Below, in pieces: positions 1 through 49,529 of a stretch of DNA of 49,529 nucleotides. The first letter of the stretch is position 1. Each line of letters begins with the position of its first letter. This DNA comes from Candidatus Gastranaerophilales bacterium. Lineage in GTDB: Bacteria > Cyanobacteriota > Vampirovibrionia > Gastranaerophilales > Gastranaerophilaceae. The stretch is taken from NCBI GenBank assembly GCA_944324235.1, contig CALUVN010000009.1, positions 1 to 49,529 of the forward strand, given 5' to 3'. The notes beneath the pieces are model-generated. The model was not told where the DNA came from. It saw only the letters and a program-made list of their open reading frames with translations, and did not search any database. The position numbers were made by a program, and so were the translations under genes.

Positions 1-90
1 GTTTTTTTGAATATCTAATACAGGCGACTATTCAGTTTGTGGAAAGAATATTGATGCAAACGTTTCGTTTGCCAAACGTTATGTTTGCCG
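1..90 (+). repeat. Dispersed intergenic repeat, copy 1
   Basis: The segment reads through TATCTAATACAGGCGAC, then a variant of TCTCAGTCTGTGGAAA, then TATTGATGCAAACG followed by short self-complementary AAACGTT/AACGTTT pieces. The same order of blocks recurs near 290-433, and in inverted orientation near 49238-49470. No protein explains it; the short reading frames here are not conserved between copies. It begins at base 1, so it is probably truncated by the window edge. Confidence 0.75.
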
Positions 91-213
91 TAGGAAGGTT
101 CGGAAACGTAGTTTCTGATGACTCGTTTCTTTCGGTCGCGTGTTTTTCTTTCTTATCCAATATTCTTTCTATTTGCATCGCAACAAAAAGAAAGAATATT
201 GGTGCGGGGTTAA

Positions 214-236
214 GGGGGTGCACACCCCCCCTTTTT
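214..236 (+). terminator. GC-rich hairpin followed by T5
   Basis: GGGGGTG and CACCCCC form a 7-bp stem with a 2-nt gap, followed by CC and TTTTT, which resembles a factor-independent terminator. A second palindrome, CCTCTCCT/AGGAGAGG, lies at about 261-280. Both sit inside the repeat-rich stretch, so they may belong to the repeat family and not to any gene. Confidence 0.4.
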
Positions 237-289
237 GGGAATCATACCTCACCCCTTCCCCCTCTCCTACTTAGGAGAGGGTATTCAAG

Positions 290-433
290 ATTATACAAAA
301 GCCGACTTGTAGAAAGTTTTTATAAGTTTTTGATTATCTAATACAGGCGACTTCTCAGTCTGTGGAAATAGTATTGATGCAAACATTATGTTTGCCCCCT
401 CACAGAGGTCAATCTGACAGGGCGAGGGAAGAG
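290..433 (+). repeat. Dispersed intergenic repeat, copy 2
   Basis: It starts with ATACAAAAGCCGACTTGTAG, continues through TATCTAATACAGGCGACTTC and ends with CCTCACAGAGGTCAATCTGAC. The inverted copy near the right end has the same blocks in the same order, with the RNA-like head (ACAAAAGCCGCCTTGTAAAAG) and the tail (CAGAGGTCAATCTGAC). The 1-473 stretch holds no convincing gene. Confidence 0.8.
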
Positions 434-473
434 TATCATGATTTTTCTTAGATTCGCTGCCAAGCATTTCAAA

Positions 474-1349
474 TTACTTGCAACTTTTTGCCTTGTCAGA
501 GCCCCAGCCTAACTTTTCAGGACAACGTTTGTAATCCATGTTTCCGTTTGCCAGCACCCACGCTGTACAGTTTGTCTGGAATGGAATACTAAATGCACTT
601 TTACTCAAACATGCATTATCAAAAGACAATACCCAGCTCCAGTTTCTAGATCCCTGCGTACCCGTAGGAACTAATCCGTCTTTTACAACATAAAAACCAA
701 ACCAGTCTTCTGATGCGGCATTTGGTCTTGCCGGCCCGTTTATGTCAACTCCGATTATCATACATGTTTCTAACCAGCTCTCTTTTGAATTCAATACATC
801 TGAATTGTATTCTCCTACTGTTTTGGAACATGTATAAGTAGTTTCATTCCCAGAATTAGGACTGGTCAATCCGTACATTACGGCAATACCGTTTGCAAGC
901 AAAACCGAATCACTGTAATTATATGTATTAACAGGAATTAGTCCATGACCGGCATTTCCTACAAGTTCATCTACAAGGTGCGTTGTGTATTCTTTTCCAA
1001 AACATCCGAGCTCCCCCTTTTTACAATATGTCAAAACATTAAAATACTTTGGCATCAGCTCTCGTAATTTTGCTTCACGAGCTTCTGCAGTAGCACCCCA
1101 AGTGTCTATTGTACCATTTTCGGCTGTCATCCTCTTCAGTCCGTTTGACAAAATACTATATGTCTGCTTCAGCTTTACTATAAGAATTCGTTCCTGTACG
1201 TTCTCTACAATACCAGGCATTACCATGGCTGCAACAACTCCGATTACACCAATTGTGATTAAAACTTCTGCCAGAGTAAATGCATATTTTTTAGACGGAT
1301 TATTATTTTTTACAAAGTTAAATGGGATAAATCGTTTAATAGTGCTCAA
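474..1349 (-). CDS. Type IV prepilin-like protein (pseudopilin), possibly phase-variable
   Basis: The N-terminus carries a class III prepilin motif: after NPSKKYA comes FTLAEVLITIG, with the conserved Glu at +5 and a long hydrophobic helix ending near MVMPG. The rest (about 240 residues) is Cys-containing and resembles no family I can name. Such proteins are processed by a prepilin peptidase and assembled into, or displayed with, type IV pilus-like fibres. In the frame as given the only start is TTG at 1349, with no ribosome site. A good start, ATG at 1398 with AAAGGAAG 5 nt upstream, is out of frame by one base because of a run of ten G (plus-strand C at 1359-1368). A run of nine would give a leader beginning MLKRLSNAHFGGG that joins this frame. 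The promoter is listed separately. The product is confident at family level; the functional start is not. Confidence 0.8.
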   Translation of the reverse strand: MSTIKRFIPFNFVKNNNPSKKYAFTLAEVLITIGVIGVVAAMVMPGIVENVQERILIVKLKQTYSILSNGLKRMTAENGTIDTWGATAEAREAKLRELMPKYFNVLTYCKKGELGCFGKEYTTHLVDELVGNAGHGLIPVNTYNYSDSVLLANGIAVMYGLTSPNSGNETTYTCSKTVGEYNSDVLNSKESWLETCMIIGVDINGPARPNAASEDWFGFYVVKDGLVPTGTQGSRNWSWVLSFDNACLSKSAFSIPFQTNCTAWVLANGNMDYKRCPEKLGWGSDKAKSCK

Positions 1350-1358
1350 ATCAGGATA

Positions 1359-1368
1359 CCCCCCCCCC
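1359..1368 (-). repeat. Homopolymer tract G10 (C10 on plus strand) at the pilin gene start
   Basis: Ten consecutive C on the plus strand lie between the strong ribosome site/ATG (1396-1412) and the body of the pilin-like gene. As read, translation from that ATG stops after 15 codons. Loss of one G restores one continuous frame. This geometry is typical of slipped-strand contingency loci, but a homopolymer miscount would look identical. Confidence 0.7.
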
Positions 1369-1438
1369 GAAATGAGCGTTTGACAAGCGTTTCAGCATTT
1401 TAACTTCCTTTCTTTTCAATAAATAATGTTATATATCC

Positions 1439-1467
1439 ATTATATCATACCCTGAACATAGATACAA
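1439..1467 (-). promoter_or_regulatory. Promoter of the pilin-like gene
   Basis: On the minus strand TTGTAT (1467-1462), a 17-bp spacer and TATAAT (1444-1439) form a near-consensus sigma-70-type promoter. A TG one base upstream of the -10 makes it an extended -10. Transcription would start about 35 nt before the ATG at 1398, which supports that ATG as the genuine start. Confidence 0.55.
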
Positions 1468-1606
1468 CCTTGCAGAAGAGTAGCAAAAAAAATCATGCCG
1501 GAGTTTTAATATAAATCCAAACATTAATATTACTTAAAAAAATATTGATGAAAAACCCTCAACGTTTTATAATTAAAATGCAGAAAGACAGAAAGGATTC
1601 AACAGA

Positions 1607-2623
1607 ATGGTTGTAGAAATGACTTTCCCGCAGTTAGAAAGGGCCATAAACCCTACTCATGACATTAAGTTGTTCGCGGGACGCGCCAACTCAAAATTGG
1701 CTCAGGAAATTGCCGACTACTTAGGTACTTCTATCGGACCTATGGTTATTAAAAATTTTGCAGACGGCGAAATCTATGTTCAGGTTCAGGAAAGTGTACG
1801 CGGGGACGATGTTTTTATTATACAACCGCTTTGTAATCCTGTTAACGAAAATCTGATGGAATTGCTTATCATCATTGATGCATTCAAACGTGCCAGCGCT
1901 AAAACCATTACTGCTGTTATCCCTTATTACGGATATGCAAGACAGGACAGAAAAACTTCCGGCAGAGAAGCTATCACGGCAAAACTTGTTGCCGATTTAT
2001 TAACCACAGCCGGTGCAACAAGAGTTCTTGCAATGGATTTGCACACAGGACAAATCCAAGGGTTCTTCAATATTCTGGTTGACCACATTTTTGCAACTCC
2101 TATTCTGGTTAATTACATAAAAAATCTCGGTATCAATCCTAACGATATGGTTGCAGTAAGTCCTGATACCGGAGGCGTCCAAAGAACAAGACATTTTGCA
2201 AAAGCTATCGGATGCTCGCTTGCAATTATTGATAAACGCAGAGATAAACATAACGAGGCTATAGCTTCTCACGTTATCGGTGAAGTTAAAGACAAAGTAT
2301 GCGTTATGTTTGATGATATTATTGATACCGCAGGAACAATCTGTGAAGCATCAAAACTGCTTAAAAGAGAAGGTGCTAAAGATGTTTATGTATGTGCGGC
2401 ACACCCTGTATTCTCAGGCCCTGCAATTGAAAGACTTGCAAATGCACCTATCAAACAATGCGTTGTTACAAATACAATTCCGCTTGATATGGAAAACATG
2501 CCGCCGAATATCGTTCAACTATCCATAGCTCCGCTGCTCGGACAGGCTATTTCCAGAATTCATGACGATGAATCAGTAAGTTCTTTATTCGGGTTTGAAA
2601 AAGAAATGGATGTTCAGGGATAA
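1607..2623 (+). CDS. prs: Ribose-phosphate pyrophosphokinase (PRPP synthetase)
   Basis: Makes PRPP from ribose 5-phosphate and ATP in the cytosol, feeding nucleotide, histidine and tryptophan synthesis. Class I signatures are intact: FADGEIYVQVQESVRG near residue 52, the flexible-loop RQDRKTSGRE, the DLHTGQIQGFF stretch, and the PRPP-binding loop VMFDDIIDTAGT. It has 338 residues against about 315 for most relatives; the extra length is an N-terminal extension before KLFAGRANSKLA. The ATG follows AAAGGA by about 9 nt. It stands alone with its own terminator. Confidence 0.97.
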   Translation: MVVEMTFPQLERAINPTHDIKLFAGRANSKLAQEIADYLGTSIGPMVIKNFADGEIYVQVQESVRGDDVFIIQPLCNPVNENLMELLIIIDAFKRASAKTITAVIPYYGYARQDRKTSGREAITAKLVADLLTTAGATRVLAMDLHTGQIQGFFNILVDHIFATPILVNYIKNLGINPNDMVAVSPDTGGVQRTRHFAKAIGCSLAIIDKRRDKHNEAIASHVIGEVKDKVCVMFDDIIDTAGTICEASKLLKREGAKDVYVCAAHPVFSGPAIERLANAPIKQCVVTNTIPLDMENMPPNIVQLSIAPLLGQAISRIHDDESVSSLFGFEKEMDVQG

Positions 2624-2650
2624 ACTGATAATTATAATATTTATAGCAAT

Positions 2651-2694
2651 AAAGAGTCATTCAAAGATAAGCCTTCGGATGACTCTTTAATTTA
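2651..2694 (+). terminator. Terminator after prs
   Basis: AAAGAGTCAT (2651-2660) pairs with ATGACTCTTT (2679-2688), followed by AATTT. The A-rich 5' flank and T-rich 3' flank suit termination of prs. The hairpin lies 28 nt after the prs stop. Confidence 0.7.
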
Positions 2695-2741
2695 GCGGCA
2701 AAACATAATTTGTGGAAAAACCAGTTTTTATAAGTCAATAT

Positions 2742-2770
2742 AAAAAAACACACCCTGTTCGGGTGTGTGT
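2742..2770 (-). terminator. Terminator of the Lys/His-rich protein gene
   Basis: On the minus strand ACACACCC and GGGTGTGT form an 8-bp stem around a 5-nt loop and are followed by a run of seven T. It lies just downstream of the gene ending at 2784. Confidence 0.8.
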
Positions 2771-2783
2771 AACAAATTGCGAG

Positions 2784-3182
2784 TTATTTTCTTCTGAATA
2801 CTCTATGGAAGAATCCGTGTTTCGGGTGTTTTTGGTTTTTGTTTTTTTGGACTTTCTTTTGGGGTTTGTGATGTTTTTTGAATTTGAATTCTTTTTTCTT
2901 ATTTTTTACTTGTTTATGGTGTTTCTTTTTGAAAAAGAACTTTGAATGTTTTTTGTCTTTTTTAATATTTTTATGTTTTTGGTGTTTTTTAAAAAACTTG
3001 TGGTCATCCTTATGTTTTTTCTTCACTACAGTTCGTTTATGTTTGTGTTGCTTATGTTTTATAACACGATGCTGTGAATGCTTAGTACGATGTTCCGGAG
3101 CAGCAATCGCATCCGCATTCAAACCTAACCCCGCAAGCAAAATACCCGCAGCCATAAAAATTGATAAAAATTTTTTAACCAT
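2784..3182 (-). CDS. Secreted Lys/His-rich small protein, unknown function
   Basis: The first 27 or so residues are a classical signal peptide (MVKKFLSIFMAAGILLAGLG, then an A-x-A-like site near ADAIAAP). The mature part of about 105 residues is extraordinarily biased: by my count 38 Lys and 18 His, with very few acidic residues and no Cys. Short irregular units such as KHKQHKHKR and KKKHHK recur. Exported polycations of this kind could bind metals, nucleic acid or anionic cell-wall polymers; no family is recognised, so function is open. ATG at 3182 follows GAGGA by 7 nt. It is monocistronic with its own terminator. Confidence 0.8.
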   Translation of the reverse strand: MVKKFLSIFMAAGILLAGLGLNADAIAAPEHRTKHSQHRVIKHKQHKHKRTVVKKKHKDDHKFFKKHQKHKNIKKDKKHSKFFFKKKHHKQVKNKKKEFKFKKHHKPQKKVQKNKNQKHPKHGFFHRVFRRK

Positions 3183-3291
3183 ATAAATTCCTCTTTTTCT
3201 ATTCTTCCTACAATCAGTGTTATATAATTATAACGAAAACATTCAAAAAAAAGTTCATTTTTATAAACTTTTGTAAATTAACATTTTGTGA

Positions 3292-3310
3292 AGTACTCCA
3301 AACGTATGAT
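3292..3310 (-). repeat. 19-nt copy of a block from the dispersed repeat
   Basis: AGTACTCCAAACGTATGAT here is an exact inverted match to 49238-49256 at the edge of repeat copy 3. It lies in the intergenic stretch just ahead of the small-RNA candidate and may be a remnant of the repeat or a shared binding site. Confidence 0.6.
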
Positions 3311-3346
3311 ATTTAAACTCTAAATAAAAGTTTTAACAAAAAATAA

Positions 3347-3439
3347 CCGTCTTGTGGAATATAGATATGAAAAACGAAAGTTTTTCATACCTCCTCCCCA
3401 AGTCTGGTAGCCGTTCTTCTTACAAGACGGCTTTTTTTT
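3347..3439 (+). ncRNA. Candidate small RNA with GNRA hairpin and anti-SD-like loop
   Basis: CCGTCTTGT (3347-3355) pairs perfectly with ACAAGACGG (3422-3430) and is followed by a run of eight T, giving a long-range terminator stem. Inside it, a perfect 10-bp hairpin (3366-3375 with 3380-3389) is capped by the tetraloop GAAA. Immediately after comes an unpaired ACCTCCTCCCC, whose ACCTCCT equals the core of the 16S 3' end. The layout (hairpin, pyrimidine-rich single strand, terminator stem) is that of trans-acting sRNAs and loosely recalls cyanobacterial Yfr1. It is not a match I can name. Its T run overlaps the stop of the convergent GT10 gene. Confidence 0.6.
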
Positions 3440-4337
3440 ATATACTGAAAAACGGCTTAATTAATCTTGTAACCTTCGTATTACCGGCATTCACTATATT
3501 AAACAGAAACTCCTCCAGCTGTCTGTCATATTCAGGTTCTTTTAAATACAAAGGCTCTCTGAGCATTTGCATATAAAGTGCATCATTATTATCAAGCTCA
3601 ATAATACGTTCTATAACTTCATCAAAATTCCGGTAATCCGCTGCATTTATAAAAGCTTTCGGATTGTAATCCTCTGCGATGGAAGGATTCCCCATATATA
3701 TAGGAATTGAATCCGCCATAAACGGATGATTAATCTTTTCTGTGGAATATCCGTCCGCAATACTGTTTTCGAATGCTATTGAAAATTTATAATTGCGTTG
3801 ATAATTAATTTTTACGTTTTCCCAATCCGGAGTATCTAATGCACCTATCGGATTCGTATTATTTAAAGCAATCCCAGGACAATCAACAGATTTATACGCC
3901 ATAAGCTTCTGACAAAACAGCTCTCTATTCTTTACATTATCACCACGAAGGGTATTACTGTAAATAAAATTACAAAACTTACGACCGGCAAGACTATCAG
4001 GAAGATTTTTTCTGTATTCGGACGGAATATCCGGACAAATACAATGGCGCAAATAGCGGTTATTTTTATTACTAAATTTTACCTTTTTCAACCCGATTGC
4101 ATAATGAAAACCGTTCAAAAGCATATTCATAGTACGATTTTCGTATGAATAAAAAATTTTTATGCACTCTTCATCCTTGCAAGGCTCATCAGTAAACCAC
4201 GAGCAGAAAAGGAAATCAGGCTTATCAGAGATTTCTACATCAAAATTTTTTCTCAATGCATTTATCAACAAATTATTTTCTTTATCGAAATTCTGCCAGA
4301 ACCCGTGATAATTAATTTTTACAATGCCGTCTGCCAT
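3438..4337 (-). CDS. Glycosyltransferase family 10 (alpha-1,3/4-fucosyltransferase-like)
   Basis: Expected to transfer fucose (or a related sugar) from GDP-fucose onto a surface glycan in the cytosol or at the inner membrane face. The C-terminal half carries the GT10 signature: FSIAFENS, then GYSTEKI, then ADSIPIYMGNPSI and AFINAADY. The N-terminal half (KINYHGFWQNFD, then FLFCSWF) matches the acceptor-binding half of bacterial FucTs. With the ATG at 4337 it has 299 residues. A TTG at 4373 would add 12 residues, but that TTG is the first part of a TTGACA -35 box and the ATG sits at the predicted transcription start, so the ATG is preferred. It is divergent from the kinase gene. Confidence 0.85.
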   Translation of the reverse strand: MADGIVKINYHGFWQNFDKENNLLINALRKNFDVEISDKPDFLFCSWFTDEPCKDEECIKIFYSYENRTMNMLLNGFHYAIGLKKVKFSNKNNRYLRHCICPDIPSEYRKNLPDSLAGRKFCNFIYSNTLRGDNVKNRELFCQKLMAYKSVDCPGIALNNTNPIGALDTPDWENVKINYQRNYKFSIAFENSIADGYSTEKINHPFMADSIPIYMGNPSIAEDYNPKAFINAADYRNFDEVIERIIELDNNDALYMQMLREPLYLKEPEYDRQLEEFLFNIVNAGNTKVTRLIKPFFSI

Positions 4338-4344
4338 ACAAATA

Positions 4345-4373
4345 ATAATAAAATTCGTGTTATTGTTTGTCAA
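4345..4373 (-). promoter_or_regulatory. Promoter of the GT10 gene, leaderless geometry
   Basis: TTGACA (4373-4368), 17 bp, TATTAT (4350-4345). The ATG of the GT10 gene begins 7 nt after the -10 box, so the mRNA would start at or within a base or two of the start codon. Confidence 0.65.
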
Positions 4374-4396
4374 ATTCTAAACAAAAGATTAAAAAA

Positions 4397-4425
4397 TTCA
4401 TATATGATAAAAAATCTGTTATAAT
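4397..4425 (+). promoter_or_regulatory. Promoter of the histidine kinase operon, leaderless geometry
   Basis: TTCATA (4397-4402), 17 bp, TATAAT (4420-4425). The ATG at 4432 comes after only 6 nt. No ribosome-binding site could fit in the transcript. Confidence 0.65.
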
Positions 4426-4431
4426 GTGCGT

Positions 4432-5163
4432 ATGGAAACAATAGAACAAAACTACGAAGATTTTATTTCAACAGTAAGCCATGAACTTAGAACACCTCTG
4501 ACATCCATACGCGGATTTTCTCAGACAATGCTCCAATCGTGGGACAAACTTGATGACGAAAGCAAGAAAAAATTTCTTAAAATAATAGAAGAACAGTCAA
4601 ACAGACTTATCGGACTGGTAGAAAATATGCTCTCAGTCACAAAACTGCAATCATCAAAAGATAATTTTGTCTACAAAGAAACAAATATTAAACCGCTGAT
4701 AGAACAAACAGTTTCTATTGTAAAAAATCAGTACAAAACCCGCGACTTTGAGCTTAATTTCAATAAAAACATCCCACCTGTTTTTACAGACAGAGACAAA
4801 TTCCAGCAGATAATGACAAACCTGATAGAAAACGCCGCAAAATACTCCGATGACAATACAACGGTGTATATTGACGTAAATCTGGCTGACTGCGCCGAAT
4901 GCGTTTCAATAAAGGTTACCGATACAGGAATAGGAATTGATGAAAAAGATTACGAAAAAATATTCACAAAATTTTCAAGAATAGATAATCCTCTGACAAG
5001 AAAAGTTCAGGGGAGCGGTCTGGGGCTTTTTATCACTAAAAATATTGTAGAAAAAATGCACGGACAAATTTCAGTTAAATCAAACGGCAACAAAACAACT
5101 TTTGAGGTACTTCTGCCACTTGGCAGCATGGAAGATTATGCGAGGGCAAAATGCAGTCAGTAA
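4432..5163 (+). CDS. Sensor-less histidine kinase (HisKA + HATPase)
   Basis: Autophosphorylating two-component kinase. The H-box is FISTVSHELRTPLTSIRGF near residue 15, the N-box NLIENAAKYS, the G1 box DTGIGIDEKDYEKIF, and the G2 box GSGLGLFITK. With 243 residues it is only the dimerisation/phosphotransfer and ATP-binding domains: no membrane segment, PAS or GAF domain. It is therefore a soluble core kinase whose input must come from a partner. The ATG at 4432 is chosen over a GTG two codons earlier because the -10 box ends at 4425. It overlaps the next gene by 13 nt, so the two are translationally coupled and probably form a pair. Confidence 0.93.
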   Translation: METIEQNYEDFISTVSHELRTPLTSIRGFSQTMLQSWDKLDDESKKKFLKIIEEQSNRLIGLVENMLSVTKLQSSKDNFVYKETNIKPLIEQTVSIVKNQYKTRDFELNFNKNIPPVFTDRDKFQQIMTNLIENAAKYSDDNTTVYIDVNLADCAECVSIKVTDTGIGIDEKDYEKIFTKFSRIDNPLTRKVQGSGLGLFITKNIVEKMHGQISVKSNGNKTTFEVLLPLGSMEDYARAKCSQ

Positions 5164-6458
5164 CCTTAATCATTGATAAAAGACGGGAACTTTCAACAAA
5201 ATACAAAAAACTTCTTGCAGGAGCTAATAACACCGTTATTGTCTCAAAAGACCTGATTTCTGCAATGAAAACCATTCAGGACAAAGAACCCGACCTTATT
5301 TTAATCTCAGACAGCATAGATAATGACCTATCCGACTACTGCAAAAAAATAAGAGCCCTCACATACAATACACGCCCGATTATAATAGGCATGTCAAAAT
5401 CCGCCGAACTTCAGGATAGAATTCAGGTGCTGGAAAGCGGTGCAGATGACTTTATATCAGAACCTGTAAATCCTGATGAGTTTATCATGCGTATTTTTGC
5501 ACATCTCAGACGGGAATTTGAGTCAAATCTGGATTACAAAAAGCTGCTCCCGAACAAGAATTATTCAATGCGCGCAATAAAAAGAATTCTCCATAGCAGT
5601 ACAGATTGGGCATGCATGCTTGTCAGCATTGAAAATTACAACAGCTACAAAGAAAATTATACTGAATTAGCCTCAGATAAACTTATTCAAACATACATCG
5701 CCATAATCCGCTCTGCTTTAAGCGAAACAGACTATCTCGGCGAATTTTCCGAAAATAAGTTTATTATAATAACAGAAACCGAAAAAGCAGAAAAAATTGC
5801 GAATTTCTTGACCTTTGCCTTTGACTCTGTGCGCTCAAAATTCTACACAATCCCTGACAACAAACGCGGCTACATAATAATGAGCGGAGATGACGTTGCC
5901 GGAAGACGCGCGGATTTTGTCCACACAACAATAGGAATCGTAACAAACAAATTCAATAACTACAAAGACCCGACACTGCTTGTTAATTCACTACTTCAAA
6001 TCCATTCAATGGCAAACCTGCCTGCTGCCTCAAATTACTTAATGGAAAGACCCCAAATTACAGGACAAAACTCCGTAAAAACACCATTATTCAATAAAAA
6101 AGTTTTGATTATTGAACCCGATGAATCAATGAAACTGCTGCTGGATACAATTTTTAAAATTCAGGGTTACGACGCAGATGTAATCTACGATGCCGGTATG
6201 ATTACAAATTACAACACACCCGCCGTAATCGTGCTCGATGCGGGAAATGTTGATAACCTTGCAGGTATTGATATTTGCAAAAAACTAAAAAAACTTGATA
6301 ATTATAAAAATACAAAATTCATCATGACTTCAATTATACACGACAAAGAACTTATACTGGATTCTGGTGCGGATCTTTACATCCCTAAACCATACGACAT
6401 ATCAACCCTCGTCAAGTGGGTCGAAACATTTATTAAAGAAGTCAATACAACAGTTTAA
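5151..6458 (+). CDS. Double-receiver response regulator with degenerate GGDEF-like middle (PleD-like layout)
   Basis: 435 residues in three parts. An N-terminal receiver-like domain has candidate phospho-site Asp54 in LILISDSID, but the usual Lys is replaced in FISEPVN. A middle domain of about 170 residues has the fold outline of a diguanylate cyclase, but where GGDEF is expected it reads GEFSENKFII, so it should be inactive as a cyclase. A C-terminal receiver-like domain has IIEPDES, VIVLDAG and an intact IPKPYD. It is coupled to the kinase upstream (13-nt overlap), which is the likely phosphodonor. No DNA-binding domain is visible, so output is probably protein-protein. Confidence 0.8.
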   Translation: MQSVTLIIDKRRELSTKYKKLLAGANNTVIVSKDLISAMKTIQDKEPDLILISDSIDNDLSDYCKKIRALTYNTRPIIIGMSKSAELQDRIQVLESGADDFISEPVNPDEFIMRIFAHLRREFESNLDYKKLLPNKNYSMRAIKRILHSSTDWACMLVSIENYNSYKENYTELASDKLIQTYIAIIRSALSETDYLGEFSENKFIIITETEKAEKIANFLTFAFDSVRSKFYTIPDNKRGYIIMSGDDVAGRRADFVHTTIGIVTNKFNNYKDPTLLVNSLLQIHSMANLPAASNYLMERPQITGQNSVKTPLFNKKVLIIEPDESMKLLLDTIFKIQGYDADVIYDAGMITNYNTPAVIVLDAGNVDNLAGIDICKKLKKLDNYKNTKFIMTSIIHDKELILDSGADLYIPKPYDISTLVKWVETFIKEVNTTV

Positions 6459-6643
6459 CCTATCAAATCTTCAAGTGTTTTTGCATCATCAGCAGCTCTT
6501 TGGGATTGCTGCATAGAAACCCGTCTGAAGTAAGTTCTAAGAGCTTCTCTGATAAGTTCGCTTCTTGTACGCTGTTCATTGCTTGCAATACTGTCAACTT
6601 TGCTTAAAAATTCATCGGGCATTGTAACTAAAACTTTTGCCAT
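6455..6643 (-). CDS. Ribbon-helix-helix (CopG/MetJ-Arc) DNA-binding protein
   Basis: 62 residues. KVLVTMPDEFLSKVDSIA is the ribbon plus helix A, and RTRSELIREALRTYFRR is helix B with the usual Ser-Glu-Leu-Ile turn. Proteins like this bind DNA as dimers and are either autonomous repressors or antitoxins. No toxin gene adjoins it: the neighbour downstream is convergent and overlaps by 4 bp, and the neighbour upstream is divergent. A regulator of its own promoter or of the small-HSP gene is the more likely reading. AAGGAG precedes the ATG. Confidence 0.85.
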   Translation of the reverse strand: MAKVLVTMPDEFLSKVDSIASNEQRTRSELIREALRTYFRRVSMQQSQRAADDAKTLEDLIG

Positions 6644-6797
6644 TGGTTCATACTCCTTATAACTGAACTATATATACATGATAACATCTTTTTAAAATTT
6701 TGCAATAAATTATCCGTAAATAAATTACCCGATTATGCTATAGACATTTTAAATTTATTTGAAATAAAATAATCGTACATAAGAAAGGAGCTTGAAA

Positions 6798-7352
6798 ATG
6801 GACGAAAATATCAGACAAGAAGATAGAAATGACCACAAACGTGAAGATGATTGTTTTCTCTGTAATCATCACGTAATGAGACACCTTATAACTGCATTAC
6901 TGGTATTTCTTGGGGCATTCTGTGCGTTTTATGCAGTTTCTGACTGGCATTTTAAAAGATTATACGATCCTGTTTACCAGATGCGAAAAATGGATAATAT
7001 GATGATGAATCAGGAACGCAATATGGAAAAAGCTTTCAAAAGACATATGAAAAAAGAATTCCGAATGGAAAAAAGAGCAGCCGCAATTTCTCACATCGAA
7101 AAAACACCTGATGCATACAAAATAATTATTGACCTGAAACCGTTTGATAATGACCCTAAAAATGTTGAAGTAAAGGCAAACGGTGATACACTGAGCATAA
7201 ATGCCGCAGGAGTCCGAAACAGTCGAAAAGGAGAAGCCATTTACAAATTCATGCAAAATTATTCATTTGATGAAAATGTAGACCTGAACGAAATGCAAAA
7301 AGAAAAAGTCGGAGATGCCTTAATGATAACCATTCCGATTGAAGATGACTAA
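6798..7352 (+). CDS. Membrane-anchored small heat-shock (Hsp20/alpha-crystallin) protein
   Basis: Of 184 residues, the C-terminal 90 form an alpha-crystallin-like domain: YKIIIDLKPF, then VEVKANGDTLSINAAG, then YSFDENVDLNEM and ALMITIPIED, ending in an acidic tail. Unlike ordinary Hsp20s, the N-terminus has a charged cytosolic stretch with a Cys-x-x-Cys (CFLCNHH) and a transmembrane helix at about residues 29-47 (LITALLVFLGAFCAFYAV). A Met- and basic-rich linker follows. The chaperone domain would therefore be tethered to the membrane. GAAAGGAG lies 7 nt before the ATG at 6798; a TTG at 6792 is too close to it. Confidence 0.8.
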   Translation: MDENIRQEDRNDHKREDDCFLCNHHVMRHLITALLVFLGAFCAFYAVSDWHFKRLYDPVYQMRKMDNMMMNQERNMEKAFKRHMKKEFRMEKRAAAISHIEKTPDAYKIIIDLKPFDNDPKNVEVKANGDTLSINAAGVRNSRKGEAIYKFMQNYSFDENVDLNEMQKEKVGDALMITIPIEDD

Positions 7353-7401
7353 TTTATAAATATATAAACCCGCATTCAGACAAAATTTTAATTTATAAAA
7401 G

Positions 7402-7429
7402 AGGCAGGATATTGTAATCCTGCCCTTTT
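7402..7429 (+). terminator. Terminator after the small-HSP gene
   Basis: GGCAGGAT (7403-7410) pairs with ATCCTGCC (7417-7424), followed by CTTTTA. The -35 of the next gene's promoter (TTGTAA, 7412-7417) lies in its loop, so termination and re-initiation elements overlap. Confidence 0.75.
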
Positions 7430-7441
7430 ATCTGGTATAAT
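7412..7441 (+). promoter_or_regulatory. Extended -10 promoter of the receiver gene, leaderless geometry
   Basis: TTGTAA (7412-7417), 18 bp, TATAAT (7436-7441) preceded by TGG, an extended -10 motif. The ATG at 7448 lies 6 nt downstream, so the transcript would begin at the start codon. Confidence 0.7.
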
Positions 7442-7447
7442 GACATC

Positions 7448-7834
7448 ATGAAAAAAATCCTGATAGTTGACGATTCTCAAAAATGGGTCGAATTCCATAA
7501 AAGAAGGGTTCTGGAACTCTTCGGCGAAAATAATGTCGAAATAGAAACTGCAAATTCAGCAAGAGAAGGACTTGATGCAGTTACTTTGAATATTGACACC
7601 CCTTTTGACATCATTTTAACGGATATGCAGATGGAAACAGACTTTGCGCCGCTGTATGCGGGAGAATGGTTAATCCGCCAGATTCAATCTTACAAAGAGT
7701 ATATTAATACCGGAATTATAATAATTTCTGCAACATATAATATCAGTCTCATAGCAGAAAAATACGGGGTTCTTTGCATCCCTAAATCTGCCTGCCAATT
7801 ACCCGAAAGTTACAAAATTTTAATTGGAAATTAG
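7448..7834 (+). CDS. Single-domain response regulator (receiver only)
   Basis: 128 residues covering just a CheY-like receiver. Asp-Asp of the acidic pocket is in ILIVDDSQ, the phospho-acceptor Asp59 in IILTDMQM, the Ser/Thr switch in IIISATY and the conserved Lys in IPKSA. An insert after the phospho-site (ETDFAPLYAGEWL) is longer than usual. No output domain is present; it could relay phosphate or bind a partner directly. No kinase is adjacent, the nearest being 2.3 kb upstream. Confidence 0.88.
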   Translation: MKKILIVDDSQKWVEFHKRRVLELFGENNVEIETANSAREGLDAVTLNIDTPFDIILTDMQMETDFAPLYAGEWLIRQIQSYKEYINTGIIIISATYNISLIAEKYGVLCIPKSACQLPESYKILIGN

Positions 7835-7932
7835 CAAATCATACTATGTTTTACTTATCCCTAAAGGGGATTATTTAAACTCCAAAAACATTTACAATTT
7901 TTGTATAAGATATATTTTTGGAGTATTTACTA

Positions 7933-8241
7933 ATGCTTATGGGAAACGACTGTCACGATTGCAGCAAATATAATCGTATGGAAATGAAAAATGTGAATAA
8001 AAATATGGTTGCCTGGCTTGAAGATATAGTCGAAGAAAATAACAGCCATATTGAACGCAAAGAATGGAAAAGTAAATATAACAGTTATGTTGTATACGAT
8101 TACGAGCCGTTTTGCACTGACGGGTTTGAGATTAACCTTATCATAACGTCTTATGATGCGGCATACCTTAGTTTTATCAAATACTTATATGACGAAAAGC
8201 TCAGTACAATTGAATATTTAAATAATTGTATTGCCCAATAA
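7933..8241 (+). CDS. Small conserved-looking protein, unknown function
   Basis: 102 residues, acidic, with an early MLMGNDCHDCSKYNR segment (Cys-x-x-Cys after His/Asp) and a later VYDYEPFCTDGFEINLIITSYD. No recognised domain. The ATG at 7933 follows TTGGAG by about 9 nt; a TTG at 7918 lies inside the ribosome site and is rejected. It sits between the lone receiver and a shared bidirectional terminator, and could be co-transcribed with the receiver (gap about 100 nt). Confidence 0.65.
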   Translation: MLMGNDCHDCSKYNRMEMKNVNKNMVAWLEDIVEENNSHIERKEWKSKYNSYVVYDYEPFCTDGFEINLIITSYDAAYLSFIKYLYDEKLSTIEYLNNCIAQ

Positions 8242-8272
8242 CTGCAGACATCTTATTTGTCCGTTTGCAGCC

Positions 8273-8306
8273 AAAAAAGAGGAGATGAAATATCATCTCC
8301 TCTTTT
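8273..8306. terminator. Bidirectional terminator
   Basis: GAGGAGATGA and TCATCTCCTC form a perfect stem flanked by AAAAAA on one side and TTTT on the other, so it serves both the plus-strand gene ending at 8241 and the minus-strand gene ending at 8331. Confidence 0.85.
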
Positions 8307-8330
8307 CAAGCAATCATATATGTAAAACTT

Positions 8331-8615
8331 TTAAACTTCCGTTGCTGCATTAATTTGAGCAAAGCAATCTTTACAATAGACTTCTTTTCCTTCAATAGGT
8401 TTAAAAGGAACTTGTGTTGCTGCTCCGCATTTAGAGCAAACTGCATCATACATTTTCCTTTTGCTTCTGTTTTTTTGTCTGCGAGCCTTGCGGCATTCAG
8501 GACATCTTTTCGGTTTGTTGACAAGACCTTTTTCAGCGTAAAATTCTTGTTCACCGGCTGTAAAGATAAATTCTTTTCCACAATCTTCACAGACTAATTT
8601 TTCGTCTTGGTACAT
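8331..8615 (-). CDS. Zinc-ribbon protein (probable zinc-ribbon, CxxCGKEF type)
   Basis: 94 residues with three pairs of Cys-x-x-Cys: CEDCGKEFIF at residues 9-18, CPECRKARR near 38, then CSKCGAATQVPF and CKDCFAQI in the C-terminal half. This matches the small bacterial family with the zinc-ribbon CGKEFxFTxGEQEFY plus a CxxC/CxDC module. It probably binds two zinc ions; whether it binds RNA, DNA or ribosomes is unknown. GGAGAAG precedes the ATG. Confidence 0.85.
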   Translation of the reverse strand: MYQDEKLVCEDCGKEFIFTAGEQEFYAEKGLVNKPKRCPECRKARRQKNRSKRKMYDAVCSKCGAATQVPFKPIEGKEVYCKDCFAQINAATEV

Positions 8616-8736
8616 AGTTCTTCTCCATTTTAAAGTATCTTTGAAAAGAAATCTAGTAGTTTTTAAGTATTAAATTCCTCTTGTCTTATGAATTATACAG
8701 TATATTTCAAAAATATGCAATAGGCGCGAAAAGAAG

Positions 8737-9414
8737 TTATAATGCAATTCTGCAATATACAAAGCCGTAATCATCAGTTATTACACCGCCAAAAGTTACA
8801 TCACTTTTTTGAATTTGCATATTTTTCTCGAAATTGACAAGAACACCGTCTCCCTCCCATACAGATGCATTGATTTTTAAGCCTTTTGCCCTGTACGAAG
8901 CACCTACACCGTTTACATCTTTAGATGCCTTTGCCTCTACTGACAAATTACCAAGTCCGGTATCGTAGTTATAATTGACAACTGCAGCTCCGACAGAATG
9001 TTTATGTTCTACTCCCAAACGAACTGTCGAGTCATTTTTCTTATATTCAATGCCTATATCCTGTTTTCTCGGGCCTATATCAGTATATATAGAAGTATTT
9101 TTACTTTTTGTAAGAGGTTTATCAAAACGAAAATATGTGCCCTTAAAATCACATCCCACGTCATTAAACAGGTTATTTCCTTTTTGCTTTTGAGTTAATG
9201 GAAGAGGCTCATTTGATACAGGTGTAACGGTCTTTTTATCTTTATTTGAGAAAGTATTTTTCAACCCGTCGACAATATTATCCCCCAAATCACGCGCAAA
9301 AGTTTCAACTCTGCTTAATTCAGCGCTATATTCATTTTTAGCATCATTAAGCAAAACATCATCGCCATCACGGCTCTTCAAAATGTCTATGAAACTGTCC
9401 AAGTCTCCAGGCAT
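8737..9414 (-). CDS. Hypothetical protein with repetitive beta-strand C-terminus
   Basis: 225 residues from the ATG at 9414, which follows GAGGA. Residues 1-70 are charged and helical (MPGDLDSFIDILKSRDGDDV); from about 85 onward come alternating short strands: TYFRFDKPL, SIYTDIGPRKQDIGIEYKK, VRLGVEHKHSVGAAVVNY, LSVEAKASKDVNGVGASYRA. The pattern resembles a small beta-sheet or barrel wall, but there is no signal peptide, so a secreted porin is unlikely. A longer frame up to 9498 would add a hydrophobic but ribosome-site-less extension, judged spurious. Confidence 0.65.
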   Translation of the reverse strand: MPGDLDSFIDILKSRDGDDVLLNDAKNEYSAELSRVETFARDLGDNIVDGLKNTFSNKDKKTVTPVSNEPLPLTQKQKGNNLFNDVGCDFKGTYFRFDKPLTKSKNTSIYTDIGPRKQDIGIEYKKNDSTVRLGVEHKHSVGAAVVNYNYDTGLGNLSVEAKASKDVNGVGASYRAKGLKINASVWEGDGVLVNFEKNMQIQKSDVTFGGVITDDYGFVYCRIAL

Positions 9415-9536
9415 AGCTATTCCTCGATTATATATTATATATATAAAAACATTTCGACTTAAAAAATTGCCCGCAAAAAAAATCCACCACCAGTACATTT
9501 AAACTCAGTGGTGAATTTTTATAATATTTAAAAGTC

Positions 9537-10787
9537 CTATTTAACTTCTTTAACAATGATAGTTGCGTTCTGACCGCCAAATCCGAATGAATTACTCAAT
9601 GCAGCGTGTACATCCGCTTTAACAGCCTTATGCGGAACATAGTTCAAATTAGCGACTTTTTCATCCTGATTATCAAGATTAATAGTCGGAGGAACAATAT
9701 GTTCATTGATAGTTTTAACGCAGGCAATGACTTCAATAGCACCTGTTGCGCCCAAAATATGACCGTGCATACTTTTTGTTGAGCTTACCAGCAAAGTCGG
9801 ATTTGTGCTCAAATCACCAAATACATTAGCTACCGCTTTAGATTCCGCAATATCGCCAAGGCCTGTGCTTGTACCGTGTGTATTAATATATTGAATATCC
9901 TGTGGTTTCATACCGGCATCAGCAAGAGCAAATTCCATTGATTTAGTTGCGCCTTTACCTTCAGGACAAGGAGCTACAACATCATAAGCGTCTGCAGTTT
10001 GTCCGTATCCGACTACTTCAGCATAAATTTTAGCCCCACGTTTTTTAGCGTGTTCATATTCTTCAAGAACAAGAACACCTGCGCCTTCTGACATTACAAA
10101 ACCGTCTCTGTCTCTGTCATAAGGACGTGATGCTTTTGTAGGTTCATCATTACGTTTTGATAAAGTTCTTGCACTTGAAAAAGCGCCTACGCCGACGTCG
10201 CAAATAGTAGCTTCGCAGCCGCCTGCAAGAATTACATCAGCGTCTCCGTATTGAATTGAACGGAATGCATCTCCGATTGAATGTGAACCGGTTGCACAAG
10301 CTGAAACTACAACTTTATTAAGACCTTTGCATCCGTATTTCATTGAAATTCTGCCGGATGGCATGTTTACAATCATCATAGGGATAGTAAACGGCGAACA
10401 TTTGCTAGGACCTTTTTCAAGAATTCTTATGTGGTTTTCTTCAAAAGTTTTATAACCGCCGGCAGCAGAGCTGACTATTACACCGACTCTGTAAGGGTCT
10501 TCTTTTTCCATATCCAGTTTAGAATCCTTCATTGCTTCATCTGCTGCAACCATTGCAAACTGGACAAATCTATCCATTTTTTTAGCTTCTTTAGGATCAA
10601 TATAATCTTCAGGGTTAAAATCTTTAACTTCGCCTGAAATTTTTACAACGTGCTTAGTGATATCAATAGATTCGGATGTACTTATACCGCTTTTACCTGC
10701 TATCAGGCTGGACCATAACTTATCGACACCGACACCAAATGGTGTTACGGCACCCATACCTGTGATTACTACTCGTCTTTTACTCAT
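9537..10787 (-). CDS. fabF: 3-oxoacyl-ACP synthase II
   Basis: Condenses malonyl-ACP with growing acyl-ACP in type II fatty acid synthesis. The thiolase-fold active-site triad is complete: Cys in VVSACATGSHSIGDAF, His in NTHGTSTGLGD, His in SMHGHILGATGAIE. Gly-rich GFGGQNA closes the C-terminus. At 416 residues it is full length. It is the last gene of the minus-strand lipid cluster, separated from acpP by a 117-nt gap that contains a hairpin. Confidence 0.97.
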   Translation of the reverse strand: MSKRRVVITGMGAVTPFGVGVDKLWSSLIAGKSGISTSESIDITKHVVKISGEVKDFNPEDYIDPKEAKKMDRFVQFAMVAADEAMKDSKLDMEKEDPYRVGVIVSSAAGGYKTFEENHIRILEKGPSKCSPFTIPMMIVNMPSGRISMKYGCKGLNKVVVSACATGSHSIGDAFRSIQYGDADVILAGGCEATICDVGVGAFSSARTLSKRNDEPTKASRPYDRDRDGFVMSEGAGVLVLEEYEHAKKRGAKIYAEVVGYGQTADAYDVVAPCPEGKGATKSMEFALADAGMKPQDIQYINTHGTSTGLGDIAESKAVANVFGDLSTNPTLLVSSTKSMHGHILGATGAIEVIACVKTINEHIVPPTINLDNQDEKVANLNYVPHKAVKADVHAALSNSFGFGGQNATIIVKEVK

Positions 10788-10821
10788 CTCTTTACCTTTT
10801 TATACTATCCTGATAAATTTA

Positions 10822-10855
10822 CGAGGGCGAAAAAAATATTATTTTTGCACCCTCG
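10822..10855 (-). promoter_or_regulatory. Stem-loop between acpP and fabF
   Basis: CGAGGG and CCCTCG close a long hairpin whose inner arms are A- and T-rich (GAAAAAAA with TTTTTGC). No T run follows on the minus strand. It could protect the acpP end of the mRNA or partly terminate it, lowering fabF relative to acpP. Confidence 0.45.
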
Positions 10856-10904
10856 CAAGTTTTTATAAAAAATTTATTTGTTTAAAACAAATATTAAGTA
10901 ATTC

Positions 10905-11135
10905 CTACGAATGTGAATCGATATAATCTACAGCATCTTTAACTGTTTGGATTTTTTCAGCATCTTCATCAGGAATTTCGCAACCGAATTCTTCTTCGAA
11001 AGCCATAACTAATTCAACTGTATCTAAAGAATCAGCACCCAAGTCAGCTGTGAAGCTTGCTTCTGGAGTTACTAATGCTTCATCAACACTTAATTGATCT
11101 ACAACAACTTTTTTTACTTTGTCAAATGTACTCAT
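10905..11135 (-). CDS. acpP: Acyl carrier protein
   Basis: 76 residues, strongly acidic, four-helix ACP. The phosphopantetheine Ser is in [20 protein letters not shown], followed by the standard [13 protein letters not shown]. It carries the growing acyl chain for FabD/H/F/G. It lies between fabG and fabF; a gap of about 200 nt to fabG leaves room for its own promoter, which would suit the high dose of ACP normally needed. Confidence 0.98.
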
Positions 11136-11341
11136 TTTTTTTTCCTCATTTATTGTATTACTACACTATATTAAGTCGCTCGCTCGCTTTAAACGGGATA
11201 AGTTTTAACACTTTTCTCCCTCACTCGCTTTTACTCTAAAATAATTATACCTTGTTAATTTTTTTTTGCAAGGAATTTACATTCCGGAGCGCAGATTGTT
11301 AAAAATCTTTACTTTTTTTGAACAGATAAAAGTATTAAAGA

Positions 11342-12073
11342 TTATAACATCAAGCCGCCTGCAACTTCGATAGCTTGACCTGTAACGTAGTCTGTATCGA
11401 GAGCAAGGAATTTAACAACTTTAGCGATATCTTCAGGAGTACCGAGTCTTTTCATCGGGATAGCCTTCAGATATTCGTCAATGTTAGCCAAATCGTGAGT
11501 CATAGCAGTTTGGATGAAACCAGGGCAAACTGCGTTAACTCTGATGCCTCTTGAGCCGAATTCTTTAGCAAGAGTTTGAGTCAAACCGATAAGACCTGCT
11601 TTAGAAGCTGAATAGTTTGCCTGACCAGCGTTACCGTGGCGGCCTACGATGCTTGACATATTGATAATTGAACCCTGACGTGCTTTCATCATATATTTGA
11701 TAACAGCGTGAGTTACGCAGTAAGCACTTGTAAGGTTAATTTTAATAACTCTTTCCCATTGTTCCATATCCATTCTTACAAAAAGACCGTCTTTAGTGAT
11801 ACCGGCATTGTTAAGCAGGATATCGATTTTGCCGTGTTCAGCAATCATTTTATCGACATTTTCCTGAACAGCTTTATCATCAGAAACATCAAAGCTGTAG
11901 AAATAAGCGTTTGCGCCGCAAGCTTTAATTTCATCAAGAGCCGGTTGAGCTTTTTCAGCATCACAGATATCGTTGATAATGATATCACAGCCTGCTTTCG
12001 CAAGTTCAAGAGCACAAGCAAGACCTATACCGCGTGAACCGCCTGTTACTAATGCAATTTTTCTTTCTGTCAT
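11342..12073 (-). CDS. fabG: 3-oxoacyl-ACP reductase
   Basis: NADPH-dependent reduction of 3-ketoacyl-ACP. Short-chain dehydrogenase features are all present: TGGSRGIGLACA at residues 10-21 for cofactor binding, NNAG in ILLNNAGITKDG, Ser in NMSSIVG, Tyr-x-x-x-Lys in NYSASKAG, and the PGFIQTAM segment. 243 residues, typical length. It lies 65 nt downstream of fabD in the same direction. Confidence 0.96.
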   Translation of the reverse strand: MTERKIALVTGGSRGIGLACALELAKAGCDIIINDICDAEKAQPALDEIKACGANAYFYSFDVSDDKAVQENVDKMIAEHGKIDILLNNAGITKDGLFVRMDMEQWERVIKINLTSAYCVTHAVIKYMMKARQGSIINMSSIVGRHGNAGQANYSASKAGLIGLTQTLAKEFGSRGIRVNAVCPGFIQTAMTHDLANIDEYLKAIPMKRLGTPEDIAKVVKFLALDTDYVTGQAIEVAGGLML

Positions 12074-12138
12074 TAAATTTCTCCTTATTTTTAATTAATT
12101 GTCGGATAGATAACCCGAGCTACATTTTTATTTTTAAA

Positions 12139-13089
12139 CTATACCCCTGCCATTTGTTCTTTTAAGGCTGACAGAGTTGCATCGAGAGATGCTTTGTCAA
12201 ACACGTTATAAACTGTTGCTTCCGGAGCAATTTTCTTATTCAAACCTGCAAGAACCTTACCCGGACCGATTTCAATAAATGTATCCACGCCGTCAGCAGC
12301 CATCTTCTGGATAGTTTGAGTCCAGTATACAGATGAACAAATCTGTTTTGGCATTTTTGCTCTGAAATCTTCGGCAGAAGTTGTAGGCTGAGCATCAACA
12401 TTTGTTAATACTGGGAAAGATGCGTCATTCAAATCAAGAGATGATGCAAATTCTCTAAACCCTTCGCTTGCTTTTTCCATAAATTTAGAGTGGAAAGCAC
12501 CTGATACTGCAAGCGGAACAACTCTTCTTACACCGTTTGCGAGCATATAATCCCCTGCTGCTTTAACGGCATTTTCATCACCTGTAATAACCACCTGAGC
12601 AGGAGAGTTATAATTTGCTACATCAACATAACCGACTTTAGAACCTTCTGCAAGACCTGCTTGTAATTGTTCTTCGGTTGCATTCAATATCGCAGCCATA
12701 GCACCGCCTGTTGCGGATTCATTCATCAAATCAGCTCTTTTTTGGATAGCTTTCAATGCAGTTTCCAAAGACATAACGCCTGATGCATACATAGCGCAAT
12801 ATTCGCCAAGACTGTGGCCGGCCGTGTAAGCCGGTGTAACATCAAATTCGGACTTCAACGCTTCCAGTGCCGCAATCGACATAGTTACAATACAAGGCTG
12901 GGTATTAACAGTTTGTTTAAGAGCATCTTCAGGCCCTTCAAAACACAATGTTGAAACACTTTTTCCAAGTACGCGGTCTGCAGTATCAAAAACAGCCTTT
13001 GCACTTTCGTAATTTTCGTACAAATCTTTTCCCATGCCGACAGCCTGTGAGCCTTGTCCCGGAAAAATAAATGCAATCTTTTTTGTCAT
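12139..13089 (-). CDS. fabD: Malonyl-CoA:ACP transacylase
   Basis: Loads malonate from CoA to ACP. Motifs: FPGQGSQAVGMG near residue 8, the nucleophile Ser in AGHSLGEYCAMYASG, Arg in QKRADLMN, and the catalytic His in SGAFHSKFM. 316 residues from the ATG at 13089; a second ATG two codons upstream at 13095 sits only about 2 nt from GAGGGA and is less likely. It stands downstream of the toxin-antitoxin pair and begins the fabD-fabG-acpP-fabF run. Confidence 0.96.
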   Translation of the reverse strand: MTKKIAFIFPGQGSQAVGMGKDLYENYESAKAVFDTADRVLGKSVSTLCFEGPEDALKQTVNTQPCIVTMSIAALEALKSEFDVTPAYTAGHSLGEYCAMYASGVMSLETALKAIQKRADLMNESATGGAMAAILNATEEQLQAGLAEGSKVGYVDVANYNSPAQVVITGDENAVKAAGDYMLANGVRRVVPLAVSGAFHSKFMEKASEGFREFASSLDLNDASFPVLTNVDAQPTTSAEDFRAKMPKQICSSVYWTQTIQKMAADGVDTFIEIGPGKVLAGLNKKIAPEATVYNVFDKASLDATLSALKEQMAGV

Positions 13090-13183
13090 TTCCATATCCC
13101 TCTATTCGCTCTCTTTATTACTATAGGACAATTATACAATAAACACGCCAAAAGTAAACCTGTTCACAAAACTTAGGTATTTT

Positions 13184-13483
13184 TTAATTAATCCTGACCA
13201 GATCATCTTTAATAATATTAAAAAAACTCTCACTGATACTGTTCAGGTCTATAACGTCAACTTTATAAGGGAATGTTGAGTCATGAAAAACGGCTTTTAT
13301 CTGAAATATTTTTTCTGCCGGTACATCGATTTTTGCCTGCAAAGCAATATCAACATCCGAATATTCTTTAGAATTTCCTTTTACTCTTGAACCGTAAATA
13401 AAAATATCAACATCAGGCAAAATATTTTCTATTGTCTTTATTATAAAATTTTTGTATTTATTTTCCAATTCAAATTTAACCAT
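13184..13483 (-). CDS. mntA: MntA-type nucleotidyltransferase antitoxin
   Basis: 99 residues, minimal nucleotidyltransferase. The signature GSx10DxD is exact: GSRVKGNSKEYSDVD. In characterised HepT-MntA systems this enzyme inactivates the toxin by adding AMP groups to a Tyr next to its RNase motif. It overlaps the upstream HepT gene by 8 nt, giving the standard toxin-first order and translational coupling. A shared symbol is given by motif and context, not by a database match. Confidence 0.87.
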   Translation of the reverse strand: MVKFELENKYKNFIIKTIENILPDVDIFIYGSRVKGNSKEYSDVDIALQAKIDVPAEKIFQIKAVFHDSTFPYKVDVIDLNSISESFFNIIKDDLVRIN

Positions 13484-13883
13484 CAGAACCTTTTAACTTA
13501 TTCAAAAGAAATTTTACTTCTTCATAAAAATTTGGAATGATACTTACTACCTTTAACGCAACAGTTTCATCATAAGTATGCGAGGTCATATTTCGCATTT
13601 CTCTAAATTCAGACCAAATTTCAAGATTTGACTTTAGAAGTGCCATTTGATTAGCAGTTCTTATCATATCGTTAAAAGACATTTGATTAATATCTTCCAC
13701 AACAAAAGCTCGTTCTATAAAATATTTTCTTAATATCTTCAGAGTAATAGAATAAGTAAATTCAAAACGTTGAATAACAGAATCTCTAATTGCATCATCA
13801 GAAGTATCTTTCCGGTAACGTTCAATTACTTCACCGAGCCTGTTTAAAGAATTTTCCAATGCTGTTAAATCAAGATTTGTCAT
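13476..13883 (-). CDS. hepT: HepT-type HEPN toxin (HI0074-like)
   Basis: 135 residues, all-helical. The HEPN RNase motif Rx4HxY is intact in MRNMTSHTY near residue 100, with the Tyr that MntA modifies. The N-terminal LENSLNRLGEVIERY and RFEFTYSITLKILRKYF fit the HI0074/nucleotidyltransferase-substrate-binding family. It would cleave RNA or tRNA when not neutralised. It sits inside the fatty-acid cluster, between fabH and fabD, with its own promoter and with a terminator just upstream. Confidence 0.87.
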   Translation of the reverse strand: MTNLDLTALENSLNRLGEVIERYRKDTSDDAIRDSVIQRFEFTYSITLKILRKYFIERAFVVEDINQMSFNDMIRTANQMALLKSNLEIWSEFREMRNMTSHTYDETVALKVVSIIPNFYEEVKFLLNKLKGSDG

Positions 13884-13889
13884 AGTGTA

Positions 13890-13918
13890 ATTTTAACATA
13901 TTTGCCGGAAAATATCAA
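13890..13918 (-). promoter_or_regulatory. Promoter of hepT-mntA, leaderless geometry
   Basis: TTGATA (13918-13913), 17 bp, TAAAAT (13895-13890), then 6 nt to the hepT ATG at 13883. The -35 abuts the T run of the fabH terminator. Confidence 0.65.
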
Positions 13919-13920
13919 TT

Positions 13921-13952
13921 AAAAAAGAGCGAAGTAAAACTCCGCTCTTTAC
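13921..13952 (-). terminator. Terminator after fabH
   Basis: On the minus strand AAAGAGCG and CGCTCTTT (with AGT/ACT inner pairs) form a stem followed by a T run. It separates the plsX-fabH transcript from hepT-mntA. Confidence 0.8.
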
Positions 13953-13971
13953 AACACTAAAAAACAATTTT

Positions 13972-14988
13972 TTAGCAAATACCTTCTCTGAGGCGTACAA
14001 TAGCAGCACCCCAGGTCATACCAGCACCAAAGCCGCAAAGGATTGCTTTTGTATCTTTACCGAGTTTAACCGTTCCTTTTTCAACGCCTTCTGCAAGCGC
14101 AATAGGAACTGATGCTGCAGATGTATTACCGTAGTATTTGATATTTGTAATAACTTTTTCATCCGAATATTGAAGTCTTTCCTGAACTGCCTGAATAATT
14201 CTCAAATTGGCCTGATGCGGAATGAGATATTCAATATCTTCAGCTTTAAGTCCTGCCTGTTCAATAATTTCTTCGATATACGGAGGAAGAATTTTTACAA
14301 CGAATTTATAAACTTCTTTACCGTTCATATGGATAAATCCGTCATGTTCAGGGCAAGGTTCAGCAAGCGGACAGTTTTGACCTACGTTATCCTTGTAGAT
14401 ATATTCGCCGATAGCACCTTTTGCTTTAATATCAATAGCAAGAACGTCATCAACACCGTCTTCGGCAACCGTAACAACCATAGCACCTGCACCGTCACCG
14501 AAAAGAATTGAAGTTCCTCTGTCTGACCAGTCTAAATATCTTGTATTGTTATCAGTTGCAACGATAAGAATATTTTTGTAGATACCTGAATTGATAAAAC
14601 CTTTAGCAACTTGCAGACCGTAAATCAAACCTGAGCATGCTGCAGTAATATCAAATGCAGGAATATCTGTTTCAATACCCAAACGAGCCTGAATATGGCA
14701 TGCAATTGCAGGGTATAATTGAGGAGGTGCGGAAGATGCCGCAATGATTAAATCAAGTTCTTCCGGTTTAATACCTGATTTTTCAAGTGCATTTTGCGCA
14801 GCTTTAAAACCTAATTCAATAGCGTCTTCACTTCCTGAACATACCCGTCTTTCTTTGATACCTGTGCGGGTATAAATCCATTCGTCGGAAGTTTCGTATA
14901 ATTTAGTCAAATCGTCATTTGTAACAACAGTTTCAGGTAAGCTGTACCCTACACCGGCAATTCTTAACGGAATCATATTTTCAGCCAT
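13972..14988 (-). CDS. fabH: 3-oxoacyl-ACP synthase III
   Basis: Starts fatty-acid synthesis by condensing acetyl-CoA (or a branched starter) with malonyl-ACP. Catalytic Cys is in FDITAACSGLIYGLQ, His in YLIPHQANLRII, Asn in YYGNTSAASVPIAL. 338 residues, standard. GAGGAGT overlaps the end of plsX, so the two are coupled (gap 7 nt). Confidence 0.96.
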   Translation of the reverse strand: MAENMIPLRIAGVGYSLPETVVTNDDLTKLYETSDEWIYTRTGIKERRVCSGSEDAIELGFKAAQNALEKSGIKPEELDLIIAASSAPPQLYPAIACHIQARLGIETDIPAFDITAACSGLIYGLQVAKGFINSGIYKNILIVATDNNTRYLDWSDRGTSILFGDGAGAMVVTVAEDGVDDVLAIDIKAKGAIGEYIYKDNVGQNCPLAEPCPEHDGFIHMNGKEVYKFVVKILPPYIEEIIEQAGLKAEDIEYLIPHQANLRIIQAVQERLQYSDEKVITNIKYYGNTSAASVPIALAEGVEKGTVKLGKDTKAILCGFGAGMTWGAAIVRLREGIC

Positions 14989-14995
14989 TTATTAT

Positions 14996-16051
14996 TTACT
15001 CCTCATAAAATTTAGCAATTTTTTCGTTAACGCCTGTTTCGACGGCTTCTTTAGCGACTCTTACGGCATTTTTGATAGCATAAGCTTTACTTCTGCCGTG
15101 AGAAATTACTGTTATGCCTTTAACGCCGAGAAGAAGTGCTCCGCCGAATTCTTCATAATTTATTTTTCTGTAAATTCTCTTCATAAACGGTTTTGACATC
15201 AGACCGATAATTTTACCGGCTAAATCTGTCTTAAACTCATTTTTAAGCATTCTAAACAACATTGAAGAAGTACCTTCGGTAATTTTCAAGGCAACGTTGC
15301 CGACAAAACCGTCGCATACAACAACATCACAAACGCTCAAGAAAATTTCTTTACCTTCAATGTTACCGACGAAGTGAATTTTTTCCTGATGTTCTTCAAG
15401 CAGTTTATAAGTAGCCTGAGCGAGTTCATTACCTTTACCGGCTTCTTCACCGATATTTAAAACTCCGACACGCGGTTTTTCAATACCGAGAACGTTTTTA
15501 GAGAAAGTTTGTCCCATAATAGCAAACTGGTAAAGCATTTCTGGGGTACAATTACTGTTAGCGCCGCCATCAATAACAACTATAGGTTTTTTCATTGTAG
15601 GAAGAGTAACGGCAATCGCAGGTCTGTCGATTCCAGGAAGTCTGCCAAGCCCGAAAAGGCTGGAGGCCATTGCTGCACCTGTAGAACCTGCCGCTACAAC
15701 CGCGTCGGAACTTCCGCTTGCTACTGCGTCGACAGCAAGAACTATAGAAGACTTTTTCTTTTTACGAATAGCTTGCCCCGGAGCTTCACCCATTTCAATA
15801 ATTTCAGAGGCATGTGTAACTTTTATATCTAACTTGGACAAATCTATTTTAACACGTCTTTGACGGCCGCCTGTACCGCAATCCGACATAATCCCTTCCT
15901 GAGCAATTCTGTCAAGTTCCTGTTCGATTCTGTCCTGCTTGCCGACCAATTCCAATGCAACGCCATAATCCTGCGCTGCCCATACGGCTCCTGCGACAAT
16001 CTCATGCGGTGCGTGATCTCCGCCCATTGCATCTATAGCTATTCTTGTCAT
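14996..16051 (-). CDS. plsX: Phosphate acyltransferase (acyl-ACP:phosphate)
   Basis: Makes acyl-phosphate from acyl-ACP, the donor for PlsY in phospholipid synthesis; a peripheral membrane enzyme. The N-terminus IAIDAMGGDHAPHEIV is diagnostic, followed by DGGANSNCTPEMLYQFA, CDGFVGNVALK and GGALLLGVKG. 351 residues. It leads the plsX-fabH unit and follows rpmF, the conserved bacterial order yceD-rpmF-plsX-fabH. Confidence 0.97.
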   Translation of the reverse strand: MTRIAIDAMGGDHAPHEIVAGAVWAAQDYGVALELVGKQDRIEQELDRIAQEGIMSDCGTGGRQRRVKIDLSKLDIKVTHASEIIEMGEAPGQAIRKKKKSSIVLAVDAVASGSSDAVVAAGSTGAAMASSLFGLGRLPGIDRPAIAVTLPTMKKPIVVIDGGANSNCTPEMLYQFAIMGQTFSKNVLGIEKPRVGVLNIGEEAGKGNELAQATYKLLEEHQEKIHFVGNIEGKEIFLSVCDVVVCDGFVGNVALKITEGTSSMLFRMLKNEFKTDLAGKIIGLMSKPFMKRIYRKINYEEFGGALLLGVKGITVISHGRSKAYAIKNAVRVAKEAVETGVNEKIAKFYEE

Positions 16052-16090
16052 TTTACCCTCTCACAAAGTCTTATATTACTATATCCCTTT

Positions 16091-16121
16091 ACTTTTCTGC
16101 CGAAAATTTCGGCAGAAAAGT
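16091..16121. promoter_or_regulatory. Perfect palindrome between rpmF and plsX
   Basis: ACTTTTCTGCCGAAA followed by its exact complement forms a 15-bp hairpin with almost no loop. There is no T run. It lies in the 85-nt gap between rpmF and plsX on the presumed polycistronic mRNA and may mark an RNA processing or stability boundary. Confidence 0.6.
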
Positions 16122-16136
16122 ATAAGATTTTAAAAA

Positions 16137-16499
16137 TTATTCAGCTTTTTCTTCAGAAGTTTTTTCTTCAGCAACAGCTTCTTCTTTTACTTCTTCAGCT
16201 GGAGTTTCTGCTTTAACTTCAACTTCTTCAGCCTTTTTAGTTTCTACTTTAACTTCTTCTGCTTTAGGTGCAGCTTTTTTAGCTGATTTTTTAGCTGGTT
16301 TTTCTTTAACTGCAGCTGTTTCTTTGTCTTTCAAACGTACAGGTTCGCCTTTATAGTAACCGCATGCTGTACATACTGTATGAGTTAATACTGTTTCGCC
16401 GCAATTAGGGCATTTTGTTGTTTCAGGTTTTGTTGCCTTCCAGTTACTTCTTCTGTGGCCTTGTGCTGAATGTCCTGTTCTTTTCTTTGGTACTGCCAT
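16137..16499 (-). CDS. rpmF: 50S ribosomal protein L32 with long C-terminal tail
   Basis: The first 57 or so residues are ordinary L32: MAVPKKRTGHSAQGHRRSNW, then the zinc ribbon CPNCGETVLTHTVCTACGYYKG. Most L32 proteins end there; this one runs to 120 residues with an added low-complexity tail of Lys-Ala-Pro then Glu-Val-Lys (AEEVKVETKKAEEVEVKAET). The tail is in frame and codon-like, with no sign of frameshift, and would project from the ribosome surface as a flexible, mostly acidic arm. Confidence 0.95.
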   Translation of the reverse strand: MAVPKKRTGHSAQGHRRSNWKATKPETTKCPNCGETVLTHTVCTACGYYKGEPVRLKDKETAAVKEKPAKKSAKKAAPKAEEVKVETKKAEEVEVKAETPAEEVKEEAVAEEKTSEEKAE

Positions 16500-16528
16500 T
16501 TCTTTTTTCCTTTTTATTTCCTTGTGTA

Positions 16529-17020
16529 CTACTTATTTTTCGGTTTTATTTGGATGTTTTTAAAGACATCTAATCTCGGGTCCGATAAATTTTCTTCTTT
16601 GAGAAAATTATCCCCATTACAATTTATACCACAAACTTTCTTATTTGGTAAATTTAATATTACAGATTGATACAATAAGTCATAAATATCAATTTCATCT
16701 GCGCCTTCAAGATCTGTAACAAACTGTCCGTCCTTGAGTTCCAGCTCTTGAGCGTATTCATCAAGAAGTTTATTTTTAGCATAGAGTTCGTCAATATCAA
16801 AATCAAGATTGTAATCAAACTCTTTCAGGCAACGGTCGCATTCAAGTTTAACAACACCTGTCAAGCGTCCTTTTGCTTCAATAAACTCACCCAGAGACTT
16901 GAGCGTTATATCTGCATGAATCGGGGTGACGCAATTAAATTCCTTAATATCCTCATCGAAAGTCACTTTCAATGTTTTATCGCCGGAATTTTCAAGTTCA
17001 TCAAGACTTACTTTGTACAT
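16529..17020 (-). CDS. yceD: YceD family protein (DUF177)
   Basis: 163 residues. GRLTGVVKLECDRCLKEFDYNL is the conserved CxRC core of the family, with a second Cys motif late (KVCGINCNGDN) and the usual C-terminal DPRLDVFKNI. YceD is nearly always encoded just before rpmF and is thought to act in 23S rRNA handling or ribosome assembly. Placement and motif agree here. The gap to rpmF is about 30 nt. Confidence 0.92.
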   Translation of the reverse strand: MYKVSLDELENSGDKTLKVTFDEDIKEFNCVTPIHADITLKSLGEFIEAKGRLTGVVKLECDRCLKEFDYNLDFDIDELYAKNKLLDEYAQELELKDGQFVTDLEGADEIDIYDLLYQSVILNLPNKKVCGINCNGDNFLKEENLSDPRLDVFKNIQIKPKNK

Positions 17021-17044
17021 AAGAAAGACCCTGCCCGCAACAAG

Positions 17045-17296
17045 TTATTGAATATACTGTTCTTCCTGCATCGCAACAGCTGCTACCTGATTAGATATAA
17101 AGCAAACCTTTTTAAGAGGGCCTGCTGTTTCTTTTTCAATCATTACAGCTGTCGGACTTTTCATAAGGTTAACCACTTCCGTATACAAATCCTGAGGGGC
17201 ATCCACATAGAGCACCAGAGGGGCGGTAGAACCCTTTAAAAAGATTAGAACTGCCGTTCTTTTTTTAATATTTTGTGATGAAAATTGTTGAGCCAT
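17045..17296 (-). CDS. Small protein of unknown function upstream of yceD
   Basis: 83 residues. A central AVLIFLKGSTAPLVLYVDAP, then DLYTEVVNLMKSPTAVMIEKETAGPLKKVCFISNQVAAVAM, reads as a small mixed beta/alpha domain with no signal peptide. I do not recognise the family. GGAGGAA 4 nt from the ATG indicates strong translation. It is 24 nt ahead of yceD in the same direction and so probably belongs to the yceD-rpmF transcript. Confidence 0.75.
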   Translation of the reverse strand: MAQQFSSQNIKKRTAVLIFLKGSTAPLVLYVDAPQDLYTEVVNLMKSPTAVMIEKETAGPLKKVCFISNQVAAVAMQEEQYIQ

Positions 17297-17467
17297 AATT
17301 CCTCCGATAAAAATTACAACGGTAAAAAAATTTTACCTGAAAAAAGAAAAATATGCAATATTGTTAAGGGTTTGCATCATAACGTATAAATTACCGATTC
17401 CGGACTGTAAATAGGCTCTTACGACGAGGATACCCTACACAAAGTTCAATTTTATTCTCGTCCAATC
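17297..17467 (-). other. Intergenic stretch with inverted repeat
   Basis: Between the antiporter and the 83-aa gene. GACGAG at about 17437 and CTCGTC at about 17457 flank a loop holding ACCCTACACAAAG, and TATACG/TTATGAT-like -10 candidates lie nearer the 83-aa gene. This probably holds the antiporter terminator and the promoter of the yceD-rpmF operon; I cannot assign bases firmly. Confidence 0.3.
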
Positions 17468-18799
17468 TTAATGTAAATATTTCAAATACAAATAAACTGA
17501 ACTTATTACCAGTGATATGATAGTTACAAGAGCTCCGTATTTCATAAACCGCATAAACGAAATAGGATAACCTTTTACCGCTGAAGTTTCACTTACAATA
17601 ACGTTTGCGGCAGCACCGATTATAGTAAGGTTGCCGCCTAAACATGCGCCTAGAGACAATGCCCACCACAAAGGATGATGTCCTTCTCCGGTATACGGCA
17701 ATGTATGCTGAACCTCGGCAATTAAAGGGGCCATTGTTGCAGTATACGGAATATTATCAACTATTCCCGACAAAATTCCTGAACCCCACAGGATAAACAT
17801 TGTTGCAGCATTTAAACTGCCCTGAGTAAGCTCTATTAACTTATCAGCCAGATAACTTATCCCGCCGTTAGCCTCAAAAGCTCCAATTATTATAAACAAA
17901 CCGACAAAGAAAAATATAGTGAGCCATTCTACATCCTTGTATATCTCCTTCGGCTTTTCAAATATCAGAAGAAAACTTGCACCGGCAACAGCAAATACAT
18001 ACGCAGGAATTCCGGTCTTATCATGAGTCACAAACCCTAAAATTACAAGCCCGAGAGTTAACATCGAGCGTATCATCAAACCCTTATCCGTTATAGTCTT
18101 TGAATTGTCAATACCGGCAACATGTGCCATTTTTTCCTCAGTCGCCGTAAGACTATTCCTGAACATATACAACAAAATACAGATTGATACAAAAAATATT
18201 ATCAATACAGGAATCGTAAGTTCATAAATAAAATCCATAAAACTTATTCCACCCTTTGCCGCAATTATAATATTTGGCGGATCACCGATTAAGGTAGCAG
18301 TTCCGCCTATATTAGATGCTAAAACCTCAGTAATTAAAAAAGGTATCGGATCTGTATCAAATTCTTTTGCTATGACAAATGTCACAGGCATCAGCAATAC
18401 AACCGTCGTAACATTATCCAAAAAAGCTGACGCTACCGCTGTAAAAGCCGCAAGCGTAAACAAAACCAGTTTCGGCCTGCCTTTTGTCATCTTCAAAAGT
18501 GCAAGCGCCATCCAATTAAAGACACCACTTTTCGCTGCTATATGCACAAGTATCATCATCCCTATAAGTAGAAAAATTACATCAAATTCTACGTATTGAA
18601 ACACCCCTTTTATATATTCACCTGCTGCGCCCTCGTAGTGACCGTGAAATGGTATTAATCCCAAAAGCATGGCAAGAGATGCCCCGAATAAGGCCACAAC
18701 AGATTTTTGGACTTTTTCTGACGCAATAAAAATATACGCAATTAAAAGAATTCCGCCAGATATCACCATACCGTGATTTGATATTATATTATCTAACAT
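17468..18799 (-). CDS. ArsB/NhaD-type ion transporter (Na+/H+ antiporter or arsenite permease-like)
   Basis: 443 residues with about 11-12 membrane helices. It carries the ion-transporter superfamily signatures: FLDNVTTVVLLMPVTFVIAK, then NIGGTATLIGDPPNIIIAA in the first half, and the repeat-related DNIPYTATMAPLIA and GGNLTIIGAAANVIVSE in the second. That two-fold pseudo-symmetry is diagnostic. Family members move sodium/protons, arsenite or dicarboxylates; with no ars genes nearby, NhaD-like Na+/H+ exchange is more likely than arsenite export. AAGGGGAT precedes the ATG. Confidence 0.88.
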   Translation of the reverse strand: MLDNIISNHGMVISGGILLIAYIFIASEKVQKSVVALFGASLAMLLGLIPFHGHYEGAAGEYIKGVFQYVEFDVIFLLIGMMILVHIAAKSGVFNWMALALLKMTKGRPKLVLFTLAAFTAVASAFLDNVTTVVLLMPVTFVIAKEFDTDPIPFLITEVLASNIGGTATLIGDPPNIIIAAKGGISFMDFIYELTIPVLIIFFVSICILLYMFRNSLTATEEKMAHVAGIDNSKTITDKGLMIRSMLTLGLVILGFVTHDKTGIPAYVFAVAGASFLLIFEKPKEIYKDVEWLTIFFFVGLFIIIGAFEANGGISYLADKLIELTQGSLNAATMFILWGSGILSGIVDNIPYTATMAPLIAEVQHTLPYTGEGHHPLWWALSLGACLGGNLTIIGAAANVIVSETSAVKGYPISFMRFMKYGALVTIISLVISSVYLYLKYLH

Positions 18800-19151
18800 A
18801 TAAATCCCCTTTTATTTTTCTAATTTTTCTAATTTTATCATAAATTTTAACATTTTTCTCTCTAATTCTTTAAGTTGTGTAAATTTTAAGCAGCCATGCT
18901 ATTGGCAATTACCGTAAAAAATGTTATACTACTATTGTAGTAGAAAATAGATTTATGATTCGGAAAGGATTTTTTATAATTAAATTAAAATGGTAAATCA
19001 GCAGTGATTACCACATTTTGCCATCCGTATGATGTATTGCTAATACACATTAATAAGTTAAAATTGTTTTAAGGAATGTTAAATTCCTGATATAAAAACG
19101 CAAATTTTTATATTGACAAGTTTTAAAAGTGTAAAAGTAGGTGGAATTATT
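18800..19151 (+). other. Intergenic region with two inverted repeats
   Basis: Holds TACTAC-tatt-GTAGTA near 18930 and TGGTAAATCA-gcag-TGATTACCA near 18990-19012. TTGACA at 19113 starts a longer alternative frame of the next gene. No gene is visible. The inverted repeats could be operators or an upstream leader structure for the GGDEF/HD-GYP gene. Confidence 0.4.
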
Positions 19152-21026
19152 TTGAACGAAAACAGTAAAACTGAAAATAAAGCCAAAACGGTTAAGAAAA
19201 ATTCAACCCCGTCATCTAACCCGTTGAAGGCTGCCGTTTCTAACCCAATACAAAAGGATATCGGGATTGTAGAACGTTTGAACAGTCTCAACAAAACAAA
19301 AACCACCAACAGACTCTACGGCGGTTATGTAAATAACCCTTCCGCGGTTGCAGGAAAGATTGATTATAATACGCTGATAAATGATTTAAACAAAAAACTG
19401 GCAGGGAAAAACAGCGTAAATGAAATGTTTAATATATTCCACGATACAATGTGCAGCAATTTAAACTGTGACTTTACAGCGTTCGGCTTGTACCACGAAA
19501 AATCTAAGTGCATAAATTTAAAACTGACAGACAAACTCGGTAGTAATTATTCGTTAAAAATATTCATGTCAGATGACAAAAACCCTGTCGTTGAGTGCTT
19601 CAACAAGCTGCATCCGATATGCACCCGAGATAATAAATTTTTAAAATTACCTCTGATTCAAGCCTCAGGGGCATTAATAATACCTTTGATGTCTGTTAAA
19701 AATTGTCTTGGCGTGATGATTATCGGAAAAGACAATCTTGATGCAAATATCGGCTTATTTTCATTCCTGTCGAATTATGCGGCAATGTTCATCCACAATA
19801 TAGATTTAATAGAAAAAACTAACAAATATGCGAATACTGATACTCTAACATCGTTATACAACCATGGCGGATTTCAGGAAATACTCAAAAACGAAATAGA
19901 AAATGCGGAAAAAACCTCCACCGATTTATCCGTAGTCATGTTCGACGTAAATAATATTTCCAAAATCAACAGAGAACTTGGACATGCTAAAGGTGATGAG
20001 GTTATCAAATTATTAGCTGAAAAAATCAAACAAAATATTCGCTCAACCGACAAAGCAGGAAGATACGGCGGAGATGAAATTGCTGTTATTCTGCCAAACA
20101 CAAGCACTGCGGATGCAAAATATCTGGCAGAATATATTACTTATTGTCTTTCATGCTGCTTTGTGGATGACGTCGGCCCAATAAAGGTCTCTGTCGGAAT
20201 TTCCACCTATCCGGAATGTTCTAAAAATCAGGAAAAACTGTTGATACTTGCGGAACAGGCAATGTATATTTCGCAGGCAAAAGGTTACAAAGAAGGCATG
20301 TCAGCAATCATCAGTTCATCAGACTTCAACTTCTGGGACGATGTTGCGCTGGATTCATTTGCCGAAGTACTTGCAAAACGGCACTCGCAAATAGGTATTA
20401 AATTTGAAGAAGAACTTGTCCACAAATTTACAAACGAAAAAATCATTTCCCAAAACCACCTGATTGAAATGGTTACATCTCTTGCCGGTGCTATTGATGC
20501 AAAAGATCCTTACACAAAAGGTCACTCTACATCCGTATCAAGATATTCAGAAGCTCTCGCGCGGTCTTTAAATCTTCCTGAAGATGAAGTTCAAAGAATA
20601 CGACTCGGGGCGCTTCTGCACGATGTCGGGAAAATCGGCATCCCTGAAAACGTACTTAAAAAACCTGACAGACTGCTCGATGATGAGTGGGAAATCATGA
20701 AACAACACCCTGTAATCGGTGCAGAAAAAGTTCTTATGCCTAATGAAGCGCTGCACGAATTTATACCAATTGTAAAATACCACCACGAACATTATGACGG
20801 AACAGGTTATCCTGAAAAGTTAAAGGGTGACCAAATTCCGTATGCGGCAAGAATAGTATCGGTTGCTGACGCATATCACGCACTCATAAGCGACAGACCT
20901 TACAGAAAAGGTATGAGCGTAGAAAAAGCCTGCGAAATTTTAAAAATGGGTGCCGGAATTCAGTGGGATCCGGATTTAGTAAGACATTTCATCACGATTG
21001 CACCATCACTTGCAACGATTATCTAG
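19152..21026 (+). CDS. GAF-like + GGDEF + HD-GYP cyclic di-GMP turnover protein
   Basis: About 624 residues. Residues 70-220 resemble a GAF domain (CSNLNCDFTAFGLYHE, then ASGALIIPLMSVKNCLGVMIIG). A GGDEF domain follows with an intact site, RYGGDEIAVILP. The C-terminal HD-type phosphodiesterase has YTKGHSTSVSRYSEALA, GALLHDVGKIGIPENVL, HHEHYDGTGYPE and ADAYHALISDRPYR. The protein could both make and degrade c-di-GMP, switched by a ligand on the GAF domain. No membrane helix. Start: GGTGG at 19140 sits 7 nt from a TTG at 19152. A TTG at 19113 overlaps a TTGACA box, and no ATG is close, so the start is uncertain. Confidence 0.88.
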   Translation: MNENSKTENKAKTVKKNSTPSSNPLKAAVSNPIQKDIGIVERLNSLNKTKTTNRLYGGYVNNPSAVAGKIDYNTLINDLNKKLAGKNSVNEMFNIFHDTMCSNLNCDFTAFGLYHEKSKCINLKLTDKLGSNYSLKIFMSDDKNPVVECFNKLHPICTRDNKFLKLPLIQASGALIIPLMSVKNCLGVMIIGKDNLDANIGLFSFLSNYAAMFIHNIDLIEKTNKYANTDTLTSLYNHGGFQEILKNEIENAEKTSTDLSVVMFDVNNISKINRELGHAKGDEVIKLLAEKIKQNIRSTDKAGRYGGDEIAVILPNTSTADAKYLAEYITYCLSCCFVDDVGPIKVSVGISTYPECSKNQEKLLILAEQAMYISQAKGYKEGMSAIISSSDFNFWDDVALDSFAEVLAKRHSQIGIKFEEELVHKFTNEKIISQNHLIEMVTSLAGAIDAKDPYTKGHSTSVSRYSEALARSLNLPEDEVQRIRLGALLHDVGKIGIPENVLKKPDRLLDDEWEIMKQHPVIGAEKVLMPNEALHEFIPIVKYHHEHYDGTGYPEKLKGDQIPYAARIVSVADAYHALISDRPYRKGMSVEKACEILKMGAGIQWDPDLVRHFITIAPSLATII

Positions 21027-21155
21027 CCCCCAAAATTAGATACAACATCATCAAAGATTTTTTTCAAATCTATTTTATTTACACGAATGGAAATAAAACG
21101 TGCTTACAAAGGCACAAAGCTTGCTGACTTCATCCGCACATTCGCTAAATATTTA

Positions 21156-21184
21156 TTGACTCTATGCGGCTTTTAATTTATTTT
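21156..21184 (+). promoter_or_regulatory. Promoter of the guanidine riboswitch transcript
   Basis: TTGACT (21156-21161), 17 bp, TATTTT (21179-21184), placing the start about 20-25 nt ahead of the riboswitch aptamer. Confidence 0.5.
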
Positions 21185-21208
21185 GTTCTTAATGAATAAA
21201 ATAAAAAA

Positions 21209-21300
21209 TGTTTTCTAGGGTTCCGCGGATGTAATCCGGCTGGTCCGAGAGAAAACTCACAGATGATAATTTCTGTGGCACGGAAGGATAAAAACCTGGG
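21209..21300 (+). promoter_or_regulatory. Guanidine-I riboswitch (ykkC leader)
   Basis: The conserved blocks of the guanidine-I aptamer are present in order: TCTAGGGTTCCGC, CTGGTCCGAGAG, a variable hairpin (CACAGATGATAATTTCTGTG), then CACGG and GGATAAAA leading into CCTGGGAGA. It binds free guanidinium. The downstream gene is a guanidinium exporter of the SugE/Gdx family, the textbook partner. The last block overlaps the 5' arm of the terminator at 21294-21329, so ligand binding should prevent termination (an ON switch). Confidence 0.95.
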
Positions 21301-21329
21301 AGATACCAACATCTCTCAGGTTTTTATAT
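21294..21329 (+). terminator. Riboswitch-controlled terminator
   Basis: AACCTGGGAGAT pairs with ATCTCTCAGGTT across a short loop and is followed by TTTTATAT. The 5' arm is the conserved 3' segment of the guanidine aptamer, the classical mutually exclusive arrangement. Confidence 0.85.
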
Positions 21330-21348
21330 AAATTGAAAGGAGAGTAAA

Positions 21349-21666
21349 ATGCACTGGATTTATTTGCTTATTGCAGGATTATTTGAGATAAGCTGGGCTG
21401 TGGGTTTAAAATTTTCACACGGGTTCACGCAGATTATTCCATCAATACTGACTGTTATAGGAATGATAGCAAGTTTTTATTTCCTTGCACTTGCGCTGAA
21501 AAATCTTCCTCTCGGAACAGCATACGCAATCTGGACCGGCATAGGAACAGTCGGAACAGTGATTCTCGGTATCATACTTTTTAAAGAACCTGCAACAGCA
21601 CTCAGACTACTATGCATTGCATTGATAATTTGTGGAATTACAGGATTAAAACTCCTTACTCATTAA
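21349..21666 (+). CDS. gdx: Guanidinium exporter (Gdx, SugE-type SMR transporter)
   Basis: 105 residues, four transmembrane helices, small multidrug resistance family. [23 protein letters not shown] contains the membrane Glu13 essential for coupling, and the segment [20 protein letters not shown] carries the Gdx/SugE pattern. It works as an antiparallel dimer, exporting guanidinium in exchange for protons. The upstream guanidine-I riboswitch fixes the assignment as Gdx over generic quaternary-ammonium export. AAAGGAGAG lies 7 nt from the ATG. Confidence 0.96.
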
Positions 21667-21746
21667 TAATATTTAACAATTATTTGACAATAGATGATAT
21701 CCATTATATATAAATATAAGTGGGGTAAAATGAACGCGGGGGATTT

Positions 21747-21917
21747 ATGACGGGTGAGAATACAGATGTTCTGTTACTTTTTATATTATTAATTTTATTA
21801 TTCTGTGCGTACCATATTTTTCGGATATCACAACATATTGACTACATAAAAGAAAAGTTTGAAAAATCGAAATTCTATATTCGTACAGACGAAAGCGTTA
21901 AAGATAACTCTATATAA
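21747..21917 (+). CDS. 56-residue single-span membrane peptide
   Basis: ATG at 21747, preceded by GGGGGA. The sequence MTGENTD is followed by a hydrophobic helix (VLLLFILLILLFCAYHIF, residues 8-25) and a charged tail (RISQHIDYIKEKFEKSKF) that would form an amphipathic helix. No family is recognised. It might be a small regulator of a membrane partner or a stress peptide. It lies 80 nt after gdx in the same direction and could be read from the same transcript. Confidence 0.5.
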   Translation: MTGENTDVLLLFILLILLFCAYHIFRISQHIDYIKEKFEKSKFYIRTDESVKDNSI

Positions 21918-21996
21918 TTTAACACCGGTAAATCAATATCAGCAGGATGCTTAAATATTCTATAAAAAAGCAAGTGAAATCGGCACATATTTAATA

Positions 21997-22012
21997 GATA
22001 CGATTATCTTGG
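21997..22012 (+). repeat. att-like direct repeat, left copy
   Basis: GATACGATTATCTTGG differs by one base from GATGCGATTATCTTGG at 24365-24380. The two copies flank a 2.35 kb segment with two orphan minus-strand genes. Confidence 0.5.
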
Positions 22013-22098
22013 TCGCTTGTATTTAATGGGGCTACATACTTTCTTTTAAGAAGTTTCTACTCTTCCAAAGAAAGCTCCTACACTCTCAGCTCGCTCCC

Positions 22099-22130
22099 GC
22101 TTGAACACTTGACCTACTGCTTAAAAGTTG
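22099..22130 (-). pseudogene. Possible tRNA-Arg fragment
   Basis: Aligned without gaps to the same strand of the intact tRNA-Arg gene (24582-24612), about 22 of 30 positions agree, including the run TGACCTAC and GCTTA around the variable and anticodon arms. The acceptor and D arms are missing, so it is not a working tRNA. Confidence 0.4.
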
Positions 22131-22444
22131 TAACAATGCAGTATTGTCGCTACTTTCCAGAATTTATCACTGTTTCTTGCAGTGCATGAATTTGAGACTA
22201 TTTTTATTCTCATATTTTGTCAGATTTGATTTTGATTTATCAGAATTTTTGCAACTATTTTGTAACTCGGGGTAAATGTGTTGCGTTGGATTTATAACTA
22301 TCAACTTAAAATGTCAATTAAGTAAAGACTGAAAATTGAAGAATTTTGATTTTTCACAATGGGATGGGAGGTGTATATTCCCTATTTAGCCTCCTTTAAT
22401 CGGAGTTATATAAAATTCCATAAATTTGAACTTTTAAAATGTAT

Positions 22445-23065
22445 TTAAACCGTGTAATCTAAAAAATTGCCTCGAGAAATTTTATTTTTAGGATTTTCTG
22501 TAAAATTAACACTTCTTATCTTTTTATTATTATCAAATGTCATATACATTATACTTCTTGCTTCTCTAATATTTTGTGCCTCTTTCGTTGTTGTATTTCG
22601 AATCAGTGGAGCCGTCATTAATTGTTGAAATACTCCTTTTATCATTTCTGCTTGTCTTTTTCCTTCTTTTTCTAAATCTTTTGCAAGTAGACCTTCTATT
22701 AAACCTGTTGAATATTTTTGAATAGCTGCAGAAGCAAGAAATATCCCTATCTTTAATAAAAAACACCCCTGTCCTGCTTCAACCAAAGATACTGTAACAT
22801 CTTGTTCATCATAACCCAAAGCTATGCAAATATTTTTTATCACAGTATCCGTAGATTTAAGAATTGTAGCAATTTCATTTATTGGCAAAGTATGTTCAGA
22901 TGTATCAATTTTAATGATAATTATAGCCTGATTGCTATTTGTTATTTTATGACATGGTACTTGTGCTAAGTAATACCATATCTTACGCACCTTGCTATCA
23001 CAAGAGCGAATTATTTTATTATAATCAACAACTATAGGAATTTTTCTTTGAGTGTTTTTATTCAT
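22445..23065 (-). CDS. Orphan cargo gene 2, unknown function
   Basis: 206 residues, no family recognised. The N-terminus is polar (KIPIVVDYNKIIRSCDSKVRKIWYY); a middle VSLVEAGQGCFLLKIGIFLASAAI contains a short hydrophobic helix that could associate with membrane; the tail is basic. It follows the membrane-protein gene by 20 nt on the same strand, so the two form a pair. A TATAAA box 5 nt before its ATG might also drive it separately. Confidence 0.6.
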   Translation of the reverse strand: MNKNTQRKIPIVVDYNKIIRSCDSKVRKIWYYLAQVPCHKITNSNQAIIIIKIDTSEHTLPINEIATILKSTDTVIKNICIALGYDEQDVTVSLVEAGQGCFLLKIGIFLASAAIQKYSTGLIEGLLAKDLEKEGKRQAEMIKGVFQQLMTAPLIRNTTTKEAQNIREARSIMYMTFDNNKKIRSVNFTENPKNKISRGNFLDYTV

Positions 23066-23085
23066 AAGTGTTTATACTAATATCA

Positions 23086-23700
23086 TTATTTATTTTCTTT
23101 AGGTTTTGGTGCTGGCTTAGGTTGAACAGAGTTTGGTGGTACAAGTCCTTCATCTATATTCATTGATTTTGGAGGGATATAACCGTCTTGTGCAAAATTT
23201 TTACTGGCTTTTGAAGGAATAAAGCCATTTTTTACAGTAAATTTTTTCATAGTATAACTTTTCCTTTCTGAATATTTATAGTCTGGTGTTGAAATTACAT
23301 TTTCATATTTATAACTGTCCGTACTTTTATTCATATACGCATTTATAGGGATTGTGACCGATGTCAATAATATACTTAAGCAAAATAAAATAATGAAAGC
23401 ATTATTTAGGAGTCTGGATTGAGCAAAAATTCTATTAGCTTCTGCTGCTAGACTTGAATCAAGAGCCTTGTCGCAACCTTCTCGCGAAACATAAGCAGAA
23501 TATAATTGACAAAAAAGAGTAACCATAAAAAGTATCAGACAACATGCATAAAGCAAATACACTCCTTCATTTATATGTTCTACATTTGTCAAAAGAAATG
23601 TTATTGCACTTGCTGTAACAGTAAAAATCCCTTTTTCGATGAACGAATGGTTTTCTGTATAATATTCTATTAATAATTTTTCATAATTTTCTTTTTTCAT
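23086..23700 (-). CDS. Orphan cargo gene 1: small three-helix membrane protein with Pro-rich repeats
   Basis: 204 residues. Three hydrophobic helices lie near residues 21-39, 46-70 and 97-122. The cytosolic or external C-terminal tail has three related units (NGFIPSKAS, DGYIPPKSM, EGLVPPNSV) and ends KPAPKPKENK. No family is recognised. Small membrane proteins paired with a soluble protein in tRNA-linked segments are a common layout of defence or competition cargo, but nothing here proves that. The -10-like TATTAT lies 6 nt from the ATG. Confidence 0.6.
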   Translation of the reverse strand: MKKENYEKLLIEYYTENHSFIEKGIFTVTASAITFLLTNVEHINEGVYLLYACCLILFMVTLFCQLYSAYVSREGCDKALDSSLAAEANRIFAQSRLLNNAFIILFCLSILLTSVTIPINAYMNKSTDSYKYENVISTPDYKYSERKSYTMKKFTVKNGFIPSKASKNFAQDGYIPPKSMNIDEGLVPPNSVQPKPAPKPKENK

Positions 23701-24357
23701 AAACTTATAATATTATAACTAGCATCTGAAATAATACTAAAAAAATAAATAAAAAATTAATATTTCATTTTATTTGCAACAATTTTGTAACGCATTGCTT
23801 TATTTGATTTTCTTTTCCGCCAAAATAAATGAAGTGGGACACCTTTTACTACAGATCAAGTGTATTGCCAGATTAGATGCATTGGAGTCGGATTCTTGTA
23901 TTGATGATAACAAATTACAATTACAGGATAATTTAGAGTATTATTTTATTTTGCGACAAATTGCAAACTTGGTAAATAAAATAGAAAACTTGATTCCTAA
24001 GGCGCCAGCAATTTTAAACATATTTTCAACGATTGTATTACTTTCATCGCGTTAAATCCTTCCGATAAAATTAGGCGACATATCAAGGATTTCAGCTAAT
24101 TAAAGCGGGTATTTTTTATATAAGTCTTTCCACATCATTTTATTAACTTGCCGTGTACAAATCAAAATATAAGAATGCAGCTTTTAAAATTTGTCTTGGA
24201 TTATTGGCAGTCCACAACATTTGCACTACGCTTTTGTTTTCTTTCAGAAAACAGTGCTCCGTCATGTTGTTACAAGGACGAGTTTCGCTAAAGCATCACT
24301 CTTGCAAAATCCGTTTTGCAACTTTTTTGCGACTCGGTCAATTTTAGACACAAAAAA

Positions 24358-24373
24358 TACCCTGGATGCGATT
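24358..24373 (+). repeat. att-like duplicate of the tRNA-Arg 3' end
   Basis: TACCCTGGATGCGATT here is identical to 24568-24583, the last bases of tRNA-Arg as read on the plus strand. Duplication of a tRNA 3' end is the hallmark left by tyrosine-recombinase integration. Confidence 0.6.
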
Positions 24374-24380
24374 ATCTTGG
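24365..24380 (+). repeat. att-like direct repeat, right copy
   Basis: GATGCGATTATCTTGG, overlapping the tRNA 3'-end duplicate, is the partner of 21997-22012. Confidence 0.5.
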
Positions 24381-24525
24381 ATTTCCTCCACGCTCGAATA
24401 GTTTCGCTTTTGAACCTACGGTTCAACTTCGCTCAATATTCTCGCTATCCGGACTAACTCGTCTTACTCGTGTCGTCCGTACGGAAATCCGCTCGAACGC
24501 TTAATGGCGTTCTCATCACTATCTC

Positions 24526-24567
24526 AAAAAAAATAATACGGGATAACTTCTGTTATCCCGTATTATT
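24526..24567 (-). terminator. Terminator of tRNA-Arg
   Basis: A perfect 16-bp stem (AATAATACGGGATAAC and its complement) with a 4-nt loop, followed on the minus strand by a run of eight T. It starts one base past the tRNA discriminator base. Confidence 0.9.
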
Positions 24568-24641
<74 letters not shown>

Positions 24642-24747
24642 TTACCTTTTTTATATTATCACGTAATTTTTTTCTTGCAAGAGCCTTGTTTAATTATGTT
24701 TATTTTTTCACGCATATCATTACACGAAAACGCCACCAGACTTATGG

Positions 24748-27126
24748 TTAACCCAATTTAAACAAATTTCCGATGCCGTAAACAATTAATGCAACCACCC
24801 ACGCAATTGAACATTGCAATAAAATTACAATAACCGCATATCTTCGCCCCAGTTCGCGCTTTACAGTCGCAATAGCTGCAACGCAAGGTGTATATAATAA
24901 TGAAAATACCAGAAATACAAACGCTGTTAAAGGAGTGAATAAAGCAGGCAGTTTTGATGTATCTCCGCCTAATAATACACTTAGCGTGCTTACGACACTT
25001 TCTTTTGCCATAAATCCTGTAATAAACGCTGTTGAAATCCTCCAATCACTTATACCCAACGGTTCAAACACCGGTACAAGTAAATTCCCCAACCCAGCAA
25101 GCAAACTATCCGCAGAATTTGTAACTAAATTTAATCTGGAATCAAAAGTCTGCAAAAACCATATCACTATAGTTGCCCAGAATATTATTGTAAACGCACG
25201 CGTCACAAAATCCTTTGACTTCATATAAATAAGTCTGTATACATTCATTGCACTTGGCATTCTGTAATTAGGAAGCTCCATTACAAACGGCACCGGCTCA
25301 CCTTTAAACACAAAAAATTTCATAAAATACGCAAAGATTATTCCGACAACTATTCCTATCAAATACAAACTTAAAATTACCGGAACCTGAAATTCTTTAA
25401 AAAATGCGGCTGTAAATAATGCGTATATTGGAAGTTTTGCAGAACAACTCATAAAAGGAGTCAGAAAAATCGTCATCTTTCTGTCTCGTTCTGAAGGTAA
25501 AGTTCTGGTAGCCATAATTGCAGGAACAGAACATCCAAAACCTATCAGCATCGGAACAAAACTTCTTCCGGATAAGCCTATTTTTCTGAGAATTTTATCC
25601 ATAAAAAACGCTACCCGTGCCATATATCCCGTATCTTCCAATATTGAAAGAAAGAAAAATAACACGACAATTATCGGCAAAAAGCTTAACACACTTCCGA
25701 CGCCCGCAAAAATACCGTCGATAATCAGTGAATGAACTATCGGGTTCAAGCCGTAAGCACTCAATGCGCCGTCAGTAATTTCAGTAATCTTGCCTATACC
25801 AAATTCCATTAAGTCAGATAACCACGTTCCCAACGGGCCGAACGTCAGGTAAAATATCAATGCCATAATCCCTAAAAATGCTATAATAGCAGTATATTTT
25901 CCTGTAAGAATTTTATCCGCACCTGCTGATAGTTTATATCCCGAAGATTCCTTCATGCCGGAAACAAATTCAGTACATAGCTTTTCTATAAATGTAAACC
26001 GCATATCAGCAAGTGCTGCCTCTTTATCAAGTCCGGACTCAGTTTCCATCTGGGATATAATTTGCTGACACGCATCTATTTCATTTTCATCAAGATGCAA
26101 TGACTGCGTTATAAGTTCATCGCCTTCTGCAAGCTTTGTTGCGGCAAATCTTACCGGAATACCGGCAGAGTTAGCGTGATCTTCTATCAAATGAATAATA
26201 GAATGAATACATCTGTGCACTGCACCTTCTGCGCTATCGTCAGCTTCACAAAAATCAAGTCTGCCCGGATGTTCATCGTATTTTGCAACATTAATTGCGT
26301 GTTCCACAAGTTCCTCTATCCCCTGATTTTTGGATGCTGAAATAGGAATAACAGGAACGCCAAGTGCCGCTTCAAGCCCGTTTACATCAATACTGCCGCC
26401 GCTTTCATTAACTTCATCCATCATATTCAAAGCGATTACCATAGGCACATCAAGTTCCATAAGCTGCAATGTGAGAAGCATATTTCGTTCAATATTTGTT
26501 GCATCAACAATATTAATAATCCCGTCAGGTTTTTCGTTCAATATAAAATTTCTTGTAACTATTTCTTCACTGCTGTATGGAGAAAGTGAATATATTCCAG
26601 GCAAATCTGTTATAGTAGCTTCATCGTGATTTTTAATAACCCCGTCGGTTCTGTCAACTGTAACTCCGGGGAAATTGCCAACATGCTGATTTGAACCGGT
26701 AAGTTGATTAAAAAGCGTCGTCTTACCGCAATTCTGATTGCCTGCTAAGGCCAGAAGTATTTTGTCCTTTGGCTTAACTTTATTATTTTTACGTGTGGTA
26801 TAGGTGATTGTTTCACCTTTTTGAGAGTGAGCAATATCTTTAAATTCAACATTTTTACGCGGGCAATCGTGTGCATCGTGAATATCTTTTATAACAATTT
26901 TCGCTGCATCATCCTTGCGCAAGGTGAGTTCATACCCGCGAAGTCTTATCTCAAGAGGATCACCGAGAGGTGCTGTTTTAATAAGGGTGACTTCAGTATT
27001 CGGCGTAAGCCCCATATCAAGAATATGATGTCTCAGTGCTTTATCTTCACAATTAATTGCGGCTATAACCGCATCTTTACCGGTTTGTAATTTGTCTAAA
27101 GTAGTTTCTAACGATAAATTTGTCAT
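24748..27126 (-). CDS. feoB: Ferrous iron transporter, FeoA-FeoB fusion
   Basis: 792 residues. Residues 1-80 are a FeoA (SH3-like) domain: LRHHILDMGLTPNTEVTLIK, then PLEIRLRGYELTLRKDDAAKI. From about 120 comes the FeoB G-domain: G1 GNQNCGKTTLFN, the NFPGVTVD switch, G3 DLPGIYSLSPYSSEE, G4 ALNMMDE. This is followed by the helical regulatory region and the membrane part with two gate regions (GFGCSVPAIMATRTL and the CVAAIATVKRELG stretch). It imports Fe2+ across the inner membrane. FeoA and FeoB are separate in most bacteria; fused forms are known. No feoC is visible. Confidence 0.96.
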   Translation of the reverse strand: MTNLSLETTLDKLQTGKDAVIAAINCEDKALRHHILDMGLTPNTEVTLIKTAPLGDPLEIRLRGYELTLRKDDAAKIVIKDIHDAHDCPRKNVEFKDIAHSQKGETITYTTRKNNKVKPKDKILLALAGNQNCGKTTLFNQLTGSNQHVGNFPGVTVDRTDGVIKNHDEATITDLPGIYSLSPYSSEEIVTRNFILNEKPDGIINIVDATNIERNMLLTLQLMELDVPMVIALNMMDEVNESGGSIDVNGLEAALGVPVIPISASKNQGIEELVEHAINVAKYDEHPGRLDFCEADDSAEGAVHRCIHSIIHLIEDHANSAGIPVRFAATKLAEGDELITQSLHLDENEIDACQQIISQMETESGLDKEAALADMRFTFIEKLCTEFVSGMKESSGYKLSAGADKILTGKYTAIIAFLGIMALIFYLTFGPLGTWLSDLMEFGIGKITEITDGALSAYGLNPIVHSLIIDGIFAGVGSVLSFLPIIVVLFFFLSILEDTGYMARVAFFMDKILRKIGLSGRSFVPMLIGFGCSVPAIMATRTLPSERDRKMTIFLTPFMSCSAKLPIYALFTAAFFKEFQVPVILSLYLIGIVVGIIFAYFMKFFVFKGEPVPFVMELPNYRMPSAMNVYRLIYMKSKDFVTRAFTIIFWATIVIWFLQTFDSRLNLVTNSADSLLAGLGNLLVPVFEPLGISDWRISTAFITGFMAKESVVSTLSVLLGGDTSKLPALFTPLTAFVFLVFSLLYTPCVAAIATVKRELGRRYAVIVILLQCSIAWVVALIVYGIGNLFKLG

Positions 27127-27188
27127 ACGGAATCTCCCTTGAAAATTATATTACATAAATTCAAGGATTGACAAGCATTCTAGACAAA

Positions 27189-27908
27189 TTATTCACACTG
27201 TTTTGTGATACCTAAATCATCACACAAAATTATAGTAATACTTTCGCCAGCCTTTGCATGGTAATTCAGCCCCGGTGTGATAAGTCCCGTAATCAAACCT
27301 ACAGTAGTACCGACAGGAATACCTATAGCATAACCCACGCCGAGTTTTGCAGGATTCGGGATAAAAGCAAATCCTGTACCTGCACCCGCACCAACAACAC
27401 CAAGCCCTAAAGTCCACGCGGCAAGTTTGCCGGCAGTATGCCACGGGCCTTCTTTTAGTGAGCCGTCTTTTGTACATGGCTTTGCAGACATCTCAATCGC
27501 AGTGCCGTCAGGGAGAACCAGACATTCAAAATTCAAATACACACGGGTATTTTTATTCGGCATTCGTTTTTGTTCAATTTTAATAACTGTTGCAACTACC
27601 TTTGAACACGCAGGGATTAGAAGTGTACCTTCCTGTGTGTATATACTTTCGGGCACCGTAAAGTTAACCCGTTCGCCGGCTTTCGCACATTCTGACCAGA
27701 ATTTACAATCAAATATAACCTTGAAAGCATTGCCTTTACAAATAATGTTGCGTAAATTTGTAATTACAACCTGATTATTAACAGCACCTTTTTCGCAGAA
27801 CATATGTTCATAAGACATAGGGCATTCGTTTTCCAGCATACAGCAAGGCTCTGCCAGAACCTGAATACCGATTAATAATAAACAAAATAAAGCCAATAAT
27901 TTTTTCAT
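27189..27908 (-). CDS. Secreted protein with C-terminal glycine-rich hydrophobic region
   Basis: 239 residues from the ATG at 27908. A signal peptide (MKKLLALFCLLLIGIQVLAE) is followed by Cys-rich PCCMLENECPMSYEHMFCEKG. The middle has a beta-rich domain (VNFTVPESIYTQEGTLLIPACSK, then VYLNFECLVLPDGTAIEM), reminiscent of the C-terminal beta fold of VirB10/TrbI-like or pilus-assembly proteins. Then comes a Gly/Ala-rich stretch (GLGVVGAGAGTGFAF), and GESITIILCDDLGI at the end. No firm family. A longer frame to 27950 lacks a ribosome site. Confidence 0.65.
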   Translation of the reverse strand: MKKLLALFCLLLIGIQVLAEPCCMLENECPMSYEHMFCEKGAVNNQVVITNLRNIICKGNAFKVIFDCKFWSECAKAGERVNFTVPESIYTQEGTLLIPACSKVVATVIKIEQKRMPNKNTRVYLNFECLVLPDGTAIEMSAKPCTKDGSLKEGPWHTAGKLAAWTLGLGVVGAGAGTGFAFIPNPAKLGVGYAIGIPVGTTVGLITGLITPGLNYHAKAGESITIILCDDLGITKQCE

Positions 27909-27975
27909 ACATATAGTATTAAAAAAATTAAAAAAAAGCGCATTAACCACAACGGCTAAATATTAAAGTGAATAA

Positions 27976-29616
27976 TTATATTTCCTGCGACAAACAGTCT
28001 ATCCCGCCGAAAGACTGTAAAAATTGCTTGGTAGAAACAAAATACATTTTATCAATTCCGGCCTTTTGAAAATATTCCTGTATCTTAGAGTTTAGTTCCG
28101 GATAATCTGATTTGTTTGTTATGTAAAAAGTTTCGCCTTTCGGAGAAGTTCCTCCAATGCCGTTCATATAGTTTATAGGCAGGGAATTATCCGCATCAAA
28201 ACTCGGGATTTTTACAATCTTATAACCTTTTTCCATAAGTTTTTGTTCTGCGTCTTCTCTAATGCCTGCACTTTTTTCGTTTAACGTTTCCAGCCTTGTT
28301 ATCAATTCCTGTTTTGTTTTATCGTCCATATTCTTTATATTGGTTTCTTTTAAAATTTTTATGCCTTCCGCATAATCCGGCACCGCGATTTCACCGTTGT
28401 GCAGAGGTCTGTACAGCATATCAATATGAAAATCATATTGCGGAATAAATGTTATGTTTTCCTGAGCAATCCCGAGGTCTTCGGCTATCTGCTTTTTGGC
28501 AAGTTCAATATTTTCCTCTTCAGATTCATCAATTTGCATAGCTCTTAAAGTGTACCATATTGTTTCATCACCTATTATTGCAGCCGGAGTGCCGTCAGCA
28601 AGACATGTATTCAGTACATTACCGCCCTCAAGATAACTTTTTGAATAAACCTTATCTTTATCCTGTACATTTTTTTCAAACGCCTGTTGATACATTGCAG
28701 CATTACCTTGTGTTGATTTGGAAATGTTTTTTCTGTCCAGAATACTGTATTTACGATTTAATTTATCCGATTCAACAAATTCAGCTGTAGATTCTGTCGG
28801 GATGACCATTTTACCGTCAGCACGCCGAATTCCGTAATCTTCCAGCCACCAGCCGCTATTCATGTGAATTTCTTCAACTTCAAATCCGACTTCTTTACCT
28901 ATAGTCCTGACTTCGTCTATAATTGTTTTCATTTGCTCTGCCCGTTCTGTTTCTGATTCTGTCGGTGCAAATGTGATTTTACTTATTTGTCTGTCCAGAC
29001 CTTCTGACCAGCTGGCAGTCTTTCTGTTTTCACCTGAAGTCATTTTTCTATGCGCAACCGGTGTTTCCGTATATGTACCGTCTTTATTTTTCACACGGTT
29101 GTATTTTTCTATGTAATATTCACCGCCGGCTTCTACATCCATATTTGAATAATCCACATTCACGACAAATGAATTGTTTCCTTTTATTTTTCTGTTATAC
29201 AGGCGCTGCTGTGCCGGAGTCATGGAAGCTGTGTTTACATCCTGCTCTTTATCTATATAAGAAAAATTTTCAGCTTCATCTATAATATCTGCATTTACAG
29301 TGCCAAACAACCTGTTATCCAGTTCTTTTTTTATTGACCCGTCTTTTATTTTCTCCGTTAACTTCTGTAACTCATTATTATCAATAATTCCGTTACCTTT
29401 TGTTTGTTCAATTGTGTTGTCTGCAATATTCAAGAGCTTATTCATCAAATCAAGTTCATTTTGCTGAACAATCCCATCTCCATTATCCACAGCCTGCCAT
29501 ACCGAATTAAACAGCTTGTTATCATACTGCTTTGATAAGTTTTCCCAGCTGTCTTTTATTTTAATATCAATTTTATTTAATTTTGAATTGTCGTTATTGT
29601 GGAGGGAAAAATCCAT
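27976..29616 (-). CDS. Pentein-family enzyme (arginine/agmatine-deiminase-like) with EF-hand-like N-terminus
   Basis: 546 residues, not exported by any signal I see. The C-terminal 300 residues carry the catalytic set of guanidino-modifying penteins: Asp260 in WWLEDYG, EGGN at 330-333, His397 and Asp399 in FHIDMLYRP, and Cys541 in GGIDCLSQEI at the very end, as in agmatine deiminases and protein-arginine deiminases. The N-terminal 100 residues hold two EF-hand-like loops (NGDGIVQQNEL at 45-55, KGNGIIDNNEL at 73-83), each missing the first Asp. That combination points to a calcium-modulated deiminase or amidinotransferase acting on protein or small guanidines. Substrate is unknown. GAGG precedes the ATG. 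Confidence 0.7.
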   Translation of the reverse strand: MDFSLHNNDNSKLNKIDIKIKDSWENLSKQYDNKLFNSVWQAVDNGDGIVQQNELDLMNKLLNIADNTIEQTKGNGIIDNNELQKLTEKIKDGSIKKELDNRLFGTVNADIIDEAENFSYIDKEQDVNTASMTPAQQRLYNRKIKGNNSFVVNVDYSNMDVEAGGEYYIEKYNRVKNKDGTYTETPVAHRKMTSGENRKTASWSEGLDRQISKITFAPTESETERAEQMKTIIDEVRTIGKEVGFEVEEIHMNSGWWLEDYGIRRADGKMVIPTESTAEFVESDKLNRKYSILDRKNISKSTQGNAAMYQQAFEKNVQDKDKVYSKSYLEGGNVLNTCLADGTPAAIIGDETIWYTLRAMQIDESEEENIELAKKQIAEDLGIAQENITFIPQYDFHIDMLYRPLHNGEIAVPDYAEGIKILKETNIKNMDDKTKQELITRLETLNEKSAGIREDAEQKLMEKGYKIVKIPSFDADNSLPINYMNGIGGTSPKGETFYITNKSDYPELNSKIQEYFQKAGIDKMYFVSTKQFLQSFGGIDCLSQEI

Positions 29617-29900
29617 AACTAAAAGCCTCTATGTTTTTATAAAGGATTTTTCAAAAAAATTTTTTCGACAGTTTTTTAATTTGTTACATTAATTTACACT
29701 GGTAAAAAGAAAAAACACCACGACAAACACTTAATGCACAAACTACCCCGTCAGGTAATATCTTCTGGTGGATTTTTGCATTATAAATTGTAAAAAATAC
29801 TTAACAAATTGACAAAAAAACACTGTTTGGTGCTTTATATGTTACAATAAGCATAAAAAAATAGGGGTAATGAATAGAATATAAAATAGGAGTAAAATGC
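29617..29900. other. Divergent promoter region
   Basis: 284 bp between the minus-strand pentein gene and the plus-strand AAA cassette. It is AT-rich; TTACAATAAGCAT and TATAAA-like elements precede the AAA gene, whose TAGGAG ribosome site is at 29887. No further structure is certain. Confidence 0.3.
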
Positions 29901-31169
29901 ATGAGGATTACACCGGTAAATCTCAACACTCACAGCTGCAGCCAGAATATCTGCGTGCAAAAAACAAAAAACAATAATAAGCAAAATGTAACCACAAACT
30001 ATCAGACAAAACAAAATTCAGCGCCATCATTCGGTTCATCAATGATAGAAGACATGTATTACTATTTTATACGGACACTGAATAACCGGAGAGAAGAACA
30101 AAGAAAAGCACAAATCCGCATGATAGACCAAAAAATACAGGATGACACAGCTATTCTTGCCAAACGGCTCGGCATTCCACAAAAAGAGGCTGCCGAAAAA
30201 TATAACGAATACATCATGATAGGGGGACTTAGACCAAGAGGAAGCGGACATGAACTGGGACTTAATAAAATCATGGGATATTCGCAAGAAAAACTTGATC
30301 TTATAAAAGACGGAATTACACCTGTTGTTATGCAGGTAAAAGCACATAAAAAAGGGGAAGAACTTCCACCGGATATTATTGTACCGAATGGAATACTGTT
30401 ATATGGTCCAACAGGTACCGGAAAAAGTTATATGGCAGATGCACTTCTCGAACATTTCAGTAAAAAAGATAAATTGATAGAAACAAAAGTAATCAACGTA
30501 CCATGGCAGTTCGGAGATACTGATGAAAATGTTGATTTAATATGCTATCCGTTTGAAGAAGCTAAAAAGCACCACAAAGAAAACGGCACACACACTATTA
30601 TACTTTTAAACAACATTGATGAAATGTTTTCAACGCCTAACATGGAATTGCTTCAGGGTGAATTTGAATACCAGACAAGAGATGCCGCAAAAAATGGTGT
30701 AACATGGATTTCTACAACAAATAATGTACAGGCATTCCCCCGCTGGATGTTTAATCCACTCCGCTACGGTATAGATATTCACATTGACAGAGTTGCATCC
30801 GATATAGAAAAATCTGCGACACTAAGCTACTTTATTGCAGCACAGGACAGAAAAGATTTAACTAATCATGATTTAATTCTGGACAGACTGAAAAAACAAG
30901 GCATAAATTTCTATCCTCCTGAAATAAAAAAAATTATGGATATTGTTGATAAAAAGTTATCGAAACTGGATCACGGAAACTATGAACGCGGATACTACAG
31001 AGCACCTGTTAAAAATGAAGATATTTTTGAAGCTATAAATACACTTCAAAATAAAGAAAAATATAAGTTTTACACCCCTGAAAACAATACAATAAATATT
31101 GATAAAATAGATAATTCAAAAGATGACATTTATATAGCAAGAAAAAGGGGCTATTATGATAAAGATTAA
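29901..31169 (+). CDS. AAA+ ATPase with lineage-type N-terminal targeting motif
   Basis: 422 residues. Walker A is exact at 169-176 (GPTGTGKS), Walker B at 236-241 (IILLNNIDE), a sensor-1-like Asn sits in WISTTNNVQ, and the Arg in FNPLRYGIDIHIDRV is a possible arginine finger. The first 45 residues are different: low-complexity, Asn/Gln-rich, ending SAPSFGSSM. Similar short 'xF[KGT][GA]' ends occur at the start of the two genes that follow. The partner gene overlaps by 14 nt and is a degenerate copy of the ATPase fold. ATPase remodelling of some envelope or secretion substrate is plausible but unproven. Confidence 0.8.
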   Translation: MRITPVNLNTHSCSQNICVQKTKNNNKQNVTTNYQTKQNSAPSFGSSMIEDMYYYFIRTLNNRREEQRKAQIRMIDQKIQDDTAILAKRLGIPQKEAAEKYNEYIMIGGLRPRGSGHELGLNKIMGYSQEKLDLIKDGITPVVMQVKAHKKGEELPPDIIVPNGILLYGPTGTGKSYMADALLEHFSKKDKLIETKVINVPWQFGDTDENVDLICYPFEEAKKHHKENGTHTIILLNNIDEMFSTPNMELLQGEFEYQTRDAAKNGVTWISTTNNVQAFPRWMFNPLRYGIDIHIDRVASDIEKSATLSYFIAAQDRKDLTNHDLILDRLKKQGINFYPPEIKKIMDIVDKKLSKLDHGNYERGYYRAPVKNEDIFEAINTLQNKEKYKFYTPENNTINIDKIDNSKDDIYIARKRGYYDKD

Positions 31170-32391
31170 TAATTATACGGTTTCTCATCCACAGCATTTT
31201 ACAGCAAAACAGACCTATAAGCCGCAAATAAATCCGAATGGAACTAATGATACACATAAGATTTCTAAAGGGGCAAAAACTGCCGGAACTGTGGCAGGAG
31301 TTGGTATTACAGGTGCACTCTGCATTTTGAACAGAAAAAAACTATCAAAAACATTTGGTGTCTTCGCCGGTTCTATTATGGATGGAGTATCAGGATTGTT
31401 TAACTCCAATGCTGTTAAACAAATTGATGTTAGCATGTACAAAGGGGTCAATTTGAAAGAACGCGCAAAAAAAGAATTTTTAGAAATGTTTATTGATGAA
31501 ATAAACAATCCGAATATAGTAGAAATTCAAACTGCGGAAGGTACTAAAGTCAAAAAAAGATTCACTCCGCCAAACGGATATATGTTATACGGACCAAAGT
31601 CTCAAGCTAAAGAAGAACTATTCAACTGGGCTCTGCAGGAAATGAAAAATGCAGGAGTTGAAATCATTGATGCGGGTAAAGGTAAATCCGTAAAAGATGC
31701 CCATAATGATATTTATAAAGCCTGGTGGGATATGTGGAAAAATACATCAGATGAGGAATTCCTACAACACGGCAAATACAAAGTTTTTGTACTAAGAGAT
31801 TTAGATGAATATCCGGCCTGTACAAACTTTTTAAAAGATTCTCCTGATACACACGATTGCTGCAAAAGACACGGCGTTATGTTATTTTATACCTGCAAAA
31901 AACCTAACACTATTGACCCTGCAGTAATAAGAGACGGAAGAGTTGATTATAAATTATTACCTGAACCTAAAGATGATGAACCTCTGGAAATCTGGAAAGA
32001 TTATCTTAATTCTATAACAAACAGTTATCCTCCTCTTGCATATAGACAAGTCGAATCTGCTAAAGAAATTTTATCTAAACGAGGACCGGAAGTTATGGAA
32101 GAGATGAAAGATTATCTTAAATATTCCATACCATATCAGCATCCCCGATTCGAAGATTCTCTTAATAAATGGCAAAATTATGTTACACAGACAGCTCAAA
32201 ATGTACGTCCTGACTGTATGATTAGTGAATTAGCGCACACTTTACAACTTATCATCGGCGGATGCAGACATGTTGATAAAAATATGAGTAAATTTAAGGC
32301 TATAAGACAAATGACCGAAGAAGCCATGCCGCCTGAACGTTTAGAACACTGGAAACGTCTTGTAGATGCCATTGAACTGGGTAAGATTTAA
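31156..32391 (+). CDS. Pseudo-AAA protein (degenerate Walker A) paired with the AAA+ ATPase
   Basis: 411 residues, aligned in layout to the ATPase upstream: YMLYGPKSQAKEE stands where GPTGTGKS should be, keeping one Lys but losing both key Gly and the Ser/Thr. VFVLRDLDE at the Walker B position keeps Asp-Glu. It can probably fold like an AAA domain but not hydrolyse ATP. Near the N-terminus, AGTVAGVGITGALCILNR (about 43-60) is a possible membrane anchor, after a motif HFTAKQ. The 14-nt overlap with the upstream gene implies obligatory co-translation, so a mixed hexamer is likely. Confidence 0.75.
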   Translation: MIKINNYTVSHPQHFTAKQTYKPQINPNGTNDTHKISKGAKTAGTVAGVGITGALCILNRKKLSKTFGVFAGSIMDGVSGLFNSNAVKQIDVSMYKGVNLKERAKKEFLEMFIDEINNPNIVEIQTAEGTKVKKRFTPPNGYMLYGPKSQAKEELFNWALQEMKNAGVEIIDAGKGKSVKDAHNDIYKAWWDMWKNTSDEEFLQHGKYKVFVLRDLDEYPACTNFLKDSPDTHDCCKRHGVMLFYTCKKPNTIDPAVIRDGRVDYKLLPEPKDDEPLEIWKDYLNSITNSYPPLAYRQVESAKEILSKRGPEVMEEMKDYLKYSIPYQHPRFEDSLNKWQNYVTQTAQNVRPDCMISELAHTLQLIIGGCRHVDKNMSKFKAIRQMTEEAMPPERLEHWKRLVDAIELGKI

Positions 32392-32406
32392 CAAAAAGGA
32401 CTTGAT

Positions 32407-33438
32407 ATGAAAATAACAGCCATAGCGCCAAATAACAATTATAACAAAACCGTATTTAAAGGCGAAAGCAGAACATACTACAAACAACGCTGCTCTTCCT
32501 ACACAACTGAGGAAAGGTTCTACCTTCCGGACAGATTAATTACGCTGCATCAACCTGATAGCAACGCAAGAGAGGTAACTGCTTACATAGCATCACCGTT
32601 TGAAATCGTATCTGAAGATAACCTTAACAAAAATAACTTTCTCCAGAGAAATGACCTCTTCCTGAGTCAGATAAAAAAAGACTATAGAAACGGATATTTC
32701 AGCTTTGCAGAAAATGCCAGAGAAGAAATAAAATTTCTCACAGGGTTAAGAGATGACTTAAAAACACGCTATGAAAGAAATAAAGAATTAATTTCAAGAT
32801 ATAATGACCGCAATGGCACAGAAATATTTTCCGACAATGAAGCACAGGAAAAATATCAGAACAGAAAAAAAGAAAAAGAATTAATAGCAAACGAAGAGAA
32901 AAAACAACTTGATAAGCTGAATTCACAAATCGAAACAGCTAAAGAACGCTATAACATGCTTGTGCCTCTTGATAACATAGGCGGCAAGAAAAATGACCTG
33001 ATGCGTCAAGAAAGTTATGTAAAATACAGTATTTCAACAGTAGAAAACCATATAAAATCCCGTCAGGAAACCATTGAACATATAAAAAATGAAATTAAAG
33101 AAACAAAACTGTTTTATGACAAAAAAATAGAACGAATAAACAAAACCGCAAATCACGAACAGCTTCCTGATACCAAAGAATTGCATAAACAAATAAAAAT
33201 CAGACAGGCAGAACGAATTAAACTGCTAAAAGAAGATTACAAAAATAAAAAAGAAGAACTCAAACAACAAATAGCAAATGAAGAATTAGAAATTCATAAG
33301 TGTAAACAAAAGAAAGCTAACCTTGATGCACGCCTGCAAGATATGTATAAAGAATTTGCAGAACTCGACAAACAGCTTGATGCTGCCTATGCAAAAGTCG
33401 CCGAATTCTATCAAAAGAATTATCCGGACTGGTTGTAA
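32407..33438 (+). CDS. Coiled-coil protein of the AAA cassette
   Basis: 343 residues. The start MKITAIAPNNNYNKTVFKGES shows the same 'FKG' style N-terminus as its neighbours. From about 100 to 330 it is almost continuous heptad-like helix rich in Lys/Glu/Gln (IKKDYRNGYFSFAENAREE, later KLLKEDYKNKKEELKQQIAN), with no Cys and no membrane segment after it. It lies 15 nt past the pseudo-AAA stop, in the same direction. It is likely a structural or adaptor subunit for the two AAA-fold proteins. No family known to me. Confidence 0.7.
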   Translation: MKITAIAPNNNYNKTVFKGESRTYYKQRCSSYTTEERFYLPDRLITLHQPDSNAREVTAYIASPFEIVSEDNLNKNNFLQRNDLFLSQIKKDYRNGYFSFAENAREEIKFLTGLRDDLKTRYERNKELISRYNDRNGTEIFSDNEAQEKYQNRKKEKELIANEEKKQLDKLNSQIETAKERYNMLVPLDNIGGKKNDLMRQESYVKYSISTVENHIKSRQETIEHIKNEIKETKLFYDKKIERINKTANHEQLPDTKELHKQIKIRQAERIKLLKEDYKNKKEELKQQIANEELEIHKCKQKKANLDARLQDMYKEFAELDKQLDAAYAKVAEFYQKNYPDWL

Positions 33439-33451
33439 TATCTTTGGTTGA

Positions 33452-33479
33452 TTGTAATTTCCGCGATTTATACTATAAT
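33452..33479 (+). promoter_or_regulatory. Promoter of the MurF-like gene, leaderless geometry
   Basis: TTGTAA (33452-33457), 16 bp, TATAAT (33474-33479), then 6 nt to the ATG at 33486. The upstream stop is at 33438. Confidence 0.65.
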
Positions 33480-33485
33480 TAGAAT

Positions 33486-34844
33486 ATGGATTTCTGGAAT
33501 TTAGAAAAAATCAAAGAAGCAGCAGGAGAGCTTAACACATATAATTTTCCCGAAAACTGGACAGCAACGGGATTAAGAATATGGCACGAAGCTTTCCGCG
33601 ACCGTAATATGCTGGTAATGAGAGAAGAAGGTGAAGAACGCGGAGCATTCAAAAAAAATATTGACGCAATTTTGCCGCAAATTTCAGCCTTCGTTACCTC
33701 AAATGCCGCAAATTACCAATCCTACGGACTACCGATTATTGAAGTAAAAGATACCAATAAATTTATAGTTGATGCAGGGAAATACATCCGAAATCACTTC
33801 AACGGCAAAATCATAGCAATCACAGGTAGTTCAGGCAAATCCACTACAACAAGAATGCTCTATGATGCACTTTATGAATACGGAGCCTGCGCAAATTTAA
33901 CTCAGGAAAATACTGTTCACGGGATTTGCTGGCACATGACAAATTTTTCTACAGACGCTAAGTACTGGGTTATAGAATCATCCATAGGCCGCGGCGCAAT
34001 GACTATCCCTGATATTGCAATCGTCACTAACGTAGCGCCCGTCCACTTAGCCAAAAACCAGACCATCGAAGACATCGCACGTGCTAAAGCCAAAACTTTC
34101 GATACTATGGCTGAAGGTAAAACCGCGATTCTGTGCAAAGAAACAGAATGCTTTGATATATTCTTAAATGCAGCAAAAGCAAAAAATCTAAAAATAATAA
34201 CCGTTGGTCTTTCTGATGATTGTGATGTGAAAATTTTCGGAAATACAATCAAAATTTATGATAAAGAATATTCTCTAGGGGACGATTTTATTCCAAATCA
34301 CCTGAAAATAGATATGGCCCTTGCACTTGCGGCAGTGAATGATTTAGGCGAAAATGTACAAAACGCCGTAGATATTCTGACAAAATTCCAATCGCTTGCA
34401 GGCCGCGGAGAAACATTCACAGGGAAAATCCAGCCAAACAGAACCATAACCCTTGTTGATGAATCATATAACGCAAACCCGCTTTCAATGAAAGCCACAC
34501 TGGAAGCGTTCGGAGAAAAATACAGAGATAAAAATAAAGTTCTTATACTTGGCGATATGGCAGAAGGCGGACAAAACACTCTTAAGCAACACCTTGATTT
34601 GATTCCGGTCATACGTCAGGTTAAACCCGAAAAAATTCTCCTCACGGGAGAAACAATGAAAGAAGTCTGGGATATGATTAAACCTGAATTTAAAGGCGAA
34701 TATTTCACAAATGTTGCAGATTTGAACAAAAGCCTTCTCCAATGGATAGCAGACGGAGACTGTGTATTTGTAAAATCATCGCACTCTGGCGGATTATACA
34801 AAACCGTTAATGTTATAAAAAACTTTATGAAAAACTTCACGTAG
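33486..34844 (+). CDS. Mur ligase family protein, MurF-like
   Basis: 452 residues, an ATP-dependent amide ligase of the Mur fold. The P-loop is ITGSSGKSTTTRML (usual GKT replaced by GKS), the central domain has VIESSIGRGAMTIPDIAIVTNVAPVHL with the metal-binding His, and DESYNANPLSMKATLEAF is the MurF fingerprint, followed by ILGDMAEGG. It may be the chromosomal MurF itself or a paralogue that ligates a different amino-acid unit; its place among AAA and helical-repeat genes, away from a mur/fts cluster, favours a paralogue. The next gene follows after 15 nt. Confidence 0.8.
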   Translation: MDFWNLEKIKEAAGELNTYNFPENWTATGLRIWHEAFRDRNMLVMREEGEERGAFKKNIDAILPQISAFVTSNAANYQSYGLPIIEVKDTNKFIVDAGKYIRNHFNGKIIAITGSSGKSTTTRMLYDALYEYGACANLTQENTVHGICWHMTNFSTDAKYWVIESSIGRGAMTIPDIAIVTNVAPVHLAKNQTIEDIARAKAKTFDTMAEGKTAILCKETECFDIFLNAAKAKNLKIITVGLSDDCDVKIFGNTIKIYDKEYSLGDDFIPNHLKIDMALALAAVNDLGENVQNAVDILTKFQSLAGRGETFTGKIQPNRTITLVDESYNANPLSMKATLEAFGEKYRDKNKVLILGDMAEGGQNTLKQHLDLIPVIRQVKPEKILLTGETMKEVWDMIKPEFKGEYFTNVADLNKSLLQWIADGDCVFVKSSHSGGLYKTVNVIKNFMKNFT

Positions 34845-34859
34845 AAAGCCGGTGAAAAG

Positions 34860-36038
34860 ATGATTATAGCAATATTTATACTGCTGATAGTTATTTTTGC
34901 GATAGTGACCGCAATCGACGCAAGAAACTTCACCCATACAAAAAATCACCAGCGGAAAGTTAATTCATCAATAGATTTCGGTATGGAATATCTAAACAAC
35001 TGCATTCTCTCCAGCGGACGCATAATCTGCTACAAAAACATAAAAAAAGGGATAAATTACGGGAGTGAACTTTATAGCCCGATAGACCAATGCTGTATGA
35101 TATATTCACTGCTTCTTTTGGAACAGCTTTTGGGAATTGAAGATTTAAAAGAAAAACGACTCCTCGCATCAAAATATTTAATAAAAGAATACATAAAAAA
35201 ATTTGAAAGAAGAAAATACGCGGTTGTATCCCGTTCAAATGAAGACGGGAACGGCAGCCGCCTTGCACGGGTCGGAGCATCAGGAATGGCACTTGCAGCA
35301 CTTTCTGATTTATGCGGAAAAGGAATTTCTCTGGATAAACTGACAAAAATTGCTGACTTTATAATTTCAATGCAGCTGCCGGGCGGATGTTTCAATTCTG
35401 TATATGACTTAAATTCAAAATCAGTTGTACAAAATTCTGATGTAATGAATTATCAGGGACAGGCTGCACTTGGGTTGCTGACATTATACGAAATATATCC
35501 GAACCCTAAATACATAAAAGCTGCACGCAAAGCACTTCTGTTTCTGGCATATTCAAGAAAAGAAAAAGAAAATGTACCTTATGATTACTGGGCAATGATA
35601 GCAACGGAAAAACTATTTCACCATACCCTCGGACGTTTAACAAATGATGAAATAGAACTTTTGCAGGAGCACATGCTTCAGATGACGCAACACGTTGTAA
35701 ACAACCAGATAAAAAATCCTGATAACCCTCTATGCGGAGGCCTGACAGATGACACACGCCCTGCGGTTATAGCACCTATGATAGAAGGTTTGATATCCGC
35801 ATTTAACTGCATAGAAATTGAAAATATAGATGTAAGAATGCCGATGATGAAGGCAATATATTTAGGAACAAACTTTCTCCGCCATCAGCAAATGCAGACA
35901 GGCAGGATGAAAGGCGGGCTGCCATATGCAAGCGACTGGCGGGAAGTCGGAGTGCCGGAAGAAGCATCAATGATAAAAACCGAATCCGTCTGCCACGCAT
36001 TCAATGTCTGGGTAAAATTTCAGGCCCTGTTTAAATAG
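34860..36038 (+). CDS. Membrane-anchored helical (alpha/alpha-barrel-like) protein
   Basis: 392 residues. A single N-terminal transmembrane helix (IIAIFILLIVIFAIVTAI) is followed by a large domain of paired helices. Its motifs are of the alpha/alpha six-hairpin or prenyltransferase-like class: CCMIYSLLLLEQLLGIE, SMQLPGGCFNSVYD, NYQGQAALGLLTLYEIYPN, YDYWAMIATEKLFHH. Such barrels bind or process polysaccharide or other polymers. It is tightly linked to the MurF-like ligase, suggesting joint work on a cell-envelope polymer. Its stop abuts a convergent GT8 gene. Confidence 0.65.
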   Translation: MIIAIFILLIVIFAIVTAIDARNFTHTKNHQRKVNSSIDFGMEYLNNCILSSGRIICYKNIKKGINYGSELYSPIDQCCMIYSLLLLEQLLGIEDLKEKRLLASKYLIKEYIKKFERRKYAVVSRSNEDGNGSRLARVGASGMALAALSDLCGKGISLDKLTKIADFIISMQLPGGCFNSVYDLNSKSVVQNSDVMNYQGQAALGLLTLYEIYPNPKYIKAARKALLFLAYSRKEKENVPYDYWAMIATEKLFHHTLGRLTNDEIELLQEHMLQMTQHVVNNQIKNPDNPLCGGLTDDTRPAVIAPMIEGLISAFNCIEIENIDVRMPMMKAIYLGTNFLRHQQMQTGRMKGGLPYASDWREVGVPEEASMIKTESVCHAFNVWVKFQALFK

Positions 36039-37106
36039 TTACCCGCGATTTATTTGTTTGCCTAGAAATACTTTTTCTTTATAAATATTTCTTTTTTCCT
36101 GAAGTTTTTCTTGAAGCTTACCGGAAGTAACTGCCGATAAAAATTTATATACAGTATAAGTTCTAAGATTTTGTTTATATTCAATACCCAATTTTATGTT
36201 TGACATAAGTCTTGATAAAATAATCTCGTAAAAAGGTGATCTTCTGGCATACTTCCACCATATATCAGCATAATCTTCTTTTGGATATGACCACGGTTTC
36301 TTTCTACCTACAAAGTGAATTATATTAGCTGTAGCAGGACTATTACCTATTTCCGGAATTATTTCAAAATTCCAATTGGTATCAAGAGGCATTATCTTAT
36401 CACTAAACAGATAATTTAATATATCTTGATCTTGATATAAAAAATTATTTTTCTTTAACAAATTTTTTATTTGTTCAAAATAATTATTTTTTATAAATTC
36501 ATCAATATTCATAAGCAGTACACCTGCATTATAATATTTTTGTTCGTCTTTTAACTTTAATACATTTTTAGAATAATCATAATAATTTATTCCTTTATTT
36601 TTAAGTTGTCCGCTCAAATAAAGAGCCCAGCATGGTTCAATACTGGCGGCTAAAGGTGCATTGCCCAGATTAATTTCACTAAGTTTATAAATATCTGTAT
36701 TAAAAATTAAATCTATATCTGTATAAATTACCTTTTTAAATTTTTTTAACACTACAGGTGCAGCTAATCTATAATATGTAGTTTCATTTATAAAACTAAC
36801 TGTCGAAATCAACTTTGTATTTATAAATAAATCTTTTGGATTAAAAAATCGAACAGATACATTATCTTTTGAATAGGTATCAACAATTAAATGTTTTTGA
36901 TACGATTCCGATGCCGTAGAAAATACCACAATATCATATCTATTAGATTTTGATGCATTATCAACAAGCGATTGCAAACATACAGCAAGATACGGTAAAT
37001 AGTTTTCATCACTACTCATTAAAATAGCTGTATCATTATCTTGCCATACAGGGTCTAAAATCAACTGCTCTTCTGCCATATTATTTTTAACATCAACATC
37101 TTTCAT
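36039..37106 (-). CDS. Glycosyltransferase family 8 (LgtC/GspA-like)
   Basis: 355 residues from the ATG at 37106, which follows AAGGAG. DTAILMSSDENYLPYLAVCLQSL is the donor-binding start, the metal-binding Asp-x-Asp is in VIYTDIDLIF, NYDYSKNVL and YYNAGVLLMN follow, then DQDILNYLF and IIHFVGRKKPW, the classical GT8 order. It adds galactose or glucose from UDP-sugar to lipopolysaccharide or surface glycan. It is divergent from galK, whose product pathway supplies UDP-galactose. A longer frame beginning 28 codons upstream lacks a ribosome site. Confidence 0.9.
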   Translation of the reverse strand: MKDVDVKNNMAEEQLILDPVWQDNDTAILMSSDENYLPYLAVCLQSLVDNASKSNRYDIVVFSTASESYQKHLIVDTYSKDNVSVRFFNPKDLFINTKLISTVSFINETTYYRLAAPVVLKKFKKVIYTDIDLIFNTDIYKLSEINLGNAPLAASIEPCWALYLSGQLKNKGINYYDYSKNVLKLKDEQKYYNAGVLLMNIDEFIKNNYFEQIKNLLKKNNFLYQDQDILNYLFSDKIMPLDTNWNFEIIPEIGNSPATANIIHFVGRKKPWSYPKEDYADIWWKYARRSPFYEIILSRLMSNIKLGIEYKQNLRTYTVYKFLSAVTSGKLQEKLQEKRNIYKEKVFLGKQINRG

Positions 37107-37127
37107 CTCTCTAAAACTCCTTATAAG

Positions 37128-37157
37128 ACTGCACCACAATATGTATTTTGGTGCAGT
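37128..37157 (-). repeat. 30-nt palindromic element, copy 1
   Basis: ACTGCACCA and TGGTGCAGT form a 9-bp inverted repeat around a 12-nt core. It lies just upstream of the ribosome site of the GT8 gene. The RNA could form a hairpin, or the DNA could bind a dimeric regulator. Confidence 0.75.
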
Positions 37158-37293
37158 AAATTGTAAAAATATATGTAAATATATTAACATGAAATAGATT
37201 TAATTAAATAAATTCTTATTATAACGTTAAGTTTTTGTTATATTTTAAAGTTTTATCTGTCATAAATATACAGGATATCTTGCATATTAGCCA

Positions 37294-37323
37294 ACTGCAC
37301 CAAAATACATATTATGGTGCAAT
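37294..37323 (+). repeat. 30-nt palindromic element, copy 2 (inverted)
   Basis: ACTGCACCAAAATACATATT continuing to TGGTGCAAT is, when reversed, identical to copy 1 at 28 of 30 positions. The pair bounds about 136 bp of AT-rich sequence between the divergent GT8 and galK genes. Confidence 0.75.
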
Positions 37324-37427
37324 AAATTTACTCATTATTGCCGTTCCCCCATTGAAACAAATTCAAAAATGCGTTAAAATAATAAAGGGAATAGTCGGCC
37401 TCCGTGCAAAAAAGATTGCGGGTAAAA

Positions 37428-38714
37428 ATGATTAAAACGGAAGACCTGAAAAAAAATCTGCAGGATAAAGTATATGATGAACTTTTTTCCAAACTTTACG
37501 GCTGCGAACAAAATCAACTGGAAATTGTAAAAAAAAGATACCGTGAATTAATAAATGAATTTGAAAAAACTTTTGGAGTAAAAGGAGAAATTTCTCTGTT
37601 CAGTGCTCCAGGCAGAACGGAAATCGGCGGGAATCATACCGACCACCAGCGAGGCTGCGTAATCGCAGGGAGCGTTAATCTGGATGTAATTGCAGTTGCG
37701 GCTCTTAATAATTCCGAAGAGATAAGAATTCAGTCAGAAGGTTATCCGCTTGATACTATTAATCTTAATGAACTTGAACCTGATGAGACCGAATTCAATC
37801 AGGCAAAGGCTTTAATTCGCGGGGTGTGTGCAAAATTTAAGGCACTCGGATATAATTTAAAAGGTTTTGATGCATATACAACTTCAAATGTGTTAAAGGG
37901 GTCAGGTTTATCATCATCTGCAGCGTTTGAAGTTCTTATTGGAAATATACTGAACGGGCTTTTTGCAAACGGCGGAGTTAACCCTGTTGAAATTGCAAAA
38001 ATCGGACAGTATGCAGAAAATGTTTATTTCGGAAAACCATCAGGGTTGATGGATCAAATGGCATCATCCGTTGGCGGTGCGGTTGCGATTGATTTTCAGG
38101 ATAATGAAAATCCGGTTATCAAAAAAATTAACTTTGATTTTTCAAAATGCGGACACGCTCTGTGTATAATTGATTCAGGCGCAGATCATGCGGATTTAAC
38201 TTATGAGTATGCAGCAATTCCTTTCGAAATGAAAGAGGTTGCAAAATTTTTTGATAAGGAATTTTTGCGGGAAGTAAAAAAATCAGATTTTTTAAATAAA
38301 ATATCAGAAATAAGAAAAGTAACAGGCGACAGGGCTGTTTTACGTGCACTGCATTTTTTCAACGAAAACGAACGAGCACAAAAAGAATCTGAAATGCTTG
38401 AAAACGGGAATTTTGACGAATTTTTGAGACTGGTTAAAGAATCAGGCTATTCCTCCTATATGTACCTTCAAAATGTTTGTCCGAAAGGTTCTGTAAAAGA
38501 ACAGGCCGTTGCATATACACTTGCGGTTTGTGATGAGATTTTGAAAGACCGCGGTGCGTTTCGTGTACACGGCGGCGGATTTGCAGGGACAATACAGGCA
38601 TTTGTGCCGGAGGATATGCTTGAAGATTTCAAAAATAAAATAGAACTTACTGTCGGCAAAAATTGCTGCCATATTTTAAATATAAGACCGCTTGGCGGAG
38701 TACAAATAGTTTAA
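37428..38714 (+). CDS. galK: Galactokinase
   Basis: 428 residues, GHMP kinase. APGRTEIGGNHTDHQRGCV is the galactokinase signature in the form seen in many Gram-positive and gut bacteria, followed by the ATP-binding LKGSGLSSSAAFEV and VHGGGFAGTIQAFVP at the C-terminus. It phosphorylates alpha-galactose with ATP. The ATG at 37428 is preferred over GTG at 37404 (GGGT lies 4-5 nt upstream). It is the first gene of a galK-galE-galT operon. Confidence 0.94.
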   Translation: MIKTEDLKKNLQDKVYDELFSKLYGCEQNQLEIVKKRYRELINEFEKTFGVKGEISLFSAPGRTEIGGNHTDHQRGCVIAGSVNLDVIAVAALNNSEEIRIQSEGYPLDTINLNELEPDETEFNQAKALIRGVCAKFKALGYNLKGFDAYTTSNVLKGSGLSSSAAFEVLIGNILNGLFANGGVNPVEIAKIGQYAENVYFGKPSGLMDQMASSVGGAVAIDFQDNENPVIKKINFDFSKCGHALCIIDSGADHADLTYEYAAIPFEMKEVAKFFDKEFLREVKKSDFLNKISEIRKVTGDRAVLRALHFFNENERAQKESEMLENGNFDEFLRLVKESGYSSYMYLQNVCPKGSVKEQAVAYTLAVCDEILKDRGAFRVHGGGFAGTIQAFVPEDMLEDFKNKIELTVGKNCCHILNIRPLGGVQIV

Positions 38715-38730
38715 AAAAGAGAGGAAAAAA

Positions 38731-39726
38731 ATGACAATATTAGTTTTAGGCGGAGCAGGATATATAGGATCACATACGGTTTATGAACTCATCGACAAAG
38801 GAGAAGATGTAGTCGTTATTGATAATCTTTTGACAGGCTATAAAGAAGCTGTGCATCCGAAAGCAAGATTTTATAAAGGTGATATAAGAGACAGAGAATT
38901 TTTGGACAGTGTTTTTGAAAAAGAAAAAATAGATTCCGTAATCCACTTTGCAGCAAGTTCTCTTGTTGGAGAAAGTATGGAAAAACCGTTAAAATATTAT
39001 GACAATAATTTATGCGGTACAAAAATTTTGCTTGATGCCATGGTTGCACACGGTATAGACAAAATCGTCTTTTCATCAACCGCAGCAACATACGGTGAAC
39101 CTGAAAGAATTCCTATTCTGGAAACAGATAAAACAGAGCCGACAAATACATACGGCGAAACAAAACTTTCAATGGAAAAAATGTTTAAATGGGTAGGCAA
39201 AGCTCATGGAATCCGTTATGTTTCTTTGAGATATTTTAATGCATGCGGAGCACACAAAAGCGGAGAAATAGGCGAAGCACACAACCCTGAAACACACCTT
39301 CTTTCTATAATTCTTCAAGTCCCGAACGGACAGCGTGATGCGGTATCAATATACGGAGATGATTACGATACAAAAGACGGAACATGTGTCCGCGATTACA
39401 TTCACGTAACCGATTTGGCAACAGCACATATTTTAGCCGTAAGATATCTCGAATTCGGTAACGAAAGTAATATATTTAATCTCGGCAACGGCGTAGGATT
39501 TACCGTAAAAGAAGTTATTGAATGCGCAAGAAAAGTTACAGGACATCCTATTCCTGCAAAAATTTCGCCGCGCCGCGCAGGTGACCCTGCAAGACTTATT
39601 GCATCAAGTGAAAAAGCAAAAAATATTCTCGGCTGGCGTCCTGAATATACGGATATGGAAGCAATTATTTCATCAGCATGGAAATGGCACAAATCTCATC
39701 CGCAAGGTTTTAAAACATGCAAATAA
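38731..39726 (+). CDS. galE: UDP-glucose 4-epimerase
   Basis: 331 residues, extended short-chain dehydrogenase. NAD-binding GGAGYIGSHTVYEL at the start, then VIHFAASSLVGES, the catalytic Tyr-x-x-x-Lys in NTYGETKLSMEKM, RYFNACGAHKSGEIGE, and the sugar-binding end. It interconverts UDP-glucose and UDP-galactose. AGAGAGGAAA provides the ribosome site; it starts 16 nt after galK. Confidence 0.96.
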   Translation: MTILVLGGAGYIGSHTVYELIDKGEDVVVIDNLLTGYKEAVHPKARFYKGDIRDREFLDSVFEKEKIDSVIHFAASSLVGESMEKPLKYYDNNLCGTKILLDAMVAHGIDKIVFSSTAATYGEPERIPILETDKTEPTNTYGETKLSMEKMFKWVGKAHGIRYVSLRYFNACGAHKSGEIGEAHNPETHLLSIILQVPNGQRDAVSIYGDDYDTKDGTCVRDYIHVTDLATAHILAVRYLEFGNESNIFNLGNGVGFTVKEVIECARKVTGHPIPAKISPRRAGDPARLIASSEKAKNILGWRPEYTDMEAIISSAWKWHKSHPQGFKTCK

Positions 39727-41213
39727 ATTCTGAAATTAAAAAACTTGTTCAATACGGACTTGAAAATAATTTAATCGAAAAAGAAGACGAAATTTTCACA
39801 ACAAATCGTCTTCTTGAAACACTTTGCATTGAAGATTTTGATGATAAAAAAGAAGATTTTTCAGAAATAAATCTTGAAGAAATTTTGAAAAATCTTCTTG
39901 ATTATGCAGTTGAAAAAAAATTAATAGAAAATACAATTATTCACAGAGATTTATTTGATACAAAACTGATGTCCTGTCTGGTTGCAAGGCCTTCCGAAAT
40001 TGTGAAAAAATTCGAAAATTTTTACAAAAAATCTCCAAAAATTGCAACGGATTGGTACTATAATTTTTCACAAAATACGGATTACATCAGACGCTATAGA
40101 ATTACAAAAGATATTAAATGGAAATGCGAAACCGAATACGGAATTTTGGATTTGACAATAAATCTCTCAAAGCCGGAAAAAGATCCGGTAGCAATTGCGC
40201 TTGCCAAAAATTCTCCGCAAAGCAGTTATCCTAAATGCGCACTGTGTTATGAAAATGAAGGTTACGCAGGACGCCTCAACCATCCTGCACGACAAAACCA
40301 TAGAATTATTCCGGTTACAATCCAAAATGAACAATGGGGATTTCAATATTCGCCATACGTTTATTACAATGAACACTGCATTGTTTTTAACAAAAAACAT
40401 GTTCCGATGAAAATTGATAAAAATACATTTGAAAAATTATTCGATTTTATAAAAATTTTCCCGCATTATTTTGTCGGTTCAAATGCGGATTTACCTGTTG
40501 TCGGCGGCTCAATTCTTGCACACGATCACTTTCAGGGCGGGAATTATGAGTTTGCCATGGCGCGCGCAGAGATTGAAAAATATTTTACAATAAAAGGCTA
40601 TGAAGATGTAGAAACAGGAATTTTAAAATGGCCGATGTCTGTCATAAGATTGCGTCATAAAGATGAAAAAATTCTTACAAATTTTGCGGATTTAATTTTA
40701 CAAAAATGGAGAAATTATACCGACAAAAATTCATTTATTTTTGCAGAAACAAACGGAGAACCTCACAATACAATTACGCCTATCGCAAGAATAAAAAATG
40801 ACAAATTTGAACTTGATCTTGTGCTTAGAAATAATATAACAACCGATGAACATCCTCTCGGTGTTTTCCATCCGCATGCAAATCTTCATCATATCAAAAA
40901 AGAAAATATCGGATTGATTGAAGTTATGGGGCTTGCCGTTCTTCCTGCACGATTAAAAAATGAAATTGAAGAATTAAAAAATTATATTTTGAATAATCTT
41001 GATATAAATTCAAACGAAAATATTAAAAAACATGCTCACTGGATAAAAAAATTACGAGAAAAATATGATTTTAATTCAGAAAATATTGACGAAATTTTCC
41101 GTAATGAAATAGGCGAAATTTTTGTGGAAATTTTGAAAGATGCAGGGGTCTTTAAACGTGATGAACAGGGGCAGAACGCTTTTGAAAAATTTATTTTTTC
41201 TTTGAATAAATAA
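39717..41213 (+). CDS. galT: UDP-glucose:hexose-1-phosphate uridylyltransferase, type 2
   Basis: 498 residues, of the GalT type 2 family (Firmicutes-style, unrelated in length to the 350-aa E. coli type). Marks: CALCYENEGYAGRLNHPARQ, VYYNEHCIVFNKKHVPM, GSILAHDHFQGGNYEF with the catalytic His cluster, and HPLGVFHPHANLHHIKKENI. Together with GalK and GalE it completes the Leloir pathway. It overlaps galE by 10 nt. The first 80 residues are Lys/Glu-rich. Confidence 0.94.
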   Translation: MQINSEIKKLVQYGLENNLIEKEDEIFTTNRLLETLCIEDFDDKKEDFSEINLEEILKNLLDYAVEKKLIENTIIHRDLFDTKLMSCLVARPSEIVKKFENFYKKSPKIATDWYYNFSQNTDYIRRYRITKDIKWKCETEYGILDLTINLSKPEKDPVAIALAKNSPQSSYPKCALCYENEGYAGRLNHPARQNHRIIPVTIQNEQWGFQYSPYVYYNEHCIVFNKKHVPMKIDKNTFEKLFDFIKIFPHYFVGSNADLPVVGGSILAHDHFQGGNYEFAMARAEIEKYFTIKGYEDVETGILKWPMSVIRLRHKDEKILTNFADLILQKWRNYTDKNSFIFAETNGEPHNTITPIARIKNDKFELDLVLRNNITTDEHPLGVFHPHANLHHIKKENIGLIEVMGLAVLPARLKNEIEELKNYILNNLDINSNENIKKHAHWIKKLREKYDFNSENIDEIFRNEIGEIFVEILKDAGVFKRDEQGQNAFEKFIFSLNK

Positions 41214-41394
41214 TCATGATTTGCTGCAAAATTTAACCAAAAAATTGACAGAATTAAAAAAAAATTGTAGTATAAATTTGAAAAAATAACCATTATATGG
41301 TGGATTTTTCAAATAGAATTTATTATTAAAATTAATACATCAAAAGTTTGGTTAATAATTTTTTAATTATGAAAAAAAAAAGGAGGCTCGCGCT

Positions 41395-41940
41395 ATGGCA
41401 GCAAAAAATTACGAAGAAATGATAAGAAATTACAACGGCGGTGATTTGGACTTATCAGGATGCACAATGAAAAGATTAGAACTCGACCATGTTGACGGTA
41501 ACTTAAATCTTACAAAAGCTACTATCGACAAATTAGCAATCGGCTGGGTCAGCGGTGACTTAAACATGACTAACGCTGAAATCAAAACTATTGAAAATCC
41601 GATTGATGCAAAAAGTGTTAACATGACAGGTACTGAAGTTAAAAAATTACCTGCTCACATCTGGACAGAAAGCTTAACTGTTGAAAAAAGCAGCATCGTT
41701 AAATTCAACACTGATATCAGAACTAATGTTTTGAATATCAGAAATACAAAAATTGAACAATTACCTAAAGATTTGAGCGTAAACACTCTTATCGTTGATT
41801 CAAAAACAGCTAAAAATCTTCCGCTCACAACAATGAGACAATGCCGTGAAATCATTATGGATGATGTAACTTTCGGCGAAAGAAGAAATGGTGCTGAATT
41901 TGAATTTTGCAGCGTTAGCACTGAATATGCAGCAGTGTAA
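41395..41940 (+). CDS. Leucine-rich-repeat protein (seven 19-20-residue repeats), probably abundant
   Basis: 181 residues. After a short head (MAAKNYEEMIRNYNG) come seven near-regular units of 19-20 residues, for example GNLNLTKATIDKLAIGWVS, GDLNMTNAEIKTIENPIDA, NVLNIRNTKIEQLPKDLSV. This LxLxxTxIxxLPxxL pattern is that of short bacterial leucine-rich repeats. There is no signal peptide or Cys-cap. AAAAAGGAGG with ideal spacing before the ATG and a codon choice unlike the surrounding genes suggest high expression. Role unknown; such proteins usually bind other proteins. Confidence 0.8.
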   Translation: MAAKNYEEMIRNYNGGDLDLSGCTMKRLELDHVDGNLNLTKATIDKLAIGWVSGDLNMTNAEIKTIENPIDAKSVNMTGTEVKKLPAHIWTESLTVEKSSIVKFNTDIRTNVLNIRNTKIEQLPKDLSVNTLIVDSKTAKNLPLTTMRQCREIIMDDVTFGERRNGAEFEFCSVSTEYAAV

Positions 41941-41962
41941 GTTGTAAAAAATATTAATTATA

Positions 41963-42001
41963 AAAGAACCTTTATCATAAATTGATAAAGGTTCTTTTTT
42001 T
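41963..42001. terminator. Bidirectional terminator
   Basis: AAAGAACCTTTATCA and TGATAAAGGTTCTTT form a perfect 15-bp stem flanked by A and T runs. It serves the LRR gene and the convergent thioredoxin gene, whose stop overlaps its edge. Confidence 0.9.
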
Positions 42002-42305
42002 ATACAAGGTGTTCCATTAATCTTGAAAGTAATTGAGATTTTTCATGATATCCGGAAAGTGCCGCAATAATTCTTCCCTCCTTAAAAAGTAAAAACGAAG
42101 GGAATCCTGTTATCCCGTAACGCGCTGCCAAATCAGGATTTGTATCAACATCAACCGTACCAATCCATATATTATTAGCAGAAAGTTCCTCCATAACAGG
42201 GCGTTCTTTTTTGCAGTACCCGCACCACGATGCATAAAATTCAACCAGTTTCAGCCCGTTTTTTATATTCTGGTCAAAATTTTTTTCATTAAGTTCAACT
42301 ATCAT
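42000..42305 (-). CDS. trxA: Thioredoxin
   Basis: 101 residues, full thioredoxin fold. Active site WCGYC (residues 27-31; Tyr where E. coli has Pro), cis-Pro in TGFPSFLLFKEG, and the usual VEFYASWC lead-in. A variant with GY between the Cys residues is likely a different redox potential. ATG follows GGAG. It is probably a general cytosolic disulfide reductase, and it faces the CoA-disulfide reductase gene. Confidence 0.92.
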   Translation of the reverse strand: MIVELNEKNFDQNIKNGLKLVEFYASWCGYCKKERPVMEELSANNIWIGTVDVDTNPDLAARYGITGFPSFLLFKEGRIIAALSGYHEKSQLLSRLMEHLV

Positions 42306-42419
42306 TTTTTCTCCTTGTTTTGTAATTAATTTTAATTATGAATTAAAAAAAAATAATCCCGCACCTTACTAAAATTTATTGTTTATATTATACTTTTAAA
42401 TAAACGATTAGGAGGGAAT

Positions 42420-44063
42420 ATGCGAATACTGGTAATAGGCGGCGGTGCGTGCGGAGCAAGTGCAGCTGCAAGATGCAGAAGATTAAATGACGATGCCGAA
42501 ATAATTATTCTTGAGGCAACCGATGAAATTTCGATTGCGAATTGCGGTCTGCCATATTACACATCAGATGTAATAAGTTCACGCGAGCAGATGATAGTCT
42601 CAAGCCCTATGAGATTTAAGACATTATTGAACATTGATGTCCGCCTGAATTCCCGTGTAACTGAAATTAACAGAAAAGAAAAAACAGTTACCGTAAACGG
42701 GACAGATATTTTATCCTATGACAAACTTGTGCTTGCAGCAGGTGCAAATCCTATTATCCCTCCCGTAAGCGGTGTAAATAATAAAAAAATATTCACTGTC
42801 AGAACACTTAAAGACGGCGACGGCATAAAAGAAATTCTGCGCTCTGGTCATGCTAAAAACGCAGTTGTTATAGGCGGCGGTTTTATCGGTGTTGAAATGG
42901 CAGAAAATTTTATCCACGCCGGTTTGCATACAACACTTGTAGAATTATCCGACCAGATTCTTGCACCTCTGGATAAAGAAATTGCGGCAGCAGCACAAAA
43001 TACAATGCGCGCAAACGGTGTTGAACTTATTCTCTCGGACGGTTTAAAAGAATTTGAAGAAGATTATATTGTTTTGAATTCCGGTAAAAAAATACCTTAT
43101 GACATCGCAATTCTTGCAATCGGAGTTCGTCCCGATGTAACACTTGCAAAATCTTGCGGGCTTGAAATCGGTACGCTCGGCGGATTAAAAGTTAATGAAT
43201 ATATGCAAACCTCTGACCCTGAGATTTACGCAGGCGGTGACAGTGTGGAAGTTTGTGATTTTGTAACCGGAAAAACTGCCATAATCCCTCTTGCAGGGCC
43301 GGCAAACCGTCAGGGCAGAATTATCGCTGACAATATTAACGGTATTAAATCCGTATACAAAAATTCTCAAGGAACTGCGGTGGTAAAAGTTTTTGACCTG
43401 ACAGTCGCTAATGTCGGCAATAACGAAAAACAACTTTTGAAAAATAATATACCGTACAAAAAGACCTTTATATACAACAATTCACACGCAGGCTACTATC
43501 CTGATGCAACACGAACTCTGTATAAATTGCTTTTTAATGAAAAAGGAGAAGTTCTAGGCGCTCAGGCTGCGGGATATGAAGGTGTTGAAAAAAGAATTGA
43601 CGTAATTTCAACCATTATGCGTAACAAAGGTTCAATTCAGGATATGCTGGACAGCGAACTGTGCTATGCCCCTCCTTACGGTTCGGCAAAGGATGCCGTT
43701 AATATTCTCGGTATGCATGCTGATAATATTCTGAAAGGTCTTGTAAAACCGGCTTATATGGAAGATATTAAGGATTCTTTCCTGATTGATGTCAGAGAAA
43801 AACCGTTCTATGACGCCGAAACAATCGAAGATGCCGTAAATATCCCGACATCTCAAATGCGTGAAAGACTCAACGAAATACCAAAAGATAAAAAAGTTGT
43901 ATTATTTTGTAACACAGGATTTCAAAGTTATGTTGCCTCAAGAATTTTGTTACAAAAGGGTTACACGGACGTATTCAGCCTTACGGGCGGAATTGAGCTT
44001 TTTAAAGAGCTGTTAAAGAACGATTCCGAAAGTTTTCAATTTTACAAATTGAGTAAATTATAA
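42420..44063 (+). CDS. CoA-disulfide reductase-like flavoprotein with C-terminal rhodanese domain
   Basis: 547 residues. FAD-binding GGGACGASAAARCRRLN, the redox Cys42 in SIANCGLPYY (single-Cys type as in CoADR and Nox), NAD-binding GGGFIGVEMAENF, FAD-ribityl site IYAGGDSVEV. Residues from about 460 on are a rhodanese: FLIDVREKPFYDAETIEDA, and the active Cys in VLFCNTGFQS. CoADR-Rhd enzymes reduce CoA disulfides/persulfides or polysulfide with NAD(P)H. It heads a cluster with the CoA-transferase subunits 35 nt on. AGGAGG is ideally placed. Confidence 0.9.
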   Translation: MRILVIGGGACGASAAARCRRLNDDAEIIILEATDEISIANCGLPYYTSDVISSREQMIVSSPMRFKTLLNIDVRLNSRVTEINRKEKTVTVNGTDILSYDKLVLAAGANPIIPPVSGVNNKKIFTVRTLKDGDGIKEILRSGHAKNAVVIGGGFIGVEMAENFIHAGLHTTLVELSDQILAPLDKEIAAAAQNTMRANGVELILSDGLKEFEEDYIVLNSGKKIPYDIAILAIGVRPDVTLAKSCGLEIGTLGGLKVNEYMQTSDPEIYAGGDSVEVCDFVTGKTAIIPLAGPANRQGRIIADNINGIKSVYKNSQGTAVVKVFDLTVANVGNNEKQLLKNNIPYKKTFIYNNSHAGYYPDATRTLYKLLFNEKGEVLGAQAAGYEGVEKRIDVISTIMRNKGSIQDMLDSELCYAPPYGSAKDAVNILGMHADNILKGLVKPAYMEDIKDSFLIDVREKPFYDAETIEDAVNIPTSQMRERLNEIPKDKKVVLFCNTGFQSYVASRILLQKGYTDVFSLTGGIELFKELLKNDSESFQFYKLSKL

Positions 44064-44098
44064 TAGAATTGAAAATAAGAAAGCAGGGATATATTTAA

Positions 44099-44749
44099 AT
44101 GAAAAGTATAGTATCAGCAAAAGAAGCGGTAAGTTTAATAAAAGACGGGTCAACAGTAATGCTCGGCGGATTTCTGAGCTGCGGTGCGCCCGATGAATTG
44201 ATAGATGCTCTTGTAGAACAAAATACAAAAGAGCTTACCTTAATCTGCAACGATACCTCTTTCCCTGAAGCTGATAAGGGTAAACTTATCGTAAATAAGC
44301 AGGCAAAAAAAATAATTACAGCCCACATCGGAACAAATCCCGAAAGCGGAAAACAGATGCACACCGGAGATTTGGAAGTTGAGCTTGTACCTATGGGAAC
44401 ATTGATAGAGAAAATTCGTGCTCACGGTGCAGGTCTCGGCGGCGTTCTGACTCCTACGGGCGTAGGTACGGATTTGGAAAAACACGGCAAAACCGTTGAA
44501 ATAGACGATAAAAAATTTATTTTCGAAAAACCGCTTGGCGCTGACTTTGCACTTATTTACGGAACAAAAGTAGATAAATTCGGCAACGTTGCTTTCTACG
44601 GTACTACCAGAAATTTGAATACGGTTATGGCAACAGCTGCCGATACTGTTATTGTGCAGGCGGATGAGCTTGTTGACTGCTTAGAACCAAATGAAGTTGT
44701 AATTCCGGGGTTGTTTGTGGATTACATCGTTTTGCGGAAAGGAGAATAG
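44099..44749 (+). CDS. CoA-transferase subunit A (AtoD/ScoA-like)
   Basis: 216 residues. GSTVMLGGFLSCGAPDELIDAL and the KLIVNKQAKKIITAHIGTNP stretch mark the alpha subunit of the 3-oxoacid/butyrate-acetoacetate CoA-transferase family; GGVLTPTGVGTDL and GADFALIYGTKVDKFGNVAFYG follow. It swaps CoA between organic acids with subunit B, allowing energy-saving acid release in fermentation. It is immediately followed by subunit B. Confidence 0.93.
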   Translation: MKSIVSAKEAVSLIKDGSTVMLGGFLSCGAPDELIDALVEQNTKELTLICNDTSFPEADKGKLIVNKQAKKIITAHIGTNPESGKQMHTGDLEVELVPMGTLIEKIRAHGAGLGGVLTPTGVGTDLEKHGKTVEIDDKKFIFEKPLGADFALIYGTKVDKFGNVAFYGTTRNLNTVMATAADTVIVQADELVDCLEPNEVVIPGLFVDYIVLRKGE

Positions 44750-45439
44750 ATGGAAATTCTGCTGGAAAAAGAAAAATTATCAAAAGAAAAAATCCGCGAA
44801 ATTATCGCAAAACGTGCAGCAAAAGAATTTAACGACGGCGATGTCGTTACTCTCGGAATAGGGTTGCCAACTGCGGTTGCCAATTATGTTCCTGCGAATA
44901 AAAACGTCATTTTCCAGTCTGAAAACGGGATTCTCGGACTTGGCAAAAACCAGAGCGGGCCTCACTACGATAAAAGAATTATCAACGCAGGCGGCGGACT
45001 TGTAGAAGCTAATTACGGGGCGTGTTTTTATGATGCTTTAATGGCTTTCACAATGATGAGAGGCGGTCATATTGACGCAACAGTTCTCGGTGCGCTTCAG
45101 GTTGATGAGGAAGGAAGCCTTGCAAGCTGGTGTATTCCGGGTAAATTTGTACCGGGGATGGGCGGTTCCATGGATTTGATTGTAGGCGCGAAAAAGGTTA
45201 TTGTTGCGATGGAACACCTTTCCAAAGACCAGATTAAAATCGTTAAAAAATGTACACTTCCTCTCACCGCTTATAGAGAAGTCGATTTGATTATCACGGA
45301 ACGCTGTGTTTTGAAAGTAACCCCGCAGGGCCTTTTGATGACTGAAATTAACCCTATGTTCTCGCTTGATGATATTAAAAATTCCACGACGGCATCTTTC
45401 TCGGTAAGTCCTGATTTAAAAAATATGGAAATTGACTAA
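44750..45439 (+). CDS. CoA-transferase subunit B (AtoA/ScoB-like)
   Basis: 229 residues, starting on the base after the stop of subunit A. GDVVTLGIGLPTAVANYVP and the catalytic Glu in FQSENGILGLG are diagnostic; GSMDLIVGAKKVIVAMEHL and the end of the chain (LKVTPQGLLMTEIN) agree. It forms the acyl-CoA intermediate for the alpha subunit. The substrate pair (acetate, butyrate, acetoacetate or succinate) cannot be read from sequence. Confidence 0.94.
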   Translation: MEILLEKEKLSKEKIREIIAKRAAKEFNDGDVVTLGIGLPTAVANYVPANKNVIFQSENGILGLGKNQSGPHYDKRIINAGGGLVEANYGACFYDALMAFTMMRGGHIDATVLGALQVDEEGSLASWCIPGKFVPGMGGSMDLIVGAKKVIVAMEHLSKDQIKIVKKCTLPLTAYREVDLIITERCVLKVTPQGLLMTEINPMFSLDDIKNSTTASFSVSPDLKNMEID

Positions 45440-45441
45440 TA

Positions 45442-46359
45442 TTAGTATCTGAGCGGAATTTTTGAACGATTGATTTTCTTTTTGTCGTATCCGAAGTTTG
45501 AAAGCATACGGCAGGTGCTTGTGTAGAAAATATTTTCTTCCAGAGTAGGGCCAATGTTTATGGAGTCTACCGATTTTTTGCGGAATTTGTACTCAATATA
45601 CGGTACAAAAAGACCGTTCTTCTCAAAAATCTTCGTTTGCTTGAATGCATCTGTTCTGAAATTGTTTATGAAAATTATACGGTATTCTTTTTCGTCTTTA
45701 AAATGCGGATTTTTGAAAAACAGGCTTATGATACTCAAAATATCTATAAGCTCAAAAAGTACGTCAAGTTTTCTGTCTTCATTTTTTTGAGATTTTCGCG
45801 ATTTTAGGAGTTTTTCAAACTCTTTATTCCACTTTTCAAATATCATTTTTAAAATAGTTAACTGTGTATCGCGATTGTAGATTATATTACCGTAAACAGC
45901 TTTAAATCCCTGTTTTTCCATATCTGCAATCAGGTCTTTTTTACAAAAACCTATATTATAACCTGTGTAGGTCTGACCTTTGGAATAGTTATTCCATAGC
46001 GTCAGGTTGTCATTATCAGTTGAAAACGAGATGGTATAGTATTCATATTTATTATTAAAACTATCGTCGCCGTCTATGATATTTTTATATTTGTTATAAA
46101 AGTGCTCTTTAATTTTAGAAAACAAATCAGCGTTCAATTCCGGCATTTTTTCGATTAAATTCCCTATAAGTCTGTAGGTGTAGGTCACTTCTTCCTTATC
46201 GTTCAAAAACAGGGCATTGGAAAACCTTATAGTGCCTGATTCAAGAATACTTAAGAGTTTTTCAGGTTTTGTATAGTGGTACAAAGAGCCTTCCGAGCCG
46301 TCATCCAGAATTTTTCTTACTCTAGGTATTTTTTCCAGCAAACTGTCATAGTCAATCAT
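45442..46359 (-). CDS. DUF2971-like protein
   Basis: 305 residues. SLYHYTKPEKLLSILESGTIRFSNALFLND followed by EYYTISFSTDNDNLTLWNNYSKG and EYRIIFIN is the pattern of the DUF2971 family: an early Tyr/His-Tyr, a middle Trp and Gly, and a late Glu-Tyr-Arg. The first half recalls ADP-ribosyltransferase-like folds, but this is inference. Function is unproven; related genes sometimes sit near antiphage systems. It is convergent with the CoA-transferase (2-nt gap). GGGG lies upstream of the ATG. Confidence 0.75.
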   Translation of the reverse strand: MIDYDSLLEKIPRVRKILDDGSEGSLYHYTKPEKLLSILESGTIRFSNALFLNDKEEVTYTYRLIGNLIEKMPELNADLFSKIKEHFYNKYKNIIDGDDSFNNKYEYYTISFSTDNDNLTLWNNYSKGQTYTGYNIGFCKKDLIADMEKQGFKAVYGNIIYNRDTQLTILKMIFEKWNKEFEKLLKSRKSQKNEDRKLDVLFELIDILSIISLFFKNPHFKDEKEYRIIFINNFRTDAFKQTKIFEKNGLFVPYIEYKFRKKSVDSINIGPTLEENIFYTSTCRMLSNFGYDKKKINRSKIPLRY

Positions 46360-46427
46360 CGTCTAAACCCCGAATATCTTCTCTATTTATATTATAACAT
46401 ATTTTGGAATAAATGTGTGTGCATAAG

Positions 46428-46459
46428 CAGGCCATCTTTTCATATGAAAAGATGGCCTG
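46428..46459. promoter_or_regulatory. Perfect 32-nt palindrome
   Basis: CAGGCCATCTTTTCAT followed by its exact complement. It is symmetrical in DNA, with no T run on either side, between the pgi stop and the DUF2971-like gene's promoter. It could be a terminator of pgi, a dimeric-repressor operator or part of an RNA hairpin. Confidence 0.55.
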
Positions 46460-46479
46460 AACATTATATATTTTATATT

Positions 46480-47796
46480 CTATAAAGAAATTCTACCCGG
46501 AACAACAACGCCGCCTTTAAGGTTTTTCTTGTAGAATTCAACGTGCGGCTGAAGTACGCTGTCGAGAACTTCAGGGAAAGCAATTCCTTTAACTGTTTTT
46601 TCAACGATTTCCTGATAAACAGTTGCGTATGCTCTCAATTGAGTCATTGCACCGGCAGCTTTAGGAGTTAAGCCCATACCTTTTGTATTAACTTCTTCGT
46701 TGAAGAAATTACCTGAGCTGATATATGATTTATCAAGAGCTGCAATGTAGCTTTCAGCATTTTCTCTGCAAACGCCGTTATCTTTCGGAACAGTAAGTGC
46801 AAATGCAAATTTGTTTGCAGGGTTAAAGTGTGCTTCTGCACTGTGGTGCATTGCATCAGGAACTTTTGCTACCTGTTTAAGGGTATCTTTAACTGATTCG
46901 TTTTGCATTTGAGCATGCCAGTAAACAGTGTTTTCAAAAATTGAACCCATATATTGGTGAACTGATGCTTCTATTCCGTTTAATTTAGCATCTGCCCAGA
47001 AGATACCTTCTTTTAATGCGTCGTTAACGTTGATATCAGCGGTTAATGATAATGCCGATACGTCTTGTGCAGCCTGAAGCATTTCTTTCATATCTTCTTT
47101 TTTCATGCCTGCATAAGCAAGGGTGAACAAAGCATGGTCGTCAAATGCAGAAAATCTTCCGCCTACATCATCGTGGATAAACAAATCGCCGAGCCAGCCG
47201 TTTTCATTGGAAGTTCTGCGAAGTTCACTTTTTTCTGAGTTTGCATCAGTAACAGCAATAAAATGTTTATTTGCTGATTTTTTAGCTTCTTCTGCTGATT
47301 GTCCTTTAGCTTTATATGCATCTTCCAGCATTGCCCATACTCTTAAAAATCCGTCTTTAGTTTCAAAAGTCGAACCTGATTTTGACGCAATCATAAAGTT
47401 TGCGGATGTAACATCGTTTCCTAATCTGTATAAGAAACGTGCCAAACTTGCAGAATCAACATCTGAATAAAATTCAACGCTTTCTGAACAAACATTCAAC
47501 CCGTTAATGCTCAGCATATGCTCTACTGTATGTTTAGAACCGCCGATACCCATAACGCATAGTTTTTTTGCATTTGTTTGTTGTTTAAGCTTGTCTGCAA
47601 GAGTGTACAATTCGTCTACTCTTGTTAATTGTAATTGAGGGAGATTAACCCAGTTTAAAAACTGCCCTTTTTGATTTGCACGTTTTGCAAATTCCTGAAC
47701 AAAATCTGAAACTTTTGCTTCATATTTTGAAAAATCAACACCTGTAAATTTAACATTGATGTCTGAAATTTTTTTAACCATAGTTTCGTTAACCAT
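46480..47796 (-). CDS. pgi: Glucose-6-phosphate isomerase
   Basis: 438 residues from the ATG at 47796, preceded by AAGGAAAAGG. LCVMGIGGSKHTVEHML and ASKSGSTFETKDGFLRVWAMLED are the phosphosugar-binding (SIS) signatures; the catalytic Glu/His region lies around MQNESVKDTLKQVAKVPDAMHHSAEAHFNP. It links glucose 6-phosphate (including that from the gal operon via UDP-glucose) with fructose 6-phosphate. It ends with a short VVPGRISL tail. Confidence 0.9.
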   Translation of the reverse strand: MVNETMVKKISDINVKFTGVDFSKYEAKVSDFVQEFAKRANQKGQFLNWVNLPQLQLTRVDELYTLADKLKQQTNAKKLCVMGIGGSKHTVEHMLSINGLNVCSESVEFYSDVDSASLARFLYRLGNDVTSANFMIASKSGSTFETKDGFLRVWAMLEDAYKAKGQSAEEAKKSANKHFIAVTDANSEKSELRRTSNENGWLGDLFIHDDVGGRFSAFDDHALFTLAYAGMKKEDMKEMLQAAQDVSALSLTADINVNDALKEGIFWADAKLNGIEASVHQYMGSIFENTVYWHAQMQNESVKDTLKQVAKVPDAMHHSAEAHFNPANKFAFALTVPKDNGVCRENAESYIAALDKSYISSGNFFNEEVNTKGMGLTPKAAGAMTQLRAYATVYQEIVEKTVKGIAFPEVLDSVLQPHVEFYKKNLKGGVVVPGRISL

Positions 47797-47970
47797 AATA
47801 CCTTTTCCTTTCATATAACTATTATAAGATAAAAAAACACATCTGTCCCGAAAATTTTTAACTTCAGGATACTATACAAGCAGAGTAGCATCTATGAGCA
47901 AATATATTAGTAAAAATGTTAATGTAAATTATTTCAATTATTGTTTTAATCTGATATAAAGGAGGGAAAA

Positions 47971-48276
47971 ATGTTTTTTAATGTATTAAAAGCAAAAGAT
48001 ATTGTGAATCTGGATGACGAAAAATTCAGAAAAGAAACTCTTATGGAAAATAACAACTGCAGCCTGAACGTAATTGCTTTAAAAAAAGATGAAATTATAG
48101 ACACTCATACTTCAATGGAAGATGCAGCAGTGTATGTTTTGGACGGCGAACTTGAACTGCATTTTGATGCTGAAAAATTTACTGTTGATAAGGGAGAAAT
48201 TCTTTTGTTTAAAAAAGATACTCAACATAAGGTGCTTGCAAAAAAAGACAGCAAATTCTTTTTAATCAAGATTTAA
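47971..48276 (+). CDS. Small cupin-fold protein
   Basis: 101 residues. A single cupin domain: IDTHTSMEDAAVYVLDGELELHFDAEKF, then GEILLFKKDTQHKVLA. Two His/Glu sites of the usual metal centre are replaced in part, so metal binding is uncertain. AAAGGAGGG with 5 nt spacing gives strong translation. Such proteins often act as small-molecule sensors or detoxification partners. Its own terminator follows. Confidence 0.85.
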   Translation: MFFNVLKAKDIVNLDDEKFRKETLMENNNCSLNVIALKKDEIIDTHTSMEDAAVYVLDGELELHFDAEKFTVDKGEILLFKKDTQHKVLAKKDSKFFLIKI

Positions 48277-48307
48277 CTGCTGCCTTTGCAAGTTTAAATA
48301 AATTTAA

Positions 48308-48343
48308 TAGCACAGAGTTTGTAAAACCCTGTGCTATATGTTT
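48308..48343 (+). terminator. Terminator of the cupin gene
   Basis: TAGCACAG (48308-48315) pairs with CTGTGCTA (48329-48336); GTTT/AAAC extend the stem, and TATGTTTT follows. Confidence 0.75.
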
Positions 48344-48356
48344 TAAAAAAAGTTTC

Positions 48357-48719
48357 TTACTCATAATCCGCAGTTTTGTTGTAAAGCACCGCATAAAGTT
48401 CTGCCATAGAAAGCTGACCGTTGTCTCTGATGAATTTTGTTACATCAAAAGTTGCGAGGTATTGAGCCAGTTTGGCTGCTACTTCAGGAGGTGCTGACGC
48501 TATTTTGTCCTGAATATAACGTTCTACTGTTGTTTGGACTTCATCTTCAGATAGTACTGATGATGACTTAGAAAATTCTGTTTTGTCAGATTCTCCTTTT
48601 TCTAGCGGGTTTTGAACCTCTTCTTCACCGGTTTGTTCTTCTTTGACTTCTTTTTCGTCTTCTTCTTCAACTTTTGCTGATGTTACAAAAGGATTTGAGT
48701 TTACATTTGAAATTTCCAT
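48357..48719 (-). CDS. Orphan acidic protein B (paralogue of 48806-49171)
   Basis: 120 residues. An acidic low-complexity N-terminal half (EEEDEKEVKEEQTGEEEV) is followed by a conserved C-terminal block: SEDEVQTTVERYIQDKIAS, then LAQYLATFDVTKFIRDN and ELYAVLYNKT. The neighbour at 48806-49171 has the same block (TEDEIKYLVNNYISNLKS, LNKYLEKFDVQKFMKR, DFYMIMYNET). The two are tandem duplicates in one direction, 86 nt apart. No known family. AAAGGA precedes the ATG. Confidence 0.75.
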   Translation of the reverse strand: MEISNVNSNPFVTSAKVEEEDEKEVKEEQTGEEEVQNPLEKGESDKTEFSKSSSVLSEDEVQTTVERYIQDKIASAPPEVAAKLAQYLATFDVTKFIRDNGQLSMAELYAVLYNKTADYE

Positions 48720-48805
48720 ATATCCGTCCTTTCTAAAACATGTTTCATGCTGTTTGACGGAATTTTTTATTTAAAACTTTAAAAATTTTACGAAAATGTT
48801 AAATT

Positions 48806-49171
48806 TTATTTCACTAAACTTTCTGTTTCATTGTACATAATCATGTAAAAATCTGAACTGGTTATATTTGGGTTTCGTTTCATAAATTTTTGGACATCAA
48901 ATTTTTCCAGATATTTATTCAATTTCTGACAGATTTTCTCATTATCTTCGTGTTCTGATTTCAGGTTGGAGATGTAATTATTCACCAGATACTTAATCTC
49001 GTCTTCGGTAAGGAGCGGCAGTCCGCCTATTCTTACTTCGTCCTGTTCTTCCTGTTCAAGGTATTTTTTCTCAGGTTCTTTTTTATCCTGCTGGTGCTCT
49101 TTTTTGCCTTGATCGGAAGATGTAGAGGATTCTATTTTTCTGCCGAAAGGGTTGTTGACCGAATTAAACAT
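48806..49171 (-). CDS. Orphan acidic protein A (paralogue of 48357-48719)
   Basis: 121 residues. N-terminus MFNSVNNPFGRKIESS, then a charged low-complexity stretch, then the same helical block as its neighbour. The short 'NPF' in both N-termini (NNPFGR here, NSNPFVTS in the other) may be a shared localisation or interaction tag. The fold is predicted helical with no signal peptide. It is transcribed first of the pair. Confidence 0.75.
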   Translation of the reverse strand: MFNSVNNPFGRKIESSTSSDQGKKEHQQDKKEPEKKYLEQEEQDEVRIGGLPLLTEDEIKYLVNNYISNLKSEHEDNEKICQKLNKYLEKFDVQKFMKRNPNITSSDFYMIMYNETESLVK

Positions 49172-49237
49172 TGTTAGGATGCCTCATGATTATTAACTCC
49201 TGTATATAACGGCATATTTGACTCAAAACTTTAATTA

Positions 49238-49470
49238 ATCATACGTTTGGAGTACTGTTGATGCAATTTCGTTTGGCAAACGTAACGTTTGCATCAATAC
49301 TATTTCCGCAGACTGAGAAGTCGCCTGTATTAGATATTCAAAAAACTTTAAACATCTTTTACAAGGCGGCTTTTGTATAAACCGTAAGCGCTTCACAACA
49401 CTTCCCTCCCCCGTCAGATTGACCTCTGTGAGGGGAGGGATTGAGGGAGGGGGCAAACGCTTCGTTTGCC
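49238..49470 (-). repeat. Dispersed intergenic repeat, copy 3 (inverted)
   Basis: Read on the minus strand it repeats copy 2 in full: ACAAAAGCCGCCTTGTAAAAG, TATCTAATACAGGCGACTTC, AGTCTGCGGAAATAGTATTG, GCAAACG palindromes, plus the CAGAGGTCAATCTGAC tail at 49407-49431 inside a CCCTCCCC/GGGGAGGG hairpin. It ends at a 19-nt block also found at 3292. 49172-49529 has no credible gene. Confidence 0.8.
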
Positions 49471-49529
49471 ACCTTCACCCCCATCTCCTTGACAGGGGAA
49501 TAGACTATCGGTTAAAATATCCGTTATTT

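What the first reader, a model, noticed from the sequence alone, without database searches (positions are those of the whole stretch)
29901..33438. Three-gene cassette: AAA+ ATPase, degenerate AAA partner and coiled-coil protein with similar N-termini
Seen: overlapping genes 1-2 and a 15-nt gap to gene 3; exact Walker motifs in gene 1, GPKSQAKEE in place of Walker A in gene 2; continuous coiled-coil in gene 3; short Asn/Tyr-rich N-termini ending PSFGS, HFTAK and VFKGE. I know of no described system with this set. Inferred: a mixed AAA ring with a filament or adaptor, perhaps for envelope or secretion work, and possibly a new lineage-specific machine.
Basis: partly seen in the sequence, partly recalled or inferred. 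Interest (0 to 1): 0.7.

Follow-up and report, generated by a model that had tools for sequence, protein, structure and literature searches.

The report
Membrane-tethered AAA pair lacking hydrolysis motifs
Some gut bacteria of the order Gastranaerophilales carry a conserved three-gene set encoding two paired ring-ATPase-like proteins, neither of which keeps a complete ATP-splitting site, plus a coiled-coil partner, so it probably works as an ATP-binding scaffold or switch at the membrane rather than as an ordinary motor.

Summary
The three genes are real. In 12 loci from four genera of one Gastranaerophilales family they occur together in the same order, gene 1 and gene 2 overlapping and gene 3 just downstream (one locus is split over two contigs; gene 1 is broken or shortened in three). 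Host: Candidatus Scatousia.

Two parts of the reading change. (1) Gene 1 does not have "exact Walker motifs": Walker A is intact, but the Walker B Asp-Glu is Asn-Asn (N237 N238), and the catalytic Glu is absent in all 11 readable orthologues. Gene 2 has GPxSKAKEE for Walker A and an invariant Arg (R214) for the Walker B Asp, yet keeps both Arg fingers (R259, R262) in all 18 relatives. A weakly hydrophobic helix could anchor it. Best model: gene 1 binds ATP, gene 2 supplies Arg fingers in trans, and the nucleotide holds or switches a membrane-linked assembly, with gene 3 as partner. (2) The similar N-termini are not cassette-specific: a disordered, acid-poor tag ending in an FxG-like motif marks about 4% of proteins sampled in this genome.

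No curated family, PDB profile or paper found describes the cassette. Assembly, ATP binding and function are inferred. New variant of a known kind (heteromeric AAA with degenerate subunits).

The parts
29901..31169 (+). gene 1: AAA protein, 422 aa, intact Walker A, degenerate Walker B
   Evidence: PF00004 E 1.4e-9; top VIA-align row Vps4-like 4d82, Z 18.9, 253 aligned, rmsd 4.4
29901..30038 (+). gene 1 N-terminal tag (residues 1-46, ends PSFGS; F44 codon 30030-30032), predicted disordered
   Evidence: M1 and F44 are the only invariant residues among the first 59 in 9 orthologues; pLDDT < 50 for residues 1-57
30405..30428 (+). gene 1 Walker A GPTGTGKS (169-176)
   Evidence: G169, G174, K175 invariant in 24 relatives
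30501..30530 (+). gene 1 PWQFGDTDEN (201-210), likely place of pore loop 1, with W202
   Evidence: PWxxGDT(D)EN kept in 8 of the 9 aligned orthologues, not in G081; assignment to pore loop 1 is inferred from sequence
30609..30614 (+). gene 1 N237 N238 in place of the Walker B Asp-Glu
   Evidence: NN in 7 of 11 readable orthologues, EK, EG, ED, DD in the rest; Glu never at the second place
30762..30764 (+). gene 1 R288, second Arg-finger place; the first is lost (N285)
31156..32391 (+). gene 2: degenerate AAA protein, 411 aa, with N-terminal hydrophobic stretch
   Evidence: (Z 13.8, 151 aligned, rmsd 3.2)
31198..31206 (+). gene 2 tag motif F15-T-A
31273..31329 (+). gene 2 candidate Gly/Ala-rich transmembrane helix (residues 40-58)
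   Evidence: best 19-residue hydropathy lies near the N-terminus in 17 relatives (1.1-2.3; 1.43 here); AlphaFold leaves residues 1-82 below pLDDT 50
31591..31617 (+). gene 2 GPKSQAKEE (146-154) in place of Walker A
   Evidence: degenerate in all 18 relatives aligned
31795..31797 (+). gene 2 R214 in place of the Walker B Asp
   Evidence: invariant in 18 of 18; directly after strand 209-213
31930..31941 (+). gene 2 Arg-finger pair R259/R262 (RDGR)
   Evidence: both invariant in 18 of 18
32407..33438 (+). gene 3: 343 aa, conserved N-terminal part and helical/coiled-coil region
32455..32463 (+). gene 3 tag motif F17-K18-G19
   Evidence: F17 and G19 invariant, K18 nearly so, in 10 sequences of 4 genera
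33418..33435 (+). gene 3 C-terminal NYPDWL
   Evidence: an ending like FYxxNYPxWL is kept, with variation, in all 10 aligned sequences

Best explanation
Genes 1 and 2 encode two subunits of one heteromeric AAA assembly. Gene 1 binds ATP through its intact Walker A but should hydrolyse it slowly or not at all, because the Walker B acids are replaced (Asn-Asn here). Gene 2 should not bind nucleotide productively; it sits next to gene 1 and inserts two Arg fingers (R259, R262) into gene 1's pocket. Its N-terminal helix would tie the assembly to the inner membrane. ATP would act as glue or switch, not fuel. Gene 3, a mostly helical protein with a conserved NYPxWL end, is the partner or client that the assembly holds. 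The three N-terminal tags place the proteins in a larger tagged class of this lineage, perhaps for common targeting. Shown by sequence: motif states, conservation, homology of 1 and 2, co-inheritance, gene order. Inferred: hetero-assembly, ATP binding without turnover, membrane anchoring, gene 3 as partner, any role of the tag.
For: Walker B loss in gene 1 in every readable orthologue with Walker A invariant. Gene 2: degenerate Walker A, with R214, R259, R262 invariant in 18 of 18; keeping Arg fingers in a subunit without a working site fits a role in trans. The predicted models end the Walker B strand just before N237 and R214; hhalign pairs the same columns. AAA tree: gene 2 one clade (99/98), gene 1 of the three-gene loci one clade (100/99), both with G081 branching first. 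Conserved order: overlap of 4-50 nt, then a gap of 12-66 nt, in 8 measured loci. Hydrophobic stretch in gene 2 relatives. Purifying selection.
Against: No complex prediction or biochemistry. Which subunit neighbours which is a guess. The helix of gene 2 is only weakly hydrophobic in the window genus (1.1-1.5) and is not modelled as a helix. Acids vary in the Walker B of g6 and g21 relatives (EK, EG, ED, DD), so weak hydrolysis is not excluded there. Gene 1 keeps an aromatic at the likely pore-loop place, which would fit substrate handling. The g57 and G032 pairs lack gene 3, so gene 3 is not essential to the pair.
Confidence: 0.5

Rival explanations
1. A working mixed AAA motor: gene 1 (or gene 1 with another AAA protein of the cell) hydrolyses ATP through a non-canonical site and pulls a substrate, with gene 2 as anchor and Arg-finger donor and gene 3 as adaptor. 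This is closest to the first reader's idea.
For: Walker A invariant; sensor-1-like TTN (in the window genus) and the PWxxGDTDEN loop mostly kept; classical AAA fold; Walker B mutants of some AAA subunits leave activity in mixed rings (PMC9265785).
Against: Both Walker B positions are changed in gene 1 of the window genus (N237 N238) and the catalytic Glu is absent in all 11 readable orthologues; gene 2 cannot replace it.
Confidence: 0.2
2. Exported cargo: the N-terminal tag is a secretion signal, and the three proteins act outside the cell, delivered by the type III export core that these flagellin-less genomes keep.
For: Tag regions are poor in Asp and Glu (0.46-0.48 of background) and rich in N, Q, P, S, I, T, as known for type III signals (own knowledge); the own genome has FlhA-like, FliH-like, FliP and FlhB genes but no flagellin hit; 7 of 52 tagged proteins scanned have ankyrin repeats; two tagged genes lie next to the FlhB gene.
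Against: Correlation only. No tag in sampled stretches of other orders that have FlhB (0 of 98 proteins). A tagged GH77 enzyme may well be cytosolic. Acid-poor disordered N-termini are not specific to secretion.
Confidence: 0.15
3. An accessory conflict or defence cassette, kept and lost like other islands.
For: Patchy presence (strong gene 2 matches in 11 of 288 family genomes), different neighbours between genera, changed surroundings in G003 and absence in G002.
Against: PADLOC matches are weak, on P-loop or coiled-coil stretches; no nuclease, protease or other toxin-like domain in the three proteins; agreement of the gene 1 and gene 2 trees.
Confidence: 0.08

Closest known systems
Pex1/Pex6 D1 ring (peroxisomal AAA heterohexamer)
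   Same: Two related AAA proteins in one assembly; D1 domains keep a Walker A Lys but lack a full Walker B and Arg-finger set and are thought to bind nucleotide without driving force (PMC9265785); tie to a membrane.
   Different: Pex1/Pex6 carry a second, active D2 ring; here each protein has one AAA domain and neither is complete. No kinship beyond the AAA fold was tested.
FtsH/FtsHi heteromeric complexes of chloroplasts
   Same: Membrane AAA complexes with members that lost catalytic residues; Foldseek ranks FtsH first for gene 2.
   Different: No HExxH protease motif in genes 1 or 2 (read from sequence); the hydrophobic stretch is in gene 2 but not in gene 1 of the three-gene loci; FtsHi are described as pseudo-proteases (title of PMC8197885), so the loss there is of the protease site.
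Clamp-loader subunits (RFC, bacterial delta-prime)
   Same: A subunit without a working site that donates an Arg finger to a neighbour (own knowledge); RFC chains appear among the gene 2 fold matches (Z about 13, 135-144 aligned, rmsd 3.0-3.5).
   Different: Tags, hydrophobic stretch, and no catalytic Glu in the binding subunit; no sign of a DNA role.
Vps4/CdvC and CDC48-like classical AAA proteins
   Same: Best sequence and fold neighbours of gene 1.
   Different: 35 bits against a CdvC cut-off of 650; Walker B not conserved; N-terminal helices and tag of its own.

Membership tests
Classical AAA family (PF00004) | Profile match over the curated cut-off | tested here: met
   Gene 1: 38.9 bits against 21.2. 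Gene 2 has no PF00004 match up to E 1, but has profile-profile homology to gene 1 and an AAA fold match.
Classical AAA family (PF00004) | Walker A GxxxxGK[ST] | tested here: met
   Gene 1 only; in gene 2 degenerate in all 18 relatives.
Active AAA ATPase | Walker B hhhhDE with catalytic Glu | tested here: not met
   Gene 1 N237 N238, no Glu at that place in 11 orthologues; gene 2 R214.
Active AAA ATPase | Arg fingers of the second region of homology | tested here: met
   Gene 2 R259 and R262 in 18 of 18; gene 1 keeps only R288.
CdvC/Vps4 | NCBIfam NF041006 cut-off | tested here: not met
   35 bits against 650.
FtsH/FtsHi | TIGR01241 cut-off | tested here: not met
   Gene 1 14.8 bits against 600; gene 2 no match listed.
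FtsH | HExxH metalloprotease motif | tested here: not met
   No HExxH in either translation (read by eye).
Pex1/Pex6-like heterohexamer | Heterohexamer of two AAA subunits | not testable with these tools
   No complex prediction available; co-inheritance only.
Type III secretion substrate | Export by a type III apparatus | not testable with these tools
   Composition and presence of an export core only.
Known anti-phage defence system | Clear match to a PADLOC model | tested here: inconclusive
   Best E 8e-4 (LmuB, gene 3 coiled-coil part) and 0.0014 (mad8, P-loop of gene 1); gene 2 none.

The most novel reading that the evidence does not exclude
Gastranaerophilales use a lineage-specific N-terminal tag (acid-poor, ending in an FxG-like motif) to send a few per cent of their proteins through a retained, flagellin-less type III export core, and this AAA cassette is one of its multi-protein cargoes or its membrane-bound sorting platform.
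Probability: 0.12. Interest if true: 0.85.

Novelty: new variant of a known kind. Interest (0 to 1): 0.55.

Why it matters
AAA assemblies are usually understood as ATP-driven motors. A conserved bacterial pair in which one subunit has lost the Walker B acids and the other the nucleotide site, while the second keeps both Arg fingers, would be a natural case of AAA proteins used as an ATP-bound scaffold or switch, and it is small enough for direct structural work. The wider N-terminal tag, if it is a sorting signal, would point to an unrecognised protein-targeting route in a common but little-cultured group of gut bacteria.

Tried and rejected
Intact-plus-dead AAA pair: rejected once the Walker B register was fixed by alignment, structure and hhalign. 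Cassette-specific N-terminal docking code: rejected, because the tag occurs on many unrelated proteins. My first fixed-motif scan of the tag on the random sample gave only a moderate signal (17 hits in residues 5-65 of 348 proteins, 0.81 per 1000 residues against 0.28 further in). A stricter rule, with acid-poor and non-hydrophobic limits chosen after seeing tagged proteins, gives 13 of 303 against 1 of 303 mock, so that contrast is partly circular. The same rule gives 6 of 293 in random stretches of other genomes of the family, several of them doubtful, against 4 mock, so the 4% figure holds for this genome only. Tag tied to the type III core: not supported across orders, since sampled genomes of other orders with FlhB show none (0 of 98). 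Solved structures: gene 3 profile hits are coiled coils of unrelated proteins. Pfam, NCBIfam, PHROGs and PADLOC give no convincing family for genes 2 and 3. Fold comparison covers about residues 75-411 of gene 1 and 99-294 of gene 2; other parts, such as the C-terminal part of gene 2, were barely tested. Literature searches for tag, cassette or type III secretion in this group found nothing on point; the library lacks most subscription journals. An empty site in G002 could not be shown: it lacks a close copy of the flanking Mur ligase gene too. Promoter and terminator scans of the region were uninformative.
Full report
Where it is. The window is one whole contig of a genome that falls in the order Gastranaerophilales: a scan of named genomes finds gene 1 at 99% identity in Candidatus Scatousia excrementipullorum and at 71-72% in two other Gastranaerophilales assemblies.

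Co-occurrence. In 59 relatives, strong hits to genes 1, 2 and 3 are found only in G000, G001 and G003 of the same genus, in the same order. A profile of gene 2 run over 288 genomes of the family matches in 27, of which 11 are strong (E below 1e-20). Fetching those places shows gene 1, gene 2 and gene 3 together in genera g56 (G139, G157, G201), g21 (G081) and g6 (G228, G286 twice, G292, G303), beside the window genus: 12 loci in all, counting G157, whose genes 1 and 2 lie on different contigs. Some are incomplete: gene 1 is broken into two ORFs in G286:C13 and is shortened in G286:C83 and G303, and gene 3 of G286:C13 is shortened. In G081 the third gene is placed and tagged alike but is not significant against the gene 3 profile, so its membership rests on position and a 15% alignment. 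Spacing in eight measured loci: overlap of 4-50 nt, then 12-66 nt; G139 has a second, nearly identical gene 2 in tandem. The neighbours differ between genera. Genus g57 and G032 have a gene 2 plus gene 1 pair in reversed order, without gene 3. dN/dS against G001 is 0.09, 0.23 and 0.12 for genes 1, 2, 3 (NG86; dS about 1.5-2.1, so only the sense of the ratio counts).

Gene 1 is not a canonical ATPase. It matches PF00004 and its model resembles Vps4-like and other classical AAA proteins (top row Z 18.9, 253 aligned, rmsd 4.4; many rows tied). Walker A is intact and invariant. In the alignment of nine orthologues the hhhhDE of Walker B reads IILLNN in the window, NN in six other loci, EK in G228 and DD in G081; the two G286 copies read EG and ED. 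The catalytic Glu is thus absent in all 11 readable sequences. Two further checks fix the register: the predicted strand is 231-236 and ends just before N237, and hhalign pairs gene 1 NN with gene 2 RD. The first Arg-finger place is lost, the second (R288) mostly kept.

Gene 2 is a degenerate AAA protein that keeps its Arg fingers. Walker A reads GPxSKAKEE or similar; R214 stands at the Walker B Asp; R259 and R262 are kept. R214, R259 and R262 are invariant in all 18 relatives, including the distant g57 and G032 ones. The AAA core is modelled with high confidence, and residues 99-294 match AAA structures (Z 13.8, 151 aligned, rmsd 3.2); the C-terminal part was barely covered by that comparison. 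The most hydrophobic stretch lies near the N-terminus in all 17 relatives measured, with mean hydropathy 1.1-2.3. This suits a single weak membrane helix but does not prove one.

Evolution. In a tree of AAA regions gene 2 sequences form one clade (99/98), and gene 1 of the three-gene loci form one clade (100/99), both with G081 branching first. This is what a pair inherited together within the family would give. Other adjacent AAA pairs arose apart: on G000 contig 15 two neighbours are 46% identical, one with intact and one with altered motifs (GKK in Walker A, DK in Walker B). Why adjacent AAA duplicates with one decayed site recur in this group is open.

Gene 3. Ten sequences in four genera share an F-K-G type motif in the tag (Q for K in G003), a part around IYIASPFEI in most, a helical region, and an end like FYxxNYPxWL. 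Profile hits to solved structures are ordinary coiled coils. The coil is interrupted, so 'continuous' is too strong.

The N-terminal tag. Proteins with an acid-poor, N/Q/P/S/I/T-rich start that ends in a motif such as VSFKG or PSFGS are common in the islands around AAA genes. On 20 random stretches of G000 a strict rule finds 13 of 303 proteins, against 1 of 303 for the same rule applied from residue 73 onward (Fisher p 0.0016). The rule was shaped on tagged proteins, some from this genome, so the p-value is optimistic. In other orders the rule gives 0 of 98 proteins where FlhB is present and 3 doubtful hits of 264 where it is absent. Among 52 tagged proteins scanned, 7 have ankyrin repeats and 6 match the AAA family (many were taken from AAA islands, so the AAA share is biased). 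The tag thus cannot be read as a signal of this cassette alone.

Type III export core. All but two of 59 relatives hold an FlhA/SctV-type protein. The own genome has one full-length copy, below the cut-offs for both FlhA and SctV, next to a FliH-like gene; the equivalent place in G009 also has a FliF/SctJ-like gene. FliP and FlhB are present, flagellin gives no hit, and two rod/hook-type domains are found. That most Gastranaerophilales genomes then known kept only a subset of flagella genes was reported by Soo et al. (PMC4040986). The link between tag and export core is an idea, not a finding.

Mechanism and confidence. The motif pattern, homology, co-inheritance and order are shown. That proteins 1 and 2 form one assembly in which gene 2 completes the gene 1 pocket is inferred from retained Arg fingers and conserved neighbourhood. 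That ATP acts as a holder or switch follows from the loss of Walker B acids, by analogy with the D1 ring of Pex1/Pex6 (PMC9265785). I put this reading at 0.5; the anatomy itself I hold to be firm.

Noticed in passing
L156:6529-10457 (G000:C55), L216 (G000:C19) and L217 (G000:C22): A genome without flagellin keeps a type III export core: divergent FlhA/SctV-like, FliH-like, FliP, FlhB and, by eye, likely FliQ/FliR genes. Function unknown.
   Followed up: partly
L157:8085-11665 (G000:C20), also L218 and L219: A 491-aa protein matches only the C-terminal half of FlhA and lies next to a GH77 4-alpha-glucanotransferase with a tag-like N-terminus in three genomes of the genus.
   Followed up: no
L040:9014-11399 (G000:C15): A second adjacent AAA pair, 46% identical to each other, one intact and one with altered Walker motifs: a separate duplication with a similar outcome.
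   Followed up: partly
L042, L043, L044, L045, L046: Islands of consecutive tagged genes with AAA and ankyrin-repeat proteins, some over 1300 aa.
   Followed up: partly
L131:7567-10116: Tandem, nearly identical copies of gene 2 in G139.
   Followed up: no
L138:7258-8464: In one of two cassette copies in G286 gene 1 is split into two overlapping ORFs: decay or assembly error.
   Followed up: no
L037:9231-9473 and L038:7926-8174: An 80-82 aa Lys/Glu-rich protein lies directly upstream of the cassette in G001 and G003; the window has no such ORF there.
   Followed up: partly
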